DNA of 64,000 bases. It comes from Kineosporiaceae bacterium (GTDB lineage: Bacteria > Actinomycetota > Actinomycetes > Actinomycetales > Kineosporiaceae). The stretch is from the NCBI GenBank assembly GCA_016794595.1, contig JAEUJN010000043.1, positions 1 to 64,000 on the forward strand, given 5' to 3'. Below, in pieces: positions 1 to 64,000 of this stretch. A model generated the notes under the pieces. The model did not search any database. It saw only the letters and a program-made list of their open reading frames with translations, and was not told the DNA's origin. Made by a program: the position numbers and the translations under genes. Position 1 is the stretch's first letter. The number at the start of each line of letters is the position of its first letter.

Positions 1-341
1 AGGCCAGCAGCCACCGCCAGCCGATCCTGTGTTCTCACAAACCATGATCTTTTGGGGGTGGCTGCCCCTGTGTCACGTACCGACACACCACAAATCAGCA
101 GGTCACAGCATGATCAACAGTCAACTGGCGCTGTCGTACTAACCCATCTCAAGACCGTGAAGCCCCACAACGAAGGAGCGGGTGAGAACGCCTGTGAGCA
201 GATGACGCACTGTTCTTGACCAATCATGGCAGCCGTGCTACTACTTGACCCAGATTGACCCAGATCACATACAATAGTAACGCATTGATGAATTGTTGCT
301 CGGGGGGGCAAGCACGTCACTCGAATGGCGGAGCCTTTCTG
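1..341. other. Upstream intergenic region, no gene seen
   Basis: This stretch is clearly richer in A+T than most of the window, matching the sulfatase gene that follows rather than the genes after 2.8 kb. I find no convincing coding frame on either strand: the short open frames lack a ribosome binding site and a recognisable product. The only structured part is near 245-275, described separately as a promoter candidate. The left edge of the window may cut the regulatory region of another gene. Confidence 0.5.
245..275 (+). promoter_or_regulatory. Candidate promoter of the sulfatase gene with a tandem 10-bp repeat
   Basis: A perfect tandem repeat TTGACCCAGA TTGACCCAGA (245-264) is followed by TACAAT at 270-275, a good -10 box. 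The first TTGACC is 19 bp from the -10 box, longer than the usual 17; the second is only 9 bp away and could be an activator or repressor site. Transcription would start near 282, leaving about 60 bases of leader before the ATG at 342. The assignment rests on sequence alone. Confidence 0.4.
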
Positions 342-2606
342 ATGGGGGAAGCAGTGACCAAATGCCGTCTATTCGGCAGCTTATTGATGAGCGTCCTGCT
401 CGGCACGTTGCTTGCAGGGGTGACGCACATTCTCGTTCAGACGAGTCCAGCCCATGCGATCCCTCAACAGAGGGTACTGTCTTCTGGGACGGCTGATTCA
501 ACAGGCGCATTGGGGGCCAGGTGGCGCAAGGTCGGCTTTACCGCACGGGCCAACGGCACGGGCATCTTTACCTTGTCCTGGACGGGAGGCGGTGATCTGC
601 GCTTTCAGATCCTGCGGGCCAACAATTCCATCATTGGCGGGAACACAACGGCCAACCTCAATCCCAAGTCGTTCAGCACGGCACTTTCGAATGGCACAGG
701 CTATTTTGCGACCATATGGTCGACCAGCGGTGTCGGGACCTATTCTCTCTCCGTCACCGAAGACGTGCCCGACACCCAACCGCCGTCAGCACCTGCCGGC
801 CTACACGCGGTGAACGTGACGCAAGATTCTGTACAGTTGGCCTGGACACCGTCTACTGATAATATTGGAATAGCTGCATACAACGTCATCCGCGATGGCC
901 TGACCGTGGGCACGACATTGGGCACGACGTACGTTGACGCCGGACTGGCGGAGTCGACTCAGTACACGTACGAGATCGTCGCAGTGGATACATCGTCCAA
1001 CGCCTCCCCTCCATCAAATGCCGCACCAGTTACTACATTGAGTGCCGAACCGGATGGTGAGGCTCCAACGACCCCCGCCAACCTGAGTGTCTCTTCTGTG
1101 GACCATCAATCCGTTCAACTGACATGGGACGCCGCAACCGACAATACCTTGGTCGCAGGGTACAAATTGTACCGCGATGGAGCTTTCCTGCTCTCGGTGC
1201 CGACAACGTCGATTCGGGACACAGGGCTGACACCCGTTACCACCTATCAATACGCAGTGCGTGCCTACGATGCCGCTGGGAATGAGTCGGGTCAGAGCAA
1301 CGTGGTCGAGGTGACGACAACTGCACAACCTGCTGGCAAGCCGAATGTGATCGTCATCAACACCGACGATCAGCGGGCGGATACGCTGCAGGATCTGCCA
1401 AAGATCCGACAGTGGTTTGCCGTGGGTGGTACCAACTTCACCAACGGATATGTCTCGACTCCCAGTTGTTGCCCATCTCGGGCCACGCTCATGAGCGGTC
1501 GATACGTGCACAACAATCAGCAGTTCGGACAGGACACCCAAGGGGTAGACCTTGATCTGACATTGCAGCGCTATCTCAAGGACGCGGGGTACTACACTGG
1601 TCACTCTGGCAAGTTTGTCCACTGGCTGCCGCTGAGTCAGGTTGCACCCCACTGGGATCGTTGGACCTACTTCAAGGGTGGGTATGACAATGTCTGGATG
1701 CGCATGGACAACCAGACCGTACAGTCACAGGGATACTCAACGACCATTACGTTCGATCGCGCGCTGGGATACCTGGACGATTTCGAGTCCCGCAGCGACA
1801 GTACGCCCTTCTACCTGAGCCTGGCCCCAATTGCGCCGCACAGCCCATCCACCCCTGAGCCGAAATATGCCACCGCAACGGTGCCTCCTCTGACACGAAC
1901 GCCGGCACATGGCGAAACTGACAGGACCGACAAGCCGAGCTATGTACGCAACATCAATGTCTCCTACGATTCAGCGAATAGTACCAAGATCAGTATGACA
2001 CGCACTCTCCTCTCGGTGGACGATCAGGTTGACCGTCTGATGAACCGCCTCCAGGAGTTGGGCGAAATGGACAACACATTGATCTTCTACACTTCTGACA
2101 ACGGGTACTTCTGGGGGGAGCACGGACTGCGGAGCAAATTCCTGCCCTATTCCGAATCCGTCAGAGTGCCGTTCCTCATGCGATGGCCAGGGAAGATTGC
2201 AGCTGGCGCGGTGGACACGCGGCGCGTTACCCATGCAGATATTGCGCCGACCATTCTGGCTGCAGCAGGCATCACCCAAGAACATGTTCAGTTCGATGGA
2301 CACGATGTTCTCAGCGGTTATGCACGGCCTCTGGCGCTCACGGAGTACTATTACGACACTGCCAACGGCAACAGCATTCCCACTTGGGCGGCCATCCAGA
2401 ACGATCAGTATCTGTACGTTGAGTACTATTCAACAACTCGAGACAGGACGACTCCAACCTTCAGGGAGTACTACGACATGACAGCTGATCCGTACCAGCT
2501 CCAGAATTTGCTGGGTGATGCGAGCACTGCCAACGATCCTGATGTGGCCGGACTGTCGGCTCAGTTGAGTGCCCTGAAGGACTGTGCCGGTGCCAGCTGT
2601 CAATAG
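342..2606 (+). CDS. Secreted sulfatase with N-terminal fibronectin type III modules
   Basis: Predicted extracellular arylsulfatase (type I, alkaline phosphatase fold) that hydrolyses sulfate esters. The start at 342 is chosen because GGAG lies 8 bases upstream and the product then begins with a signal peptide ending near TSPAHA. A beta-rich N-terminal domain (about residues 40-145) and two fibronectin type III repeats (about 150-240 and 245-330) precede the sulfatase domain, which opens with the metal-binding NTDDQRADT segment. Cys376 in CCPSR is the formylglycine position of the C-x-P-S-R signature; the C-terminal half carries SDNGYFWGEHG and DIAPT motifs. Codon use is unlike the neighbours, with many A/T-ending codons, suggesting transfer. 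The substrate (carbohydrate or other ester) cannot be told. No formylglycine-generating enzyme is visible here. Confidence 0.9.
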   Translation: MGEAVTKCRLFGSLLMSVLLGTLLAGVTHILVQTSPAHAIPQQRVLSSGTADSTGALGARWRKVGFTARANGTGIFTLSWTGGGDLRFQILRANNSIIGGNTTANLNPKSFSTALSNGTGYFATIWSTSGVGTYSLSVTEDVPDTQPPSAPAGLHAVNVTQDSVQLAWTPSTDNIGIAAYNVIRDGLTVGTTLGTTYVDAGLAESTQYTYEIVAVDTSSNASPPSNAAPVTTLSAEPDGEAPTTPANLSVSSVDHQSVQLTWDAATDNTLVAGYKLYRDGAFLLSVPTTSIRDTGLTPVTTYQYAVRAYDAAGNESGQSNVVEVTTTAQPAGKPNVIVINTDDQRADTLQDLPKIRQWFAVGGTNFTNGYVSTPSCCPSRATLMSGRYVHNNQQFGQDTQGVDLDLTLQRYLKDAGYYTGHSGKFVHWLPLSQVAPHWDRWTYFKGGYDNVWMRMDNQTVQSQGYSTTITFDRALGYLDDFESRSDSTPFYLSLAPIAPHSPSTPEPKYATATVPPLTRTPAHGETDRTDKPSYVRNINVSYDSANSTKISMTRTLLSVDDQVDRLMNRLQELGEMDNTLIFYTSDNGYFWGEHGLRSKFLPYSESVRVPFLMRWPGKIAAGAVDTRRVTHADIAPTILAAAGITQEHVQFDGHDVLSGYARPLALTEYYYDTANGNSIPTWAAIQNDQYLYVEYYSTTRDRTTPTFREYYDMTADPYQLQNLLGDASTANDPDVAGLSAQLSALKDCAGASCQ

Positions 2607-2613
2607 CAGCAAG

Positions 2614-2632
2614 GTCCAGCCGATGGCTGGAT
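2614..2632 (+). terminator. Short hairpin after the sulfatase gene
   Basis: CCAGCC-GAT-GGCTGG (2616-2630), extended by a T-A and a G-T pair, begins about 8 bases after the stop codon. There is no U tract, so a terminator role is inferred from position. The rest of 2607-2810 shows no gene or further structure. Confidence 0.4.
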
Positions 2633-2810
2633 CCCGTACACACCCTGGCTCGTTCATTCTGAGTGTCGCGGGATCTTGTCGGCGTGGCACGCCTGGTGGC
2701 GATGTGGTATCTCGGGCGGGCAACGCCATCGACGGTCAAGCCATCGCCGACGCTCCCGACCACCCTCGGCGACGCGACCAGCGACGCACAGTTGTCTCGT
2801 GAGGAACCGC

Positions 2811-3638
2811 TCATCTCCGGGGCAGGGGCTCGCCAGGGCAGGCGGTCAGGACCCGTTCCACGGCATCGTGTTCGGCCTGGGTCATCCACAGGCCGTAGCG
2901 GGTCTTGACCGCCACCACCCGGGCGACGAAGGCACACCGGGACCGCACCCGCGGGGGCAGCCAGCCGGCGGCGTCCGACCCTTCTTTGGCCTGGTTGGTC
3001 GAGGCGCGCACCGCGAGCAGCTCGAGCGGGTCGTTGTAGAACGCCACGCGCTGGGCGGGTGTCCAGTGCCGGGCCCCCGTGCGCCAGGCGTTGCCGAGCG
3101 GCACCACGTGGTCGACGGTGACCAACCCGGAGGTGTCGGTGCCCCGCTCGAACGAGACCACCTCACCGGTGTAGGGGTCGGTCAGCCGCCCACGTTCGAC
3201 GATGCAGCCGTTGGTCCGGGGGCGGAGCTCGACCTCGGACAGGTCGCGGCGCAGGACGTCGTTGCGGGCGTCGCACCCGTTGCCCTCGACGTCCTGCCAG
3301 CCGGGCCCGAACATGCTGCGCGAGTAGCCGGTCAGCGGCTCCTTGGGCCGGATCGTGATGCGGGACAATGCGTCTCGCGCTGTGCCGGGTAGCGCTACCG
3401 GTGTGGGCACAGCGGATGCCGCGGTGCCCGTGGTCGCTCCCGTGGACGCGCGACCCGCGGGTGCCGTGGGCTGACCCGGCTGAACCGGCGCGGCCGGCGA
3501 GACCTCCCGTGCTGCCAACCACCAGCCCGCCGCGGTGAGCACGGCGAACAGCAGGGTCACCGCCAGCAGGGCTCGTGCCGAGGTGCCTGCCTCGCCGCGG
3601 GGTCGGTCTCTGCGGGCCACCGGGTCACCGTGGCACAT
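2811..3638 (-). CDS. Secreted or membrane-anchored HNH endonuclease (DUF1524/GmrSD C-terminal type)
   Basis: 275-residue protein with one hydrophobic segment (about residues 22-42) that acts as signal or anchor, then a Pro/Thr/Ala-rich linker and an HNH nuclease domain. The domain shows DHVVPLGNAW, NDPLELLAV and the NQAKEGSDAAGWLPP segment typical of actinobacterial secreted DUF1524 proteins, where the DH pair and the Asn coordinate the catalytic metal. A Cys pair (GNGCDARN, TNGCIVERG) could form a disulfide outside the cell. The start is uncertain: ATG at 3638 is used, and a GTG at 3620 is also possible. It stands alone and diverges from the oxidoreductase at 3705. Nutrient scavenging or DNA degradation outside the cell is a family-based inference. 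Confidence 0.85.
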   Translation of the reverse strand: MCHGDPVARRDRPRGEAGTSARALLAVTLLFAVLTAAGWWLAAREVSPAAPVQPGQPTAPAGRASTGATTGTAASAVPTPVALPGTARDALSRITIRPKEPLTGYSRSMFGPGWQDVEGNGCDARNDVLRRDLSEVELRPRTNGCIVERGRLTDPYTGEVVSFERGTDTSGLVTVDHVVPLGNAWRTGARHWTPAQRVAFYNDPLELLAVRASTNQAKEGSDAAGWLPPRVRSRCAFVARVVAVKTRYGLWMTQAEHDAVERVLTACPGEPLPRR

Positions 3639-3692
3639 CAGCGGCGGGAATCGGTGCCGTCCGAGCGCACCGAATCCCGCCGGTGAGGCTGG

Positions 3693-3698
3693 CAGGCT
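3693..3698 (+). promoter_or_regulatory. -10 box (CAGGCT) for a leaderless transcript of the Gfo/Idh/MocA gene
   Basis: CAGGCT ends exactly 6 bases before the ATG at 3705, and no ribosome binding site is present. Transcription would therefore start at or next to the A of the start codon. One of a recurring set in this window. Confidence 0.45.
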
Positions 3699-3704
3699 GC
3701 CCTC

Positions 3705-4730
3705 ATGACCGACACGAGCGCTCGACCCGACCGGACCGCGCCCCTGCGCTGGGGAGTCCTGGGCACCGGCGGGATCGCCCAGAAGTTCATCACCGAGGTC
3801 GGTGCGCTGGACGACGCGCAGATTGCCGCGGTGGGCTCGAGGACGGCGCACCGGGCGACCGAGGTGGCGGCGGCCCACGGCATCCCGCACGCCCACGCCT
3901 CGCTCACCGGCCTGGTCGACGACCCCATGGTGGACGCCGTCTACGTCGCCACCCCGCACCCCGCGCACGCCGAGGGGGCACTGGCCGCGATCGAGGCCGG
4001 CAAGCACGTGCTGGTCGAGAAGCCCTTCACCATGACCGGCGCGCAGGCCCGCGCCGTGGCCGAGGCCGCAGCCGCTGCGGGGGTGTTCTGCATGGAGGCG
4101 ATGTGGACGCGCTTCCTGCCGCACGCCGTTCGGGTCCGGGGACTGCTGGCGGACGGCGCGATCGGGCCCATCCGCACCGTGATCGCCGACCACGGTCAGG
4201 GCTTCGCGCCCGACCCAGCCCATCGCTTGTTCTCCCCCGAACTCGGCGGCGGGGCCATGCTCGATCTCGGCATCTACCCGCTGTCGTGGGCCTTCATGGT
4301 GCTCGGAGCCCCGAGCGCCGTGACCGCGGTCTCCGACCCGGCGATGACCGGGGTCGACGCCACCACCTCGGCCGTGCTGCAGTACCCGGGCGGGGCCCAC
4401 GCGGTGATCACCACGACCCTCACCGCGCGCACCGCCTGCCGCGCCGTCGTCACCGGTACCGAGGGCACGATCGACGTGGACCCGGTCTTCTACATGCCGA
4501 GCGGTTTCACCCTGACCCGCAGGGACGGCACCACCGAGCGGTTCACCACCCCGCCGCTGTCCGGCCCCGGCAAGGGGCTGCGGTTCCAGGCGCAGGAGGT
4601 TGCCCGCTGCCTGCGGGAGGGGCTGACCCAGAGCCCGATCCTGCCGCTCGCCGAAACGGTGGCGATCATGGACGTGGTGGACGAGATCCACCGCCAGATC
4701 GGCCGGCCCCCCGCCCCGAACTCCCCCTGA
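3705..4730 (+). CDS. Gfo/Idh/MocA family oxidoreductase
   Basis: 341-residue NAD(P)-dependent sugar or inositol dehydrogenase-like enzyme in the cytoplasm. The N-terminal Rossmann fold has WGVLGTGGIAQKF (residues 15-27), followed by VDAVYVATPHPAHAE and the EKPFT segment containing the conserved catalytic Lys of the family. The C-terminal half matches the dimerisation/substrate domain (GGGAMLDLGIYPLSW). Length is normal for the family. It is a monocistronic unit with a palindromic repeat filling the gap to the convergent gene. No sugar transporter or catabolic operon sits next to it, so the substrate is unknown. Confidence 0.9.
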   Translation: MTDTSARPDRTAPLRWGVLGTGGIAQKFITEVGALDDAQIAAVGSRTAHRATEVAAAHGIPHAHASLTGLVDDPMVDAVYVATPHPAHAEGALAAIEAGKHVLVEKPFTMTGAQARAVAEAAAAAGVFCMEAMWTRFLPHAVRVRGLLADGAIGPIRTVIADHGQGFAPDPAHRLFSPELGGGAMLDLGIYPLSWAFMVLGAPSAVTAVSDPAMTGVDATTSAVLQYPGGAHAVITTTLTARTACRAVVTGTEGTIDVDPVFYMPSGFTLTRRDGTTERFTTPPLSGPGKGLRFQAQEVARCLREGLTQSPILPLAETVAIMDVVDEIHRQIGRPPAPNSP

Positions 4731-4734
4731 CCAC

Positions 4735-4800
4735 CCCGAACCCCGCCGTGATCAAGCACTTTCGACTGGTCGAAAGTGCATGATCACGGCGGGGTTCGGG
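4735..4800. repeat. Palindromic repeat, copy A
   Basis: 66-bp near-perfect palindrome (centre 4767.5) filling the gap between two convergent genes and ending one base before the stop codon of the 4802 gene. It contains the shared core TGATCA(A)GCACTTTCGAC-TG-GTCGAAAGTGC. The outer arms, CCCGAACCCCGCC on the left and its exact complement on the right, are unique to this copy. The only mismatch in the 32-bp arms is A4755/A4780. It could form a strong hairpin in either transcript and act as a bidirectional terminator. Confidence 0.9.
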
Positions 4801-4801
4801 A

Positions 4802-5734
4802 TCAGATGACCAGCTGGTTGCTCTGCGACTCCACGGTCCCGCCCTCCCAGGTGCAGGTCCTGACCGCTTGGTAGGCCCCCCGCGTGAGGTACACCGAGTA
4901 GCTGCCACCCGCGGTCCCGGGTGGGCCGGAGGGCACCGTCCACGTTCCGCCCGGGTGCCGCAGCGTCACCCGGCAGGTCGTCCCCGCGGTGGCATCGGCG
5001 ACGCCCGCCCAGCGGATCACGGTGGCGACCCCCGACCTCGAGAGCGTGATCGCTCCCGGGTCCGGCGCGGTGAAGGCCACGGTGGCCGGGCCGGAGGTGG
5101 CACAGCCTCCTCCGGTGGTGCACACCCGCGCGGTGAACGCGTGCGAGCGACCGAGCTCGAGCCCTCCGATGCTCTCGCTCACCCACCCCGGGGACAGCCG
5201 TCCGACGGCGATCCCCACCGCCCGTGGGCCGCCCTGGATGGTCAACGAGGCAATGTTCTCGGTGGTCGCGAACCCGGTGACCATGACGGTCGCCCACCCC
5301 TGCCCCTGGGTGATGCCGCGGGCCACGATGCTGACGGTGGGGGGTGGCGGCGGGGCGGGGGCGGCCCTGGTCGCCGGTGGGCGCGCGGACGGGACGGCCG
5401 CCGTCCGGGTCTGCGCCGTGCGCCCCCCGGCCCGACCCGGCGCGGCCTGGCCCCGCGCGGCTTGGCCCGCACCCGAGGAGCCCTTCCCGGAGGGGCGGAC
5501 CTCCTCGGCTGACGGCTCTGAGGTGGGGGTCGTGGGATCGGTCGTGGGATCGGCTGACGGCCGCTGCGGGGTGACCACCGACGCCGACGGCGTCGGGTCG
5601 GGCTCGGATTCCAGGGCGACCAGGTCGCTGCTGCCCCGGTGCGGGCGGGCGAGGATGGCCAGGGCGACGGCCAGCACGAGAGCGATCCCGCCCAGGACGA
5701 ACCCCGGGGTGCTGCGCGGCCTGGCGCTCTTCAT
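4802..5734 (-). CDS. Membrane-anchored protein resembling the ectodomain of the adjacent kinase
   Basis: 310-residue protein of unknown function. A short basic N-terminus leads into one transmembrane segment (about residues 11-28), then a long low-complexity linker rich in Pro, Ser, Thr and Ala, then an extracytoplasmic region with one fibronectin-like repeat (PTVSIVARGI to CTTGGGCATSG) and a closing domain (ITLSRSGVATVIRWAG to YQAVRTCTWEGG). The closing domain and the paired Cys pattern match the C-terminus of the kinase encoded at 5949-8522 (YQAVKTCTYPGG), so the two genes look like paralogues, this one without a kinase domain. ATG at 5734 is chosen because GGGGAG precedes it and the membrane segment then starts correctly. 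Confidence 0.7.
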   Translation of the reverse strand: MKSARPRSTPGFVLGGIALVLAVALAILARPHRGSSDLVALESEPDPTPSASVVTPQRPSADPTTDPTTPTSEPSAEEVRPSGKGSSGAGQAARGQAAPGRAGGRTAQTRTAAVPSARPPATRAAPAPPPPPTVSIVARGITQGQGWATVMVTGFATTENIASLTIQGGPRAVGIAVGRLSPGWVSESIGGLELGRSHAFTARVCTTGGGCATSGPATVAFTAPDPGAITLSRSGVATVIRWAGVADATAGTTCRVTLRHPGGTWTVPSGPPGTAGGSYSVYLTRGAYQAVRTCTWEGGTVESQSNQLVI

Positions 5735-5948
5735 GATCGAGGCTGCTCCCCGCTCGATCGACGACAGTGACTGGCCCCCCGGGCGGTACCGGGGCAACGC
5801 CTTCGGACCGCGACTGACCAGGCTAGATCAGAGCCGGCACCGGGGTCCGCGGAACAGCACACGCACGGTCGGCCGACCCCGCCGAGCGGTCACCCCCGGA
5901 CGCCGAACACCCTGGACGCCGACTCGCGGGGCGGCCCGGCCCGCGACC

Positions 5949-8522
5949 TCACGGAATGGCCAGGACGCTGCTCCTCACGGACAGCTCCCCACCGGGGTAG
6001 GTGCAGGTCTTGACCGCCTGGTAACTGGTCTTCGCCGTCCCGGTGAAGCCGGCGGTCCCGGCGGCCAGCGTGATCGCTCGCTGCGGGAGTCCACCCCCCG
6101 CCGGGGTGCTGACCACCTGGACGGTGCATGCCGTGCCGGCCGGGGCGCTGGTCGTTGCCGCCCACCTGACGGTCACGTTCATCGCCGCCCGGGTCAGGGT
6201 CACGGTGCCGAGCTTGGGTGGCTGTACCGGCACGGTGTAGGTCGCCGGATCCGAGTTCGTGCACAGCTGCACGGTGTTGCACACCGTCGCGGTGAACGAG
6301 TACTGCTTGCCTGCGGTCAGCCCGCTCACCGTGGCCTGCCCCCCGGCGGTGGGCAGGGTCACCGACCTGCCGTCGTAGTCGACCTTGACCGAGGCCACCG
6401 ACCCGGTTCCCGCGCTCACCCCACTCACGCTCACCCGGGCCTGGGTGGCCCCCACTCCGTCCACCGTCAGGTTCGGCTTACCGGGCGCGAGCTTCGGCGG
6501 GGTGTACCCGACCGTTGCCGAGGAGGTGCACAGCCCGAAGCTGTTGCAGACGCGGGCGACGAAGGCGTACGGCTGACCGGCGGTCAGGCCGCTCACGGTG
6601 GCTCGGTAGGTGGCCGCGGTCCCCGAGCCGACCGGCACGGCCACCGAGGCCCCGCCGTAGGTCACGGTCACCGACGAGAGCGTCCCCGTGGTGGCGGCGA
6701 CCCGGCCGACGGTCACCGTTGCCTGGCCCTCACCGGCCTCTGCCACTGCCAGCGTGGGCGCACCGGGCGGCAGTTTGGGCGGGGTGTAGGACGCGCTGGA
6801 CGACGAGCACAGACCCTCGGTGTTGCAGACGGTTCCGGTGAAGGAGTACCGCTGCCCGGCGGTCAGCGTGGTGAAGGTCGTGCTGTAGCCGGACGCCTTG
6901 GTCAAGCTGACCCGCTTGCCGAGGTGGGTCAGGCTCACCGACGACACGGCACCCGATCGAGCCTGGACGCCGGACACCCGCACCGTCACCGAGCCGACCC
7001 CGGACGAGGCGACCGTGACGACCGGAGAGCCGGGCGACTGGGGCGCCCGGGCCGCCTGCACCCCGGCGCTCGCGCTGCCGGCGACGGCGGCCACGGACGG
7101 CGACAGGGACGGCGCCCCCGGCGAGACGTCGGACGGCAGGTCGGTCGGACTCCCCGGCACGCCGGACCCGGCGCTCGGGTCGCTCGAGGCCACCAGGGTG
7201 GGCGAGGGCTGGGCAGAGTCCACAGTCACCGCGGAGTCCCGGTCGGTGGCCAGCACGACCCCGAGCCCGCTGATCGCCGCGAGTCCGGCGATCCCCGCGA
7301 TCACCGCCAGTCGCCGCCCGCGGCCTGGGCTGGCAGGCGTCTCGTCCCGAAGGGTGTCCAGGCTCGCTCCCAGCACCGGGTCGTGCGGGCGGAACCCGCC
7401 CCCGGGACCGTGCCCCCCGTCGTCCAGCGGCAGCGCCACCCCCTCCGCCGTCCGGGGGGCCCAGTGCACCGGGGTCGGAGCGGTCGGGGGAAGCACCGTG
7501 ATCCGAGGGTCTGTGGGCGGGGCCAGCGCAGCCCGGACCTCCTCGGGCGAGGGCTCCGGGGAGGGTTCGTCGGACAGGACCGCGACCGCCGACACGGGGA
7601 CGGCAGGCGCCGCGGCCGACGTCCGGGCCGCAGCCGTTGCCGTGGCGGCCATGGCGGCGGCGAAGAAGTCGGGCTTCGGCACGCCCGGCGCTGCCGACTC
7701 GCCGCGCTCCACCCGGTGCAGCACCGAGCGCAGGCGGGTCGCGGCCTCATCGGCCGTCGGCCGGTCCGCGGGCTGCTTGGCCATCAGCTCACCGATCAGC
7801 TCCCAGACCGGGTCCGGCAGACCGTCCGGACGGCGCAGCGGCTGGTTGGCGTGGGCCAGCACGAGGGCGACCGGCCCCTGCGCGGCGAAGGGGTGCGTGC
7901 CCGTGCACAGCTCGAACAGGATGACGCCGAGTGCGTAGACATCGGACGCCGCGCTGGGCTCGGCCCCGAGGCCCACCTCGGGGGCCACATACCCCGGCGT
8001 CCCCGGCAGGTCACCCCGCGACCCCGATCCGGCGATGATCAGGCGCTGCAGGCCGACGTCGGTGAGCCGGACCCGCAGGTGCCCGTCGGATTCGATCTCG
8101 CAGAGCACGTTCGACCCCTTGAGATCTCCGTGCAGGGTGCCTGCGGCGTGGACCGCGGCCAGGCCGTCGGCCAGCTGAGCGGTCAGCCGCAATGCGTCGA
8201 CCGGCGAGCTGCGCGGCACGCTGTGCGCCAGTGCCCCGCCGTGGACCCGCTCGCTCAGGATGGCCAGATCCTCGCCGTCCCGGAGGATGTCGATCACCTG
8301 GACGACGTTGGGGTGACTGATCGAGCGCAACAGCCCCCGGGCCCCGGTCAGGGCCTCGGCCACTCCGGGGCGATGGCTCAGCTCGGCGCGGAGGATCTTG
8401 ACCGCGATCTCGGCGCCCCCCGGCAGTCGCCCCTGGTGCACCCGCCCGTGGGGGCCGACCCCGATCGCCTCGCCGAGTGTGTATGCCGCCGGCCCTCCGG
8501 CCTGGTCCTGCACCCCGCTCAT
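5949..8522 (-). CDS. Transmembrane serine/threonine protein kinase with fibronectin-like extracellular repeats
   Basis: 857-residue Hanks-type receptor kinase. Kinase domain about residues 12-275: glycine loop GVGPHG (21-26), Lys42 in AVKIL, catalytic loop HGDLKGSN (Asp133, a non-RD form), metal-binding Asp155 in DVG instead of DFG, and APE-type PGYVAPE (Glu182). All key catalytic residues are kept, so it is likely active. A long linker leads to one membrane segment (RRLAVIAGIAGLAAISGLGV). Outside there are three repeats of about 90 residues, each ending in a VCNxxGLC/VCNTVQLC Cys pair and a YTPPK-like hinge, then a closing domain. There are no PASTA repeats. GAGGAG lies 8 bases before the ATG at 8522, fixing the start. 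The ligand is unknown; the neighbour at 4802 shares the closing domain. Confidence 0.9.
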   Translation of the reverse strand: MSGVQDQAGGPAAYTLGEAIGVGPHGRVHQGRLPGGAEIAVKILRAELSHRPGVAEALTGARGLLRSISHPNVVQVIDILRDGEDLAILSERVHGGALAHSVPRSSPVDALRLTAQLADGLAAVHAAGTLHGDLKGSNVLCEIESDGHLRVRLTDVGLQRLIIAGSGSRGDLPGTPGYVAPEVGLGAEPSAASDVYALGVILFELCTGTHPFAAQGPVALVLAHANQPLRRPDGLPDPVWELIGELMAKQPADRPTADEAATRLRSVLHRVERGESAAPGVPKPDFFAAAMAATATAAARTSAAAPAVPVSAVAVLSDEPSPEPSPEEVRAALAPPTDPRITVLPPTAPTPVHWAPRTAEGVALPLDDGGHGPGGGFRPHDPVLGASLDTLRDETPASPGRGRRLAVIAGIAGLAAISGLGVVLATDRDSAVTVDSAQPSPTLVASSDPSAGSGVPGSPTDLPSDVSPGAPSLSPSVAAVAGSASAGVQAARAPQSPGSPVVTVASSGVGSVTVRVSGVQARSGAVSSVSLTHLGKRVSLTKASGYSTTFTTLTAGQRYSFTGTVCNTEGLCSSSSASYTPPKLPPGAPTLAVAEAGEGQATVTVGRVAATTGTLSSVTVTYGGASVAVPVGSGTAATYRATVSGLTAGQPYAFVARVCNSFGLCTSSATVGYTPPKLAPGKPNLTVDGVGATQARVSVSGVSAGTGSVASVKVDYDGRSVTLPTAGGQATVSGLTAGKQYSFTATVCNTVQLCTNSDPATYTVPVQPPKLGTVTLTRAAMNVTVRWAATTSAPAGTACTVQVVSTPAGGGLPQRAITLAAGTAGFTGTAKTSYQAVKTCTYPGGELSVRSSVLAIP

Positions 8523-8724
8523 GGACCGCGCTCCTCGCCCCGATGATCGCTCGACCGGCACCCTCGCCGCCGCCGGTGACTCTGTCACCCGAATGGACGT
8601 CCCGAGGGCTCGCCCGGTTGCCCGATCGCGCCAACTGATCGTCACGGTAGCGCCTGGCCCTCACCCGGGGGACGGTCCAGGGGCCCATCGCCCGACCGGT
8701 GGAACAACCCGGCGCCGTCCAGCG

Positions 8725-8751
8725 TTGGCACTCTCGGATGGCGAGTGCTAA
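8725..8751. promoter_or_regulatory. CIRCE operator (HrcA binding site)
   Basis: TTGGCACTC-N9-GAGTGCTAA differs from the CIRCE consensus (TTAGCACTC-N9-GAGTGCTAA) at a single base and has the exact 9-base spacer. It lies 24 bases before the hsp20 start. CIRCE is bound by the heat-shock repressor HrcA; hrcA itself is not in the window. Confidence 0.9.
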
Positions 8752-8775
8752 TCCGCACCACAGGAGGTTGACACC

Positions 8776-9246
8776 ATGCAGACCCGTTTCGACCCGTTCC
8801 GTGAGCTGGACAGGCTGTTCACGGACGCCCTGCGGACCCCCGCATCGGTCGGCATGCCGATGGATCTGTACCGCTCGGGTGAGAGCTTCGTGGCAGTCTT
8901 CGACCTGCCCGGGGTGGATCCGTCGACCATCGATGTCGACATCGAGGACCGCACCCTCACGATTCGTGCCGAACGTCGCGCCGAGGCCACCGGCGAGGTG
9001 CAGTGGCTGACCCGCGAACGTCCCCTGGGCACCATGGCCCGGCAGTTGACGCTGGGTCCCGGCGTGGCCATGGACCGCATCGAGGCGGCCTACACGGACG
9101 GCGTGCTGACCCTGACCATCCCCGTCGCCGAGGAGGCCAAGCCGCGCAAGATCTCGGTGCAGCGCAGCTCGACCATCGAGGGCGCCCGCACCGTGGAGGT
9201 CGACTCGACAAACCAGTCAGAGGGGCACACGCTGACCTCGGCCTGA
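8776..9246 (+). CDS. Small heat shock protein, Hsp20/alpha-crystallin family
   Basis: 156-residue ATP-independent chaperone that holds unfolding proteins as oligomers. The alpha-crystallin domain covers about residues 35-130 (GESFVAVFDLPGVDPSTIDVDIEDR to GVLTLTIPVAEEAKPRKISV), with the A-x-x-x-n-G-V-L-T-L signature and a C-terminal I-x-V anchoring motif (KISV). AGGAGG sits 8 bases before the ATG. Expression is most likely HrcA-controlled through the CIRCE element just upstream. The gene is monocistronic with a strong hairpin after it. Confidence 0.95.
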   Translation: MQTRFDPFRELDRLFTDALRTPASVGMPMDLYRSGESFVAVFDLPGVDPSTIDVDIEDRTLTIRAERRAEATGEVQWLTRERPLGTMARQLTLGPGVAMDRIEAAYTDGVLTLTIPVAEEAKPRKISVQRSSTIEGARTVEVDSTNQSEGHTLTSA

Positions 9247-9322
9247 TTCCGACGACCCCGGCGTGATCCCAGCGCACCGGGCAAGCGTCTCCCCCACGCA
9301 CCCGGAGCGCCTCCGCCGAGGC

Positions 9323-9356
9323 GCGGGCCCGATCCCTCCCCCGGACTCGGGCCCGC
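9323..9356 (+). terminator. Intrinsic terminator after hsp20
   Basis: Perfect 10-bp inverted repeat GCGGGCCCGA / TCGGGCCCGC with a 14-base loop, followed by TGTCGTTTT. Located about 75 bases after the hsp20 stop and 31 bases from the convergent gene end, so it may serve both. Confidence 0.75.
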
Positions 9357-9387
9357 TGTCGTTTTGCCGACGTTCCGGCCGGGCACC

Positions 9388-10434
9388 TCAGTCCCCAGGC
9401 CGCGGCGACTCCTCGGGACGACCCTCAGCGGGAGTGGGATCGGTGAGGTCGGTGGACACCCGGGCGAGCAGTTCGGACAGCACTCGGGCCGCGTCCTCGG
9501 CGTCCTCGACGGTGACCCAGGTGACCGTGTCGTCGCGGGACTCGACCCGCAACGCCGGTCCGGCCCGGGTGATGAAGCCCCGGCCACCGTGGCGGTAGCG
9601 CAGCCCGAAGCCCCCGAAATCGCCCAGCGGCGACACGCTGTCGGTGCCCGCCGCGCGAATGTCGGCCAGAGCCAGCCTGACCCAGGTCACCCGGCCGAGC
9701 GTCGTGACCCGCAGTCCGGTCGCGTCGATGGTCACCCGGCCGTGCAACATGCCGATCATGGCGACCAGGACCAGGCAGGGGATGACGGCGACCCAGGGGT
9801 CGACCAGGACGGCGATCACCACGGCCAGCATGGCGGCCAGGGCGATGACCACCCCCGCACCGCGCGCCCACGGGGTGGTGCCCTGCCACTCCGGCGCCGC
9901 GGGCCCCGCCTCGCCCCGCGCCGAACCGTCGACGGTCGCGGGGCGGGACGCGACCGCAGTGGCCGGGCGCAGCAGGCGACCGGCCGCCACGGCCAGAACA
10001 GCGCCGAGCAGCACTCCGACCAGGATCCAGGGGCCGGGGGCCGGGGCCAGATAGGGGTCGGACAACCCTCGCTGCCCGAGCAGCGACCCGTACAGCAGAC
10101 CCCCGACCAGGCCGGCGACCCCGCACTGCGCGGCGCCGAGGATCCGGCGTCCGTCCCCGGGGACGGCCACGGCGATGACCCCGAGGAAGGCTCCGGTCCC
10201 CAGCAGGATCAGGGCCCCGGTGGCCAGGTAGGCGGTCAGGGACTGCGTGGCGTCCACGCCGTCCGTGCCGTAGTGCGAGGCCACCTGTGCAGGCAGGTCC
10301 GGCCTCAGCCAGAGCCCGAGCACCGTCCCGGCTCCCGCCACGGCCGCCGTCAACGCACCCGTGACCGCGATCCAGCGGCTCATCGAGACCGTGCTGGGTC
10401 GCGTCGAGGGACCCGCAGGCGCTGGTCTGATCAT
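9388..10434 (-). CDS. DUF1648 polytopic membrane protein with a C-terminal PH-like domain
   Basis: 348-residue membrane protein of unknown function. The N-terminal region has a membrane segment followed by LPAQVASHYGTDGVDA, the hallmark of DUF1648 (a domain shared with SdpI-type immunity proteins and many actinobacterial membrane proteins). About six membrane segments are visible in total (near residues 19-41, 68-92, 101-122, 141-160, 205-240). The last 100 residues (GRVTIDATGLRVTTLGRVTW onward) look like a bacterial PH-like domain on the cytoplasmic side. GAGGGGG lies close before the ATG at 10434; an internal ATG at 10383 is an alternative start. Confidence 0.7.
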   Translation of the reverse strand: MIRPAPAGPSTRPSTVSMSRWIAVTGALTAAVAGAGTVLGLWLRPDLPAQVASHYGTDGVDATQSLTAYLATGALILLGTGAFLGVIAVAVPGDGRRILGAAQCGVAGLVGGLLYGSLLGQRGLSDPYLAPAPGPWILVGVLLGAVLAVAAGRLLRPATAVASRPATVDGSARGEAGPAAPEWQGTTPWARGAGVVIALAAMLAVVIAVLVDPWVAVIPCLVLVAMIGMLHGRVTIDATGLRVTTLGRVTWVRLALADIRAAGTDSVSPLGDFGGFGLRYRHGGRGFITRAGPALRVESRDDTVTWVTVEDAEDAARVLSELLARVSTDLTDPTPAEGRPEESPRPGD

Positions 10435-10507
10435 GGGGACCCCCTCGGGACCGGCCGCACGACAGGGACGGTCACCACCCTGCCACGATCGGCTCCGCCC
10501 ACCATGG

Positions 10508-11257
10508 TCACCCGGGCGGCTCCAGCAAGGCCACCATCGCGTCGTGACCGCGTTCGCGAGCGATCTCGAGTGCGGTGCGACCCTGGGGGTCACGCAGGGA
10601 GCGGTCCGCCCCGGCGGCCAGCAGGCGAGCCACCACGGCCTGGTGAGCCTCACCGCCGTTGCCGAGGATCACGGCCTCGAGCAATGCGGTCCAGCCGAGC
10701 CGGTTGACGTGGTCGACGTCGACCCCGGCGGCGATCAGCCGGCCCACGATGACCGGGTACCCCCGGTGGGCGGCCCGGATCGCGCCGGTGCCGTTGTAGG
10801 AGTCGGTGGCCGAGACGTCCGCACCGTGGGCGAGGAACAGGTCGAGCAGCCGGGGATCGTCCCCCACCTCGGAGGTGGCGATCAGGTACGGGCTCTGCTC
10901 GCTGCTGTCCTTGCGGTTCACGTCGGCGCCGCTCTCGACCAGCAGCTGCGCCACCTCGACCCGGTTCTGGTACGCCGCCCGGGTCAGGGCGGTGGACTGG
11001 TTGCGGTCCGTCGCGCCGTCCAGGCTCGCGCCCCGGGACAGGGCATCACGCACCCCGTGGACGTCGCCGTGACCGGCCGCGGTCAGCAACGCCTCGCCGG
11101 GGTCGCTCGGGGCGCCGCACGCACCGAGTCCGGCGACCAGCAGGACCGACGCGGCGAGCGCTGCCATCACAGCGAGGGAGGTGCGCGCCCGGGTGCGACG
11201 GCCGGCGGCGGGTACCGCCGAACGGGTGAATCCCGGGCTGCCGGCTCGTGCCGTCAT
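10508..11257 (-). CDS. Ankyrin-repeat lipoprotein
   Basis: 249-residue exported protein. The N-terminus is a lipoprotein signal (VLLVAGLGACGAPSD, lipidated Cys in LGAC), so it should be anchored to the outer face of the membrane. The mature part is built of about five ankyrin repeats (for example STALTRAAYQNRVEVAQLLVE and GRTALEIARERGHDAMVALLE), a protein-interaction scaffold. AGGGGA precedes the ATG at 11257. It diverges from the MarR gene at 11348, whose product may regulate it, though that link is only positional. Bacterial periplasmic ankyrin proteins are sometimes linked to oxidative-stress defence; nothing here proves that. Confidence 0.85.
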   Translation of the reverse strand: MTARAGSPGFTRSAVPAAGRRTRARTSLAVMAALAASVLLVAGLGACGAPSDPGEALLTAAGHGDVHGVRDALSRGASLDGATDRNQSTALTRAAYQNRVEVAQLLVESGADVNRKDSSEQSPYLIATSEVGDDPRLLDLFLAHGADVSATDSYNGTGAIRAAHRGYPVIVGRLIAAGVDVDHVNRLGWTALLEAVILGNGGEAHQAVVARLLAAGADRSLRDPQGRTALEIARERGHDAMVALLEPPG

Positions 11258-11288
11258 GACGTCCCCTGACTCGAGGGCGAGCACCGCT

Positions 11289-11327
11289 GATAGGTCAGTA
11301 GAATCTATCCACCGTCCCGAAAGGTGG
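11289..11327. promoter_or_regulatory. Candidate MarR operator between divergent genes
   Basis: Two short inverted repeats overlap here: GATAG-N11-CTATC (11289-11309) and CCACC-N9-GGTGG (11309-11327). They lie just upstream of the MarR -10 box TACACT (11336-11341), so a repressor bound here could control both the MarR gene and the divergent ankyrin lipoprotein. Confidence 0.35.
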
Positions 11328-11335
11328 CCAGTGCC

Positions 11336-11341
11336 TACACT
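11336..11341 (+). promoter_or_regulatory. -10 box (TACACT) for a leaderless MarR transcript
   Basis: TACACT is followed by 6 bases (TTCGCC) and the ATG at 11348. No ribosome binding site is present, so the start at 11348 is preferred over the upstream in-frame GTG at 11324. Confidence 0.5.
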
Positions 11342-11347
11342 TTCGCC

Positions 11348-11848
11348 ATGGTCGACCCCAGTTGGCTCTCCGAGCACGAGTTCCTGATGTGGCGGGCATT
11401 CTTCTACATGCGCCGCGACCTGGAGCGTGCCCTCGAGGTCCAGCTGGCCGAGCACGGGCTCTCCCACGCCGACTACACCGTGCTGGTGGTGCTGTCCGAG
11501 ACCCAGGGAACCGCGATGCGGGTCCGCGATCTCGGCGAGCAGATCAGTTGGGAGAGCAGCCGTCTGGCCCATCACCTGCGCCGCATGGAACGGCGAGGAC
11601 TGCTGGTGCGTACGGACGCCCTCGACGATCGCCGGGGCACCGTGGTGAGCCTGACCCCGGCCGGCGCCGCAGCCATCCGCGAGGCAGCCCCAGGTCACGT
11701 CCAGGCCGTCCGGCGGTACTTCGTCGACCTGCTCGACGAGCAGGAGATCGACGTGCTCACCTCGATCAGCCACCGCGTGAGCGCGGCGGTCAAGGGAGTT
11801 CCGCTCAATCAGGGAACCGGGAACACCGACCCCGGCGTCAGCGACTGA
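11348..11848 (+). CDS. MarR family transcriptional regulator
   Basis: 166-residue winged-helix regulator. The fold is clear: HGLSHADYTVLVVLSET (helix 2), MRVRDLGEQISWESSRLAHHLRRM (recognition helix with the R-L-x-x-H-L-x-R-M signature), then DDRRGTVVSLTPAGA (wing with the DxR motif). It should dimerise through its N- and C-terminal helices and bind a palindromic operator, probably the repeats just upstream. The divergent neighbour is the ankyrin lipoprotein. The effector is unknown; many family members sense phenolics or oxidants. Confidence 0.9.
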   Translation: MVDPSWLSEHEFLMWRAFFYMRRDLERALEVQLAEHGLSHADYTVLVVLSETQGTAMRVRDLGEQISWESSRLAHHLRRMERRGLLVRTDALDDRRGTVVSLTPAGAAAIREAAPGHVQAVRRYFVDLLDEQEIDVLTSISHRVSAAVKGVPLNQGTGNTDPGVSD

Positions 11849-11895
11849 GGACCACCTCGGGCCGGGTATTCGTGCCGGTACCTGAGTTCCACGGA

Positions 11896-11933
11896 CATCG
11901 AGCCGCCGACAGGCAGGGGTCGGCGGCTCGATG
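11896..11933. terminator. Bidirectional terminator hairpin
   Basis: Perfect 15-bp inverted repeat CATCGAGCCGCCGAC / GTCGGCGGCTCGATG with an 8-base loop, 47 bases after the MarR stop and 45 before the stop of the convergent membrane-protein gene. No U tract on either side. Confidence 0.75.
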
Positions 11934-11978
11934 CATCCATGGGCCGCGGGTCACAGGATCACCCCGGCAGGCGTGCGG

Positions 11979-12653
11979 TCAGTGGGTGTGTGAGCTCCCG
12001 GTCATGGTGCCTCCGTCAGGCATGACGTGGGTGGGGTCCCACCCGAGGACGGTGGGGTCGAGCATCCCGGCGATCATGGCGACGTGGGCGACCACCAGGA
12101 AGATGCCGACGAAGGTGGCGTGCAGCCGGCGCGCCCGCCGTGCGTCGCCGCGACCGAGCACCCCCAGCTCGACCAGGGTGATGCCGATGAGCGGAATCGC
12201 ACTGGCGAGATAGGCCAGGACGGCGACCAGGTCGGCGGGCCCTCGCCAGCCGCCACCGGTGCTGAGCGGGACGATCGCGTTCTTCGTCAGGTACACCCCG
12301 ATACCGACCATGAGCGGTCCGACCACGATCCCGGCCCACCGGCTGAGCGCGGCGACCCACTCCGGCGGGCGGGTGGCGAACAGCAGCACCAGCTCGGTGA
12401 TCGCCAGGGTCTCGGCCAGGATCACCGGGATGGCCATGAAGATCAGCAGGTTCCACGGCTGATTGGCCGCGAGCAGGCCCATGTAGTGGGTCATCACCAT
12501 GCCGTCAGACCCCCCGCCGGTGACGTCCGGCAGGACCAGGGCGCCGAGGCCGGACGCGAGAGCGAGCGTGGTGACCACAGGCAGCAGCGCCCGGGCGTGA
12601 CTCGACGACCCGACGGGGGGTTCGGCGAGCGAGGAGGGCGCGGTCGATGTCAT
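11979..12653 (-). CDS. Polytopic membrane protein, permease-like, function unknown
   Basis: 224-residue integral membrane protein with about six hydrophobic segments and a His/Met-rich periphery (MVMTHYMGLLA, DPTHVMPDGGTMTGSSHTH at the C-terminus). The NQPWNLLIFMAIPVILAETLAITEL segment resembles a small family of actinobacterial and firmicute permease-like proteins, but I cannot assign a substrate. The Met/His-rich tail could bind a metal such as copper, which is only a suggestion from composition. The ATG at 12653 has no clear ribosome binding site. It diverges from the two-component system at 12800. Confidence 0.55.
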   Translation of the reverse strand: MTSTAPSSLAEPPVGSSSHARALLPVVTTLALASGLGALVLPDVTGGGSDGMVMTHYMGLLAANQPWNLLIFMAIPVILAETLAITELVLLFATRPPEWVAALSRWAGIVVGPLMVGIGVYLTKNAIVPLSTGGGWRGPADLVAVLAYLASAIPLIGITLVELGVLGRGDARRARRLHATFVGIFLVVAHVAMIAGMLDPTVLGWDPTHVMPDGGTMTGSSHTH

Positions 12654-12799
12654 GGGATCACTGTCGAAGTCCTGCTCGACGGAAGGCCGCGGAATTCGAT
12701 GAAGATTCGACGAAGATCCGTCCGCCGGTGGCGGTGGCCTCGCCATCCGGGTCAGGGCACCGGCGGATGGGTGCCCGACCGTCGGGCACACTCGAACTC

Positions 12800-13504
<705 letters not shown>

Positions 13505-14737
13505 ATGACCGGCCGCGCGCAGACCCCCGGGCACTCCGGCCCCTCGGTTCGAGGGCCCGGCCAGCCGACCGAGCGGAGGGCGAGAGGGTCCTGGTGGCAG
13601 CGATTCCGGCGCCCTGGACTGGCCGGGCGACTGCTCACCGTTCAGGTACTGGTGCTGTCGATCGGCAGCGCCGCCGCGGCGCTGACCGCCTCGGCCGTGG
13701 CCCCGGCGTTGTTCCACGAGCACCTGCTCCAGGCAGGGCACGCGGTCACCGACGCGCAGCGGTGGCACATCGAGGAGGCCTTCACCTCAGCAGGTCTGAT
13801 CGCCTTGGCAGCGGCTCTGTCGGCCGCGCTGATCGCCGCCCTGGCGGCGTCCTGGTACGTCGGACGGCGCATCCGCGGCACCCTGTTCGCGATCACCGAG
13901 GCGGCCTCGGCCGTCCGGGCGGGCCACTACGAGGTCGAGGTGCCCGGCAGGGGCGGCACCGAACTCGCCACTCTCGCCGGGGCGTTCAACGACATGGCGG
14001 CTCGCCTGGCCAGCGTGGAGCAGACCCGGCGCCGGCTCCTGACCGACCTCGCCCACGAGCTGCGCAACCCGATCGCCACCCTGGACGGCTACCTCGAGGG
14101 CCTGGAGGACGGGCTGGTCGACTGGGGGCCGCAGACTGCGGCCCTGCTGCGGGAACAGACCGGCCGGCTCACCCACCTGGCCGACGACCTGCGCGAGGTG
14201 TCCCGAGCGCAAGAGGGTGCTCTGCCGCTGGACCGGACGCCGTGCGACATCGAGGAGTTGCTGCGGGACGCCGAGACCGCCGCCCGGGAGGCCTACGCCC
14301 GCAAGGGAGTCCTGCTCACCCGAGACCAACCCCCGGGGGGCACCGAGCTGCTGCTGCGGGTCGATCGTCACCGGATCGGCCAGGTGCTGGCCAACCTGCT
14401 GGGAAACGCCCTACGGCACACCGCCTCCGGGGGCACGGTGTGCCTGCGTACCCGGGTGGTGGCCGACGAGGTCCGGCTGGAGGTGACCGACACCGGGGAG
14501 GGGATTTCCGCCGGGGCGTTGCCGCACGTCTTCGACCGCTTCTTCCGCAGTGACACCAGCACCGGAACCGGCGTGGGGCTCACCATCAGCCGGGCACTGG
14601 TCGAGGCCCACGGGGGACGGCTGAGCGCCGCCTCGCCGGGTCTCGGCCACGGGGCGACGTTCACGATCTCGTTGCCCCGCAACGACTTCGGCCCGATCAC
14701 AGATCCGCGTGGTACGGCGGTGGGAACCGCACGCTGA
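13505..14737 (+). CDS. Sensor histidine kinase, partner of the 12800 regulator
   Basis: 410-residue membrane kinase. Two membrane segments (about residues 39-62 and 96-118) enclose a very short extracytoplasmic loop of some 30 residues, so it probably senses the membrane or works with a partner rather than binding a large ligand. A HAMP domain follows, then the H box DLAHELRNP (phospho-His), N box NLLGNALRHT, G1 DTGEGIS, F box FDRFFR and G2 GTGVGLTIS. It starts immediately after the regulator stop. Its 3' end overlaps the convergent gene by 41 bp. The signal and targets are unknown. Confidence 0.95.
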   Translation: MTGRAQTPGHSGPSVRGPGQPTERRARGSWWQRFRRPGLAGRLLTVQVLVLSIGSAAAALTASAVAPALFHEHLLQAGHAVTDAQRWHIEEAFTSAGLIALAAALSAALIAALAASWYVGRRIRGTLFAITEAASAVRAGHYEVEVPGRGGTELATLAGAFNDMAARLASVEQTRRRLLTDLAHELRNPIATLDGYLEGLEDGLVDWGPQTAALLREQTGRLTHLADDLREVSRAQEGALPLDRTPCDIEELLRDAETAAREAYARKGVLLTRDQPPGGTELLLRVDRHRIGQVLANLLGNALRHTASGGTVCLRTRVVADEVRLEVTDTGEGISAGALPHVFDRFFRSDTSTGTGVGLTISRALVEAHGGRLSAASPGLGHGATFTISLPRNDFGPITDPRGTAVGTAR

Positions 14738-15908
14738 ACCGCACCTGGCCCACCAGGTCGCGGACGACGTCCAGCCGGTGGTCCACCTCGACCCGCCGCC
14801 GGGCGACGGGCCTCTCGAACCAGATCGGTTGCCAGGCGCCGTCACCGGTCAGCCCCCAGCCCCCCACCACGCGGCCGTCGACCCAGATGCTCGGCCCGGC
14901 GTTGCCGTTGCGGTCGAAGCAGCGTGAGGCCGAGGCGGGCAGGTACCAGTCCCGTTCCTTCCAGCCCATGACCGTCGGGTCGAGACCGGGGAGCACCGCC
15001 ACCCAGGGTTCCTCCTGCGGGGGATCGCCGTCCAGCAGGGGATCGTCGGCGGCCAGCCAGCCGCTGCCGCCGTCCAGGTCCACCGGCACTGCCTCGGCGT
15101 CCGCCAGCGCCCGGCGGGTCACGGTCGCGGTCCAGCCGAAGTACCACTGCAGGTCCGTGGTCGTGCCCGGGCCGAACCGGCTCAGCCACTGGTGAGCCAG
15201 ATCGCGCGCGGCCGGGCGGGCCTCCGGCGGCGCCCCGTCCGGGCCGAGCAGGGCACCCGGCAGCCAGCTCTCCATCGCCGCCCAGGTGTACTGGCCCGAG
15301 ATCCAGGTGCCCACCGGGCGGGTGCGCACGATGGCCCCCTCGAAACCGAGTTGCAGCAGCACCCGCGTGTGGGCGGCCTGGGTGCCCTCATAGGGCTTGC
15401 CGACGGCCAGGCGCAGCGGGTGCGCGAGCCGCGGAACCCGTTGTCCCAGAACGCGGGCCGTCATCGGCCCTTCGCTGCGCAGCAGCTCCAGCAGATCCGT
15501 GCGAGCCGCCGTGAGCCAGGCCTCGCCGTCCTCGATGCCGTTGTCGGCGAGCATGCCCAGCAGTCGCCGGTGCTGGGCGGCGGCGTAGCCGGCGGTCGTG
15601 GTGGCGTGCATGCGGGCCATCAGCTCGGGGGTGGTGACCCACAGCGTGCGCCGCATGGCGTGGTGGCGCAGCACCTGGCGCCGGTCGTAGAGCGCCGACT
15701 CGACGGCCGCGATCGACGGGGTGACCATCCGGGCCGCCGCGGACAGGTACACGCTGACCGGGTCGCTGGAGTGCAGCGCCAGCACGTCCCGGGCCAGCAC
15801 GGCGACGTCGTCCACGGCCCGGTGGGGCAGCAGCCGGTGCCGGTCGGCCAGCCGGGACCGGCGTTCGGCGGTGGACACGCGCAGCTTCACCCGCCCATGG
15901 TGGCCCAT
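14697..15908 (-). CDS. Winged-helix DNA-binding domain protein (HTH_42 / YcaQ-like)
   Basis: About 403 residues, matching the HTH_42 superfamily (AlkX/YcaQ relatives). Visible family features are LHSSDPVSVYLSAAAR near the N-terminus, RRTLWVTTPEL, the middle winged-helix region, and the C-terminal DPTVMGWKERDWYL and NGNAGPSIWVDGRVVGGW blocks. E. coli YcaQ is a DNA glycosylase that unhooks interstrand crosslinks; whether this distant relative has that activity is not known. The start is uncertain: ATG codons at 15920 and 15908 and a GTG at 15891 are possible. It diverges from the MFS carrier at 15963. Confidence 0.8.
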   Translation of the reverse strand: MGHHGRVKLRVSTAERRSRLADRHRLLPHRAVDDVAVLARDVLALHSSDPVSVYLSAAARMVTPSIAAVESALYDRRQVLRHHAMRRTLWVTTPELMARMHATTTAGYAAAQHRRLLGMLADNGIEDGEAWLTAARTDLLELLRSEGPMTARVLGQRVPRLAHPLRLAVGKPYEGTQAAHTRVLLQLGFEGAIVRTRPVGTWISGQYTWAAMESWLPGALLGPDGAPPEARPAARDLAHQWLSRFGPGTTTDLQWYFGWTATVTRRALADAEAVPVDLDGGSGWLAADDPLLDGDPPQEEPWVAVLPGLDPTVMGWKERDWYLPASASRCFDRNGNAGPSIWVDGRVVGGWGLTGDGAWQPIWFERPVARRRVEVDHRLDVVRDLVGQVRFSVRFPPPYHADL

Positions 15909-15950
15909 CTCCCCGACCATCCTGAGACCAGGAGCTCCCTCGCCGCCGCC

Positions 15951-15956
15951 TACACT
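15951..15956 (+). promoter_or_regulatory. -10 box (TACACT) for a leaderless MFS transcript
   Basis: TACACT, then GGGGCG, then the ATG at 15963: the same arrangement and the same hexamer as the MarR gene at 11348. Confidence 0.5.
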
Positions 15957-15962
15957 GGGGCG

Positions 15963-17327
15963 ATGCCCCGCCCCGCGACCCGACCGCCCACCCGATCTCG
16001 GATGGTGCACCGGGCCTGGCTGGTGGCGGCTGTCACCCTGGGCGCCCTGGTCACGGCGGCGGCGTTCCGGTCCTCGATCGGGGTGCTGATCGAGCCACTC
16101 GAGCAGGAGTTCGGCTGGTCCCGGGCCACCACCTCGGGCGCGGTGACCCTCAACCTCACCCTGTACGGCCTGATCGCGCCGTTCGCCGCCGCCCTGATGG
16201 AACGCTGGGGAATCCGGCGGGTGGTGGCTGCGGCCCTGGCGCTGGTCGGCGGTGCGAGTGCGCTGACGTTGCTGATGACCGCCGCCTGGCAGCTCTGGCT
16301 GCTCTGGGGGTTGATGATCGGCGTCGGCACCGGGTCGATGGCGCTGGTCTTCGGCGCCATCGTGGCCAACCGCTGGTTCGTGGCCCGGCGAGGGCTGGTG
16401 ACCGGCATCTTCTCCGCCGGCAACGCAACCGGGCAGCTGATCTTCCTGCCGGCGGTCGCCCGGGCGGTCGAGGGGCCCGGCTGGCGGTGGGCGGCGGGCG
16501 GGATCGCCCTCTACGCCGTCGTCATGATCCTCTTGGTGGTCACCTTCCTCGACGACCACCCGCGGGATCGGGGCCTGCTGCCGTACGGCGCGGGGGCGGG
16601 ATCCGCCCCCGACCCACCCTCCCCACCTCCCGGGGCGGGGGCGGTCGCCACCGCCCTGATCACCCTGCGGGACGCCGCCCGCTCATGGGCGTTCTGGGCC
16701 CTCGCGCTGACGTTCTTCGTCTGTGGCTGGTCCACCAACGGCCTGGTGCAAACCCACTTCGTGCCCGCTGCCCACGATCACGGCATGCCGACCACGACCG
16801 CCGCCGGCCTGCTGGCGGTCGTGGGCGTCTTCGACATCATCGGCACCCTGGCATCGGGCTGGCTGACCGATCGGGTCGACTCGCGCTACCTGCTGGTGGG
16901 CTACTACGGGCTGCGGGGACTCTCGCTGCTCGTCGTCCACCAGATGCTCTCGCCCACGGTCGAGCCCGGGCTGTGGGTGTTCATCGTGTTCTACGGGCTG
17001 GACTGGGTGGCCACCGTGCCTCCCACGGTGGCCTTGTGCCGCACGCACTTCGGGCTCGAGCGCTCCGGAGTGGTGTTCGGCTGGGTGTTCGCCGCCCACA
17101 TGGTCGGTGCCGGGGTGGGTGCCAGTGTCGCGGGCTGGATCCGAGCGAGTTCCGGCAGCTACCACGACGCGTGGATCGTGGCGGCCGAGCTGTGCCTGGT
17201 CGCCGCCGTGCTCAGTCGCACCATCCCGGTCGAGCGCCGGACGCCGTCGCCGGCCAACCGTGGCCGTGGCCGTGGCCGTGGCCGGGGCCGGGGCCGGGGC
17301 CGGGGCCGGGGCCGGGGCCGGGAGTAG
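15963..17327 (+). CDS. Major facilitator superfamily transporter with an Arg-Gly repeat tail
   Basis: 454-residue inner-membrane carrier with 12 predicted membrane segments and the oxalate/monocarboxylate-type pattern (FGWSRATTSGAVTL, loop motif WLTDRVDSRYLL). Substrate unknown. The last 23 residues are a pure (Arg-Gly) run ending in Glu, encoded by a hexanucleotide tandem repeat, an unusual cytoplasmic tail with about eleven positive charges. The start at 15963 is set by the -10 box 6 bases upstream. The stop is only 11 bases from the convergent gene at 17339. Confidence 0.9.
   Translation: MPRPATRPPTRSRMVHRAWLVAAVTLGALVTAAAFRSSIGVLIEPLEQEFGWSRATTSGAVTLNLTLYGLIAPFAAALMERWGIRRVVAAALALVGGASALTLLMTAAWQLWLLWGLMIGVGTGSMALVFGAIVANRWFVARRGLVTGIFSAGNATGQLIFLPAVARAVEGPGWRWAAGGIALYAVVMILLVVTFLDDHPRDRGLLPYGAGAGSAPDPPSPPPGAGAVATALITLRDAARSWAFWALALTFFVCGWSTNGLVQTHFVPAAHDHGMPTTTAAGLLAVVGVFDIIGTLASGWLTDRVDSRYLLVGYYGLRGLSLLVVHQMLSPTVEPGLWVFIVFYGLDWVATVPPTVALCRTHFGLERSGVVFGWVFAAHMVGAGVGASVAGWIRASSGSYHDAWIVAAELCLVAAVLSRTIPVERRTPSPANRGRGRGRGRGRGRGRGRGRGRE
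17259..17324 (+). repeat. Hexanucleotide tandem repeat encoding Arg-Gly tail
   Basis: Four copies of CGTGGC, six of CGGGGC and a final CGGGAG, inside the 3' end of the MFS gene. Copy-number change by slippage would lengthen or shorten the tail in frame without touching the membrane domain. Confidence 0.95.
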
Positions 17328-17338
17328 GGGAACTCGTC

Positions 17339-17941
17339 CTAGAGCTCGTCACTCACCTGATCACGCCCGGCGGCGGCCCGGTTGCGCGCCTGGACCAACG
17401 CGAGCCGGTCGGCGGTGCTCTCGTCGCGGTCCCGGGCCGACCAGTCCCGGTCGACCGCGGCCGGGCCCCGGTCGGCGGCGGCGTCCTCGACCGAGACCAC
17501 CCCGGCCCGCCGATCACGTTCGTCGGCGGCCACATCTCGGGCCCTGGCCGTCCTGTCCCGCAGATCGGCGGCCAGGTCCCTGAGGTTCGCGGCGCGCAGT
17601 ACGCGGTCCACCTCGGCATCGCGATCCCGCTGCCGGAGGTCCCGCTCATCGGCCGTGACGTCCCGGGCGTCAGCGTGCTGCTCCCGCGCATCCGCCGCGG
17701 CCTCCCGCGCATCCGCGGCCGCCTCCCGCGCATCCGCGGCCGCCTCCCGCGCATCCGCCGCGGCGTCCCGCGCGTCTGCGGCCGCCTCCCGCTCACCGGC
17801 CATCGGGGCGCGTTCCGCCGCGACCTGATCGTGTTCGACCGCCGACCGGACCCGTTCCTGCCAGCGACGTTCCAGCTCGGACAGGCGCGTCCCCGGGTCG
17901 TCGGTGGCCGAGGGCGACCCGGGCGTCGATTCCTCTGGCAT
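17339..17941 (-). CDS. Low-complexity ADAREAA-repeat protein, function unknown
   Basis: 200-residue, highly charged and almost certainly fully helical protein made largely of Ala, Asp, Arg and Glu. The centre is a run of 7-residue repeats (ADAREAA) followed by looser copies (ADERDLR, ADLRDRTA, ADERDRRA). Such periodic helices could form a long coiled coil or a single alpha-helix rod. No signal peptide, no membrane segment and no known domain. GGAGGA lies 3-8 bases before the ATG at 17941. Similar repeat proteins occur scattered in actinobacteria, but I know no assigned function. Confidence 0.7.
   Translation of the reverse strand: MPEESTPGSPSATDDPGTRLSELERRWQERVRSAVEHDQVAAERAPMAGEREAAADARDAAADAREAAADAREAAADAREAAADAREQHADARDVTADERDLRQRDRDAEVDRVLRAANLRDLAADLRDRTARARDVAADERDRRAGVVSVEDAAADRGPAAVDRDWSARDRDESTADRLALVQARNRAAAGRDQVSDEL
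17680..17800 (-). repeat. 21-bp tandem repeat inside the ADAREAA gene
   Basis: The plus-strand word GCATCCGC recurs at 17688, 17709, 17730 and 17751, with a diverged copy at 17772, giving an exact 21-bp period that encodes one 7-residue unit per copy. Confidence 0.85.
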
Positions 17942-18059
17942 CGCTCCTCCGATCCGGGACGAGCGCCCAGGCCCTCCTGGCGCGCTGATCCCAGCCTACG
18001 AGCGATTCACCGGAACAGACAGGCGTGGCTGCGGCAACGCCAGGTGATCGGTGCCGAGA

Positions 18060-19052
18060 TCACCTGATGCGGAACGGGATCACGCGACCGATCGCCGGCA
18101 CCTGGGCGGCGGGGAAGCCGAACTGCGAGTCGACCACGAGCAAGTCGCCACGGGCGAAGTCGGCGGTGGTGAGCGTCCGGGTGGCCGGCGTGGCCGTGAC
18201 CTCACTCACGCGGGCCGAGCCCCAGTCAGCCGACAGTCGCAGCGTGGTGATCGTGCGCACGAAGTTCTGCACCACCACGAGGGTGCGCCCGCGCAGGGCC
18301 AGCCCGTCGGCGTTCAGCAGCGGGGCGCCGTCCACCGCGACCTGACGAACCGCCTTGGTGTGCAGGTCGATCCGCCACAACGCGCCCGTGGTGCCCTGGG
18401 CAACGAGCAGGTACCGGCGGTCGGGCGTACTGACGATCCCGCCCAGGTCGAAGTCGGTCAGCGCCGGGGTGTAGGGCACCGTGGCCGAGACGTCGAGCCA
18501 GTTCTGGATCGTCCAGGTCCCGTGCTGCCGGGCGACCCGCCACACGATCGGCAGGGAGGAGTCGGTGACGTAGGCGGCGCCGTCCGGGCCGATCCACACG
18601 TCGTTGAGGAACGATCCGGTCGCCCCCGTCGCCAGCTCTGCCAGCAGTGACCCGTCGCGGCCGAGGACGCGCACCTCGCCGCTGGGGCCTCCGGCCACGT
18701 AGACCCGGCCGGCGGCGTCCACGGCGATGCCGCGTCCGTTGTCGCCGGCTCGGGGACCCACCCAGACCGACAGCTCGGGCGAGCCCAGGCGGCCCCGGTA
18801 GATGGTGCCGTCGCGGTTGGTGGCGCTGACGTAGACATACCCCGCGCGCTGGTCGATGCCGATGCCCTCCAGATAGACCCCCGCCTCGGGCAGGTCGTAG
18901 GAGACGGACGCCGCCGGTCGGCTGGTCGGGCTCGCCGCTGCCGGCGAGCTCACCCCCACGACGCCGGTCACGGACACCACGGCCACCGCGGACACGAGCA
19001 GCGCGGTCACGCCGACTCGGTTGAGGGCCGCCGATCGCGGACGTGAGCTCAT
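18060..19052 (-). CDS. Secreted beta-propeller (SMP-30/NHL-like) protein
   Basis: 330-residue exported protein. A signal peptide (about residues 12-38, ending near PAAASP) is followed by repeated blade-like segments such as GIGIDQRAGYVYVSATNRDG, GIAVDAAGRVYVAGGPSG, DVWIGPDGAAYVTDSSLP and GLALRGRTLVVVQ, the pattern of SMP-30/gluconolactonase or NHL propellers. The enzymatic metal ligands of true gluconolactonases cannot be checked without alignment, so it may be a binding protein. GAGGAGG with a good spacer precedes the ATG at 19052. Confidence 0.7.
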   Translation of the reverse strand: MSSRPRSAALNRVGVTALLVSAVAVVSVTGVVGVSSPAAASPTSRPAASVSYDLPEAGVYLEGIGIDQRAGYVYVSATNRDGTIYRGRLGSPELSVWVGPRAGDNGRGIAVDAAGRVYVAGGPSGEVRVLGRDGSLLAELATGATGSFLNDVWIGPDGAAYVTDSSLPIVWRVARQHGTWTIQNWLDVSATVPYTPALTDFDLGGIVSTPDRRYLLVAQGTTGALWRIDLHTKAVRQVAVDGAPLLNADGLALRGRTLVVVQNFVRTITTLRLSADWGSARVSEVTATPATRTLTTADFARGDLLVVDSQFGFPAAQVPAIGRVIPFRIR

Positions 19053-19130
19053 GCCGTCCTCCTCGATTGCTGACTGGTCAGCCAAACGTACCCGTGCCCC
19101 GGCGAACCGGCCAGGTCACCTGCCAGCGCC

Positions 19131-20129
19131 TCAGGAGCGGACGCCGGTCCGGGTGCGCGGACGCAACCGGACACCCGGCAGCGGCGGCGCCGGGATCCGT
19201 TCCACCCCGCCGACGTACCCCGAGACGACACCGAACCGCCCGGCGTCCCCGCCCGTCGCACCGTCCTCCCACTCCTGCCGGTACTGGGCGATCTCCTCGT
19301 GCGAGCGACCGATGAAGTTCCACCACATGACGGTCGGTTCCTCGAACGGGGCCCCGCCGAGCAGCAGTACCCGAGCCGGGCCGTCCTGACCGGCCCTCAG
19401 GTCGAGGGTCGGGTGACCGGTGTCCCGCACCCCGAGTTCCCCCCGCGCGAGCGGTGCACCGTCGAGGGTCACCGAGCCCTGATCGACCAGCACGGCGTGC
19501 TCGAAGGCCTGATCGACCGCCAGCTGCAGCCTGGCGCCCGGATCGAGGTCGAGCTGGGCGCCGAGCAAGGGGGTGGCCGTCCTGACCGGGGACTGCACGC
19601 CTGCCAGCGCCCCGATGAAGACCCTCGCCGTGGCCCCCTCCAGCACGATCACCCCGGGCTCGTGATGCTGGAAGTCGCGCTGCGCCGCGGCGTCCGCCTC
19701 GGGCAGCACCACCCAGAGCTGGACGCCGTGCAGCGTGCGGGTCTGCGCGGTGGAGACCTCGCTGTGCGCGATGCCCCGGCCGGCCGTCATCAGGTTCAGC
19801 TCACCGGGTCGGACCATCGCGTGCACGCCGGCGGAGTCACGATGCTCGACCTCACCCTCGAACAGCCAGCTCACCGTCTGCAACCCGGTGTGCGGGTGCG
19901 GGGCGACGTCCATGCCGCCGGTGCCGTTCGGTCCCCGGACGTCGTCCGGACCGTAGTGGTCGACGAAGCACCAGGCGCCCACGAACGCGCGCTCCCTCGC
20001 GGGCAGGGTGCGCCGGACCGTCATCGCCCGCAGGCCGCCGAGCGGCACGTCCCGCGGCGCGATCACGTGGACGTCGTGGGTCACCGTGCGGGCCTGGCCG
20101 CCGGTCGCGCTCCTCGTCCCGCTGCTCAT
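19131..20129 (-). CDS. Pirin family protein
   Basis: 332-residue bicupin. The N-terminal cupin holds the pirin metal-site signature HPHTGLQTVSWLFEGEVEHRDS plus GRGIAHSE, giving the His residues that bind iron; the C-terminal pirin domain follows (FEEPTVMWWNFIGRSHEEIAQY). Bacterial pirins can act as quercetin 2,3-dioxygenases or as regulators; which applies here is open. The start at 20129 is supported by CAGACT 6 bases upstream, without a ribosome site. A palindromic repeat lies just upstream of it. Confidence 0.9.
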   Translation of the reverse strand: MSSGTRSATGGQARTVTHDVHVIAPRDVPLGGLRAMTVRRTLPARERAFVGAWCFVDHYGPDDVRGPNGTGGMDVAPHPHTGLQTVSWLFEGEVEHRDSAGVHAMVRPGELNLMTAGRGIAHSEVSTAQTRTLHGVQLWVVLPEADAAAQRDFQHHEPGVIVLEGATARVFIGALAGVQSPVRTATPLLGAQLDLDPGARLQLAVDQAFEHAVLVDQGSVTLDGAPLARGELGVRDTGHPTLDLRAGQDGPARVLLLGGAPFEEPTVMWWNFIGRSHEEIAQYRQEWEDGATGGDAGRFGVVSGYVGGVERIPAPPLPGVRLRPRTRTGVRS

Positions 20130-20135
20130 CCAGCG

Positions 20136-20141
20136 AGTCTG
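20136..20141 (-). promoter_or_regulatory. -10 box (CAGACT) for a leaderless pirin transcript
   Basis: On the minus strand CAGACT ends 6 bases before the ATG at 20129. The same hexamer is found in the same place before the amidase gene (21717-21722). Confidence 0.4.
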
Positions 20142-20168
20142 GCATCGCCCCGCCTCCCCCGCCCCCCG

Positions 20169-20228
20169 CCCACCCCTCGTGATCATGCACTTTCGACTAT
20201 TCGAAAGTGCATGATCACGAGGGGTGGG
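20169..20228. repeat. Palindromic repeat, copy B
   Basis: 60-bp palindrome with core TGATCATGCACTTTCGA-CTAT-TCGAAAGTGCATGATCA. The outer arms CCCACCCCTCG and the complement CGAGGGGTGGG are unique to this copy. It sits between two genes transcribed in the same direction (amidase 3' side, pirin 5' side). Confidence 0.9.
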
Positions 20229-20261
20229 GACGACGGGAGAGCACGCCGCCCTCGGGGTTGC

Positions 20262-21710
20262 TCACTCCTCGCGGGCCCACAGCACCGGCGCGAGCGGCCC
20301 CACGGCATCCTCGATCGCCTGGGCGGCGTCCAGGGCGACATCCTCGCGGTAGCGCGAGGCGACAAGTTGGACGCCGCTCGGCAGCCCGTCAGCGCCGTCC
20401 AGACCGGTCGGGGCCATGGCCACCGGCAAACCCATGATGTTCATCGCGATGCTCGGCCGCAGGGACCGCCAGACTGCGACGGTGTCAGCGGTGCTGCGCA
20501 CGTCCTCGTCCACCGCCAGCAGCGGGCCGAGGAGCTCAGGAATCACCAGCACCGGATAGGTCTCGAGAAAGGCGAGCCAGGCCCTCAGCAGCGTCGAGCG
20601 GCGGGCCAGGTCGTCGATGTGCTCGCCCAGGTCGGCGTACGGCTCGGCCAGCTCACCCACCGCACTCCAGTAGGTGAGCATCTGCTCGCTGCCGTACCGG
20701 TCGAGCACCGGCCCGAGCTGGTGGTTCAGATCGGCCATCATCAGCCGGAAGGCAAGGTCCGCGGTGAGCCCGACCCCCGGGGTGTCGTTCTCGCTCACCT
20801 CCACCACGTCGTAGCCCGCCTCGGCGAGAACCGTTGCCGCCCGGTCGATTCCGGCGATCACGCTGGGGTGCGTGGTCTCGCCGTCCAGCTCGCGCAGCAC
20901 CGCCGCCCGGCGGGGCACGGGCGGGCCCTGCAACGGCGCCGGTACCCACCACGGGTCCCGGACGTCGCGCGCGGCCATGGCGGCCAGCCCCACCCGGACG
21001 TCCGCCACGCTGCGGGCGAGCACCCCTTGCACCGACATCAGGGTGGCAATGGTCGAGCGCTCGGCCGCGGCCGAGGGCAGGTAGGCCGGCACCCGGCCGA
21101 GGGTGGGCTTGATCGCCGGGACGCCGCAGTGCAGCGCGGGAATGCGCACCGAGCCACCGATGTCGTTGCCGTGCGCGAGCGCACACATGCCGGCCGCGAC
21201 CGCCGAGCCGGCACCGCCGGAGGACCCCCCGCAGGAGGTGGCGTCGTCCCAGGGGTTGAGGGTCAGCCCGTACAGCGGGTTGTTCGTGGTCGGGCGCATC
21301 GAGATCTCGGGGGTGTTGGTCCGCCCGACGATCACCGCCCCGGCCGCGCGCAGGTTCGCCGTCACCGGGGAGTCGGCCGGCGCGATCAGGGAGGCCCACG
21401 CGGGCAACCCGTTCGGCGTGCGCTGCCCGGCGACGTCCACGTTGTCCTTGATGGTGACCGGCACGCCGTGCAGGGGCCCGGCGGTCTCGCCACGAGCGAA
21501 CGCCTCGTCGAGCGCGGCGGCATCGGCCATCGCCTGCTCGGCCAGATCGAGGGTGATCGCATTCAGGTGGGGGTTGACCGCGGCGATGCGATCGAGGACG
21601 GCGCGCGTCACCTCGGCGCAACGCACCTGCCCGGAGCGGGTGGCCGAGGCCACCTCGACGGCTCCCCAGTGCCACAGCGGACGGTCGCTCAGGTGCGCAT
21701 CAGCGGTCAT
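20262..21710 (-). CDS. Amidase signature family hydrolase
   Basis: 482-residue amidohydrolase with the complete Ser-cisSer-Lys triad: Lys88 in TIKDNVD, Ser163 in CGGSSGGAG and Ser187 in IGGSVRIP, with the usual 24-residue distance between the two serines. The Cys in SCGGSS and the DIGGSVR loop are as in aryl-acylamidases and related enzymes. It is not GatA: there is no gatB/gatC nearby and the substrate loop differs. Promoter: TTGGAG (21740-21745) and CAGACT (21717-21722) on the minus strand, 17 bp apart, with 6 bases to the ATG. Substrate unknown. Confidence 0.9.
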   Translation of the reverse strand: MTADAHLSDRPLWHWGAVEVASATRSGQVRCAEVTRAVLDRIAAVNPHLNAITLDLAEQAMADAAALDEAFARGETAGPLHGVPVTIKDNVDVAGQRTPNGLPAWASLIAPADSPVTANLRAAGAVIVGRTNTPEISMRPTTNNPLYGLTLNPWDDATSCGGSSGGAGSAVAAGMCALAHGNDIGGSVRIPALHCGVPAIKPTLGRVPAYLPSAAAERSTIATLMSVQGVLARSVADVRVGLAAMAARDVRDPWWVPAPLQGPPVPRRAAVLRELDGETTHPSVIAGIDRAATVLAEAGYDVVEVSENDTPGVGLTADLAFRLMMADLNHQLGPVLDRYGSEQMLTYWSAVGELAEPYADLGEHIDDLARRSTLLRAWLAFLETYPVLVIPELLGPLLAVDEDVRSTADTVAVWRSLRPSIAMNIMGLPVAMAPTGLDGADGLPSGVQLVASRYREDVALDAAQAIEDAVGPLAPVLWAREE

Positions 21711-21716
21711 GAGCTG

Positions 21717-21745
21717 AGTCTGGTGCGCGACCGGCTCAACTCCAA
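21717..21745 (-). promoter_or_regulatory. Promoter of the amidase gene (TTGGAG-N17-CAGACT)
   Basis: On the minus strand TTGGAG at 21740-21745 and CAGACT at 21717-21722 are separated by 17 bp, with 6 bases to the ATG at 21710. The -35 box overlaps the last codons of the Fic gene. Confidence 0.5.
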
Positions 21746-22959
21746 GTGTCGGTCACCGTGCGGGCGACCGGGCCGGCCTCGACGTCCGCATCGGCATACG
21801 AGAAGGGCCTCTCCAGGATGTCGAGCACCGTTGCCGAGACCCAGTAGAGCTGCCCACCACGCCCGATCGCCTGCGGGTCGCCCAGCCAGCCACGGGCCTG
21901 GGCATCTTTGATCAAATTGCGAGCGCCCTGGTTCGTGATGCCCAAGTGGTTCTGGACCCGGCGCACGGTGAGGTAGGGGTTGGTGAAGATCAAGTCCACC
22001 AGGCCGGCGATCATGGAGCGTGAGCGCGCCGCGTCCTGGAGGTACTCCTCCCTGAGCCGCACCACCAGCCCGGCGCGATGGACGGCGTCGTCGGCAGACC
22101 TGGCGATCGCGGTCAGGAAGAACTGGATCCACTCCTGGATCTCGCCTCGCTCCCGGACCCCTTGGAGCAGGGAGTAGTAGGTGTTCCGGTGTGCCTCGAG
22201 GTAACCGGACATGTACAGCAGCGGGGTCGTCAGTCGCCGCTCTTGCACCAGCATCAGACCCACCAGCAGTCGTCCGATCCGCCCGTTGCCGTCGAGGAAG
22301 GGGTGGATCGTCTCGAACTGGTAGTGCATCAGCGCCGCACGGACCAGCACCGGCATCCGGCTGGGCTCGTTGACGAAGCGCTCCCAGTCGATCATCAGAT
22401 CGGGGAGGGACTCCGGAAGGGGCGGTACGTAGGTTGCGCTGTCCGGACTGTCCGTCGGGCTGCCGATCCACACCGGCGAGGTACGGATCTCGCCGGGCAG
22501 CTTCTCCGCCCCGCGCACGCCGCTCACCAGCTCGCGATGGGCCTGTCTGATCAGCCGCTGGGTGAGCGGCAGGGTGGCGAGCAGGCGGTATCCGGTCTCG
22601 CTGGCTCGCAGGTACCGCTTCACCTCCTCCACGTCCGCATCGACAGTCGCCGCGCCGTCCGCGGCCTCCGCCTGCATCACGTTCGCCAGCGACGTGTTCG
22701 TCCCCTCGATCCTCGAGCTGGCCAGGGCCTCACGCGTCGAGTACGGCCCGACGAGGAGCTGCGGATTCCGGATCAGCTGCCCCAGACCGTGCAGATGACC
22801 CAGTGAGCTGTCAGCCGTCGACAGGGCGAGAATCGTCGCCTCCGAGAGCTCCACCGTGCGCGGCAGCGGATTCGGCGCGTAGAACCAGAACGCCCACCGA
22901 TCTCCCGGTCGGCGCATCGGCTTTCCGAAGATGGTCTCCGCATAGCTGCTTGGGTCCAT
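21736..22959 (-). CDS. Fic family protein (AMP-transferase type), self-inhibited class II
   Basis: 407-residue Fic enzyme that is expected to transfer AMP (or a related nucleotide group) to hydroxyls of target proteins. The active site HPFLDGNGRIGR (residues 219-230) is intact, with catalytic His219. An inhibitory helix motif, S-x-x-x-E-G (Ser81 to Gly86), precedes the Fic fold, the layout of class II Fic proteins that are auto-inhibited by a Glu blocking ATP. A Fic_N domain lies before, and a winged-helix domain after (RRVQNHLGITNQGARNLIKDAQ), which could bind DNA such as its own upstream array. No antitoxin gene is adjacent. The start at 22959 is set by the promoter 6 bases upstream. Confidence 0.95.
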   Translation of the reverse strand: MDPSSYAETIFGKPMRRPGDRWAFWFYAPNPLPRTVELSEATILALSTADSSLGHLHGLGQLIRNPQLLVGPYSTREALASSRIEGTNTSLANVMQAEAADGAATVDADVEEVKRYLRASETGYRLLATLPLTQRLIRQAHRELVSGVRGAEKLPGEIRTSPVWIGSPTDSPDSATYVPPLPESLPDLMIDWERFVNEPSRMPVLVRAALMHYQFETIHPFLDGNGRIGRLLVGLMLVQERRLTTPLLYMSGYLEAHRNTYYSLLQGVRERGEIQEWIQFFLTAIARSADDAVHRAGLVVRLREEYLQDAARSRSMIAGLVDLIFTNPYLTVRRVQNHLGITNQGARNLIKDAQARGWLGDPQAIGRGGQLYWVSATVLDILERPFSYADADVEAGPVARTVTDTWS

Positions 22960-22965
22960 GTACGG

Positions 22966-22994
22966 AGAGTAGTGGAGGAGTCTTCACTCTCCAA
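22966..22994 (-). promoter_or_regulatory. Promoter of the Fic gene (TTGGAG-N17-TACTCT, leaderless)
   Basis: On the minus strand TTGGAG (22989-22994) and TACTCT (22966-22971) are exactly 17 bp apart, and 6 bases separate the -10 box from the ATG at 22959. The -35 box reads like one more member of the GTTGGA family found upstream. Confidence 0.6.
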
Positions 22995-23010
22995 GGCATG
23001 GGCTCGCCTC

Positions 23011-23208
23011 GTTGGAGTTTCTGTTGGATCCAGCGTTGGAGTTTCAGGTGAGATCAGCGAATAGATCATGAAAACTGGGCCCGACGCTCCAACAAATCGA
23101 GGGGTTTCGTTGGAACGTCACCTGTTACCTCCAACGTCTGTTGCATCCCGAGCCCGACGCTCCAACAAACAGGGGGGGTTCGTTGGAACGTCAGGCTGAC
23201 GCTCCAAC
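23011..23208. repeat. Phased GTTGGA/TCCAAC array upstream of the Fic gene
   Basis: GTTGGA occurs at 23011, 23023 and 23035, a 12-bp period. Further out two triads of alternating TCCAAC, GTTGGA, TCCAAC occur at 23088/23109/23130 and 23161/23182/23203, each step exactly 21 bp. The inner boxes read GACGCTCCAAC and GTTGGAACGTC and form 37-base hairpins at 23083-23119 and 23156-23192; the surrounding 42 bp are repeated almost unchanged 73 bp apart. This fills most of the gap 22960-23287, where I see no gene. A 21-bp step is two helical turns, as expected for a cooperative DNA-binding protein. Confidence 0.85.
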
Positions 23209-23287
23209 GCTGATGGCACCACCAGGGCTCGACAGCACCCCACGGCTCGTTGACTACCGTCGGTGAGCACAAGGGGTGAGCAGAGGA

Positions 23288-23875
23288 TCAGCCCGGCGTC
23301 CCGCCACATGCCCGCCAGACCAGGCTCGCCGTCCGGTGCGCCCAGTCCGCGGGAGCGCGCCGCCCCACCAGGGCGATCGCGTACCACGACCCGGTCAGCA
23401 GCGACCCGGCGATGTCCAGGTCGGCATCGGCATCGATCAGCCCACTGTCACGTGCCGCCAGCAGGCACGCCCGGATCCGGGCCCGGCGCGGCGCCACGAT
23501 CTGCTCGGCGTACACCTGCCGGACGGCGGGCTCGACGCCGTCGGTGAGCATCAGCCCGACCAGCGGCAACGCGCCCGCAGCGGTGATGCAGTGCCGGAAG
23601 TGCTCCAGCTCGGTCACCAGATCGGTGAACGGCTCCCCGATCACCTCGGGCGCCTCGACCGCAGCCAGCCGGGCCACGGCGCCGACGGCCAGTGACACCT
23701 TGTCCGGCCAGCGCCGGTACAGCGCCGGGCGGGTCGTGCCGGCCTCGGCCGCGACCGCGGCGAGGGAGAGCCCGCTCAGCCCGTCCCGGGCCAGGTGGCG
23801 CAGCGCGACGTCCAGCACGGCGTCGTCGATCGCCCGGTCGCGGGGGCGACCCGGCGCACGCATCCGATCTGGCAC
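23288..23875 (-). CDS. TetR family transcriptional regulator
   Basis: 195-residue repressor. The N-terminal HTH (residues 15-60) shows AVLDVALRHLARDGLSGLSLAAVAAEAGTTRPALYRRWPDK, the classical TetR pattern; the C-terminal domain would bind a ligand and dimerise. The GTG at 23875 is chosen since TAACCT lies 6 bases upstream; an ATG at 23863 is an alternative. It diverges from the DJ-1/F420-reductase/LtrA operon and CGTTAC-type operator half-sites cover both promoters, so it most likely represses itself and the operon. The ligand is unknown. Confidence 0.92.
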   Translation of the reverse strand: MPDRMRAPGRPRDRAIDDAVLDVALRHLARDGLSGLSLAAVAAEAGTTRPALYRRWPDKVSLAVGAVARLAAVEAPEVIGEPFTDLVTELEHFRHCITAAGALPLVGLMLTDGVEPAVRQVYAEQIVAPRRARIRACLLAARDSGLIDADADLDIAGSLLTGSWYAIALVGRRAPADWAHRTASLVWRACGGTPG

Positions 23876-23881
23876 CGAGCC

Positions 23882-23960
23882 AGGTTACGTTACATTTCTG
23901 TATTGCATCAAGGACGGTGCTGCCCTACCCTCCATCGTTACGAGACAGGAACGTAACGAT
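23882..23960. promoter_or_regulatory. Divergent promoter region with TetR operators
   Basis: ATCGTTACG-N9-CGTAACGAT (23934-23960) is a perfect 9-bp inverted repeat ending 14 bases before the start codon at 23975. A further half-site pair GTTACGTTAC (23884-23893) overlaps the -10 box of the TetR gene itself (TAACCT on the minus strand, 23882-23887; TTGATG 18 bp further up at 23906-23911). The shared half-site CGTTAC/GTAACG points to one repressor acting on both promoters. Confidence 0.75.
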
Positions 23961-23974
23961 AAGGAGTCACGGCA

Positions 23975-24715
23975 GTGAGCGGAACCATCGACGTGCACGG
24001 CACCACCAAGAAGATCCTCATGGTGGCCTCCAACCCCTCCACCTCGGACCAGACCGGGTGGCCGATCGGGTTCTGGTGGGCCGAACTGACCCACCCGTAC
24101 TGGGAGTTCACCGAGGCCGGCTACGAGGTGAGGATCGCCAGCCCGGACGGCGGCGCCCTGCAGGCCGACTCCTTCTCCGACCCGGACGACGCCTCCGGCT
24201 ACTCCGCGCACGACCTGATCAGTCGCGGGTTCAAGAACAGCCCCAGCCACGCCGCGTTGCTCGCCGACACCCCGGCACTGGCCGACGTCGATCCCGCCAC
24301 CTTCGATGCCGTCTTCCTGGTCGGCGGCCAGGCGCCGATGTACACCTTCCGCTCCGACCAGCGGATCAAGGACCTCGTCGGCACCTTCCTCGCCGGCGGC
24401 CGGATCGCCGCGGTGGTCTGCCACGCCACCTGCGTCCTGCTGGACGCAGCCCTGCCGGACGGCACGCCGGTGGTCGCCGGGCGCACCTGGACCGGGTTCG
24501 CCAACAGCGAGGAGGACTACGCCGACGCCTACGCCGGCCAGCGGATCCAGCCGTTCCGGATCGAGGACGAGGCGCGCGCCCTGCCCGAGACCAACTTCGT
24601 CGTCCACGGCCGCTTCCGGCCCCACGCGGTCCGGGACGGCAACCTGATCACCGGCCAGCAGCAGTACTCGGGTACCGCCGCGGCCTGCCTGGTGATCGAC
24701 GCGTTGGGCCGGTGA
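23975..24715 (+). CDS. DJ-1/PfpI family protein (class I glutamine amidotransferase-like)
   Basis: 246-residue protein of the DJ-1/HchA type. Nucleophile elbow AAVVCHATCVLL with the reactive Cys, an acidic residue in the WWAELTHPYWEF segment, and the C-terminal FVVHGRFRPHAVRDGNLITGQ stretch place it with HchA-like glyoxalase III/deglycase or stress proteins. AAGGAG with an 8-base spacer precedes the GTG at 23975. It is the first gene of a three-gene operon and is probably controlled by the divergent TetR protein. A role in detoxifying reactive aldehydes or electrophiles is plausible but not shown. Confidence 0.88.
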   Translation: MSGTIDVHGTTKKILMVASNPSTSDQTGWPIGFWWAELTHPYWEFTEAGYEVRIASPDGGALQADSFSDPDDASGYSAHDLISRGFKNSPSHAALLADTPALADVDPATFDAVFLVGGQAPMYTFRSDQRIKDLVGTFLAGGRIAAVVCHATCVLLDAALPDGTPVVAGRTWTGFANSEEDYADAYAGQRIQPFRIEDEARALPETNFVVHGRFRPHAVRDGNLITGQQQYSGTAAACLVIDALGR

Positions 24716-24720
24716 CCACC

Positions 24721-25356
24721 ATGCTCATCACGCTGGTCGGCGCCGGGTCGGTCGCCACCGCACTGACCGTCAACCTGCTGCGCCACGGGCACGCGGTGCG
24801 CCTCGCCGTCCGGCCGGGCTCGAAGCGCCCGGTGCCGGACGGCGCCGCTCGGGTCGACCTCGGCCCCGGCGCAGCGCAGGGCAGCGACCTGGTGATCCTG
24901 GCGGTCCCGTTCGCGGTGGCCGCCCACGTGGTGAGCGACCTCGCGCTGCCGTCGGGCAGCGTGCTGGTGGACGCCACGAACCCGTTCGGGGTGCCGGTGC
25001 CCGAGCCTCACCTGCACGGCCTGTCGGTGATCGCGGCAGCCGCCGGCCCGGAGGTTGCCGTGGTCAAGGCGTTCAACGTGGTGGGCGCCGAGCACCTGGC
25101 TGCACCACAGTTGCCGGACGGCGCCCGCCCGGTGCTTCCGGTGGCCTCGGACGACGCCCCTGCCCGTCGCGCGGTGGTCGACCTGGCCGACTCGCTCGGC
25201 TTCCACGCCGTGGACGTCGGCGGGGCCGCCGCCGCACCGCTGCTCGAGGATGCTGCCCGCTACTGGGGACTGCTGGCGTTCTCCGGCGGTCTGGGACGAC
25301 GTATGGTGCTCGTCGCCCACCAGCGTCCCGACCCCGCGGGGAGCCCCTCCAGATGA
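24721..25356 (+). CDS. NADPH-dependent F420 reductase-like oxidoreductase
   Basis: 211-residue protein with a Rossmann fold from its first residues (ITLVGAGSVATALTVNLLRHGH), then DLVILAVPF and VVKAFNVVGAEHL, as in NADP:F420 oxidoreductases and related NADP-binding proteins. These enzymes exchange hydride between NADPH and F420, though many relatives have other partners. An alternative GTG start at 24712 would overlap the preceding stop (GTGA). Its stop overlaps the next start (ATGA at 25353), so all three genes are translationally coupled. Confidence 0.8.
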   Translation: MLITLVGAGSVATALTVNLLRHGHAVRLAVRPGSKRPVPDGAARVDLGPGAAQGSDLVILAVPFAVAAHVVSDLALPSGSVLVDATNPFGVPVPEPHLHGLSVIAAAAGPEVAVVKAFNVVGAEHLAAPQLPDGARPVLPVASDDAPARRAVVDLADSLGFHAVDVGGAAAAPLLEDAARYWGLLAFSGGLGRRMVLVAHQRPDPAGSPSR

Positions 25357-26558
25357 CCCCCCTCAACGCCGTCCTGCGCCCCTCCGTGATGCGCGATCAC
25401 GCCGTGCACGAACGCGCCTCCACGCCGCTCGAGTTGCTGTTCGACCTCAGCTTCGTCGTCGCGGTGGCGGTGCTCGCCGCCGAACTGCACCACGGCATCT
25501 CTGAGGGCCACGCCCTGAGCGCAGCGGCGACCTACCTGGCCGTCTTCGTGCCGATCTGGTGGGCCTGGATGAGCTTCACCTGGTACGCAACGGCCTTCTC
25601 GCACGACGATGCGCTCACCCGGGTGCTCACCCTGGTTCAGATGGCCGGGGTACTGGCCGTGGCCGCGACCATCCCGGCGGCCGTCGAGGGTCACATGGGT
25701 GCGTTCACCCTGGCCTACACCCTGATGCGCCTGCCACTGATCGTGCAGTGGCTGCGCTCGGCCCGGGACGACGCCACCCACCGCGGCTTCGCTCTCACCT
25801 ATGCCACGGGAAGCGTTGTCGCCCAACTGGTCTGGATCACCGGACTCGCCGCGGACGGCGCCGCCCGCTGGGCGGTCTACGTCGTGGCGCTGACCGTCGA
25901 GCTGCTCACGCCGGTGCTGGCCGTCCGTCGTTCCCCCGACCGGGTGTTCCACCCCGGGCACATCGCGGAGCGGTACGGGCTGTTCACCCTGATCGTGCTC
26001 GGTGAGACCCTGCTGGCCGTCACGGTCGGCCTGCGGGACGCCGTCGAGGGTGCGACCTCGACCCCGGCGGCCGTCGTCCTGACCGGTCCCGTGCTGGTCA
26101 TCGCCTTCGCCCTGTGGTGGCTGTACTTCGACGCCCTCGGCCGAGAAGGGTTGCAGCGCAACCGAAAGGCTGCCTTCGTCTGGGGCTACGGCCACTACCT
26201 GCTGTTCGCGGCGATCGCCGCGATCGGCGCTGGAGCCCAGGCCCAGCTCGACGCGCTGGCCGCCCACGCCCCGGGGGCATCCTCCGAGGTGCACGGCCCG
26301 GGGCCGGCGGTGGCCGTCGCGGCGGTCGGTCTGCCGTTGAGCGTGGTGCTGCTGGTCGTCGCCTGGCTGCAGCACGCCGCCAATCACCGCACCGGCTCGG
26401 CCGCACCGCTGCTGCTCGGGGCAGCCGCCGCCGCAGCCCTGACTGCCGCGGGTGGCGCTCTCGGCGCACCGACGGCCAACGCCCTGCTCGCCCTGGTGGT
26501 GGTGGCCGAGGTGGTGGCCTTCCAGGTGTTCCACGGGCGGGACGCCGCCGGCGCGTGA
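25353..26558 (+). CDS. LtrA-family membrane protein (low temperature requirement protein A)
   Basis: 401-residue integral membrane protein with about ten to twelve membrane segments. The family marks are STPLELLFDLSFVVAV near the N-terminus and ERYGLFTLIVLGETLLAV in the middle. LtrA was named from a Listeria mutant unable to grow in the cold, but the biochemical role is unknown. It ends the operon with the DJ-1-like and F420-reductase-like genes, suggesting a joint stress or redox function. Confidence 0.9.
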   Translation: MTPLNAVLRPSVMRDHAVHERASTPLELLFDLSFVVAVAVLAAELHHGISEGHALSAAATYLAVFVPIWWAWMSFTWYATAFSHDDALTRVLTLVQMAGVLAVAATIPAAVEGHMGAFTLAYTLMRLPLIVQWLRSARDDATHRGFALTYATGSVVAQLVWITGLAADGAARWAVYVVALTVELLTPVLAVRRSPDRVFHPGHIAERYGLFTLIVLGETLLAVTVGLRDAVEGATSTPAAVVLTGPVLVIAFALWWLYFDALGREGLQRNRKAAFVWGYGHYLLFAAIAAIGAGAQAQLDALAAHAPGASSEVHGPGPAVAVAAVGLPLSVVLLVVAWLQHAANHRTGSAAPLLLGAAAAAALTAAGGALGAPTANALLALVVVAEVVAFQVFHGRDAAGA

Positions 26559-26591
26559 CCGGGGTGCGACAGCGACGCCCTGCCGCCGGCG

Positions 26592-26915
26592 TCAGCTCGT
26601 CCCGGCCAGCAAGTGGGAGTACTGCCGCCCCCAGCGCTCGATCTCGCGCAGGGTCATCGACAGCGCGCGCCCGGCCTCGGTCAGCTCGTAGCGCACCCGG
26701 TGCGGGCCCGGGCCCACCTCCGACCGGGTGATGAGCCCGTGCTCGGCCAGCTCGCGCAGCCGCAGCGCCACCATGCGATCGGTGGCACCCGGCAGGGCCC
26801 GCGCCACCCCGCCGAAACTCGACTCCCCGGCGAGCATCACCCGCACCACATCGGCTGCCCACCGCCGGCTCAGCAGGCGCATGGCGTCGTCGAAGGCTCG
26901 ACTGGGATCGGTCAC
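26592..26915 (-). CDS. HxlR family transcriptional regulator
   Basis: 107-residue winged-helix protein: AMRLLSRRWAADVVRVML, FGGVARALPGATDRMVALRLRELAEHGLI and the PHRVRYELTEAGRAL wing are the HxlR pattern. The usual N-terminal redox Cys of many HxlR proteins is absent, so a Cys-based switch is unlikely. GTG at 26915 is preferred since AAGGG lies 9 bases upstream; a GTG at 26951 would add 12 residues of unlikely sequence. Targets unknown; it is convergent with the LtrA operon. Confidence 0.85.
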   Translation of the reverse strand: MTDPSRAFDDAMRLLSRRWAADVVRVMLAGESSFGGVARALPGATDRMVALRLRELAEHGLITRSEVGPGPHRVRYELTEAGRALSMTLREIERWGRQYSHLLAGTS

Positions 26916-27042
26916 GGGGGGCACCCTTCTCGCGCACGATTTCGAGCCCACCAGCGGGCTGGTGGTGCGAAGCGGGCCACGCCCACTGTAGAGGGCCCAC
27001 GGTGGGGGCGCCGACGGTGGAGGCGCCGTCTGCAGAGCACCG

Positions 27043-28056
27043 TCAGCCGGGGGTGAGGCCGGTCAGTTCCGCCAGGAACACCCGCTCGTCCGCACAGGTC
27101 AGTCCGGCGCCTCGCGCTCGGTCGGCCCCCTGGTCGAGCTCCCAGGCCAGGGTGTCGGCCAGGGTCTCGGCAACCGGCCGGGTCACCAGCCCCGCATCGC
27201 GGGCCCGTTGCCCCGATCGCTGGCTGAATCCGACCCAGTCGGGATCGTTCAGCCAGAGCGGCAACGACAGTTCGCCCATCCACTCCTGCACTCCCTGGGC
27301 GACCAACCAGTCATCGGTCGCGGTCACCACCGGCCCCGTGTGCCCGGCCACCTGCCGTGCGAGCTGCAGGTGATCCTCGAGTGACATCACCTCGCCCACG
27401 ACGTTGATCGCCCCGCTGGTCCCGGCGACCGCCGCCGCGACCAGCCAGGCGGCCTGGTCGCGGACATCGATCAGCTGCACCGTGCGCCCCGACGTCGAGG
27501 GCACCAGCACCGCCCCGTCCGGGCCGCACGGCCGGGCGAACCGCAGGGGCCAGTACCCGCTGCGGCCGCTGGTGTCCCCCGGCCCACCGATCAGTCCGGA
27601 GCGGGCGAGCAGGGACCGCTCGGCCCCGAACGCCTCGAGCACGAACTGCTCGCAGGCCACCTTGGCCGGGCCGTAGTGCTCCATCGAGGTCATCACCTCC
27701 TCGGCCAGCGGCGAGAGCAGTCGCGCATCCTCGTCAGTGCCCGGGCGGGAGTGGTCGGCGTAGACGCTGCAGGTGGAGACGAACACCAGGTGCCCTGCCC
27801 GGTCGGCGAGGGCACGGGCCGCGCGGCGCACCTGCCCTGGCTGGCGCGAGACGTCGATCACCGCGTCCCAGTCCCGGCCGGTGACCTCGGCCAGGCCGTC
27901 CTCGGCGTCGCGATCGGCGATCAGCCACTCCACCCCGTCGGGGACGGGCCCGGAGCGTCCCCGGTTCAGACAGGTCACCTCGTGGCCCTCCGCCAACGCG
28001 GCCCGCGCCACGTGTCCGCCGAGCCAACCGCTGCCACCCAGGAGGAGGATCTGCAT
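27043..28056 (-). CDS. NAD-dependent epimerase/dehydratase family protein
   Basis: 337-residue extended SDR enzyme. The dinucleotide site is LLLGGSGWLGGHVARAAL at the N-terminus; FVSTCSVYAD and HYGPAKVACEQ hold the conserved Ser/Tyr/Lys catalytic set (Tyr in YGPAK). GVQLIDVRD-like and NVVGEVMSLEDH segments match actinobacterial reductases of this family. A ribosome site GGGGTG lies close before the ATG at 28056. No sugar or natural-product cluster surrounds it, so the substrate is open. Confidence 0.85.
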   Translation of the reverse strand: MQILLLGGSGWLGGHVARAALAEGHEVTCLNRGRSGPVPDGVEWLIADRDAEDGLAEVTGRDWDAVIDVSRQPGQVRRAARALADRAGHLVFVSTCSVYADHSRPGTDEDARLLSPLAEEVMTSMEHYGPAKVACEQFVLEAFGAERSLLARSGLIGGPGDTSGRSGYWPLRFARPCGPDGAVLVPSTSGRTVQLIDVRDQAAWLVAAAVAGTSGAINVVGEVMSLEDHLQLARQVAGHTGPVVTATDDWLVAQGVQEWMGELSLPLWLNDPDWVGFSQRSGQRARDAGLVTRPVAETLADTLAWELDQGADRARGAGLTCADERVFLAELTGLTPG

Positions 28057-28200
28057 CCCGTCACCCCACCCCGAGCCGGCGTCGGGCACAAGCGCAGTTC
28101 GCCCAGGGCACAGAGGGCGTCGACCTGCCGGGGCCACCCCAGAGGACGACCCAGGGGACAACCGAGGGACGACCCAGGGACTGCCCCCGCCCATGGCGCC

Positions 28201-29496
28201 TCAGGTCACCACCGACCGGTGGGCCCGACGATGGCGGCGCCACCGGCCCGTGTCGAGCACCTCACCCAGCACCTGGACGGCGTCCCAGACGTCGACGTGT
28301 CGCAGGTACAGCGGGGCGAAACCGAACCGGAGCACGTCCGGCGCGCGGAAGTCGCCGACCACACCGCGAGCGATCAGCGCCTGGACGATGGCGTACGGGT
28401 CGAGATCGCCCCCGGCCCGCAGGGCAACCTGCCCGCCCCGCTCGGGCGCGGCGTCCGGGGTGATCGAGACCAGGCCGTGCCGCGCGACCGGGCCGGCGAC
28501 CAGGCCCGAGAACAGGCCGGTCAACGCCAACGACTTGGCCCGGATCGCCGCCAGACCGCCGAGCGGCTCGGCCGCCAGCACAGAGTCCACCCCGCACTCC
28601 AGGGCGGCCAGTGACAGGATCGGCGGTGTTCCGCACTGGAACCGCGAGATCCCTTGGGCCGCAAGATACTCCGGCGCGAAGTCGAACGGCGCCCGGTGAC
28701 CGAGCCAGCCCTGGAGCGGCTGATCGAGGCGGTCGACCAACCGCGGGTGGGCCCAGACGAAGGACGGGGCCCCGGGCCCACCGTTGAGGTACTTGTACCC
28801 GCAGCCGACGGCGATGTCGGCACCGGCCTCGGCCAGCCCGATCGGCAGCACCCCGGCCGAGTGCGCGAGGTCCCAGATGGCCAGCGCCCCGGCCTCGTGA
28901 GCGGCGCGGGTCAGGACGGGAAGGTCGTGCAGCCGCCCGTTGCGGTAGTCCACGTGATTGAGGGCCAGGACGGCGACCCGGTCGTCGAGTAGGTGCTCGA
29001 CGTCCTCGACCGCGACCGCCCGCAACTCCACCCCCAGACTCGCGCACGCCGACGCCAGCAGGTACCGGTCGGTGGGGAAGGAGGTCCGGTCGCAGAGCAC
29101 CAGATCGCGCCGGGGGTCACCGGCACGCTGCCACTGCACCGCCGCCCAGACCGCCTTGTACAGGTTGACCGAGGTCGAGTCGGCCACCACCACCTCACCC
29201 GGCCCGGCACCGATCAGCCGGGCGATCTTGTCCCCGACCCGGTGCGGCGCCTCGATCCAGCCGGCCGTGTTCCAGCTGCCGACCAGCCCCTGACCCCACT
29301 CGCCCCCGATCACCTCGGCCAGCCGGGCCGCGGTTGCCCGGGGCAGCGGCCCGAGCGAGTTGCCGTCCAGGTAGATGACGCCGTCCGGCAGGTGGAACGT
29401 CTCGCGCAGGCCGGCCAGCGGATCGGCGGCGTCCAGGGCCAGACACCCGGCCCGATCGGACGGCACGGTCCCGGCAGCGCTCCCTGGGCCGGTCAC
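28201..29496 (-). CDS. kynU: Kynureninase
   Basis: 431-residue PLP enzyme that cleaves kynurenine to anthranilate and alanine in tryptophan breakdown. Family marks are YLDGNSLGPLP near the N-terminus, NHVDYRNGRLHDL, WDLAHSAGVLP (Asp that pairs with the PLP ring) and GCGYKYLNGGPGAPSF with the PLP-binding Lys. The GTG at 29496 begins 7 bases after the stop of the kynB gene, with GGTGAG upstream, so both genes form one operon. A tryptophan 2,3-dioxygenase gene is not in the window. Confidence 0.93.
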   Translation of the reverse strand: MTGPGSAAGTVPSDRAGCLALDAADPLAGLRETFHLPDGVIYLDGNSLGPLPRATAARLAEVIGGEWGQGLVGSWNTAGWIEAPHRVGDKIARLIGAGPGEVVVADSTSVNLYKAVWAAVQWQRAGDPRRDLVLCDRTSFPTDRYLLASACASLGVELRAVAVEDVEHLLDDRVAVLALNHVDYRNGRLHDLPVLTRAAHEAGALAIWDLAHSAGVLPIGLAEAGADIAVGCGYKYLNGGPGAPSFVWAHPRLVDRLDQPLQGWLGHRAPFDFAPEYLAAQGISRFQCGTPPILSLAALECGVDSVLAAEPLGGLAAIRAKSLALTGLFSGLVAGPVARHGLVSITPDAAPERGGQVALRAGGDLDPYAIVQALIARGVVGDFRAPDVLRFGFAPLYLRHVDVWDAVQVLGEVLDTGRWRRHRRAHRSVVT

Positions 29497-29503
29497 CGAC
29501 GGC

Positions 29504-30226
29504 TCACCATTCCCTGAGCACTGCGCGGACCGGCGAGGCGTCGGCACCCACCAGCCGCAGCGGCAGCGCGATCAGCTCGTAGTCACCCTCGGGCACCGAA
29601 TCCAGGCAGAGGTTCTCCAGCACGTGCATCCCGCCACGGCCCAGGGCGTGATGCGCCGGCAGTTCGGTGCTGTCGGCCGGGTCCAGGCTCGCGCCGTCGG
29701 TGCCGACCAGCACGACGCCCAGCCCGGCCAGCCGGTCCAGCAGGCCGGGGTCCCAGGCCGTGAACTCGGGGTCCCAGCGGCGCGGCGCCCGACGGTGGGT
29801 GCGCACCAGGACCCGCGGCGGCAGTCCCCGCGCGGCGTGGGCGAGGTGCGCCCAGCCGAGCAGGCGCCCCACCTCGATCGCATGGACGACGCGGGCTGGG
29901 CCGAGGTAGGCCGCCAGGTCCAGCGAGGCGGCATCCGTGCCGTCCGTGCCGGCCGTGCCGTCCGTGCCGGTCGTGCCGTCCGGGCCGCCACCGTCCGGGT
30001 CACGGGTCGAATCGGCCGAGGCCAGGTAGTGCAGCGGGGCGTCGGCGTGTGCCCCCACGTGCCCCGAGCAGTGCAGGGCGACCACCGTGACCGGGCCCGG
30101 CCCGAACGTGGTCGTCAGCGTGAAGGGGACGTCGCCGGGGAACACCGGGCTCTGCGGATCGACCGGCGGCGAGATGTCCCACAGCCGGCGTCGGTCCGCC
30201 GCAGGTGGGGACGGGGGGACCGACAT
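29504..30226 (-). CDS. kynB: Kynurenine formamidase (cyclase family)
   Basis: 240-residue metal-dependent hydrolase that turns N-formylkynurenine into kynurenine and formate. The motif HCSGHVGAHADAPLHY contains the H-x-G-x-H-x-D-x-P metal-site signature, and LWDISPPVDPQSPVFPGD is the typical N-terminus. A Gly/Thr/Asp-rich insert (TTGTDGTAGTDGTD), encoded by a short DNA repeat near 29938-29990, interrupts the domain between the metal site and the DLAAYLG segment. The start at 30226 is supported by TACGCT 6 bases upstream. It precedes kynU, with which it forms the kynurenine step of tryptophan catabolism. Confidence 0.9.
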   Translation of the reverse strand: MSVPPSPPAADRRRLWDISPPVDPQSPVFPGDVPFTLTTTFGPGPVTVVALHCSGHVGAHADAPLHYLASADSTRDPDGGGPDGTTGTDGTAGTDGTDAASLDLAAYLGPARVVHAIEVGRLLGWAHLAHAARGLPPRVLVRTHRRAPRRWDPEFTAWDPGLLDRLAGLGVVLVGTDGASLDPADSTELPAHHALGRGGMHVLENLCLDSVPEGDYELIALPLRLVGADASPVRAVLREW

Positions 30227-30232
30227 ACCGCG

Positions 30233-30238
30233 AGCGTA
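30233..30238 (-). promoter_or_regulatory. -10 box (TACGCT) of the kynB-kynU operon, leaderless
   Basis: On the minus strand TACGCT ends exactly 6 bases before the ATG at 30226, with no ribosome binding site between. Confidence 0.5.
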
Positions 30239-30348
30239 GGCCTGCGGCGCGAGCCGGAGGGAACCACGACGGGAACCCGGCGGGAACCATCGAGGCAAGC
30301 GGACGGGAAACTGCCACCACGAACGGCCACCGGGGGCGAACCGGGCAC

Positions 30349-30354
30349 TAGTTT
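30349..30354 (+). promoter_or_regulatory. -10 box (TAGTTT) of the yciO gene, leaderless
   Basis: TAGTTT-GGGGCG-ATG: the -10 box ends 6 bases before the start at 30361. Confidence 0.45.
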
Positions 30355-30360
30355 GGGGCG

Positions 30361-30981
30361 ATGGCGCGCTACTTCGACGTCCACCCACGGGACCCTCAGC
30401 CGCGGGCCATCGCCCAGGCCGTCCAGATCGTCCGGGACGGGGGCCTGATCGCCTACCCGACCGACTCGGTGTTCGCGCTCGGCTGCTCGCTGGGAAACGC
30501 CGAGGGCAAGCAGCGCATCCTGCGCATCCGACACCTGGACGACCGGCATCACTTCACGTTGCTGTGCAAGGACTTTGCTCAGTTGGGGCAGCTCGTGCAG
30601 ATCGACAACCATGTCTTCCGCGCGATCAAGGCGGCCACCCCCGGCAGCTACACCTTCATCCTGCCTGCCACCAAGGAGGTGCCGCGGCGCCTGCTGCACG
30701 AGCGCAAACGCACGGTCGGTGTCCGGATCCCCGACCACCCGGTCGCCCTGGCGCTGCTACAGGAGCTGGGCGAGCCGATGCTCACCTCGAGCCTGTTGCT
30801 GCCCGGTGAGGCCGAGCCGCTCACCGACGGCTGGCAGATCAAGGAGCTGCTCGATCACCAGGTGGACGCCGTGATCGACTCGGGCGAGTGCGGCCGGGAG
30901 CCCACCACGGTCGTGGACTACTCCGACGGCGCGGCGCAGATCCTGCGGCACGGTGCGGGCGACCCGACGCCGTTCGAGTGA
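30361..30981 (+). CDS. yciO: YciO family protein (Sua5/YciO/YrdC superfamily)
   Basis: 206-residue cytoplasmic protein. Its sequence follows E. coli YciO closely in layout (YFDVHPRDPQPRAIAQAV, YPTDSVFALGC, RHLDDRHHFTLLCKDF, GSYTFILPATKEVPRRLL, TTVVDYSDG), rather than TsaC/YrdC, which makes threonylcarbamoyl-AMP for tRNA modification. YciO proteins have a related nucleotide fold but are not thought to be the main TsaC. TAGTTT followed by 6 bases precedes the ATG, so the transcript is probably leaderless. It diverges from kynB. Confidence 0.88.
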   Translation: MARYFDVHPRDPQPRAIAQAVQIVRDGGLIAYPTDSVFALGCSLGNAEGKQRILRIRHLDDRHHFTLLCKDFAQLGQLVQIDNHVFRAIKAATPGSYTFILPATKEVPRRLLHERKRTVGVRIPDHPVALALLQELGEPMLTSSLLLPGEAEPLTDGWQIKELLDHQVDAVIDSGECGREPTTVVDYSDGAAQILRHGAGDPTPFE

Positions 30982-31008
30982 GCCGTGGGAGTGGGGCATG
31001 ATGGCCGT

Positions 31009-31239
31009 ATGAGCGAGGCCGAGAACCCCCCGTCGGACGTCGATCCCGACCTCCCGATCGATCGGCACGACGGCACCGAGACCCCGGAGGCGGCGTCCCG
31101 TCGCAAGTTCCGGGAGGCGTTGGACCGCAAGAAGTTCGGTCACCGCGGTCAGGCAGGCGGGGCGCACGACCCCAAGGCCAGCGGTCCTCACACCGCCCCG
31201 GCCAAGCCACAGCGCACCTTCCGGCGCAAGTCCGGCTGA
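31009..31239 (+). CDS. DUF5302 family small protein
   Basis: 76-residue acidic-then-basic protein. The block ASRRKFREALDRKK and the ending QRTFRRKSG are the hallmarks of DUF5302, a small actinobacterial family of unknown function. CATGAT lies 6 bases before the ATG, another leaderless-type start. The 3' end overlaps the convergent adenylyltransferase-like gene by 52 bp. Confidence 0.85.
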   Translation: MSEAENPPSDVDPDLPIDRHDGTETPEAASRRKFREALDRKKFGHRGQAGGAHDPKASGPHTAPAKPQRTFRRKSG

Positions 31240-32066
31240 TCCTGCCCCCAGCAGGGCCGGGTCACCGCCGGCGGTACCGCTTCGACTCCGGCCGCCTCGA
31301 CTCCGGCTGCCCCACTCAGCAACCGGATCACGTCCGCGACCAGGTGATGCGCCTCGACCCCTGGCGGGCGGCCGGAACCCGCGAGTTCCGGGGCGGTCAT
31401 CGCCGCGTGCCTCTCCTGCAGGATCCGACCGATCAGCGCCGAGTGCCCGGGCAGCCGGAACCGGGCCCAGGTCGCGCCGTCCTGCTGGGACAGGAACAGC
31501 CCGTCCTGGTGCCAGGCGGCCGCTCGGCAGGCGTCCTGCACGACATCCCGCTCGGTGCCCCGGTGAAGACCCCACTCCAACTCGTCGAGCAAGCGGCGGC
31601 GGATCAGATCCGGTGACACCTGCCCGATCAGGTCTCCCGGGGCCGCCCCCCGCACGGTGATCCCGCAGGCCCTGGTGATCGCCAGCCGGCTCACCAACTC
31701 GCAACGCTCGGGTCGTGCGGTACGAGGCCCCGCGCCGGTGGCCGTGCCCAGCACGACGCTCTGCGCAGCCAGGTGCAGCAGGAAGCGCCAGGGCGGCTCT
31801 GGCCGCCGCGCCAGGGACTCCTCGATCACGACCAGGTCCAGCGGTGGACCGTCGAGGAACCGCAGCGGACCGGCGAGCGCCAGCAGCTGCTCGTCACCGG
31901 GGCGGTGACCGGGGACGACGTCCGGAACCACCACCAGGACGTCGAGTGTCCCGCCTGGCGACCAGCCATCGAGGGCGGTCGCACCCTGCACATGGACGCC
32001 GAGCACGCCGCCGAGTTCCCGTGCGGCCAGCGCACCGACCAGCTCGGCCGTCCGCCACCAGCTCAC
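31188..32066 (-). CDS. Aminoglycoside adenylyltransferase-like protein with altered active site
   Basis: 292-residue protein resembling ANT(3'')/AadA-type nucleotidyltransferases: an N-terminal nucleotidyltransferase fold (VHVQGATALDGWSPGGTLDVLVVV) followed by the helical C-terminal domain (VSRLAITRACGITVRGAAPGDLIGQVSP). In active enzymes the first block reads G-S-x(n)-D-x-D; here the Ser is Ala and the first Asp appears to be Thr (TLD), so catalysis is doubtful. It starts with GTGA overlapping the stop of the DUF2461 gene, so it is translationally coupled. Resistance function should not be assumed. Confidence 0.6.
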   Translation of the reverse strand: MSWWRTAELVGALAARELGGVLGVHVQGATALDGWSPGGTLDVLVVVPDVVPGHRPGDEQLLALAGPLRFLDGPPLDLVVIEESLARRPEPPWRFLLHLAAQSVVLGTATGAGPRTARPERCELVSRLAITRACGITVRGAAPGDLIGQVSPDLIRRRLLDELEWGLHRGTERDVVQDACRAAAWHQDGLFLSQQDGATWARFRLPGHSALIGRILQERHAAMTAPELAGSGRPPGVEAHHLVADVIRLLSGAAGVEAAGVEAVPPAVTRPCWGQDQPDLRRKVRCGLAGAV

Positions 32067-32800
32067 CGTCGCCCCGATCCCCGGGCGCCCCGCGCCGGGC
32101 CGCCCGGTGGGTCCACGTCGGTCGGGTCCTGGGTGGGGTTCAGGGCGCTCGCCAGCGCGCTGGCCGGGGTGGGGCCGAGGGTGGCGGCCAGCCACTCCAC
32201 CAACGGCCTCAGCAGCGTCCAGTCCTCGCGCACGTGGTCCAGCGCGGCCGGCGTCGACAGCCAGGGGGGCTCCCCGGCCTGCCGGGAGGCAATCAGCGAG
32301 CGGTGGCGCAGCAACTCGACCCGTGGGTGGTCCGACGGCACCCCGCGGGGACGGGTCCGCATCACGTCACCTCCGAGCTCGAGGCCCGTCCCGGAGAGCT
32401 CCTCGATGACCCGGGCCAGTTCGGCCCCTCGGAGCGGGTCGTCCACCGCCGCCCGGTAGCGGGCCACCTGGCCGGGTTCGCCCTGGTGGAACCCGCCGGC
32501 CACGAACAGCCCCTCAGCACTCAGGTGCAGGTAGTACCCCACGCCGGTGGTGACCTCGACGAAGGCGCCCTGATGGGTCTTGTACGGGGACTTGTCGGCG
32601 CTGAACCGGGTGTCCCGGTTGGGCCGGAACAGCCGGGCCGGGCCGAACTCGTCCTCCAGCGCAGCGGCCAGCTCGAGCATCGGCACCCGGACGGCGTCCT
32701 GATAGGTCGCCTTGTGGGCGACCCACCACTCGCGCGTGTTGTGCAGCTCGAGCTGCTGGTAGAACTCGACGGCCTCCGGCGGGAACCCGCTGAACGTCAT
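32063..32800 (-). CDS. DUF2461 family protein
   Basis: 245-residue protein of the DUF2461/TIGR02453 family. Characteristic blocks are GFPPEAVEFYQQLELHNTREWW near the start, LFRPNRDTRFSADKSPYKTHQGAF and GYYLHLSAEGLFVAGGFH. The family is widespread in bacteria and fungi, without a known activity. ATG at 32800 begins the family domain at once. The stop overlaps the start of the adenylyltransferase-like gene, forming a two-gene unit. The Pro/Gly-rich C-terminal tail is poorly conserved in type. Confidence 0.9.
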   Translation of the reverse strand: MTFSGFPPEAVEFYQQLELHNTREWWVAHKATYQDAVRVPMLELAAALEDEFGPARLFRPNRDTRFSADKSPYKTHQGAFVEVTTGVGYYLHLSAEGLFVAGGFHQGEPGQVARYRAAVDDPLRGAELARVIEELSGTGLELGGDVMRTRPRGVPSDHPRVELLRHRSLIASRQAGEPPWLSTPAALDHVREDWTLLRPLVEWLAATLGPTPASALASALNPTQDPTDVDPPGGPARGARGSGRR

Positions 32801-33189
32801 GACCGCGCAGCGTACGACGCCGGGGTCAGGTCCGGTCGACTCCGCTCCCGGCGCGGCTCGAGCTCGGCTCGGGGCTCGGCTGTGGCTCGGTGGGGGCCCG
32901 GCTGTGGCTCGGTGGGGGCCCGGTCCCTTGACGCCCGACACGACGGGTATGGGAGAACTGCGCATCATGCAGTAATTGATCAGTTACCTTGGGTAGTCAC
33001 TGGGATGACGTGTCAGGAGTGGCTGCTCAGGGGAGGGCATGCGTGGGGCGGGCATCGAGATCGGCCATCAACCTGGAGGACGGGCATGGCGCTCAAGGGC
33101 GTGTCCGCACCGTGTCGCGCTCGTCACACTTGGGAAGTGTTAACACAACCCTGACATTGCGGAGCCGCACTTCAGGCGAGGTTCTCTCA
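32801..33189. other. Intergenic region upstream of the GH26 gene
   Basis: 389 bp between divergent genes. Near 32879-32927 the word CGGCTGTGGCTCGGTGGGGG occurs twice as a direct repeat. The sequence then becomes less GC-rich, with GATCAGTTACC at about 32980. Closer to the GH26 gene lies the ACACTT/AAGTGT and GTGTTAACAC pair described separately. No coding frame on either strand is convincing. Confidence 0.5.
33126..33146. promoter_or_regulatory. Candidate operator upstream of the GH26 gene
   Basis: Two palindromes overlap: ACACTT-GGG-AAGTGT (33126-33140) and the perfect GTGTTAACAC (33137-33146). The site is about 45 bases before the proposed start and could bind a LacI-type or similar repressor of carbohydrate genes. 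Confidence 0.4.
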
Positions 33190-34911
33190 GTGCACCAATC
33201 TCGCCGCTCCGCTGCGCCCAGCATCTCTGGTTCCCGCCATTTCGTGACCGAACCGTTGCCGAGCAGCCCGGAGTTCGCGGCGAGCCCCCGGCGCCTGGCC
33301 CGCAGCCGCGCCGCGAGTGCCACAATGCGCACCGCCCAGCCAATCGTCCAGCCAGTCGCGGCGCCGTCCGCGGTGCCCACCCGTTCGGCGGCGCGGCGAG
33401 CCGAGTCGTCCCGCCGCTCGCGCCCCCCGGTCGAGACTCCCCGCGACACCGTCGAGCCCGCCCGCTCCGCCCACCAGCAGGTCGAGGGTCCCCGCCGCTC
33501 GCGGCACCAGTCGGCGGCGGTCGATCTGGACGCCCCTGCTCCCGCGGACCGCCGCCGCCACCGCCTCACCGCACCCACCGTGGTCCCCGCTCGGGTGGCC
33601 CCACGGTCCACTGCCCGCGCCCAGCGAGCCGGAAAGCGCCGAGTCGCCCGCGCCCGGGCGATCGCCGCCGTGACCTTGTCCGCCCTCGGGGTCGGCATCG
33701 CAGCCATCGGCCCCGGCACGCTGCCGTTCGGCTCCTCGGACGAGGTCGCGGTCCAGCAGGCCACCGAGGCGATGGCCCCCCCGGACACCCTGGACGATCG
33801 GGACATGCTGCCCCCCCGACCGCTGCTGACCACCGCCGAGGGGACGAGCCCGTCGGCCACTCGCACCAAGACGGCCACCACGCGCAAGCCGCCACCCGCA
33901 CGGGCCACGACCACCACGGCGGCCTCCGGTCGGCGAGGCGTGGTCCTGGACGGGCGGGTGATGGGCGGCTGGTACAACGGCGCCTCGGGCACCGGGGTCA
34001 CCAACGGAGAGTTCGCTGCCTGGTTGGGACAGCCGCTCACCCTGGCCTCGACCTGGGCGGACACCAGCGACGAGGTGCAGCGCACCCTGTCCCCGCTGCA
34101 GGACGAGTACGGGGACTGGAAGGGTGCACTCGACATCGCGGTGGGCGGCACCATCCTCGGCACCGGCGAGAATTACGCCGAGGCCGCGCGCGGGGCCTAT
34201 GACGACCGCTGGCGTGCCGCAGCCGCCGTGCTCGCCCAGAAGCGCAAGGGCAAGGGGGCGACGTTCGTCCGTCCGTTCCACGAGATGAACTGCGATTGGT
34301 ACGCCAACTGGATGGTCACCCGCGAGAACTCCGCTGACTACAAGGCGGCCTTCCGGCGGTACATGGGCATCTTGCGCTCCAGCCTGCCGGAGCTCTACGT
34401 GGTCTTCTCGCCGAACTACGGCACGTGCAACGACCTGCCGATCGACCTGTGGTACCCGGGGGACGACATCGTCGACGTGGTGGCACCCGACTACTACAAC
34501 GACTACCAGGACGCCGCCAACGGCAGCGTCGCGGGCTGGAACGACGAGTCCGACGAGTACGACGCGCTCGGCAACCCCCAGGGCCCCGAGGCCTGGCGCC
34601 GGTGGGCTGCCAGCCACGGCAAGCCGCTCGCCTTCCCCGAGCTCGGGCTCAAGCCGGCCGGCATGGGCGGAGGTGACCGGCCCGAGTGGATCAAGGCGCT
34701 CAACGCCTGGATGACCAAGCACGCCAACACCGCCACCTGGCAGATCGGCGAGGACATCCCGAAGGCCGCCGCCGGCAAGGTGCTGTACTTCGCCTACTTC
34801 AACGTGGTGCACGGCGGTGACGCGGGCTTCACGATCTTCGGGCACGGCGCGAACCAGGACTCCGCGCCGGTGTACCGGAGCCTGAAGTGGGGCAACAACG
34901 CCGCCGGCTGA
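33190..34911 (+). CDS. Membrane-anchored glycoside hydrolase family 26-like enzyme
   Basis: 573-residue protein. A long basic, Arg/Ser/Pro-rich cytoplasmic N-terminus (about 155 residues) precedes one membrane segment (AIAAVTLSALGVGIAAIG), a Thr/Pro linker and an external catalytic domain. RPFHEMN (Glu365 as acid/base) and FPELGL (Glu484 as likely nucleophile) fit the GH26 retaining mechanism, used by beta-mannanases and some glucanases; WYNGASG and the FSPNYGTCNDLPIDLWYPGDD block also fit. GTG at 33190 is preferred since GCGAGG lies 8 bases upstream, but the start is uncertain. The type II topology suggests action on cell-surface or nearby polysaccharide. Confidence 0.8.
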   Translation: MHQSRRSAAPSISGSRHFVTEPLPSSPEFAASPRRLARSRAASATMRTAQPIVQPVAAPSAVPTRSAARRAESSRRSRPPVETPRDTVEPARSAHQQVEGPRRSRHQSAAVDLDAPAPADRRRHRLTAPTVVPARVAPRSTARAQRAGKRRVARARAIAAVTLSALGVGIAAIGPGTLPFGSSDEVAVQQATEAMAPPDTLDDRDMLPPRPLLTTAEGTSPSATRTKTATTRKPPPARATTTTAASGRRGVVLDGRVMGGWYNGASGTGVTNGEFAAWLGQPLTLASTWADTSDEVQRTLSPLQDEYGDWKGALDIAVGGTILGTGENYAEAARGAYDDRWRAAAAVLAQKRKGKGATFVRPFHEMNCDWYANWMVTRENSADYKAAFRRYMGILRSSLPELYVVFSPNYGTCNDLPIDLWYPGDDIVDVVAPDYYNDYQDAANGSVAGWNDESDEYDALGNPQGPEAWRRWAASHGKPLAFPELGLKPAGMGGGDRPEWIKALNAWMTKHANTATWQIGEDIPKAAAGKVLYFAYFNVVHGGDAGFTIFGHGANQDSAPVYRSLKWGNNAAG

Positions 34912-34949
34912 CCGGTCGGCAGCGCACGCCGGGCAGGGAGCGGGGCCGG

Positions 34950-35867
34950 CTACTTCTCGTCGGCGAAGGTCACCGTGACCTCACGGAATCCCAGTGAGGT
35001 CAGCAGCGAGGTCAGCATGGCCCGGGTGTTCGTCCGGGCGCGGGCCTTCAGCTCGTCCGTACGCGCGCCCGCCTCGGCCAGCCGAGCCTGGGCGATCCGG
35101 TAGAGCTGCTCGGTGTTGGTCCCCCCGCCCTGGGTGTCCACGGCATCCGCCAGCCGTTCACGGAGTCCCCGCCGGTGATCGGCCACGTAGCTGCGCTCGA
35201 GGTCCAGCCGAGCGGCCCCCAGCACCGGCGCCGGCAGGGCGATGGATGCCTCGGTGCGGTCTGCGTTCACGGTCACGTTCCCGGAGCCGAGTCCGGCGAA
35301 GTCGACCGAGGCATCGACCGAGCCCGCCGCCACGAAGATCACCCGTTCGCCGGCCAGGAACGCGGGCAGGTTCTCGACGTCGGTCTCCTGGTCGATGACG
35401 ATCTCGTAGTAGCCGGACGCCGCCTGATAGGTCTTCAGGTCGTTCAGCTGCAGCAGGACGGCCCTGCCGGAGCGGTCGACGGTCTGCTCGTCGAACGGGT
35501 TGAGTGCCGTGACGCTGCGGCCCAGCAGCCAGGTGAGGATCAGCACCGCACCCGCCAGCCCGATCGCGACGGCCACCGCAGCCCCGCCCAGCCGGGCGAG
35601 CAGGCCGGGGCCGGAGTCGTCGTCGAGGGTGGCGTGCCGGATCGGGACCTCGCCAGCGGCGGGCACTGTGTCCGGTCCGGTGTCTCGTGCGGTGTCAGGT
35701 CCGGACGGCGCCCCCCCGGCTGCGAGGTCGTCGTCCAGGAACTCGGTGGCCAGATCGTTTCGACGAGTCGAGGCTCCGGCCGACCCTCCGGAGCCACTCA
35801 GATCGCCCGGCTCCCCCGGCCGGTGGGGGTCCAGGCGCGCGGGCGGCATCGACGAGCCGTCGGGCAT
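34950..35867 (-). CDS. DUF4230 membrane protein
   Basis: 305-residue single-pass membrane protein. An acidic, Pro/Gly-rich cytoplasmic N-terminus (about 90 residues) leads to one membrane segment (LGGAAVAVAIGLAGAVLILTWLL), then the DUF4230 domain outside (VLLQLNDLKTYQAASGYYEIVIDQE to LGFREVTVTFADE). The domain has repeated amphipathic helices and a final beta strand. Function unknown. It diverges from the RNase HI gene, and its ATG at 35867 follows GGGGAGGG. Confidence 0.85.
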   Translation of the reverse strand: MPDGSSMPPARLDPHRPGEPGDLSGSGGSAGASTRRNDLATEFLDDDLAAGGAPSGPDTARDTGPDTVPAAGEVPIRHATLDDDSGPGLLARLGGAAVAVAIGLAGAVLILTWLLGRSVTALNPFDEQTVDRSGRAVLLQLNDLKTYQAASGYYEIVIDQETDVENLPAFLAGERVIFVAAGSVDASVDFAGLGSGNVTVNADRTEASIALPAPVLGAARLDLERSYVADHRRGLRERLADAVDTQGGGTNTEQLYRIAQARLAEAGARTDELKARARTNTRAMLTSLLTSLGFREVTVTFADEK

Positions 35868-36005
35868 GTGCCCTCCCCAGGGTCGGCGCGGTCGCGCGCG
35901 GGCGGCGTCCGCACACCAGGATGCCCCCAGGCACCGGCGGGGACCACCCCGACGCCGGGCACCGTGGGCGGGTCGGTCAACCGGGATCGGCTCCTCGCCC
36001 GCCGC

Positions 36006-36011
36006 TAGGCT
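36006..36011 (+). promoter_or_regulatory. -10 box (TAGGCT) of the RNase HI gene, leaderless
   Basis: TAGGCT-CGGGCA-ATG, 6-base spacer to the start at 36018. The same hexamer and spacing precede the DUF1905 gene (59609-59614). Confidence 0.5.
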
Positions 36012-36017
36012 CGGGCA

Positions 36018-36662
36018 ATGGCTCTCGCCGCGAAGTACGCCACCACGTGCGGCGTGTGCACCCGGTCGATCCGGCCCGGGGATCAGATCGTCTCGATGCC
36101 CAGCGGGTCGGCCGGGCGCTGGGCCCACGAGACCTGCCGGGACGGCGCGCCCGCGACGTCCGCTGCCCCGAGCGCAGGCAGCCCAGCGGACACCGGACCC
36201 ACCCGCGGCGAGAGCAGTGCGCCGGCCGGGGCCGGCGTACTCGAGGTCTACACCGACGGCGCGTGCTCGGGGAACCCCGGACCCGGGGGCTGGGCCTGGG
36301 CCACCGCCGACGGACGCCGGGCCAGCGGCGGCCAGGCGCACACCACCAACCAGCGGATGGAGATCACCGCTGCCCTCGAAGCGGTGCGCGCGCTGCCCGG
36401 CGAGCTGGTCGTGGTCAGCGATTCCACTTACGTGGTCAACTGTTTTCGCGATCAGTGGTGGCGAGGCTGGATCGCCCGGGGATGGACCACCAGCGCCAAG
36501 AAGCCGGTGGCGAACCGGGATCTGTGGGAGCCGCTGGTCGAGGCCGTGCGGGACCGGGGGGACGTGACCTTCCGCTGGGTGAAGGGCCATTCCGGTGACC
36601 CGATGAACGACCTGGTCGACCGACTCGCGGTCGAGGCCGGCCGAGCGGCCGCCGAAACCTGA
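36018..36662 (+). CDS. rnhA: Ribonuclease HI with an N-terminal zinc-finger-like segment
   Basis: 214-residue endonuclease that cuts the RNA strand of RNA-DNA hybrids. The catalytic acids are all present: Asp80 (VYTDGACSG), Glu115 (NQRMEIT), Asp135 (VSDSTYV) and Asp201 (after HSGDPMNDLVD). WVKGHSG and NCFRDQWWRGW (substrate-binding basic region) are typical of RNase HI. The first 42 residues are an extra domain with Cys11-x2-Cys14 and His37-x2-Cys40 that looks like a treble-clef or PARP-type zinc site; a Ser/Ala/Pro linker follows. The stop codon lies inside the palindromic repeat after the gene. Confidence 0.92.
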   Translation: MALAAKYATTCGVCTRSIRPGDQIVSMPSGSAGRWAHETCRDGAPATSAAPSAGSPADTGPTRGESSAPAGAGVLEVYTDGACSGNPGPGGWAWATADGRRASGGQAHTTNQRMEITAALEAVRALPGELVVVSDSTYVVNCFRDQWWRGWIARGWTTSAKKPVANRDLWEPLVEAVRDRGDVTFRWVKGHSGDPMNDLVDRLAVEAGRAAAET

Positions 36663-36738
36663 GCCGCCACTTTCCCCTCGTGATCATGCACTTTCGACTG
36701 GTCGAAAGTGCATGATCACGAGGGGAAAGTGGCGGCTC
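36661..36738. repeat. Palindromic repeat, copy C (longest perfect copy)
   Basis: 78-bp palindrome with 38-bp perfect arms around TG (centre 36699.5). Core as in the other copies; the outer 18-20 bp (GAGCCGCCACTTTCCCCT and its exact complement) are found only here. The left arm begins within the stop codon of the RNase HI gene, and the right arm ends 8 bases before the stop of the convergent regulator gene. Confidence 0.95.
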
Positions 36739-36746
36739 GACCGGGC

Positions 36747-37217
36747 TCACGCCGTCCGCAGGGTGGCCTTGTGCGCTTCCCAGCGTGCCTCCAGCTCGGC
36801 CATCTCGGTCTCGACGAAGGCGAGGAACTCAGCGGACAGCCCGAGCCGGCGGCCGGCGGCCGTCCCCGGCCCACCCACCGCCTCCTGGGCCTGCACGAAC
36901 ACCGCGCGCAACCGGGAGTAGATCGAGTTCTGCCGCAGCATGGCGTCATGCCAGGCGTCGTCCAGCACCACGAACACATCCCTCCGGCTACCCGGCTCGC
37001 GCTCGCGCCGGATCATCTGCACCTGGGTCAGGAAGGCGACCGCCTGACTGATGCCCGCCGGTGAGGACGACAGCGCGCTCGCGAGTTCAGCGGCGGTCAT
37101 CCGGCCGTCCTCGTCGCACATGAGCTGGGCGAACACCCGCGAGGGCAGGCGCGGTAGCCCCGCCTCGACAAGGGTGGCGCCGAGGCGCTCGACCGAGCCG
37201 GCCACCGGCTGCTTCAT
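36747..37217 (-). CDS. GbsR/MarR-like transcriptional regulator
   Basis: 156-residue winged-helix regulator: GLPRLPSRVFAQLMCDEDGRMTAAELASALSSSPAGISQAVAFLTQVQMI is the GbsR-type HTH, followed by the EPGSRRDVFVVLDDAWHDAM wing and C-terminal helices. The ATG at 37217 has TAACGT 6 bases upstream. It diverges from the ABC exporter operon; the perfect inverted repeat between them is the probable operator, so the protein should control its own gene and the exporter. Confidence 0.88.
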   Translation of the reverse strand: MKQPVAGSVERLGATLVEAGLPRLPSRVFAQLMCDEDGRMTAAELASALSSSPAGISQAVAFLTQVQMIRREREPGSRRDVFVVLDDAWHDAMLRQNSIYSRLRAVFVQAQEAVGGPGTAAGRRLGLSAEFLAFVETEMAELEARWEAHKATLRTA

Positions 37218-37230
37218 GCCGACACGTTAC

Positions 37231-37245
37231 TAGTTTCAGAAACTA
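37231..37245. promoter_or_regulatory. Operator TAGTTTC-A-GAAACTA between regulator and ABC exporter
   Basis: Perfect 7-bp inverted repeat around one base. It lies between the -10 box of the regulator (TAACGT on the minus strand, 37224-37229) and that of the exporter (AACACT, 37257-37262, 7 bases before the ATG at 37270), a good position to repress both. Confidence 0.7.
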
Positions 37246-37269
37246 CTGAACAGTGCAACACTGGTGTGC

Positions 37270-38208
37270 ATGGGTTCACCGGCTCATCCGATCGAGATCG
37301 AGGGACTGCGCAAGCGCTTCGGCGCCACCATCGCCCTCGACGGGCTCGACCTCACGGTCAGGCAGGGCGAGGTGCACGGGTTCCTCGGCCCCAACGGGTC
37401 GGGCAAGTCCACCACCATCCGGATCCTCCTCGGCCTCTTACGTGGCGACGGCGGCGTCGCCCGGTTGTTCGGCGGCGACCCCTGGGCCCGAGCGGAGACC
37501 CTGCACCGGCGGCTGGCCTACGTCCCCGGGGAGGTCACCCTGTGGCCCAACCTCACCGGCGGCGAGGTGATCGACCTGCTGGCGCGGCTACGCGGCGGGG
37601 TGAACCCGACCACCAGGGCTCGGCTGCTGGACCGTTTCGAGCTCGACCCGACCAAGAAGGGGCGCTCCTACTCCAAGGGCAACCGGCAGAAGGTCGCCCT
37701 GGTCGCCGCCCTGGCCTCGGACGCCGAGCTGCTCATCCTCGATGAGCCCACCTCGGGCCTGGACCCGTTGATGGAGAGGGTGTTCCAGCAGTGCATCGAG
37801 GAGATCCGCGACCAGGGTCGCACGGTGCTGCTGTCGAGCCACATCCTGTCCGAGGTCGAGCAACTGTGTGACCGGGTGAGCATCATCCGGGCCGGACGCA
37901 CCGTGCGGAGCGGCAGCCTGGACGAACTGCGAGAGCTGACCCGCACCTCGGTGCAGGCCGTCCTCGAACGGGCGCCGTCACCGGCCGAGCTCGACGGGGT
38001 GACCGGGGTGCACGAGTTGCGCGCCGAGGGAACGCGCGTGGCGATGACCGTGGACGCCGCCCACCTGGGCAGCGTGCTCGCCGTCCTGGGTTCCCACGGG
38101 ATCCGCTCCCTGACCAGCCAGCCCCCGTCGCTGGAGGAGCTGTTCGTGCACTCCTACGACCGGGCCGGCCGGACGGGTCACGACGCGAGACACGAGGTCG
38201 CGCCATGA
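37270..38208 (+). CDS. ABC transporter ATP-binding protein
   Basis: 312-residue ATPase of an ABC-2 exporter. Walker [10 protein letters not shown], a degenerate signature (YSKGNRQK in place of LSGGQ), Walker [14 protein letters not shown] and the switch His in SSHILSE are present. The C-terminal extension (about 80 residues) resembles those of drug or lipid exporter ATPases. The final codons overlap the next start (ATGA), so the two subunits are coupled. Control is probably by the divergent GbsR-like protein. Confidence 0.93.
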
Positions 38209-39812
38209 GCGGCTCGTGGACCGGCACCGGGTCGCTGCTCCGGCTGGCGCTGCGCCGGGACCGGATCCTGCTGCCCTCGATCGTGGGCGGGCTCGCCCTG
38301 CTGGTGATCGCCTCGGCCCAGGCCACCATCGCCCTCTACCCCGACACCGACCCGCAGCGGCTCGCCCGGGACGTCGCCGGCGTGGCCGGCAACCCGGCGT
38401 TCCTGGCGATGTACGGGCCGCTGGCCGACCCGCCCACCCTGGACGCCTTCGCCGTGTTCAAGACCGTCGTGATGGGTGGGGTCTTCCTGGCCATCGCGGT
38501 GGTGGCGATCGTGCGCCGGCACACCCGCACCGAGGAGGAGGAGGGCCGCTTCGAGTTGCTCGGCGCGGGCGTGGTCGGACGGCGCGCGCCGCTGCTCGCG
38601 GCCTGCCTGATGGCCATGGGCATGGTCGCGGTGACCTGCCTGATCTGCGCCGCCGGGTTGGCCGGGCTGGGCATGGACCCGACCGGCACCCTCGCTTTCG
38701 CCCTCGACTGGGCGGCGCTGGGACTGGTGATGACCGCCGTGACGGCCGTCGCGGCCCAGCTCACCGCGACCGCGCGCGGGTGCACCACGATCGCCCTCGG
38801 CGTCCTCGGGGTGTCCTTCGGGCTGCGGGCGGCCGGGGACGCCGTCGAGGGCGCCGGCGCGCTGTCGTGGCTGTCGCCGCTCGGCTGGATGCTGAAGGTG
38901 CAGCCCTACGGGCAGAACAGGTTCTGGGTACTGGCGATCCCGGTGACGGTCGCGGTGGTGCTGTTCGCCGTCGCGGCCCGGCTGCTGGAGCGACGTGACC
39001 TCGGGGCCGGCCTGGTCGCCGAGCGGCCGGGCCCGGCTGCGGCCGGGCGGTGGCTGGGCAGCGCGCTGGGCCTGGCCTGGCGGCTGCAACGGGGCAGCCT
39101 GCTGGTGTGGACGGTCGCCCTGCTGCTGGTCGGGGTACTGATCGGCTCGCTGGCGGGCAGCGTGGCGTCGATGCTCGACGACCCGGCCACCCAGGACCTC
39201 CTGCGGCGGATGTCGGGCAGCGAGGTGCCGGATCTGACGAGCCTGTTCCTGGCCGCCGAGTTCACGTTCATCTCGCTGGCCGTGGCCGGCTACGGGATCG
39301 CCGCCACGCTGCGCCTGCGCGGGGAGGAACGCGACCTGCACACCGAGCCGGTCCTGGCCACCGCCACCAGTCGGTGGATCTTCCTGGGCAGTCACCTGCT
39401 GATCGCGCTGCTGGGCAGTACCTGGCTGCTGCTGGTGCTCGGTGCGGTGGTGGGGACGATGCGCGGCCTGGCGACCGGTGACCTCGCCGGACAACTGCCC
39501 ACCCTGATCGGTGCCGCCCTGGCCCCGCTACCGGCGGTGTGGGTGTGCGTCGGGCTGACCACCCTGATCTTCGGCCTGGTACCTCGCTGGACGTCGGGCG
39601 CCTGGATCCTGCTCGTGCTGTTCCTGGTCGTGGGGGAGTTCGGCAGTCTGCTCGGGCTACCGGCCTGGCTGCAGGAGGTCTCCCCCTTCGCCCACCTGCC
39701 GTCCCTTCCCGGCGGCTCGGTGACCGCACTGCCCCTGATCGCCCTGGCCGCCGCGGCGACGGTCGCCGTCTCCACCGGGTCCGGCGGATTCCGCCGGCGC
39801 GACGTCGGCTGA
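38205..39812 (+). CDS. ABC-2 type exporter permease
   Basis: 535-residue permease with about twelve membrane segments in two similar halves, as in the family annotated as exporters of polyketide antibiotics (TetR/GbsR-linked). The [23 protein letters not shown] and [21 protein letters not shown] segments (E-E-x-G-R-x-E-L-L and E-E-R-D-L-H-T-E) mark the coupling region of each half. With the ATPase it should form a complete exporter; the cargo is unknown. Confidence 0.92.
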
Positions 39813-40007
39813 CCCGGACCGGCACCGGCGCCCCCGCGCCCCGCGCGCCCCCAGAGCAGCCCAGAGCAGCCCTTGACTTTGCCCGGATTCGGCACGACCG
39901 AGTGTCGGCGTCGGCTTCAATGGTCTCAGCACGCGGGGGGTTGAACCGGACGGCTCTGGACACAGGGCCGGTTCCTGTGAGGTGCGGCCGGTCAGGGGGC
40001 GTCAGGG
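39813..40007. other. Intergenic region before the BON-like gene
   Basis: 195 bp. It holds a direct repeat CCCAGAGCAG twice near 39850-39868, a TTGACT that could serve as -35 box, and GGTTGAACC, a short palindrome. No gene is visible. AGGGGG near 39994 acts as ribosome site for the gene at 40008. Confidence 0.4.
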
Positions 40008-40346
40008 GTGAGAGCGCGAGCAGGCGACCCGGCCGGCAGGTCGCTCCTGCGGCACCCGATGGTCGCGGCGGCTCTGACTGCGGCCGTGGTCCTCGGCGGG
40101 TCGGCGTGGACGGCGCGACAGATCGAATCCGACCTGCGCGCCCGGACGACCACCGCCGTGCACCGGGTCAATCCCGGTGTGCGGGTTGAGCTTTCCGGTC
40201 GTGACGTGCTGCTCGCCTCCGACCGGGCCACCCTGACCACCCTGGACCCCGAGGTGCAGGCGGCGGTGGCCGTCCCCGGGGTGCGCCGGGTGACGCTGGA
40301 CGGCGAGCCGGCGGGCGCCGTCCGGCCCGAGGCGGTACTCCCGTGA
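40008..40346 (+). CDS. Small membrane protein with a BON-like domain
   Basis: 112 residues: one N-terminal membrane segment (MVAAALTAAVVLGGSAWTA) and an outer domain in which NPGVRVELSGRDVLLASDRATLTTLDPEVQAAVAVPGVRRVTLDG has the alpha-beta pattern of BON domains, as found in the N-terminal half of mycobacterial OmpATb/ArfA. There is no OmpA domain. Its stop overlaps the next start (GTGA at 40343), so the two small proteins are made together. Confidence 0.6.
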   Translation: MRARAGDPAGRSLLRHPMVAAALTAAVVLGGSAWTARQIESDLRARTTTAVHRVNPGVRVELSGRDVLLASDRATLTTLDPEVQAAVAVPGVRRVTLDGEPAGAVRPEAVLP

Positions 40347-40870
40347 CCGGCTTCCGCTACCTGGTCGCCGAGATCGCCGCGCTGGCCACCGTCACCGCCC
40401 TGGCCGGCCTGCTGGTGGGGCGGTACCTGGTGCCCTCGGGCCGCCGCACCCTGCATCCTCGGCCCTCGGGGGCGGGGCCCGCGGACCTCGAACCGGCGCT
40501 GACCAAGCTGGAGCGACGGCTGCGGGCCTCCGAGGCCGAGGTCGACGAACTGCGGCGCGCCGTCGCCGAGGTCTCCGACGGGCCGGACGACGACCTGACC
40601 TCCCTCGGCCCGGCCGCCGAGTCCATCATCACGACCTACCGGGGCCAGCTGGCCGAGCTCCAGGCCCAGGTGCGCCGGGCCGGCCAGTCGGCTCGCGAGC
40701 ACCAGGAGCGGTTCGAGGCCGAACGGCTGCTCACCGACCGGCTGCGGACGGTGATCGCCGCCCGGGACGAACAGATCGCCGAGCTGACCCACCAGCTGTC
40801 CACCCAGGGTGGGGCCGGCCCCACCGGTTCGAGCGGCCCTCCCCCACCGCAGGCTCCCCCGAGCCGGTGA
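40343..40870 (+). CDS. Small membrane protein with coiled coil
   Basis: 175 residues. One N-terminal membrane segment (LVAEIAALATVTALAGLLVGRYL), then a coiled coil (LTKLERRLRASEAEVDELRRAVAEV and later YRGQLAELQAQVRR to EQIAELTHQLST) and a Gly/Pro-rich end. No known domain. It is coupled to the BON-like gene by GTGA, and the pair could be a small envelope complex, by analogy with the arfABC locus; that is inference. Confidence 0.6.
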   Translation: MTGFRYLVAEIAALATVTALAGLLVGRYLVPSGRRTLHPRPSGAGPADLEPALTKLERRLRASEAEVDELRRAVAEVSDGPDDDLTSLGPAAESIITTYRGQLAELQAQVRRAGQSAREHQERFEAERLLTDRLRTVIAARDEQIAELTHQLSTQGGAGPTGSSGPPPPQAPPSR

Positions 40871-40910
40871 CCCGGCGCAGCCTGAGAGCCGACGAACCGG
40901 CCGCAGAGGG

Positions 40911-42236
40911 TCACACCCGGCGGACGGTGACGGTGAACCCGTGGCGGCGCACCCTGTCCAGGATCGTGGACTCGAGCGCCGTGGACGGCGTGAGCACCCC
41001 TGCCCGGTCGGGCAGTTCGTCCAGAGCCAGGGCCAGCGCGCTCTCCCCGAACATCACCGCCGTGCCGAGGTAGCCGGGATCGTAGGCGGCGGCGAACCGG
41101 GTCAGGTAGCGCGCCCCCGAGGTGGTGCCGGCCTCGATCTCCACCGCGAAGTGCCCGCCGCCCAACGTCTCCGGGCTCGGCCCCTCGCCCGGTTCGGGCA
41201 GTACGCGATCGAGCAGGGACCGGATCGGCCGGGAGCGCATGCCGCCGTCCAGCATCGCCTGGAACAGGGCTGCTCCCCCGGCGACGATCACCCCGCGAGC
41301 CCCGGAGCCGGTGTCCAGGACCTCGTCGTAGGTGAACTCGCGACCGTAGGACCAGGCGGTCAGCGCGTTGCTCCGGCGCACGATCCGGGTGTTGAAGGCC
41401 GCCATCAGGGAGCGCACCGAGTAGACCCCCGAGGCCTCCGCCCGGTCGACGGGCAGGGCACGGACAGCCAGCTCCAGCCGGTGCAACCGACCGTAGGTGT
41501 CCAGTCGGCTCAGCCAGTTCGGCCGTGGGGCGGGCGGCCGGGCGGGCCTGGCCCACGGGCGGGAGCCTGCGGCGTCGGGCTCCTCGGTGCGCGCCGGGCT
41601 CAGGGCGTAGGGATCGGCCAGCACCCGCCGGGCCTGGGGGTCGGTGGCCGCGGCGAGCGCCTGCTGCCGGGCGGTGTCGATCGTCCCGCCGCTGATCCCC
41701 CCGGCCAGGGACCGCACGTGCAGCAGGGTGTCGGTCAGCTGCCCGGCACCGTCCGCGGCGGCGGTGCGCGCGGTCAGCCACACCCCGAGGTCGGACGGCA
41801 GGGCCTCGAACCCGCAGGCGTGCACGACCCGCGCGCGGGTGCGCTGCGCCTGCTTGTGATTGGCGTCGATGCTGTGCCGGACGAAGAGCACCTCGCCGGT
41901 CAGGTCGACGTAGTCCGTCCCGGAGGCTGCGCAGGCCCCGACCAGCCCCTTGCCGTAGGTGCTGTACGGGCCCACCGTGGTGGCCACCACCCGGGCGGAC
42001 GCCGCGAGCGCCGCCGTCTGCCCGTCGTCCAGGGCGTCGGCAACGATCAGCGGCCAGTCCGCCGCCGCCGGGCCGAGTTCGCTGCGCAGCTGCTCCAGCC
42101 GGTGGCGCGAGCGCCCGGCCAGCGCGATCCGCAGGTCGGATGGCGCGTGCGCGGCGAGGTGGGCTGCAGTGAACCGGCCCACGAAACCGGTCGCCCCGAA
42201 GAGGACGACGTCATGGTCGCAGGCGGTGGAGGCCAC
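40911..42236 (-). CDS. Saccharopine dehydrogenase-like reductase (Rv2953 / trans-acting enoyl reductase type)
   Basis: 441-residue NADP-binding protein. The Rossmann motif VVLFGATGFVGRFTAAHLAAH at the N-terminus, VVATTVGPYSTYGKGLVGACAASGTDYVDLTGE and the C-terminal EIEAGTTSGARYLTRF match the actinobacterial family that includes the M. tuberculosis trans-acting enoyl reductase Rv2953. No polyketide synthase is near, so the lipid role is not supported by context. GTG at 42236 with TACGTT 6 bases upstream (42243-42248 on the minus strand) sets the start. Confidence 0.85.
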   Translation of the reverse strand: MASTACDHDVVLFGATGFVGRFTAAHLAAHAPSDLRIALAGRSRHRLEQLRSELGPAAADWPLIVADALDDGQTAALAASARVVATTVGPYSTYGKGLVGACAASGTDYVDLTGEVLFVRHSIDANHKQAQRTRARVVHACGFEALPSDLGVWLTARTAAADGAGQLTDTLLHVRSLAGGISGGTIDTARQQALAAATDPQARRVLADPYALSPARTEEPDAAGSRPWARPARPPAPRPNWLSRLDTYGRLHRLELAVRALPVDRAEASGVYSVRSLMAAFNTRIVRRSNALTAWSYGREFTYDEVLDTGSGARGVIVAGGAALFQAMLDGGMRSRPIRSLLDRVLPEPGEGPSPETLGGGHFAVEIEAGTTSGARYLTRFAAAYDPGYLGTAVMFGESALALALDELPDRAGVLTPSTALESTILDRVRRHGFTVTVRRV

Positions 42237-42242
42237 CAGCCG

Positions 42243-42248
42243 AACGTA
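42243..42248 (-). promoter_or_regulatory. -10 box (TACGTT) of the saccharopine dehydrogenase-like gene, leaderless
   Basis: On the minus strand TACGTT ends 6 bases before the GTG at 42236. It shows that the short spacing is also used with GTG starts. Confidence 0.45.
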
Positions 42249-42376
42249 GCGAGTCAGCGCGATCCAGGACCAGCCAATCCGGGCCCGGAGTGAGACGCCG
42301 AGGGCGGCTGGCCTACAGTGAGGTCCCTGTCGAGCCGCGCCGTCGCGGCACTCTCCCCCGAACGGTCGAGGTTCCC

Positions 42377-43933
42377 GTGTCCACCGCTGCTCCTGCCCCT
42401 GTGTACCCCGACAAGATCGACGCCGCCGTCCTCAAGGTCGCCGGCGTGGTCGTCCTCGGGGCGATCATGTCGATCCTCGACATCACGGTGGTCAACGTCG
42501 CCCTGCCGGTCTTCCAGAGGATCTTCGCGGACGACGCAGCCCACCCCCTCGCGTACTCGACCGTCGCCTGGACCGTCACCGCATACACCCTGGCACTGGC
42601 CACCGTGATCCCCCTGACCGGCTGGGCGGCAGATCGTTTCGGGCCCAAGCGGCTGTACATGCTGGCCGTCGTCCTGTTCACGGCGGGGTCGGCGCTGTGT
42701 GCGATGGCCTCCTCGATCGAGATGCTGATCGGGTTCCGGGTGCTCCAGGGCCTGGGCGGCGGCATGCTGATGCCGCTCGGCATGACGATCATGACCCGCG
42801 CTGCCGGCCCGGCGCGGATGGGGCGGCTGATGGCGATCCTGGGCGTCCCGATGCTGCTCGGCCCGATCCTCGGCCCGATCCTGGGCGGCTGGCTGATCGA
42901 GAACAGGACCTGGCACTGGATCTTCCTGATCAACGTGCCGATCGGCGCGATCGCCGTCGTCTACGCGGCCTTCGCCCTCCCCCGGGACCGCACCGAGCCG
43001 TCGGAGTCCCTCGACCTGCTCGGCGTCCTGCTGATGTCCCCGGGCCTGGCACTGTTCCTGTTCGGCATCTCCTCCATCCCGGAGAAGGGCACGATGAACG
43101 CCCCCCGGGTCTACGTCTCGATGCTGATCGGGCTGGCGCTGATCACCGCGTTCGTCCTGCACTCCTTCCGGCCCGCCCACCCCCTGCTGGACCTGCGCCT
43201 GTTCCGCAACCGGAACCTACGGGTGGCCACGATCACGATGTTCCTGTTCGCCTCGGCCTTCTTCGGTGGCCTGCTGCTGGTGCCGACGTACTTCCAGCAG
43301 ATCCGGGGCGAGTCGACCCTGCAGGCCGGCCTGCTGGTGGCGCCACAGGGCATCGGGGCGATGCTGACCATGCCGATCGCCGGCGCCCTGGTCGACCGGA
43401 TCCCGGTCGGGCGGATCGCACCGTTCGGGCTGGTGCTGATCATCGCCGGCATGTTCGGGCTGACCCAGGTCGAGTCCACGACCGAGTACTGGAAGATCGT
43501 CGTGCCGCTGTTCGTGATGGGCCTGGGGATGGGCGCCACGATGATGCCAATCATGACCTCGGCACTGAAGACGCTGACCTCGCACGAGGTGGCCCGCGGG
43601 TCCACCCTGATCAACATCGTGCAGCAGATCGCCAGCTCGGTCGGGGTGGCGATCATGTCGGTGATCCTGACCAACCAGCTCAAGGACTCCGCGCTCGCCC
43701 TGCCCGCGATCGCCTCTCGCCAGGACCCGACGATCGCGGAGAAGATCGGCGGTCCGGACGGCGTGGCCGCCGGTCTGGCCCAGGCGGCCGAGGCGTTCGC
43801 CAGTACCTACTGGGTGGCGGCGTTCCTGGTCACCCTGACCCTGATCCCGGCGCTGTTCCTGCCGCGCAAGCGTGAGGAGTCGCACCTGCTGGACGACGTC
43901 GAGCCGGGTTCGCCGCCGATGATCGTCCACTGA
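42377..43933 (+). CDS. DHA2-family MFS drug exporter (EmrB/QacA type)
   Basis: 518-residue proton-driven exporter with about 14 membrane segments. The family marks are LDITVVNVALPVFQ in the first segment, loop motif A in GWAADRFGPKRLYM, and motif C region GPILGPILGGWLIE. GTG at 42377 is chosen, with GGTCGAGG 6 bases upstream. TACAGT near 42313 is a -10 candidate, which would give a short leader. Substrates are probably hydrophobic compounds, not determinable here. Confidence 0.93.
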   Translation: MSTAAPAPVYPDKIDAAVLKVAGVVVLGAIMSILDITVVNVALPVFQRIFADDAAHPLAYSTVAWTVTAYTLALATVIPLTGWAADRFGPKRLYMLAVVLFTAGSALCAMASSIEMLIGFRVLQGLGGGMLMPLGMTIMTRAAGPARMGRLMAILGVPMLLGPILGPILGGWLIENRTWHWIFLINVPIGAIAVVYAAFALPRDRTEPSESLDLLGVLLMSPGLALFLFGISSIPEKGTMNAPRVYVSMLIGLALITAFVLHSFRPAHPLLDLRLFRNRNLRVATITMFLFASAFFGGLLLVPTYFQQIRGESTLQAGLLVAPQGIGAMLTMPIAGALVDRIPVGRIAPFGLVLIIAGMFGLTQVESTTEYWKIVVPLFVMGLGMGATMMPIMTSALKTLTSHEVARGSTLINIVQQIASSVGVAIMSVILTNQLKDSALALPAIASRQDPTIAEKIGGPDGVAAGLAQAAEAFASTYWVAAFLVTLTLIPALFLPRKREESHLLDDVEPGSPPMIVH

Positions 43934-44042
43934 CCCACTCCACACCTTCCCCTGATCACCTTCCCCTGATCGGAGCTGATCCTCCGGCCCCGATCACGGT
44001 CGAGGCGTTGCCGACCAGGCGGCCGCGGCGGACAGTGAACGG

Positions 44043-45182
44043 GTGACCGATCGGCCCGGTACGCAACCGCACGGTGGCCTGCGACGGCGTGACGCCGTCC
44101 GGGCGCTGGTGGCGGGTGGCCTCGTGGCCGGTGCCCTGCCGGGGTGCACCGTCCGGGACGGCTGGCCGGCTCCCGAGAGCGCCGACCTGCTCCGGGTCGA
44201 GGACGTCTCGGACACCATCGGGCGGGGCCTGGACGAGCAGCGGGCGCTGGGGCGTGAGATCGGGGTGGACTGGTCCGGACTGCGTGCCGTCCTGGCCCTG
44301 GTGGACGGCGTGCCCGTGGTCGAGCGCTACCAGGACTGCACCGCCGAGGACGCGCACGACGTCCAGGCCGCGACCGCCGCGGTGATGTGCGCCCTGGTCG
44401 GCATCGCGATCGCCGAGGGGCGACTGAGCCTGGACGACACCCTCGCGAGCCTGCTGCCCGAACGTGCCCGCACGATGAGCCCCGCGGCTGCGGCCACGAC
44501 GCTGCGCCAGCTGCTCACCATGGATGCCTCCTTCGACGAACGCCTGGTCGGACCCCGGCCGCGCTTCGAGCAGGGCCGCGACTGGATCGCCGAACTGCTC
44601 TCCTGGATCGGCGCCGGACGGCCGAGTGGCGGGTACGCCGGGTACGCCGTCCACCTGCTCTCGGCGGTGCTGGACGCCGCGACCGGGCTGCCCGTCCCCG
44701 AGTACGCCCGCACCCGGCTGTTCGACCCCCTGGGGATCGGCCCGTCACCGGCCGGGCCGAGCTGGCCACTGGATCCCGAAGGGCACGCCATCGGGTACCG
44801 CGGCCTGCGGCTGCGGCCCCGCGACCTGGCAGCGATCGGCCGGCTCCACCTCGACCGTGGCCTCTTCCGGGGACGACGGGTGCTGCCCGCCGCCTGGGTC
44901 CGCGAGGCGACCGGTGACCAGCTCGAGGCCGGACCACGCCAGCCCTGGCCCACGGTCGGGCACGGGTACCTGTGGCGGATCCGGTCGGTACGCGGCGAGC
45001 GGGGATATGCGGTGCTCGGCACCGCCGGGCAGGTGCTCGAGGTCGTCCCCGCTCTGGGCCTGGTCGTGGTCGTGGCGGTCGAGCAGGACCCCACCGACGC
45101 CACCGATCTGGGCATCCACCCCTCGGTGACCGCTGCCCTGGCCGAGTCGGTCATCGCTCCCGCGGTCGCCGGGTTGCGCTGA
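44043..45182 (+). CDS. Beta-lactamase-related serine hydrolase-like lipoprotein lacking catalytic Ser and Lys
   Basis: 379-residue exported protein of the class C beta-lactamase/penicillin-binding fold. The N-terminus has a twin-Arg stretch (RRRDAVRALV) and a lipobox (ALPGC, Cys35). In active relatives the motif D-x-x-S-x-x-K-S-V precedes the xLVGIA helix; here it reads DVQAATAAVMCALVGIA, so the nucleophilic Ser is Ala109 and the Lys is Ala112. The Y-x-N region (GGYAGYAVHLLSAVL) is also unusual. The fold is otherwise complete (GTAGQVLEVVP), so this is probably a binding protein and not an enzyme. It is just upstream of the permease/stress-protein pair. Confidence 0.8.
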   Translation: MTDRPGTQPHGGLRRRDAVRALVAGGLVAGALPGCTVRDGWPAPESADLLRVEDVSDTIGRGLDEQRALGREIGVDWSGLRAVLALVDGVPVVERYQDCTAEDAHDVQAATAAVMCALVGIAIAEGRLSLDDTLASLLPERARTMSPAAAATTLRQLLTMDASFDERLVGPRPRFEQGRDWIAELLSWIGAGRPSGGYAGYAVHLLSAVLDAATGLPVPEYARTRLFDPLGIGPSPAGPSWPLDPEGHAIGYRGLRLRPRDLAAIGRLHLDRGLFRGRRVLPAAWVREATGDQLEAGPRQPWPTVGHGYLWRIRSVRGERGYAVLGTAGQVLEVVPALGLVVVVAVEQDPTDATDLGIHPSVTAALAESVIAPAVAGLR

Positions 45183-45286
45183 GGCTGCTCGCAGGGGTGT
45201 TGACGCGCCGTCCGGGCGGCCGGGAGAGTGGTCCGGCATGTACTGATCCGCGACATCTGTCCTCGACGAGACCCGCGGAGGTCGGC

Positions 45287-46723
45287 ATGGCCACGGAACT
45301 GACCCCGGGCGACCCGCAGACGCTGATGCAGCGCATGGCCCGGCGCAAGCCCCTCACGCCCGGCCCCCACGACACCGGTCTGGTGCGCTCGATCGGGCTG
45401 TTCCAGCTCACCATGTTCGGCGTCGGGGCAACCATCGGCACCGGCATCTTCTTCGTGCTGACCACCAACGTGCCCAAGGCCGGCCCGGCCATCGTGTTCT
45501 CGTTCGTGCTGGCGGCGGTCGTCGCCGGGCTGACTGCCCTGTGCTACGCGGAACTGGCCAGCGCCGTGCCGGTCTCGGGTTCGTCCTACTCGTACGCCTA
45601 CGCCACGCTCGGCGAGGCGATGGCGATGGTGATCGCCGCCTGCCTGCTGCTGGAGTACGGGGTGTCCTCCGCCGCAGTGGCCGTGGGGTGGTCGCAGTAC
45701 CTGAACCAGTTGCTGGACAACGTGTTCGGCGTCGAGCTGCCGCACGCGCTGTCGTATGCCCCCTCGGCCGACGGCGTGGTGAACCTGCCGGCCATCGTGC
45801 TGGTGCTGTTGTGCATGCTGTTGCTGATCCGCGGTGCCAGCGAATCCGCCCGGATCAACGCGATCATGGTGGTGATCAAGATCGGCGTCCTGCTGATGTT
45901 CGTGGTGATCGGCCTGACCGGCTGGTCCACCGACAACCTGGCCGACTTCGCACCGTTGGGCGCGAACGGCGTCTGGGCAGCCACCGGGGGGATCTTCTTC
46001 TCCTTCATCGGCCTGGACGCCGTGTCCACCGCAGGTGAGGAGGTCAAGGACCCCACTCGCACCATGCCCCGGGCGATCGTGCTGGCCCTGCTGATCGTCA
46101 CCACGGTGTACGTCCTGGTCGCCCTGGTGGCCGTGGCCGCCCAGCCGTGGCAACGCTTCGAGGGGCAGGACGCCGGGCTGTCGCAGATCCTCGAGGATGT
46201 CACCGGGTCGAGCTGGCCGGGCACGATGGTCGCGGCCGGAGCCGTGATCTCGATCTTCTCGGTGACCCTGGTGACCTTGTACGGGCAGACCCGGATCCTG
46301 TTCACGATGGGCATGGACGGCGTGATCCCCGGGACGTTCAAGAAGGTCAACCCACGCACGCTCACCCCGGTGCCGAACACCGTCATCGTCGCCGTCGTGG
46401 TCTCGGTGCTGGCCGGCTTCGTACCCCTGGACGCGCTCGCCGACCTGACCAGCATCGGCACCCTGGCCGCGTTCGCCGTGGTCTCCCTGGCCGTGATCCT
46501 GTTGCGCCGCAGGCAACCCGACCTGCACCGGGCGTTCTCGGTACCCCTCTACCCGCTCACCCCGATCCTGTCGATCGTGGCCTGCGCGGTGGTGATCTCG
46601 GGGCTGAGCGGGACCACCTTCCTGGCGTTCGCGATCTGGGTCGGCGTGTTCCTGCTGTTCTACCTCGCCTACGGGATCAAGCACTCCAACCTCGAGCCGT
46701 ACCCCCGAGGGGACGAACAGTGA
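45287..46723 (+). CDS. APC-family amino acid permease
   Basis: 478-residue permease with 12 membrane segments, closest in pattern to cationic amino acid transporters (YfnA/CAT type). The first segment has GVGATIGTGIF, the substrate-backbone site, and FSFIGLDAVSTAGEEVKDPTRTMPRAI is the typical middle motif. GGAGG precedes the ATG at 45287. The stop overlaps the start of the universal stress protein (GTGA), suggesting the two act together. The transported amino acid is unknown. Confidence 0.92.
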   Translation: MATELTPGDPQTLMQRMARRKPLTPGPHDTGLVRSIGLFQLTMFGVGATIGTGIFFVLTTNVPKAGPAIVFSFVLAAVVAGLTALCYAELASAVPVSGSSYSYAYATLGEAMAMVIAACLLLEYGVSSAAVAVGWSQYLNQLLDNVFGVELPHALSYAPSADGVVNLPAIVLVLLCMLLLIRGASESARINAIMVVIKIGVLLMFVVIGLTGWSTDNLADFAPLGANGVWAATGGIFFSFIGLDAVSTAGEEVKDPTRTMPRAIVLALLIVTTVYVLVALVAVAAQPWQRFEGQDAGLSQILEDVTGSSWPGTMVAAGAVISIFSVTLVTLYGQTRILFTMGMDGVIPGTFKKVNPRTLTPVPNTVIVAVVVSVLAGFVPLDALADLTSIGTLAAFAVVSLAVILLRRRQPDLHRAFSVPLYPLTPILSIVACAVVISGLSGTTFLAFAIWVGVFLLFYLAYGIKHSNLEPYPRGDEQ

Positions 46724-47604
46724 GCATCCTGGTCGCCTACGGTCCCGAGGGACGCGGGCAGGGCGGCCTCGAACTGGCCCGGCTGCTCAGCGACTCCTCG
46801 GCCCTGCCGCTGGTCGTGTGCTGCGTGATCCCGGACCGCTGGTCCTCGGTGGGCCCGGGACGCCAGGTCGACCGGGACTACGAGCAGTACCTCTACGGCC
46901 TGGCGGACGCCGCCCTCGCCCGGGCCCGCCAGATGCTGGGCCCGGTGGCGGCCGGGGTCGAGGTCGAGGTGGTCACCGCGAGGTCGGCGCCCACCGGGCT
47001 GCTGGCCGCCGCCGAACGGCACGGCTCGCGGCTGCTGGTCACCGGGTCCTCCTCGGACGGCGCCTGGGGGCACGTCGCGCTGGGCAGCGTGACCGACCGG
47101 TTGCTGCACAGCTCTCACGTGCCGGTGGCCGTCGCCCCGCGCGGGTATCGCAGCCGGGCCGGCCACCGGGTGCGCCGGGTCACCGTGGCGGTCGACGGCA
47201 CCGAGGGCACCCAGGCGGTGCTCGGCCGGGCCGCGACCGTGGCGCACGACGTCGGCGCGGCCCTGCGGGTGGTGACGTTCGCCGTCCGGGCGCACCCGAT
47301 GTACCCCCCGGAGGTGGGGCTGCACGCCGAGGACCGCGTGGTCGCGGCCTGGCGCGAGCAGGCGGCGACGATGGTGGCGCAGGCCGTGGACGCCCTGCCC
47401 GCGGACCAGCGCGAGGGCATCGAGTGCCTGGTGGCCGAGGCCGCCACCTGGCGCGAGGCCCTGGACGAACCCCACTGGGCCGAAGGCGATGTGCTGGTGC
47501 TGGGGTCGAGCACCTCGCAGTCACTGATCTCGCGGGTCTTCCTCGGCTCCACCGCGACCCGCATCCTGCGGCACTCGCCGGTGCCGGTGGTCGTGGTCCC
47601 CTGA
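46720..47604 (+). CDS. Universal stress protein, tandem UspA domains
   Basis: 294 residues made of two UspA domains. In the second domain the G-x2-G-x9-G-(S/T) ATP-binding pattern can be partly seen (VLGSSTSQSLISRVFLGSTATRILRHSPVPVVVVP), and the first ends in VTGSSSDGAWGHVALGSVTDRLLHSSHVPVAVAP. It is coupled to the APC permease gene; in other bacteria Usp domains are fused to or bind transporters to control uptake, which is a plausible role here. Confidence 0.92.
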   Translation: MSILVAYGPEGRGQGGLELARLLSDSSALPLVVCCVIPDRWSSVGPGRQVDRDYEQYLYGLADAALARARQMLGPVAAGVEVEVVTARSAPTGLLAAAERHGSRLLVTGSSSDGAWGHVALGSVTDRLLHSSHVPVAVAPRGYRSRAGHRVRRVTVAVDGTEGTQAVLGRAATVAHDVGAALRVVTFAVRAHPMYPPEVGLHAEDRVVAAWREQAATMVAQAVDALPADQREGIECLVAEAATWREALDEPHWAEGDVLVLGSSTSQSLISRVFLGSTATRILRHSPVPVVVVP

Positions 47605-47638
47605 GGGTTTCACCGCAGGGGTCAGCAGGTCGGGAGGG

Positions 47639-48634
47639 TCAGGTCAGTGCCGCCGCGGCGGCCGCTCCGGACAGTGCCGCGCCCTCCACCGCCGGCCGGC
47701 CGAAGGCGTCGCCGGCGAACACCAGCGGCGGCAGCCCGGCGGCCACCAGGCACGCCTCGGGGTGCAGGACGACCGGGCGGGCGTAGCGCCAGCGGTGCAG
47801 TTGGGCACGGGTGAGGATCGGCTCGCCGGCCAGCGCGGCCGCGGCCAGCAGCGGCCGGGCGACGTCCTCGACCGGGGCGTCCCACGCCGCCAGGGTGAAC
47901 GCGGCGTCCGCATGGATGGTGACCACCGGCTCGCCGGCAACCCCCTTGATCTGGTTGTCGGCCATCCACTCGATCGGGCCGGCGGCCGGATCGACAGCCC
48001 CCGGCGCGGGCAGGCCCGAGGGGCCCGCCAGCGGCACCATCAGCGCCAGGCAGGGGTCGTAGCGGACGGCACCCAGGGCCGCCGCGTCGTCCGGGGCCAG
48101 CGCGGTGCCGCCGGCCGTCAGCAGGTCGAGCGACTGGGGCACCGGCGGGGTCATCACCAGCGCCTGCGCCTCGTGGACCCCGCGATCGGTCTCGACCACC
48201 CACCCTCGACCCCTCGGCCGGACGGCGCTCACCCGGGTGCCCACCTGGACCGAGAGCCCGCGCGCCAGGTGTCTGGCGATGGCGTTCATCGTCGGCACCC
48301 CGCGGTAGCGCACGTGGCCGTCGGCCGCACCGACCCCGTGCGGACCGACCAGTCCGTGGAACCAGGCAGCGACCAGCCCCTGCGCCTGCCACTCGGCCAC
48401 GGTGGCCGCGAACTCGGCGGTGTGCGTGGTCAGGAACTGGGCGCCGTGATCGGCACTCGGCCCGACGCCGCCGGCCCGGTTCCCGGGCTCACCGGCAGTG
48501 CTCAGGCGCCGGGTGGCCATCCGGCCACCCACCCCGCGACCCTTGTCGATCACCAGGACCTGGTGCCGGACGGCGAGCGCCCGGGCAGCGGTCAGGCCCG
48601 CCATTCCCGCTCCGATCACCACGATGCTGCTCAC
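47639..48634 (-). CDS. FAD-dependent oxidoreductase, renalase-like
   Basis: 331-residue flavoprotein of the COG3380 (renalase-like) group. The dinucleotide motif IVVIGAGMAGLTAARAL starts at residue 4; GVGGRMATRR and ADHGAQFLTTHTAEF are the family marks, and VFAGDAFGRPAVEGAALSGAAAA is the C-terminal FAD site. GTG at 48634 with GGGGAGG close upstream. It follows the photolyase gene by 52 bp on the same strand and may be co-transcribed. Substrate unknown. Confidence 0.9.
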   Translation of the reverse strand: MSSIVVIGAGMAGLTAARALAVRHQVLVIDKGRGVGGRMATRRLSTAGEPGNRAGGVGPSADHGAQFLTTHTAEFAATVAEWQAQGLVAAWFHGLVGPHGVGAADGHVRYRGVPTMNAIARHLARGLSVQVGTRVSAVRPRGRGWVVETDRGVHEAQALVMTPPVPQSLDLLTAGGTALAPDDAAALGAVRYDPCLALMVPLAGPSGLPAPGAVDPAAGPIEWMADNQIKGVAGEPVVTIHADAAFTLAAWDAPVEDVARPLLAAAALAGEPILTRAQLHRWRYARPVVLHPEACLVAAGLPPLVFAGDAFGRPAVEGAALSGAAAAAALT

Positions 48635-48686
48635 GCCGCCTCCCCGGTGCCGCCAACGGGCTCGCCGCCGCCGTCCGGTCGCCCGA

Positions 48687-50225
48687 TCACAGCCGCCCCT
48701 GGTCCAGCTCGGCGAGCACCTCGGCCGCGCGCTCACGCACCGCGGGCAGGTCGGACAGCCGGTCAGCGGCCCGGACCTGTTGCGCCACGCGGGGATTGCG
48801 TCGCAGCCGGTCTGCGTGCCGGGCCAGGAAGTCCCAGTAGAGGGTGGTGAACGGGCAGGCGTTGTCCCCGGTTCGGCGGCGACGGTCGAACCGGCACCCC
48901 CCGCAGTAGTCGCTCATCCGGTCGATGTAGGCGCCCCCGGCGGCATACGGCTTGGTCGTCATGCGGCCCCCGTCGGCGTAGGTGGCCATGCCGATCACGT
49001 TCGGCAGCATCACCCACTCGGCGCCGTCGACGAAGGAGGTCCACATCCACCGGGTGAGCTCGGCCGGGTCCACCCCGGCCAGCAGACCGAGGTTGCCGAG
49101 AACCATCAGCCGCTGGATGTGGTGGGTCCAGCCGTGATCGTGGACGTCGCGCAGAACCGTTGCCAGGCAACGCATCTCGGTGTGCATCTCGGTGTGCATC
49201 TCGCTGCGCTTCTCGGTGGCAACCCCGGGGTCGGCGAACACCGGCGGCAGCGGCCGGTGGGCGCCCAGCTCGTTGGCCGAGCGATGGTCCGGCACCCACT
49301 GCCAGTAACGACCCCAGACGTACTCGCGCCAGCCGATCACCTGCCGGATGAAACCCTCGGCCGAGGCGATCGGCACCCGCCCTGCGCGATGGGCCGCCTC
49401 CGCGGCGTCGCACACCTCGGCGGGCAGCAGCAGTCCGAGATTGAGGTAGGGACTGAGCAGGGTGTGGGCCAGGTGCCAGTTGGTCGAGAGCATGGCGTCC
49501 TCGTGCGGCCCGAACGCCGGCAGTACCGCGGTCACGGCGTGCTCCAGGCGGCGCAGTGCCTCGGCCCTGCTGGTGGCCCACGTGCCGTCCGGGGGCGCGC
49601 CCCAGGTGGCGTTCTCACCCAGGGCGGCGAGGTCGGCCAGGACGGCGCGGTCGACGCCGTCCAGGGGGGTGCGCAGGGGCAGCGGCCAGGCGCGCCCGTC
49701 CCGGGGCGGGGGCTCGCGGTTGTCCGCGTCGAAGTTCCACCGCCCGCCGGCAGGCTCGTCGCCGTCCATCAGGTATCCCAGCCGCCGGCGCTGGTGACGG
49801 TAGAAGTCCTCCATGCGCACGCTGCGCCGGCTCGCCACCCAGTCGGCGAAATCGCCGTAGTGACAGAGGAACTGATCCGAGCGGGTGACCTCGACGCCGT
49901 GCCGGCGCAGCATGAGCAGGCCGTCGTACGAGGCCGGCTCCATGGCCACCACCCGCGCGGGCCGGTACCGGGCACGGTGCTCGGCCAGGCCCGCGGGCAG
50001 GCTCGCGGACCGGCGATGGTCGACCTCGAAGCCCTCCTCGCGCAGCTCGGTCGCGAAGCGACGCATGGCGGTGAGCACCAGGTGGGCCCGTTGTACGTGC
50101 CAGCGCGCCGAGGCCAGCTTGGCGGTGCTCTCCACCAGCAGGACGCGGGTGTCCGCGGGCGTGGCCTCGCGCAGCGGCCCCAACCGGCGGTTCAGCTGGT
50201 CGCCCAGCACCCAGACCGTCTGCAC
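48687..50225 (-). CDS. FeS-containing bacterial cryptochrome/photolyase (PhrB/FeS-BCP type)
   Basis: 512-residue light-dependent DNA repair enzyme, of the group that repairs (6-4) photoproducts. The N-terminal antenna domain begins VWVLGDQLN; the FAD domain has STNWHLAHTLLSPYLNLGLL and EGFIRQVIGWREYVWG. Cys residues for the [4Fe-4S] cluster are visible in MRCLATV and in YCGGCRF...NACPFTTLYW. A short tandem insert (EMHTEMHTEM), encoded by 12-bp DNA repeats near 49171-49206, lies just before the first cluster Cys. GTG at 50225 begins 3 bases after the stop of the upstream gene, so they form one transcript. Confidence 0.93.
   Translation of the reverse strand: MQTVWVLGDQLNRRLGPLREATPADTRVLLVESTAKLASARWHVQRAHLVLTAMRRFATELREEGFEVDHRRSASLPAGLAEHRARYRPARVVAMEPASYDGLLMLRRHGVEVTRSDQFLCHYGDFADWVASRRSVRMEDFYRHQRRRLGYLMDGDEPAGGRWNFDADNREPPPRDGRAWPLPLRTPLDGVDRAVLADLAALGENATWGAPPDGTWATSRAEALRRLEHAVTAVLPAFGPHEDAMLSTNWHLAHTLLSPYLNLGLLLPAEVCDAAEAAHRAGRVPIASAEGFIRQVIGWREYVWGRYWQWVPDHRSANELGAHRPLPPVFADPGVATEKRSEMHTEMHTEMRCLATVLRDVHDHGWTHHIQRLMVLGNLGLLAGVDPAELTRWMWTSFVDGAEWVMLPNVIGMATYADGGRMTTKPYAAGGAYIDRMSDYCGGCRFDRRRRTGDNACPFTTLYWDFLARHADRLRRNPRVAQQVRAADRLSDLPAVRERAAEVLAELDQGRL
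49171..49206 (-). repeat. 12-bp tandem repeat inside the photolyase gene
   Basis: CATCTCGGTGTG occurs twice, followed by a partial copy (CATCTCGCTG), adding the residues EMHT-EMHT-EM in frame. Confidence 0.85.
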
Positions 50226-50228
50226 CCC

Positions 50229-51629
50229 TCACCCACCGGCCTCGAGCACGTAGCGGACGTCGGGCTCGCGCTCCTCGTTGGCTGCCCCGTCGGTGAACTC
50301 GACGGCCTCGAAACCGTGGCGCTCGTAGAAGGCCCTCGCCCGGGCATTGCACTGGAAGGTCCACAACTGCAACCCGTCCGGGTTGCGGGTGCGGGCGATC
50401 CCCAGCAGCACCTGGCCGACACCCGTGCCCTCGACGGCCGGTGCGACGTACAACTGCTCGACCCAGCCGTCGTGAGTGGTGAGCATTCCGACCACCTCGC
50501 CCGGTACCCCGTGGGGGCCCTGGTCGGCGGTCTCGTCCGAGGTCACCGCCACCCAGGTCCCGCCGCCCGGCAGCAGGATCTCCCGCACCCAGCCGCGGAC
50601 GTCGTCGTCGTCGTGCGCCCTGCGCACCCCGGCCAGACCGTGATCCCAGGCGCTCAGGAACACCTGCGCGACCGCCGCGGCGTCCCCGGCCTCGGCGGGC
50701 CGGATCAGCACCCGCCCGCACCGGGGGAAGTACTCGCCGTCGAGCAGTTGGGGCACCAGTGAACTGGTGTCGGTCTCCCCGGCGATCCGCACATCCTCGG
50801 CCGCGCCACGCCCGATCAGCTCACGACCACTCGCGCAGGCCTCCAGGGCCTCCGGCAGACCGGCGGTCCCGAGCTCCCGCGCCACGGCGGCGGCCGCGGC
50901 GGCCTCCACCGACAGGTGGTGCGCACCCACCAGCTCGGCCAGGGTGTTCAGGATCGCCCCGGCTCCCAGGAGGTCCTCGACCCCGGGGCGCAGCGCGCCG
51001 TCCGGCCAGCGCTCCCCCGCGGCGATCACCGCCACCGCGCCGCCGTCCCGGACGATGCCCGCCAGGTGCTCGGCGACAGCAGAACGGTTGCGCAGGCATC
51101 CGGCCAACACCTGCCCGGCCACCTGGCTCGACGCCGTCGTCGACGTCTGGCCGGACGACAGGGCCGCAGCGAGTTCAGCGCTGATCGCCGAGCCGTTCGG
51201 TGAGGGCAGCAGCGCTCGCCGCGCCCAGCGAGCGGCCCGACGGAAGGATGCCGGCGAGAGCGTCAGCGCCTCGGGATCGCCCTCGGCGGCGTCCCGCGAG
51301 ACGGCCGGGACGACCTCCGACGCCAACGGGTCCTGGCCTGCTTGATCCCGGCCGTCCGCCAGGTGAGCCGGGCGCACGACGATGCCGGCGTCGGCGGCCA
51401 CGCTCAGGGTGGTCGAGAAGCTCAGCACGTCCACCACCACGCAGGCCCGGACCTGATCGATCAGGGCCCGGGCGCCGGGCAACCCCCAGTCGAAGCGGAT
51501 AGCGTGGCCGTGCTGAACCAACGGCTGAATCAACGGCTGCCGCAACGACCGGGGTACCGGCTGACCGGACGACCGGGGCGCCGGCTGGTCGGACGGGTGA
51601 GCCCCCAGCGCTCCCCCAGGCAACGGCAT
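50229..51629 (-). CDS. ComB-like 2-phosphosulfolactate phosphatase fused to a GNAT acetyltransferase
   Basis: 466-residue two-domain protein in one uninterrupted frame. Domain 1 (about residues 38-295) is ComB-like: VVVDVLSFSTTLSVAADAG with the metal-binding Asp67, LTLSPASF, and LLPSPNGS (142-147), as in 2-phosphosulfolactate phosphatases. Domain 2 (about 297-466) is a GNAT fold: VLIRPAEAGDAAAVAQVFLSAW, VEQLYVAPAVEGTGVGQVLL (acetyl-CoA loop with a slightly altered Q/R-x-x-G-x-G/A) and NARARAFYERHGFEAV. The ATG at 51629 follows GGGAG; a later start is possible as the first 35 residues are low-complexity. It leads the photolyase transcript. Confidence 0.85.
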   Translation of the reverse strand: MPLPGGALGAHPSDQPAPRSSGQPVPRSLRQPLIQPLVQHGHAIRFDWGLPGARALIDQVRACVVVDVLSFSTTLSVAADAGIVVRPAHLADGRDQAGQDPLASEVVPAVSRDAAEGDPEALTLSPASFRRAARWARRALLPSPNGSAISAELAAALSSGQTSTTASSQVAGQVLAGCLRNRSAVAEHLAGIVRDGGAVAVIAAGERWPDGALRPGVEDLLGAGAILNTLAELVGAHHLSVEAAAAAAVARELGTAGLPEALEACASGRELIGRGAAEDVRIAGETDTSSLVPQLLDGEYFPRCGRVLIRPAEAGDAAAVAQVFLSAWDHGLAGVRRAHDDDDVRGWVREILLPGGGTWVAVTSDETADQGPHGVPGEVVGMLTTHDGWVEQLYVAPAVEGTGVGQVLLGIARTRNPDGLQLWTFQCNARARAFYERHGFEAVEFTDGAANEEREPDVRYVLEAGG

Positions 51630-51656
51630 CCGTCCAGACTCCCAGGAGGAAGCACC

Positions 51657-52166
51657 ATGAGCGAACGCGACGACCTGCTGGAGGCGCTGGGAAAGCAGCG
51701 CTACTTCCTTCGGTACACCGTGCAGGGACTGACCGACGACCAGGCCCGGCTGCGCCCCACAGCCAGCGAGCTGTGCCTGGGCGGCCTGATCAAGCACGTG
51801 GCCGCGACCGAACAGCGGTGGATGGAGTTCGTGCTCGAGGGCCCGGCGGCGATGGCCGTCCCGGACGTGAACGACCCCGATGCCGACTGGAGCCAGTGGT
51901 CGAACCTGTTCCGGTTGCTCGAGGACGAGACCCTGGACGGCGTGCTCGCCGGCTACGAGAAGGTCGCCGCCCGCACCGACGAACTGATCCGAACCCTGCC
52001 CGATCTGGACGCCGACCAGCCCCTGCCGCAGGCACCGTGGTTCCCGCCGGGCGCCCGGTGGTCAGCACGCCGGGTGATCCTGCACCTGATCGGCGAGACC
52101 AGCCAGCATGCGGGGCACGCGGACATCCTGCGGGAGAGCATCGACGGCCAGAAGTCCATGGGCTGA
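51657..52166 (+). CDS. DinB/DUF664 family protein
   Basis: 169-residue four-helix bundle protein of the DinB-like superfamily. Metal-binding His residues are placed as usual: GGLIKHVAATEQRW and LHLIGETSQHAGHADILRE (H-x3-H). Actinobacterial members can be mycothiol-dependent transferases, isomerases or of unknown activity. AGGAGG precedes the ATG at 51657. It diverges from the ComB-GNAT gene with only 27 bp between the start codons, so the two promoters must overlap or lie in the opposite genes. Confidence 0.88.
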   Translation: MSERDDLLEALGKQRYFLRYTVQGLTDDQARLRPTASELCLGGLIKHVAATEQRWMEFVLEGPAAMAVPDVNDPDADWSQWSNLFRLLEDETLDGVLAGYEKVAARTDELIRTLPDLDADQPLPQAPWFPPGARWSARRVILHLIGETSQHAGHADILRESIDGQKSMG

Positions 52167-52218
52167 CCCCGCCCACGCCACCGCCACCGCACCCCCACCC
52201 CGTCCCCACGCCCGCCGG

Positions 52219-53529
52219 TCAATCCCGCAAGGGGTGGGCAAGTTCGTCCTGGGGCAGGCGGGCCCAGACGATCGCCACGATCGAGATCACCCCGGGCACC
52301 AGCCCGGCCACCGCGAACGTCGTCCGCAGCCCGATCCATTCCGAGACCGGGCCGGCCAGGGCCATCGACACCGGCATCAACGAGATCGAGACGAAGAAGT
52401 CGAGGGAGGAGACGCGCCCGAGCAGGTGTGCGGGCACGCGGCGCTGGAGCAGCGTCCCCCAGATCACCATCGGCGCCGAGAAGGCGGCGCCCAGCACGAA
52501 CCCGATCACCACCACCATCCAGACCTCACCGACCAGCCCGATCAGGGCCAGTGGCAGGCAGCCGATGCCCCACATCAGGTTCATGAAGGTCAGGTAGCGG
52601 CGTGGCATCGGCCGCGAGGCCATCACCAGCGAGGCGAGCGCGCCGCCGATACCGAATGCCGCCAGCACGGCCGCGTGATCGCCGGCGTCGCCACCCAGGC
52701 GATCCTTGATCACGAACGGGATGAGCACCTCGAACGGACCCATCATGGTGAGCACCAGCAGGCTGGCGAACAACAGGGTGGCCAGCAGCCACGGGGTTCG
52801 CACCATGTAGACGAAACCCTCGCGGACGTCGCGCAGCGCCGTGGCGATCACGGCCACCGTGCCGGTGCCGCCCGAGACCGTCGGCTGTCCGCGCACCGGG
52901 GTGCGGGGCACCAGGGTGAGGGCCGCCAGGCCCACCAGAGAGGCACCGGCAGCCACCGCGAAGGCTGCCCCCGGGGAGGCAGCACCGACCACCATGCCGG
53001 CCACACCGGGACCCACGGCCTGGTTCAGCGTGGGACGCATCATCCCCTCGAACCCGTTGACCGCCAACAGATCCGACTCGGGCACCAGGGCCGGCAGCCA
53101 GGCCGAGTAGGCCGGGTAGGCGAAGGCCAGGCCCATGCCGATCACCAGTGCGGCGACCGCCAGATGCCACAGCCGGGTGAGGCCGTTGAGGGAGAGGAGG
53201 CTGATCACACCCATGCTGATCAGCTCGTTGGCGGTCACCGCAATCATGATCCATTTCTGTGGGACGCGGTCGGCGACCACCCCGGCCAGCAGCGCGGGGA
53301 TCAGCGTGCCCGCGGCACCGGCCGTGGAGACCACGGAGAGCTGACCCGGGCCACCACCCACCCGGATCACCTCCCAGACCAGAGCGACGATCCACACTCC
53401 CGAGGCGAAGGTCACCAGGGACATCGCCGCCGCCAGCCGGCGGTAGGCACGACTGCGGAACGGGGACAGCGCCCTGGGCAGCCGCCGGCCCGCCGTCGAT
53501 CCGGACTCGCGCGCGATCTCCTGCGACAT
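52219..53529 (-). CDS. MFS exporter (MFS_3/enterobactin-exporter-like)
   Basis: 436-residue carrier with about 11-12 membrane segments. FRSRAYRRLAAAMSLVTFASGVWIVALVW at the start, LLAGVVADRVPQKWIM (loop motif A), GFEGMMRPTLNQAVGPGVAGMVVG and SSLDFFVSISLMPVSMALAGP are the features of the MFS_3 group with EntS- and macrolide-exporter-like proteins. The substrate is unknown. AGAGAGG is close to the ATG at 53529. Confidence 0.9.
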   Translation of the reverse strand: MSQEIARESGSTAGRRLPRALSPFRSRAYRRLAAAMSLVTFASGVWIVALVWEVIRVGGGPGQLSVVSTAGAAGTLIPALLAGVVADRVPQKWIMIAVTANELISMGVISLLSLNGLTRLWHLAVAALVIGMGLAFAYPAYSAWLPALVPESDLLAVNGFEGMMRPTLNQAVGPGVAGMVVGAASPGAAFAVAAGASLVGLAALTLVPRTPVRGQPTVSGGTGTVAVIATALRDVREGFVYMVRTPWLLATLLFASLLVLTMMGPFEVLIPFVIKDRLGGDAGDHAAVLAAFGIGGALASLVMASRPMPRRYLTFMNLMWGIGCLPLALIGLVGEVWMVVVIGFVLGAAFSAPMVIWGTLLQRRVPAHLLGRVSSLDFFVSISLMPVSMALAGPVSEWIGLRTTFAVAGLVPGVISIVAIVWARLPQDELAHPLRD

Positions 53530-53596
53530 CCACCTCTCTGCGAACCGTGACCCTGCACCCGTGGACTTCGCCCCGCCCCCTCGACCCGCCGTCCGG

Positions 53597-53626
53597 CACC
53601 GCTCACCGCACCCGTGGTGAGCGGTG
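53597..53626 (-). terminator. Hairpin after the LLM oxidoreductase gene
   Basis: Perfect 11-bp inverted repeat CACCGCTCACC / GGTGAGCGGTG with an 8-base loop, 18 bases after the stop of the gene at 53644 on the minus strand. No U tract. Confidence 0.6.
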
Positions 53627-53643
53627 GGAGGGGTGAGTGGCGG

Positions 53644-54426
53644 TCAGCCCACCTGGGCGTCCCGCCAGGCGATCCAGCGCCGCAGATTGCCGGTGTCGTA
53701 GTCGGGACCGCCTGCGCTGATGGTGATGAACGTTGCACCGGCCGCCACCAGACCGGTGGCCACCTCGGCCGGCCCCTGCCCCTGGTTGAGGCCCACCGAG
53801 ACCTCGATCCCGGCGACATCTCGGCCCTCGGCTGCACAGTGCTCGGCGAGCACAGCTCGCTTGTGCCGCAACTCGTCCGGGGTGCAGAAGCTGTGCCAGA
53901 TGTCAGCGTGCCGGGCCACCAGGCGCAGGGTCTTCTTCTCCCCCCCACCGCCGATCAGGATCGGGATGCGCCGGGTCGGCGCGGGATTCAGCTGCTGCCA
54001 ACGGTTCTCGATCCTGGGCAGAGCCTCGGCCAGCGCCTCGAGGCGACCACCCGCCGTCCCGAACTCGTAGCCGTAGGCGAGGTAGTCCTTCTCGAACCAT
54101 CCCGAGCCGATTCCCAGGATCAGCCTGCCCCCGCTGATGTGATCCACGGTCCGGGCCATGTCGGCGAGCAACTCGGGGTTGCGATAGGAGTTGCACGTGA
54201 CCAGGGCGGTCAGCTCGACCCGCGAGGTTTGCTCGGCGAAAGCGGCCAGCATGGTCCAGCACTCGAAGCTCTTGCCCTCGGGATCACCGAACAGCGGGTA
54301 GAAGTGGTCCCAGGTCGAGACCACGTCGACCCCGAGATCCTCGGCCTCGCCGACCACACGTCGGATCGCCGAGTACTCGGCGTGCTGCGGCTGCACCTGG
54401 AAGCCGATCCTGATCTGCCTGGCCAT
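53644..54426 (-). CDS. LLM class F420-dependent oxidoreductase
   Basis: 260-residue luciferase-like TIM-barrel enzyme of the F420-using group: RIGFQVQPQHAEYSAIRRVVGEAEDLGVDVVSTWDHFYPL, TRVELTALVTCNSYRNPELLADMARTVDHISGGRLILGIGSGW are the standard N-terminal blocks. Flavin-only use is possible, but the pattern and high-G+C host favour F420. Substrate unknown. A palindromic repeat lies 53 bases upstream of the ATG at 54426, and the FMN reductase gene diverges beyond it. Confidence 0.9.
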   Translation of the reverse strand: MARQIRIGFQVQPQHAEYSAIRRVVGEAEDLGVDVVSTWDHFYPLFGDPEGKSFECWTMLAAFAEQTSRVELTALVTCNSYRNPELLADMARTVDHISGGRLILGIGSGWFEKDYLAYGYEFGTAGGRLEALAEALPRIENRWQQLNPAPTRRIPILIGGGGEKKTLRLVARHADIWHSFCTPDELRHKRAVLAEHCAAEGRDVAGIEVSVGLNQGQGPAEVATGLVAAGATFITISAGGPDYDTGNLRRWIAWRDAQVG

Positions 54427-54478
54427 GACCCTCCATCGTCCGTGCCTGCCGGACCCAGTGTCTCTCGACCCAGCCCGT

Positions 54479-54538
54479 CCCCACCCTCGTGATCATGCAC
54501 TTTCGACTATTCGAAAGTGCATGATCACGAGGGTGGGG
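54479..54538. repeat. Palindromic repeat, copy D, between divergent genes
   Basis: 60-bp palindrome with the CTAT-centred core of copy B and private outer arms CCCCACCCTCG / CGAGGGTGGGG. It lies upstream of both flanking genes, so here it cannot be terminating either of them. Confidence 0.9.
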
Positions 54539-54572
54539 CGGGGCGGGTGGAACAAAGCGAGGCCAGCCGCGG

Positions 54573-54598
54573 TTGACCAAGATAGTTGAACCGTCAAT
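54573..54598 (+). promoter_or_regulatory. Promoter/operator candidate of the FMN reductase gene
   Basis: TTGACC (54573-54578) could be a -35 box; TTGA-ACCG-TCAA (54586-54597) is a small palindrome between it and the ribosome site, fitting a MarR- or HxlR-type operator. No strong -10 box is visible. Confidence 0.35.
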
Positions 54599-54613
54599 CG
54601 TAGGGAGCGTCCC

Positions 54614-55156
54614 GTGAACGTCCTGGTCCTGGTCGGCAGCCTGCGCGCCGACTCCCTCAACCGCCTGCTCGCCCGGGCCGCCGTGGCCGAGCTCCCGGCC
54701 GACATCAGCGTGAGGTTCGCCGAGGGGCTCGGCGAGCTCCCGCACTATGACCAGGACCTCGACGTCACCCCGGCCCCGGCGTCCGTCGCGGCCTTCCGAC
54801 GGGTCGTGGCCGAGGCCGACGCGCTGCTGGTGGTCACCCCCGAGTACAACGGCGCGCCGTCCGGCGTGATCAAGAACGCGATCGACTGGGCCTCGCGACC
54901 CCGCGGCAGCGCGGCGATCGTCGGCAAGAAGGTCGCCGTCCTCTCGGCCAGCATGGCGCCGCGGGGTGGCCAGTGGGCGCGTGAGGGCGCGGTGCGGGTG
55001 CTCACCGTGGCGGGCGCCGACGTGCTGCCGGGCACCGTGGGGATCGGTTCGGCCCACGAGGTGCTCACGGCCGACGGCCTGATCGACGACGAGGCGCGCG
55101 GCGCCGTCCGGGCCCTGGTGAACCAACTGGTCGGCACCGAGGCCCTGGCCGCCTGA
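54614..55156 (+). CDS. NADPH-dependent FMN reductase
   Basis: 180-residue flavodoxin-like reductase. The phosphate loop VGSLRADSLNRLLARA and the TPEYNGAPSGVIKNAIDWASRP block (flavin-binding and dimer interface) identify the NADPH:FMN/quinone reductase family. The GTG at 54614 has GGGAG 8 bases upstream. It diverges from the LLM oxidoreductase, and could supply reduced flavin or remove quinones. Confidence 0.93.
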   Translation: MNVLVLVGSLRADSLNRLLARAAVAELPADISVRFAEGLGELPHYDQDLDVTPAPASVAAFRRVVAEADALLVVTPEYNGAPSGVIKNAIDWASRPRGSAAIVGKKVAVLSASMAPRGGQWAREGAVRVLTVAGADVLPGTVGIGSAHEVLTADGLIDDEARGAVRALVNQLVGTEALAA

Positions 55157-55191
55157 GCGCACGAACCCGATCCGAGCCCGATCAGGCACGG

Positions 55192-55992
55192 TCAGGCAGG
55201 GTCCAGGATCCACCCCGAGCGCAGGCCCGGCGCCCGGCCCGGCTCGATGTAGTACTCGGTCGAGAACATCATCGTGAACGCCTCGGGCGGCAGCGCCAGC
55301 ATCATCCCGACATCCGTGGTCTGGCTGGCGTGGGCGCGCAGCGAGGCCCGTTTGCGCTCCAGCTGATCGAGGACGTCGACCCGCCAGTGCAGCTCGGCCT
55401 CCGGGGTCCCGATCGGGTTGCCGTCGTCTGCCGGAGCATCGGGATCCCAGTCGCCGGTGTCCATGCCGGCTGCCCGGGCAGCCTGGAACATCAGGCGCAT
55501 CGCGTCCCGGTTCATGGTGGCCTCCAGAACCCGGGGACGCCGCGCGGCCCGATCGGCCGCCCGGTGCACGATGCGGTGGACGGCGATGTGGTCGGGGTGA
55601 CCGTAGCCGCCGTGCCAGTCATACCCGACCAGGACGTCGGCGTCCTCCTCGTCCAGGATCGACACCAGCCGCCCGGCGGCCTCGTCGGGATCGGCGGCGT
55701 GCAGGGCGTCCGGCTCGTGGTTCTGCTGCCAACCGGTCATGCCCGAGTCGGCATAGCCGAGCCAGGCCACCCGGGCGATCCCGAGGGCGTCGGCCGATGC
55801 CTGCGCCTCGAGCCGGCGCCGGGCGGCGACCGTCTCCCCCACGGCCAGATCGGACGGCGCCTCCCCGTGGTCACCGTTGGTGGCGAAGACGATCACGACG
55901 CGATGCCCCTGCTCGGCGGCGCGCGCCATCGACCCCGAGGTCAGGCTGGCCTCGTCGTCCGGATGGGCGTGCAGGTAGACGATGGTGGACAC
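55192..55992 (-). CDS. PIG-L family deacetylase
   Basis: 266-residue zinc-dependent de-N-acetylase of the LmbE/PIG-L family. The zinc site is AHPDDEASLTSG at the N-terminus and GGYGHPDHIAVH further on. Actinobacterial relatives include MshB and Mca of mycothiol metabolism; this sequence lacks the fuller Mca pattern, so I leave the substrate open. GTG at 55992 is used, with ATG codons at 56001 and 56004 as alternatives. Confidence 0.88.
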   Translation of the reverse strand: MSTIVYLHAHPDDEASLTSGSMARAAEQGHRVVIVFATNGDHGEAPSDLAVGETVAARRRLEAQASADALGIARVAWLGYADSGMTGWQQNHEPDALHAADPDEAAGRLVSILDEEDADVLVGYDWHGGYGHPDHIAVHRIVHRAADRAARRPRVLEATMNRDAMRLMFQAARAAGMDTGDWDPDAPADDGNPIGTPEAELHWRVDVLDQLERKRASLRAHASQTTDVGMMLALPPEAFTMMFSTEYYIEPGRAPGLRSGWILDPA

Positions 55993-56123
55993 GGCCCCCA
56001 TCATGCCGTCCGCAGCCGTCCTGCTCCGTTCGGCTGAGATAACCCCTCGTTCATCTGGTGGATGCACACCGGACAACGAGGGTCAACTGCCAAGGGTCCC
56101 CGGCTCACATTTCGGACGTCTCT

Positions 56124-56129
56124 TACCCT
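56124..56129 (+). promoter_or_regulatory. -10 box (TACCCT) of the PPK2 gene, leaderless
   Basis: TACCCT followed by 7 bases and the ATG at 56137, without a ribosome binding site. Confidence 0.4.
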
Positions 56130-56136
56130 GACGGAC

Positions 56137-57255
56137 ATGACCACCCGCCGCCCGGCCGCCAAGGCCCCCGCCACCCGATCGGCCCGCTCGACAGTGGTCT
56201 CCGAGGACGCCACCGTCGCCGCCACGCCGCAGCCCACCCCCGACGCGAGCAGCAATGGTGCTGCCGTCGCGTCCGACCCCACGCCCCCTGGCAACCCCCC
56301 AGAGGCCGCCCCGAACGGCGCGGCCGCGCCCGACTCGGCCCTCGCTGCCGCAGCGGCCGAGATCGAACGGCTCCGGCACCAGCTCGAGCCCGACGAGGAC
56401 CCCGAGCTCGACGTCAAGGACAAGAAGAAGACCCCCGCCTGGAAGATCGGCTACCCCTACCCCAAGAAGATCAGCCGCGAGGAGTACGAGGCGACCAAGT
56501 ACGCCCTGCAGATCGAGCTGCTGAAGCTGCAGGCGTGGGTCAAGGACACCGGCCAGAAGATCGTCATCTTCTTCGAGGGCCGCGACGCCGCCGGCAAGGG
56601 CGGATCCATCAAGCGCTTCACCGAGCACATGAACCCCCGCGGCGCCCGCGTGGTGGCCCTGAGCATCCCGACCGAGGTCGAGCGCGGCCAGTGGTACTTC
56701 CAGCGCTACCTCGCCCACCTGCCCTCGGCCGGTGAGATCGTCATGTTCGACCGCTCCTGGTACAACCGGGCCGGGGTCGAGCGGGTGATGGGGTTCTGCA
56801 CGCCGATCCAGTACCTGGAGTTCATGCGCGAGTGCCCCGACCTCGAACGCATGCTGGTCAACTCCGGCATCCACCTGTTCAAGCTCTGGTTCTCGGTGGG
56901 TCAGGAGGAGCAGGCCGCGCGCTTCGCCTCCCGCAGCGTCGACCCGGTCAAACAGTGGAAGCTCTCCCCCACCGACCTGGCCAGCCTGGACAAGTGGAAC
57001 GCCTACACCGAGGCCAAGGAGGCGATGTTCTTCTACACCGACACCGCCAACGCCCCGTGGACGGTGATCAAGTCCAATGACAAGAAGCGGGCCCGGCTCG
57101 AGGCCATGCGCGTCGTGCTCTCCCACTTCGACTACCCGGCCAAGGACCACGCGCTGGTCGGCACCCCCGACCCCAGGCTGGTCGGCGCGGCGTCCCAGAT
57201 CTTCGAGTCGGGTGAGCACCCCGGGCACCTGCTGCCGACCCTGCCCAGGCTCTGA
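56137..57255 (+). CDS. ppk2: Polyphosphate kinase 2
   Basis: 372-residue kinase that moves phosphate between polyphosphate and nucleotides. An Ala/Pro-rich N-terminal tail (about 90 residues) precedes the PPK2 domain with Walker A FFEGRDAAGKGGSIKR, the lid-like HMNPRGARVVAL and Walker B MFDRSWYNRAGVERVMGF. PPK2 enzymes differ in preferring NDP or NMP; the subgroup cannot be fixed by eye. The transcript ends in a long hairpin shared with the convergent GNAT gene. Confidence 0.93.
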   Translation: MTTRRPAAKAPATRSARSTVVSEDATVAATPQPTPDASSNGAAVASDPTPPGNPPEAAPNGAAAPDSALAAAAAEIERLRHQLEPDEDPELDVKDKKKTPAWKIGYPYPKKISREEYEATKYALQIELLKLQAWVKDTGQKIVIFFEGRDAAGKGGSIKRFTEHMNPRGARVVALSIPTEVERGQWYFQRYLAHLPSAGEIVMFDRSWYNRAGVERVMGFCTPIQYLEFMRECPDLERMLVNSGIHLFKLWFSVGQEEQAARFASRSVDPVKQWKLSPTDLASLDKWNAYTEAKEAMFFYTDTANAPWTVIKSNDKKRARLEAMRVVLSHFDYPAKDHALVGTPDPRLVGAASQIFESGEHPGHLLPTLPRL

Positions 57256-57269
57256 CCGGCGGAGGGTGA

Positions 57270-57300
57270 GAGTGGCCCGGGCTCAGCGCCCGGGCCACTC
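57270..57300. terminator. Bidirectional hairpin overlapping the end of the GNAT gene
   Basis: Perfect 13-bp inverted repeat GAGTGGCCCGGGC / GCCCGGGCCACTC with a 5-base loop. The stop codon of the convergent GNAT gene (57283-57285) lies in the loop and its last five codons form the right arm. Confidence 0.75.
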
Positions 57301-57867
57301 CTCCCGCAGGAGGGCGTAGGTGTAGCCGTCCAGCCAGCGGCCCGATCGGTGCAGCCCGTCGCGAACGGCGTGCGACTCGCGGCGCATGCCGAGTCGCTCC
57401 ATGAGCCGCCAGGACGGCGCGTTGTCGGCGAAGCAGGACGCCACCACCCGGCGCAGGCCGAGCGGCCCGAAACACAGGTCCACGGCCGCCCGCGCCGCCT
57501 CGGTGGCGTAACCGTGGCCACCCCGGGCAGGGTCGAGCGTCCACCCGAGCTCCGCCTCGACGGCCACTCCGAGATCGCGGACCTCGGCCTGAGCCCAGGC
57601 ATCGGTGACCCGGATCATCAGATCACCGATCACGACCCCGTCGAGCAGGACGACGACCGTCGCCCTCTGCCGTGCGGCGTCCAGGAAGTGGGTTCGGTAC
57701 TCCTCGAACGTCGCCGGCGCCCGGCCGATCCACTCCTGGACGGCCGGCTGACGCCTGATGGCCCAGGTGGGGGCCACGTCGTCCGGCATCGCTCGCCGCA
57801 ACACCAGGCGATCGGTGGGCACCGGCCAGCTGACCCGCTCGAGCGGGTCCGGCGTCGGCTCGGTCAT
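57283..57867 (-). CDS. GNAT acetyltransferase, RimJ/RimL type
   Basis: 194-residue N-acetyltransferase. TDRLVLRRAMPDDVAPTWAIRRQPAVQEWIG is the N-terminal RimJ/L pattern, and LGWTLDPARGGHGYATEAARAAVDLCF holds the acetyl-CoA loop (R-G-G-H-G-Y-A); NAPSWRLMERLGMRRE follows. It may modify proteins or small amines. The ATG at 57867 has CACGAT 6 bases upstream; a GTG at 57885 is an alternative. Confidence 0.9.
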   Translation of the reverse strand: MTEPTPDPLERVSWPVPTDRLVLRRAMPDDVAPTWAIRRQPAVQEWIGRAPATFEEYRTHFLDAARQRATVVVLLDGVVIGDLMIRVTDAWAQAEVRDLGVAVEAELGWTLDPARGGHGYATEAARAAVDLCFGPLGLRRVVASCFADNAPSWRLMERLGMRRESHAVRDGLHRSGRWLDGYTYALLREEWPGR

Positions 57868-57945
57868 CCGCACATCGTGCAGCACCGCCGACCCCGTCCC
57901 TCCCGGACCGGCGGCTCACGACCGGGTCACAGATCGCCCCGGCCG

Positions 57946-58344
57946 TCAGTCGGGCCAGACGTGCGCCGGCAGGCTCAGGGCACTGCTGATCACGCGGAGC
58001 TGTGCCGGACGGACCCGCACCGCCAGGCGACGCCGTCCGACGGGCTCACCGAACAGACCGTAGAGGTGCGGGTAGGTCGGGTCCCCGGTGGCCATGAGCT
58101 CGCGCAGCTTGGCGGCGCCGGGCAGTGCGGTCGGCTGATCGGAGCGCCGTTCGGCGCCGATCAGCTTCAGGACGGCGTGGTCCAGGACGCGATTGTCGAT
58201 GGTGACATCGGCCAGTCCCAGGAGCTGGGCTGTGATCAGCACGCACCCGCTGCTGGAGTCCCTGGTCACGAGCCGCTGGTTCACCTCCAGCATCTGGGTC
58301 AACTCGAGCGTTCGAGTCGAGGACGCGAGCGTGTAGACAGGCAT
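57946..58344 (-). CDS. Hypothetical protein, 132 residues
   Basis: I do not recognise this protein. It has no signal peptide or membrane segment, one Cys, and a mixed alpha/beta composition; the middle contains LTQMLEVNQRLVTRDSSSGCVLITAQLLGLADVTI and the end RRLAVRVRPAQLRVISSALSLP. AGGGGG with a 7-base spacer precedes the ATG at 58344, so it is likely a real gene. It diverges from the CoA-binding protein gene. Confidence 0.6.
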   Translation of the reverse strand: MPVYTLASSTRTLELTQMLEVNQRLVTRDSSSGCVLITAQLLGLADVTIDNRVLDHAVLKLIGAERRSDQPTALPGAAKLRELMATGDPTYPHLYGLFGEPVGRRRLAVRVRPAQLRVISSALSLPAHVWPD

Positions 58345-58645
58345 GCCGAAACCCCCTGGCACTTGGCGTGGCCACGATGTCCCGTCGACAGTGACGAGAT
58401 CCGTCGCCACGTCCGGTCGGCACCGGCCGCCAGGGCACCAGACGATGAGGACGAGTGCGCCGGACAAACGCCCGATCGGCCGATCCAGCGCGCTGGCTTG
58501 AAGGGCCGGTGAACTGAGGGTTGCCGAAATGGGACGTCTCTGCGACCTACGACCCGGTACCGATCGCCGCGGGGGCGCGACTCTGGTGGTTTGCCGAGAA
58601 GCCACCGGGGCGTCGACCGCCTGCGGGGGGAAGGACAGGATCAGC
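58345..58645. other. Intergenic region between divergent genes with a hairpin
   Basis: 301 bp. The notable structure is GGTGGTTT-GCCGAG-AAGCCACC (58585-58606), an 8-bp stem with one G-T pair, 40 bases before the CoA-binding gene. I cannot match it to a known riboswitch class. No gene is visible, although several open frames run through. Confidence 0.4.
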
Positions 58646-59122
58646 ATGGTCCCCATTGCAGAGGCCGCCGCAGACTTCCTCACCGCCCGGCGGATCGCCG
58701 TCACCGGGGTCTCCCGAGAACCCGGCAGCCATGGCGGCAACGCGGTGATGAGCGGCCTGCGCCGTAGGGGGTTCAGCGTGATCCCGGTGAACCCGAATGC
58801 CCACGACGTCGAGGGCACCGCCTGCTACCCGAACCTCGCGGCGATCCCGGGCGGGGTCGATGCGGTGGTGATCGCCACCCGGCCCGAGCAGGCTGCGGCC
58901 ACGGTGCGCGAGTGCGCCGATCTCGGGATCAAGAAGGTGTGGCTGCACCGATCGATCGGCGGCGGCAGCGTCAGCGAGGACGCCGTACAGGTGGGGCGCG
59001 AGAACGGGATCACGGTGATCGACGGCGGCTGCCCGCTGATGTTCGGGCCGGACGCCGACCGCGCTCACCGGCTCATGCGCGGGTTCTGCCGGCTGACCGG
59101 GGCGGTCCCGCGCGAGGTGTGA
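58646..59122 (+). CDS. CoA-binding domain protein
   Basis: 158-residue Rossmann-like protein of the CoA-binding (YccU-like) family: IAVTGVSREPGSHGGNAVMSGLRRRGFSVIPVNP and VDAVVIATRPEQAAATVRECADLGIKKVWLHRSIGGGS are its marks. The family shares the CoA-binding domain of succinyl-CoA synthetase and acyl-CoA synthetases but has no settled function. AGGA lies 7 bases before the ATG at 58646. The 5' region contains a hairpin that might be regulatory. Confidence 0.88.
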   Translation: MVPIAEAAADFLTARRIAVTGVSREPGSHGGNAVMSGLRRRGFSVIPVNPNAHDVEGTACYPNLAAIPGGVDAVVIATRPEQAAATVRECADLGIKKVWLHRSIGGGSVSEDAVQVGRENGITVIDGGCPLMFGPDADRAHRLMRGFCRLTGAVPREV

Positions 59123-59150
59123 GGCCCGACGTTCACGCCGCTCACGATTC

Positions 59151-59576
59151 TCAGAGCTCCCCGGGACGGCGCAGCCGCTTGAGCTGTGACCGCCGGCGTT
59201 TGTCCTCGGCCCGGCGGCGACGGGCGGCAGCCGAGGGCCGGGTTCGGCGACGCGCCGGGGGTGGGGGCGCGATCGCCTCCCGGATCAGCGCCGCCAGCCG
59301 GTCTCTGGCGGCCGCCCGATTACGGCGCTGGGAGCGATACTCGGAGGCCACCACGACCAGCACCCCGCCGGTGAGCCTGCCCTCCAGCCGGCTCAGGGCC
59401 CGTTCGCGCAGGGTGTCGTCCAGGGACGGCGAGGTGGACAGGTCCCAGAGCAGTTCGACCCGGGAGTCGGTGGTGTTCACGCCCTGACCTCCCGGGCCGC
59501 TCGACCGGGAGAACCGCCAGCCGAGCTCGCCGGCAGGGATCACCAGCCTGGCGGTCACCGGCAGGTCCTGTTCCAT
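59151..59576 (-). CDS. arfB: Peptidyl-tRNA hydrolase ArfB (stalled-ribosome rescue)
   Basis: 141-residue release-factor-like protein. FSRSSGPGGQGVNTTDSRVEL contains the catalytic GGQ motif that hydrolyses peptidyl-tRNA; the C-terminus is a basic tail (ARRRTRPSAAARRRRAEDKRRRSQLKRL) that enters the empty mRNA channel of stalled ribosomes. This is the layout of ArfB/YaeJ, with no codon-recognition domain. CAGGCT 7 bases before the ATG at 59576 suggests a leaderless start. Its promoter overlaps that of the divergent DUF1905 gene. Confidence 0.93.
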   Translation of the reverse strand: MEQDLPVTARLVIPAGELGWRFSRSSGPGGQGVNTTDSRVELLWDLSTSPSLDDTLRERALSRLEGRLTGGVLVVVASEYRSQRRNRAAARDRLAALIREAIAPPPPARRRTRPSAAARRRRAEDKRRRSQLKRLRRPGEL

Positions 59577-59583
59577 GCCGGCC

Positions 59584-59614
59584 AGCCTGACATGTCGGTG
59601 GCCCCACCTAGGCT
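59584..59614. promoter_or_regulatory. Overlapping divergent promoters of arfB and the DUF1905 gene
   Basis: Plus strand: CTGACA (59587-59592), 16 bp, TAGGCT (59609-59614), 6 bases, ATG at 59621. Minus strand: CAGGCT (59584-59589), 7 bases, ATG at 59576. The -35 box of one overlaps the -10 box of the other, so the polymerases must compete. Confidence 0.6.
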
Positions 59615-59620
59615 TCGGCC

Positions 59621-59965
59621 ATGACCAGAGCGACCTCCGGGCGAGCGGCGGACGGCGCGGCACCGCGGTTCGCGTTCAGCTCCACCCTGTGGGTGTGGTC
59701 GGGATCCGGTGGCGGGTCATGGCATTTCGTGACCGTCCCCGAGGACGTGAGCGACGACATCGCGGACCTGACCACGGGGATGCGTGGCGGGTTCGGGTCG
59801 GTCAAGGTCCGCGCGCGGCTCGGCGGGACGACGTTCGAGACCTCACTGTTCCCCTCGACCGAGCACCGCGCCTACCTGCTGCCGGTGAAGAAGTCGGTGC
59901 GCACCGGCGAGCAGGTCTCCGCCGGTGATCAGGTCGACATCCAGTTGGACCTGCTGCACCTCTGA
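59621..59965 (+). CDS. DUF1905 family protein
   Basis: 114-residue beta-rich protein. FSSTLWVWSGSGGGSWHFVTVPEDVSDDI and the SVKVRARLGGTTFETSLFP block are the DUF1905 pattern, a small double-psi or barrel-like domain of unknown function. The start is fixed by TAGGCT 6 bases upstream. A palindromic repeat starts within 2 bases of its stop codon. Confidence 0.9.
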   Translation: MTRATSGRAADGAAPRFAFSSTLWVWSGSGGGSWHFVTVPEDVSDDIADLTTGMRGGFGSVKVRARLGGTTFETSLFPSTEHRAYLLPVKKSVRTGEQVSAGDQVDIQLDLLHL

Positions 59966-59966
59966 C

Positions 59967-60026
59967 CCACCCCCTCGTGATCATGCACTTTCGACTGGTC
60001 GAAAGTGCATGATCACGGGGGGGTGG
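59967..60026. repeat. Palindromic repeat, copy E
   Basis: 60-bp palindrome with the TG-centred core as in copies A and C. Its private arms CCACCCCCTCG and CGGGGGGGTGG pair throughout, with one T-G wobble (59975/60018). It lies between the DUF1905 stop and the promoter of the ABC operon, 14 bp before TATATT. Confidence 0.9.
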
Positions 60027-60040
60027 TGTAGCAGGAGTGC

Positions 60041-60046
60041 TATATT
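60041..60046 (+). promoter_or_regulatory. -10 box (TATATT) of the ABC operon
   Basis: TATATT, 7 bases, ATG at 60054, no ribosome site. The palindromic repeat ends just upstream, close to where a -35 box would lie. Confidence 0.5.
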
Positions 60047-60053
60047 TCGGCCT

Positions 60054-61013
60054 ATGGCCATGACAGACCGTCCGGTCATCGAGGTGGCCGGCCTCCAGAT
60101 GTCCTACGGGTCCACCGCCGTCCTGCGCGGGGTGGAGCTGCGCGTGGACGCTGGGGAGGTCGTCGTCCTGCTCGGCCCGAACGGTGCCGGAAAGACCACC
60201 TCGATCGAGATCCTGGAGGGCTTCCGCGCGGCGTCCGCCGGGTCGGTCCGGGTGCTCGGGGCCGACCCGCTGACGGCCGGGGAGGCGTGGCGGGCCCGGG
60301 TGGGTGTCGTCCTGCAGTCGTGGCGCGACCACGCCCGGTGGCGGGTCCGTGAGCTGCTCGTCCACCTGGGCGAGTTCTACCGGCCCTTCTCCACCCCGCA
60401 GCGTCCGCGCCCGTGGGATGCCGACGAGTTGCTGGCCCGAGTCGGGCTCGCCGACAAGGCATCCCGCCAGATCATGGGACTGTCGGGCGGCGAGCGACGG
60501 CGACTGGACGTGGCGGTCGGTCTGGTGGGCCGACCGGAGCTGCTGTTCCTCGACGAACCCACCGCCGGCTTCGATCCCCAGGCGCGCAGGGACTTCCACG
60601 ACCTGATCCGCAGCCTGGCCGATGCCGAGGTCACGATCCTGTTCACCACCCACGATCTCGACGAGGCCGAGCGACTCGCCGACCGGATCCTGGTCCTGGC
60701 CGGGGGACGGATCATCGCCGACGCCTCGCCGGACTCCCTGCGCCGCCAGGTCGGTTCCACCACCGAGGTGCGCTGGGCCCGGGACGGCCTGACCCATGTG
60801 CACTCGACCGAGACCCCGGCCGACTTCCTGCGTGAGGTGCTGAACGCCCCCGGTGGGCCGGTCACCGATCTCGAGGTGCGCCGGGCCAGCCTGGAGGATG
60901 CCTACCTGTCCCTGGTCCACCGGCTCGAGGCGGCCTCGCCCGAGGCGGACACCGAGGCCGCCGTGCGCGATTTCATCGGCAGCGCCACGGCGTCCAGGCA
61001 CGAGGAGGGCTGA
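60054..61013 (+). CDS. ABC transporter ATP-binding protein
   Basis: 319-residue ATPase of an ABC-2 exporter: Walker A GPNGAGKTT, signature LSGGERRRLDV, Walker B LLFLDEPTAGFDP and switch His in TTHDLDEAERLADRI. The C-terminal extension includes a conserved-looking SLEDAYLSLV segment found in exporter ATPases. An internal ATG at 60060 is an alternative start. The permease gene follows after 5 bases. Confidence 0.93.
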   Translation: MAMTDRPVIEVAGLQMSYGSTAVLRGVELRVDAGEVVVLLGPNGAGKTTSIEILEGFRAASAGSVRVLGADPLTAGEAWRARVGVVLQSWRDHARWRVRELLVHLGEFYRPFSTPQRPRPWDADELLARVGLADKASRQIMGLSGGERRRLDVAVGLVGRPELLFLDEPTAGFDPQARRDFHDLIRSLADAEVTILFTTHDLDEAERLADRILVLAGGRIIADASPDSLRRQVGSTTEVRWARDGLTHVHSTETPADFLREVLNAPGGPVTDLEVRRASLEDAYLSLVHRLEAASPEADTEAAVRDFIGSATASRHEEG

Positions 61014-61018
61014 TCGCC

Positions 61019-61867
61019 GTGGGGATCACCGGAGGGATCGCCCGCAGCGCCCTGCGCCAGGCGCGGATCGAGCTGCGGGTGCAATGGATGTCCTGGACGG
61101 CCCTGGGCTGGCTGGTCTTCCCGGCCATCGGCTTGGTCGTCCTGTTCTTCCTGCGCGACCAGGACGTCATGGGCAGTCAGGTCACCCTGGCGCAGATCGG
61201 CATCCCCGGCCTGCTCGCCATGAACCTGGTCAGTACCGGGGTGATGGGCGTGGGCGGCCAGCTCCAGACCGAGCGGGACGACGGGACCCTGTTGCGCGCC
61301 AAGGCGATCCCCCACGGCATGCAGACGCACCTGCTGGCCAACGTGCTGGTGTTCACCGCCACCGCGCTGATCCCGGTGATCATCATGGTGATCGCCGCCT
61401 CGTTCATGGTGGACGGCATCACGCCCCGGGACCCCGTCGCATGGCTGCGCTTCGCCGGGGTCGCAGTCCTGGGACTGTTCGCCACCCTGCCGATCGGGGC
61501 GTTGCTCGGGGCGTTGATGCGCAGCCCGGTGGTGCTGGGCATCTCCAGCCTGTTCCTCTACGGCGCGATGGCGATCTCCGGGATCTTCTACCCGCTCGGC
61601 GCCCTGCCGGGCTGGCTGCAATGGGTCGGCCAGGTGCTGCCGACCTACTGGCTCGGAATCGGGCTGCGCTCGGCATTGCTGCCGCCCGAGGCGGTGCTGC
61701 TCGAGCTGGGCGGTTCGTGGCGGGTCGGGCCGATGATCATCGTTCTGGGGGCCTGGGCCCTGCTCGGGTTGACCCTCGCCCCGGCAGCCCTGCGGCGGAT
61801 GGCGCGCAAGCAGTCCGGGTCCCAGGTGGCCGCGGCGCGCGACCGGGTCATGTCCCGCGGGTACTGA
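61019..61867 (+). CDS. ABC-2 type transporter permease
   Basis: 282-residue permease with six membrane segments. GVGGQLQTERDDGTLLRAKAIP is the cytoplasmic coupling segment of ABC-2 permeases, and SGIFYPLGALPGWLQWVGQVLPTYWLG the conserved motif near the fifth segment. With the upstream ATPase it forms an exporter (drug/lipid type). GGAGG lies upstream of the GTG at 61019. Confidence 0.92.
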   Translation: MGITGGIARSALRQARIELRVQWMSWTALGWLVFPAIGLVVLFFLRDQDVMGSQVTLAQIGIPGLLAMNLVSTGVMGVGGQLQTERDDGTLLRAKAIPHGMQTHLLANVLVFTATALIPVIIMVIAASFMVDGITPRDPVAWLRFAGVAVLGLFATLPIGALLGALMRSPVVLGISSLFLYGAMAISGIFYPLGALPGWLQWVGQVLPTYWLGIGLRSALLPPEAVLLELGGSWRVGPMIIVLGAWALLGLTLAPAALRRMARKQSGSQVAAARDRVMSRGY

Positions 61868-61878
61868 GGCGGCGACCC

Positions 61879-62115
61879 GTGTCCGACCAGGTGCACAACC
61901 GGATCGCCATGCTGCGCGCCGAGCGCGGCGTCTCGCGACGGCAGCTGGCCGACGCCCTGGGCGTGCACTACCAGACCATCGGCTACCTGGAACGCGGCGA
62001 GTACTCCCCCAGCCTGCACCTGGCGCTACGGATCGCCGCCTTCTTCAGCGTGCCGGTCGAGGTGGTGTTCTCCACCGAGCCCTTCCCCCTGCTGGGCAGC
62101 GGCCGCGCCGGCTGA
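61879..62115 (+). CDS. XRE-family HTH regulator of the ABC operon
   Basis: 78-residue Cro/CI-type protein that is essentially one HTH domain: NRIAMLRAERGVSRRQLADALGVHYQTIGYLERGEYSPSLHLALRIAAFF. Small proteins of this kind often accompany ABC-2 exporter genes as their regulator. It follows the permease stop by 11 bases and ends the operon. GTG start at 61879; no strong ribosome site. Confidence 0.9.
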   Translation: MSDQVHNRIAMLRAERGVSRRQLADALGVHYQTIGYLERGEYSPSLHLALRIAAFFSVPVEVVFSTEPFPLLGSGRAG

Positions 62116-62121
62116 CGCGAG

Positions 62122-62161
62122 CCCACGCACTTTCGAACAGTCGAAAGTGCATGATCACGGG
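62122..62161. repeat. Palindromic repeat, copy F, decayed
   Basis: The right half is intact (TCGAAAGTGCATGATCACGGG), but the left half has lost about six bases (GTGATC) and carries one change, leaving CCCACGCACTTTCGA. The centre is ACAG. The pairing arms are reduced to about 10 bp. It separates the convergent XRE and GNAT genes. Confidence 0.8.
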
Positions 62162-62617
62162 TTACAGGGTGCGGGTCATGAAGGTCGACAGTGGGTCGGG
62201 ACGGTAGGAACCGAACGGCTCGCACTCGACGAACCCGTGCCGCGCGTACAGCGCCCGCGCCGGCGCGAAGAACTTCTCCGAGCCGGTCTCGAGGCTCACC
62301 CGGGTGAACCCTCGAGCACGGGCGTGGTCGAGGATGTGGGCCACCAACCGCGAGGCGATCCCGCGGCGCAGGTGACTGTTCGCCGTCCGCATCGACTTGA
62401 GTTCGGCGTGCACCGCGTCCAACGGCTTCAGTGCTCCGCAGGCGACCAGCGCCCCGTCCTCCCGCACGCTCCACACCGTGGCGCCGCCGGTTCGCAGGTC
62501 GTCCAGGTCGAGGGTGTGGGTGCTCTCCGGCGGGGTGATCGAGCGCAGCTGGGCCGTGTGCTCGGCGAGGAACCGGGCGATCTCCGGCCCGGTCAGGGGA
62601 TCGATCCTGATGTCCAC
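62162..62617 (-). CDS. GNAT acetyltransferase
   Basis: 151-residue N-acetyltransferase. LRRGIASRLVAHILDHARARGFTRVSLETGS is the acetyl-CoA site (R-R-G-I-A), preceded by AELKSMRTANS (beta strand 4) and followed by LYARHGFVECEPFGSY (typical of YncA/ElaA-like proteins acting on amino acids or drugs). The stop codon is at the end of the decayed palindrome. GTG at 62617; TATCCT lies 8 bases before it. Confidence 0.92.
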   Translation of the reverse strand: MDIRIDPLTGPEIARFLAEHTAQLRSITPPESTHTLDLDDLRTGGATVWSVREDGALVACGALKPLDAVHAELKSMRTANSHLRRGIASRLVAHILDHARARGFTRVSLETGSEKFFAPARALYARHGFVECEPFGSYRPDPLSTFMTRTL

Positions 62618-62662
62618 GACCGATCAGGATAGGCACCGTGTGGGGCGCCCAGAGACGTCTGT

Positions 62663-63988
62663 GTGAGCAAGGTGCTCAACGCGGGGACGCCGGATGCCGA
62701 GACAGCCGGGGTGACCTCCCACCTGCCTGAGTCGAGCGCACGCCGTCGGCCCAGCGCCGACTTCTCGCTGACCGGACCGCTGATCGGCCCGCTGTGGATC
62801 GCCGCGGGGATCAGCATGTTCCTGGCAGCCCTGCTGTCGGCGACCGGTGGCCGGTGGGTGCTGCTGCCGGTGGGGGTGATCACCCTGCTGACAGGTGCGG
62901 CCCTCACCCGGGTCGAGGTGGCCAGGTTGCCCCGGCCCCTGCTGGTGGGCAGCGCCTACTTCGCGGTGCTGGTCATGGCGGTGGCCAGTGGGTTCAGCCG
63001 CGGGACGCTGTTGGTGTTCGTGGCCATGGTGCCGGCACTGCTGGTCTGGGTCGGCCTGGCGATGGAGTTGTCCCACCTGGTCGCCATCGTCGCTCTGTGC
63101 GAAGTGGTGCTGTTGCTCGCCGGTGCCGCCGCCGACGGCCTGCGTGACGGGCTGGCCACCGTGGCGCTGACCCTCCCGCTGTTCGCGGCCACCAGTGGTG
63201 CCTGCTTCACCTTCCGCCGGCTGCTCGACAGCGAGAAGGTCAACGGGGAGCAGGCTCGTGACCACGCCCGTGCGGTCGAGGCGGATGCCAGGGCGCGGTC
63301 GGAGGCCGAACAGCAGGAACTCGCCGCGCAGGCGGCAGTTCGACTGCAGGCCCGCGAGCGCCTCCAGGCGAACCTGGCCACCCAGGCGAGCGAGCTCGCT
63401 GCCGCCTCGGCCGAGGTCAGCGATCAGACCCAGACCGTCGCGACGGCTGCGGAGCAGATGTCCAGCTCGTTCTCCGAGATCAACCGGACGGCGCAGGCGA
63501 GCGAGGAGATCACCGCGAGTGTCGCCGAGATCGCCCGCCGCGCCCAGACCGTGATGGAGGAGCTGTCCTCCTCCAGCTCCGAGATCATGACCGCCTCGAG
63601 CGTCATCCGGGGCGTGGCCGAGAAGACGAACCTGCTCGCGCTCAACGCCACCATCGAGTCGGCCCGGGCCGGCGACACCGGGCGCGGGTTCGCCGTGGTC
63701 GCCCAGGAGGTCAAGGACCTCGCTCGCCAGTCCGGACAGCACGCCGACACGATCAGCGGCACCTTGGCCCAGGTCGAACAGCAGGTCCGCGCCGCCGTGG
63801 CCCACGTCGTCGAGATCACCTCGCGCATGCAGGAACTCCAGAGCCAGAACGGCACCCTGGCCTCGGCGATGGAACAGCAGAGTGCGGCCGTCGGCCAGAT
63901 CGTCCAGAGCATCCACCAGACGGCCGGCCAGACCGAGCGGATCACCGAGGGGATCCGCTCGGTCGAGCAGATCGCCCAGCAGGCCTGA
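62663..63988 (+). CDS. Methyl-accepting chemotaxis protein with a polytopic membrane sensor
   Basis: 441-residue receptor. The N-terminal 190 residues form about six membrane segments without a large external ligand domain, then a coiled coil and the signalling domain with the conserved hairpin tip [38 protein letters not shown], which docks CheA/CheW. No HAMP domain is evident. No che or flagellar genes are in the window, so it is an orphan receptor, possibly sensing energy or membrane state. The GTG at 62663 is used. The gene is complete and ends 12 bases before the window edge. Confidence 0.93.
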
Positions 63989-64000
63989 CGAGTCGCGCCG

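Follow-up and report, generated by a model that had tools for sequence, protein, structure and literature searches.

The helix-turn-helix (HTH) ends of many Fic enzymes have been a puzzle since at least 2009, when it was suggested that these domains may regulate fic expression (Kinch et al., 2009; PMC2686095). The closest described case is CccR (YPK_0951; PDB 7XUX) of Yersinia pseudotuberculosis, a Fic-HTH protein that represses its own gene through the inverted boxes AGATAATCAT-N26-ATGATAATCT near the -35 and -10 elements (PMC9755527). A 2026 review cites CccR for self-regulation via a DNA-binding domain (PMC12894286), and in the literature searched it is the only Fic-HTH protein with a defined operator. 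For SoFic (Shewanella SO_4266; PDB 3EQX/3ZCN) neither an operator nor an array was found reported in this literature. The related EcSofic is a phage-defence protein that is toxic when its expression is leaky (PMC12249575). CbFic2 of Coxiella burnetii (PDB 8CIL), a class II Fic protein with a DNA-binding winged HTH, is proposed to change from an AMPylating monomer to a deAMPylating dimer on DNA (PMC10628234); it was assayed on random DNA, no operator is known for it, and its target is the host histone H3. Finally, Phd-Doc, in which Doc has the Fic fold, and AbiE control their own promoters through several inverted repeats.

The DNA analyzed here (the window) comprises positions 1–64,000 of the forward strand of contig JAEUJN010000043.1 from a Kineosporiaceae bacterium (GCA_016794595.1; genome of 4.95 Mb). 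It contains a gene for a class II Fic protein with a C-terminal HTH, preceded by short inverted boxes near its own putative -35 and -10 elements, in all of which it resembles CccR. Like CccR, an autorepressor acting as a dimer, the window Fic is proposed to act as a dimer on its own gene. However, CccR has a single dyad with 10-bp arms and a 26-bp spacer, whereas the window carries an array with 15–17-bp spacers, so that the protein would be CccR-like in action with a different type of operator. Furthermore, CccR forms a back-to-back dimer, shares 21% identity with the window Fic in the aligned fold and is a T6SS effector, of which we saw no sign for the window Fic. SoFic has the same Fic_N-Fic-winged HTH layout and inhibitory motif and is the best structural match, but it is only 27% identical to the window Fic, which falls below the NCBI cut-off for SoFic. 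In Phd-Doc and AbiE a separate antitoxin binds DNA, whereas here enzyme and repressor would be united in one chain.

The preliminary description of the locus knew of no system with this arrangement. This holds for the array, as CccR has one dyad only, but not for self-repression by a Fic-HTH protein through one dyad, which is already known from CccR (PMC9755527). The phased arrays, their breadth, the relation between residues and boxes, and the arrays downstream of the gene in three genomes are new; neither Fic operator arrays nor a relation between helix and box were found described in the literature searched (subscription papers and preprints lay outside it).

Fic Gene and Its Product

The features of the locus are as follows (positions in the window):

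21736..22959, minus strand: Fic gene, 407 aa, with Fic_N, Fic and C-terminal winged HTH (Pfam, PADLOC, AlphaFold2, PDB match)
22966..22971, minus strand: putative -10 element TACTCT, 6 bp before the ATG (sequence and relatives)
22989..22994, minus strand: putative -35 element TTGGAG, overlapping box 10, 17-bp spacer to TACTCT (sequence)
22990..22995, plus strand: box 10, TCCAAG, one half of the promoter-proximal dyad 22990–23016
23011..23016, plus strand: box GTTGGA (sequence)
23023..23028, plus strand: box GTTGGA, 12-bp step (sequence)
23035..23040, plus strand: box GTTGGA, 12-bp step (sequence)
23088..23114, no strand: dyad TCCAAC-N15-GTTGGA, boxes 23088 and 23109
23130..23135, plus strand: box TCCAAC, 21 bp from 23109
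23140..23145, plus strand: putative degenerate box GTTGCA (sequence and the 20-bp offset, TTGCA to TCCAA, to 23161)
23161..23187, no strand: dyad TCCAAC-N15-GTTGGA, boxes 23161 and 23182, 73-bp duplicate of 23088–23114
23203..23208, plus strand: box TCCAAC, 21 bp from 23182
23288..23875, minus strand: TetR-family gene (Pfam), upstream of the array and in the same direction as Fic, regarded as outside the system

The Fic product is predicted to be a protein-AMPylating enzyme of the type linked to phage defence. Its translation contains the Fic motif HPFx[DE]GNGRxxR as HPFLDGNGRIGR (Pfam Fic, 4.8e-19) and the class II inhibitory motif [ST]xxxE[GN] as SSRIEGT, in which S81, I84, E85 and T87 are invariant. 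PADLOC assigned the protein to SoFic (E 5.6e-106), and it scored 172 bits against the NCBI SoFic equivalog with its cut-off of 550. The HTH gave only a weak match in Pfam. In the AlphaFold2 model (pLDDT 89) its helices are located at residues 332–339 and 343–355 and a wing strand at 371–374; the second helix, the recognition helix, lies in the sequence TNQGARNLI.... The top PDB matches of the model in Foldseek were SoFic chains (TM 0.77–0.78), with CccR and CbFic2 further down. Both the C-terminal winged HTH and the overall SoFic fold are thus present.

Array of Boxes and Putative Promoter

The nine boxes of the preliminary description were all recovered in the sequence at the positions and with the 12- and 21-bp steps it had given: GTTGGA at 23011, 23023, 23035, 23109 and 23182, and TCCAAC at 23088, 23130, 23161 and 23203. 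Nine boxes in the 329-bp region compare with a mean of 0.27 and a maximum of 3 in 2000 dinucleotide shuffles, and all five exact copies of GTTGGANCGTC in the 64 kb are inside the array. The suggestion that the -35 element forms a tenth box proved well founded, since TCCAAG at 22990 lies exactly 21 bp from 23011 and the resulting dyad is unique to the array. With this box the array spans 22990 to 23208; a further, degenerate box, GTTGCA at 23140, probably represents the eleventh.

The dyad patterns were searched across the whole genome. TCCAA-N17-TTGGA occurs three times, always in the array (22990, 23088 and 23161), and two of the three TTGGA-N15-TCCAA sites are located there as well. We considered a regulon beyond the array and set it aside: the only full dyad elsewhere is the third TTGGA-N15-TCCAA site (C8:34304), which is regarded as a chance occurrence.

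The two embedded 37-base hairpins noticed earlier were located at 23083–23119 and 23156–23192, within two 42-nt copies (starting at 23079 and 23152) that are 90% identical and lie 73 bp apart. These units represent a 73-bp tandem duplication. Helical phasing of the boxes in the window peaks at 10.6 bp, a score equalled by nine of 1000 random placements when the window is taken alone.

On the minus strand TTGGAG, 17 bp, TACTCT, 6 bp and the ATG form a putative leaderless Fic promoter. Because a sigma-70 consensus scan detected neither a promoter nor a terminator, we infer this promoter from its position and from the relatives, which have TAAGTT, TAGTTT or TAGTAT at the place of TACTCT, ending about 7 bp before the start codon. 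The inverted boxes overlap this putative promoter of the Fic gene itself.

Conservation of Arrays Before Orthologous Fic Genes

One scan of genome contigs yielded 80 relatives (individual loci are cited by labels such as L067, with coordinates in their own numbering). Arrays of the same boxes precede orthologous Fic genes in Nocardioides, Aeromicrobium, Phytoactinopolyspora, Actinophytocola, Tsukamurella, Sinomonas, Microbacterium, Gulosibacter, Austwickia, Propionibacterium and others. Dozens of loci across numerous Actinomycetota genera show the layout beside unrelated neighbour genes; except among close Nocardioides kin, no neighbour gene but Fic is common to the loci.

Among 29 relatives with an NQ-type helix, TTGGA occurs on average 4.07 times within the 300 bp before Fic, whereas the remaining 300-bp tiles of these loci average 0.24 (p 2e-34). 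The steps between adjacent boxes cluster at 20 bp (TTGGA to TCCAA), 21–22 bp (TCCAA to TTGGA) and 31 bp (same orientation), and the summed steps of 42, 51–53 and 73 bp also repeat across relatives. Across 30 relatives the phase score reaches 0.815 at its 10.3-bp peak, and none of 1000 random placements exceeded 0.458. The last box stands between -36 and -39 in 25 of 30 loci, most often 37 bp upstream of a leaderless start codon. Among six Nocardioides, the -10 element and the majority of box positions are invariant while the intervening sequence varies.

Thus, the comparison with other genomes that the preliminary description had proposed came out in its favour: boxes and spacing are kept beside orthologous Fic genes, with variable sequence between them. 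Its view that bound proteins would line up on one face of the DNA is supported by the 10.3-bp phasing conserved in relatives, but the 12-bp triplet of the window (23011, 23023 and 23035) does not fully keep the helical phase of the other boxes.

Relation of Box Sequence to the Recognition Helix

The box variants TTGGA, TTGCA, TTACA and TTATA were found among the orthologues, and they follow the start of the recognition helix. TNQ, SNQ, SDQ and TNH pair with TTGGA, TPQ and STQ with TTGCA, SAP and SRP with TTACA, and TQP and SQP with TTATA. The association between box class and residues 343–344 has a permutation p of 2e-4 (42 clusters). In a scan of all Fic columns, run without structural knowledge, residue 343 was the best predictor of the box (z 12.4), followed by residue 344 (z 9.0); only afterwards did AlphaFold2 place both at the start of the recognition helix.

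The rule was fixed in advance, when the further loci had yet to be fetched and neither helices nor box classes had been inspected in the earlier, distant loci L005–L031; it was scored on the most enriched of the 16 TTnnA classes. It gave the right top class in 13 of 18 held-out loci and 11 of 16 clusters (permutation p 5e-5), including loci of about 30% identity with SRPT helices, and failed in the remaining five (L114, L014, L020, L027 and L030). In the distant L114 (46%), an array of CTTGTCGG/CCGACAAG boxes occupies the 180-bp stretch upstream of the ATG (at about 1440 in the oriented locus); its helix SPQG with CTTGTCGG boxes is a break of the rule.

When the HTH columns were left out of the tree, changes of the box from TTGGA to TTGCA or TTACA coincided with replacement of N343 by P, T or A. 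Within the TTGGA clade such switches led to TTGCA in L060, in L045 and in L039 with L054, and to TTACA in L048 with L062. A tree-aware sign test had four to five independent pairs, too few to reach 0.05, with few pairs in the wrong direction.

Single Dyads, Other Palindromes and Downstream Arrays

Some orthologues carry one dyad only, so an array seems dispensable for regulation. Palindromes with box steps of about 18–23 bp also occur near the start of Fic genes whose helices differ, among them genes from archaea, Chloroflexi and Dependentiae; steps of 20–23 bp were counted 32 times versus 7.7 in shuffles (maximum 16). A single dyad therefore looks like the general state and arrays like its expansion, clearest in Actinomycetota. 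The analysis suggests that self-repression is the shared function of the Fic HTH domain in bacteria and archaea. Loci L005 and L115–L120, with THR(A/S/T)A-type helices, share another palindrome, GTGATAC...GTATCAC or a close one, at a similar place upstream of Fic. Plasmid homologues occur in Thermus, Haloarcula, Picosynechococcus and Phyllobacterium.

Arrays with 20/22/31-bp steps were also found immediately or a short way downstream of the Fic gene in Kutzneria (L047, 4171–4320), Amycolatopsis (L067, 4166–4480) and a Propionibacteriaceae MAG (L063, 2269–2335). In L067 the array is built of 73-bp tandem repeats, and a gene for a phage-type integrase follows after about 0.7 kb. In L063 (2269–3543) the downstream array is followed by a copy of the Fic-type promoter end (CAGTTGTAGG) and a 24-codon ORF, and then by genes for a DNA-binding antitoxin-like and a PIN-like protein as judged by eye (Pfam found only DUF6011 in the latter). 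These downstream arrays cannot occlude the promoter of fic; they may have an additional role, e.g., looping or storage.

Proposed Autorepression and Alternative Explanations

We consider it highly likely that the array serves as the Fic operator and that Fic represses itself through the helically phased boxes. The bound protein is very probably Fic itself, acting through its winged helix on its own promoter, because the box class follows residues 343–344 and this rule held in most of the new loci. The control of the gene by its own product, put forward in the preliminary description, gains support both from the conservation of boxes and spacing and from the change of the boxes with the recognition helix. 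Fic dimers would bind the TCCAAC-N15-GTTGGA dyads via the C-terminal winged helix; the first two residues of the recognition helix, N343 and Q344, would read those bases of TTGGA that vary. With two or three helical turns between boxes, adjacent dimers would be aligned on one DNA face and might bind cooperatively. Bound Fic would cover the -35 element, and in most relatives the -10 element too, of the leaderless promoter; the enzyme would thereby repress its own synthesis and its level would stay low. The array may additionally store bound Fic.

If so, predicted cognate sites are now at hand for dozens of Fic proteins, the spacing rule of 20/22/31 bp predicts stacking of dimers on DNA, and the relation of two residues to two bases is testable by swaps. 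Such operators might also serve for expression control of Fic enzymes, whose cloning is difficult owing to the toxicity of leaky expression (reported for EcSofic; PMC12249575).

A possible but rather unlikely extension, drawn by analogy with the proposal for CbFic2 on DNA, is that the array acts as a DNA reservoir that holds the toxic AMPylator in a bound, dimeric state, inactive or deAMPylating. DNA would then take the place of the antitoxin, and active enzyme would be set free once a phage attack led to loss, replication or degradation of the locus. Consistent with this idea are the surplus of sites and the arrays located after the gene in L047, L067 and L063.

That Fic binds the array yet activates the promoter, or switches between activation and repression with its AMPylation state, appears unlikely. 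The in-phase boxes do reach far upstream of the promoter, as in some activator sites, and the -10 and -35 elements are poor. However, the nearest box overlaps the -35 element, the last dyad in relatives covers both -35 and -10, which is a repressor position, and CccR, the sole tested relative, represses (PMC9755527).

It is very improbable that another host regulator binds the array, be it a global factor or the neighbouring TetR protein, which the preliminary description had named as a candidate. The TetR gene adjoins the array in the window but is not a common neighbour across loci, so we found no support for its product as the binder. Moreover, residues 343–344 track the box variants better than all other Fic columns, and the boxes before Fic differ by species, which a shared global factor does not explain.

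The hairpins hardly seem to work as RNA, whether as a structured leader or as a small RNA. Folding of the strand is strong (z -5.9), but the inverted boxes of any array must fold, and the putative promoter is leaderless and downstream of the array. The small-RNA alternative raised earlier drew no support from the Rfam scan, which gave one chance match only, and no terminator was detected in the scan; besides, the boxes are both direct and inverted, and RNA does not need their conserved helical phase.

Very little speaks for a REP-like repeat, an attachment or partition site or another mobile element placed there by chance, or for the phage-related site also proposed previously: the window has its 73-bp tandem duplication and L067 its 73-bp tandem array near an integrase gene, but the dyads are absent elsewhere in the genome save one isolated site, dozens of loci in numerous genera have arrays together with Fic, and phage records gave only five distant, weak Fic matches unrelated to this clade.

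Other Features of the Window

Two features stand out in the region 17170–17941. An MFS-like ORF at 15192–17327 ends in a low-complexity GRGRGRGRGR tail, and on the opposite strand a repetitive ADAREAAADAREAAA protein is encoded at 17339–17941.
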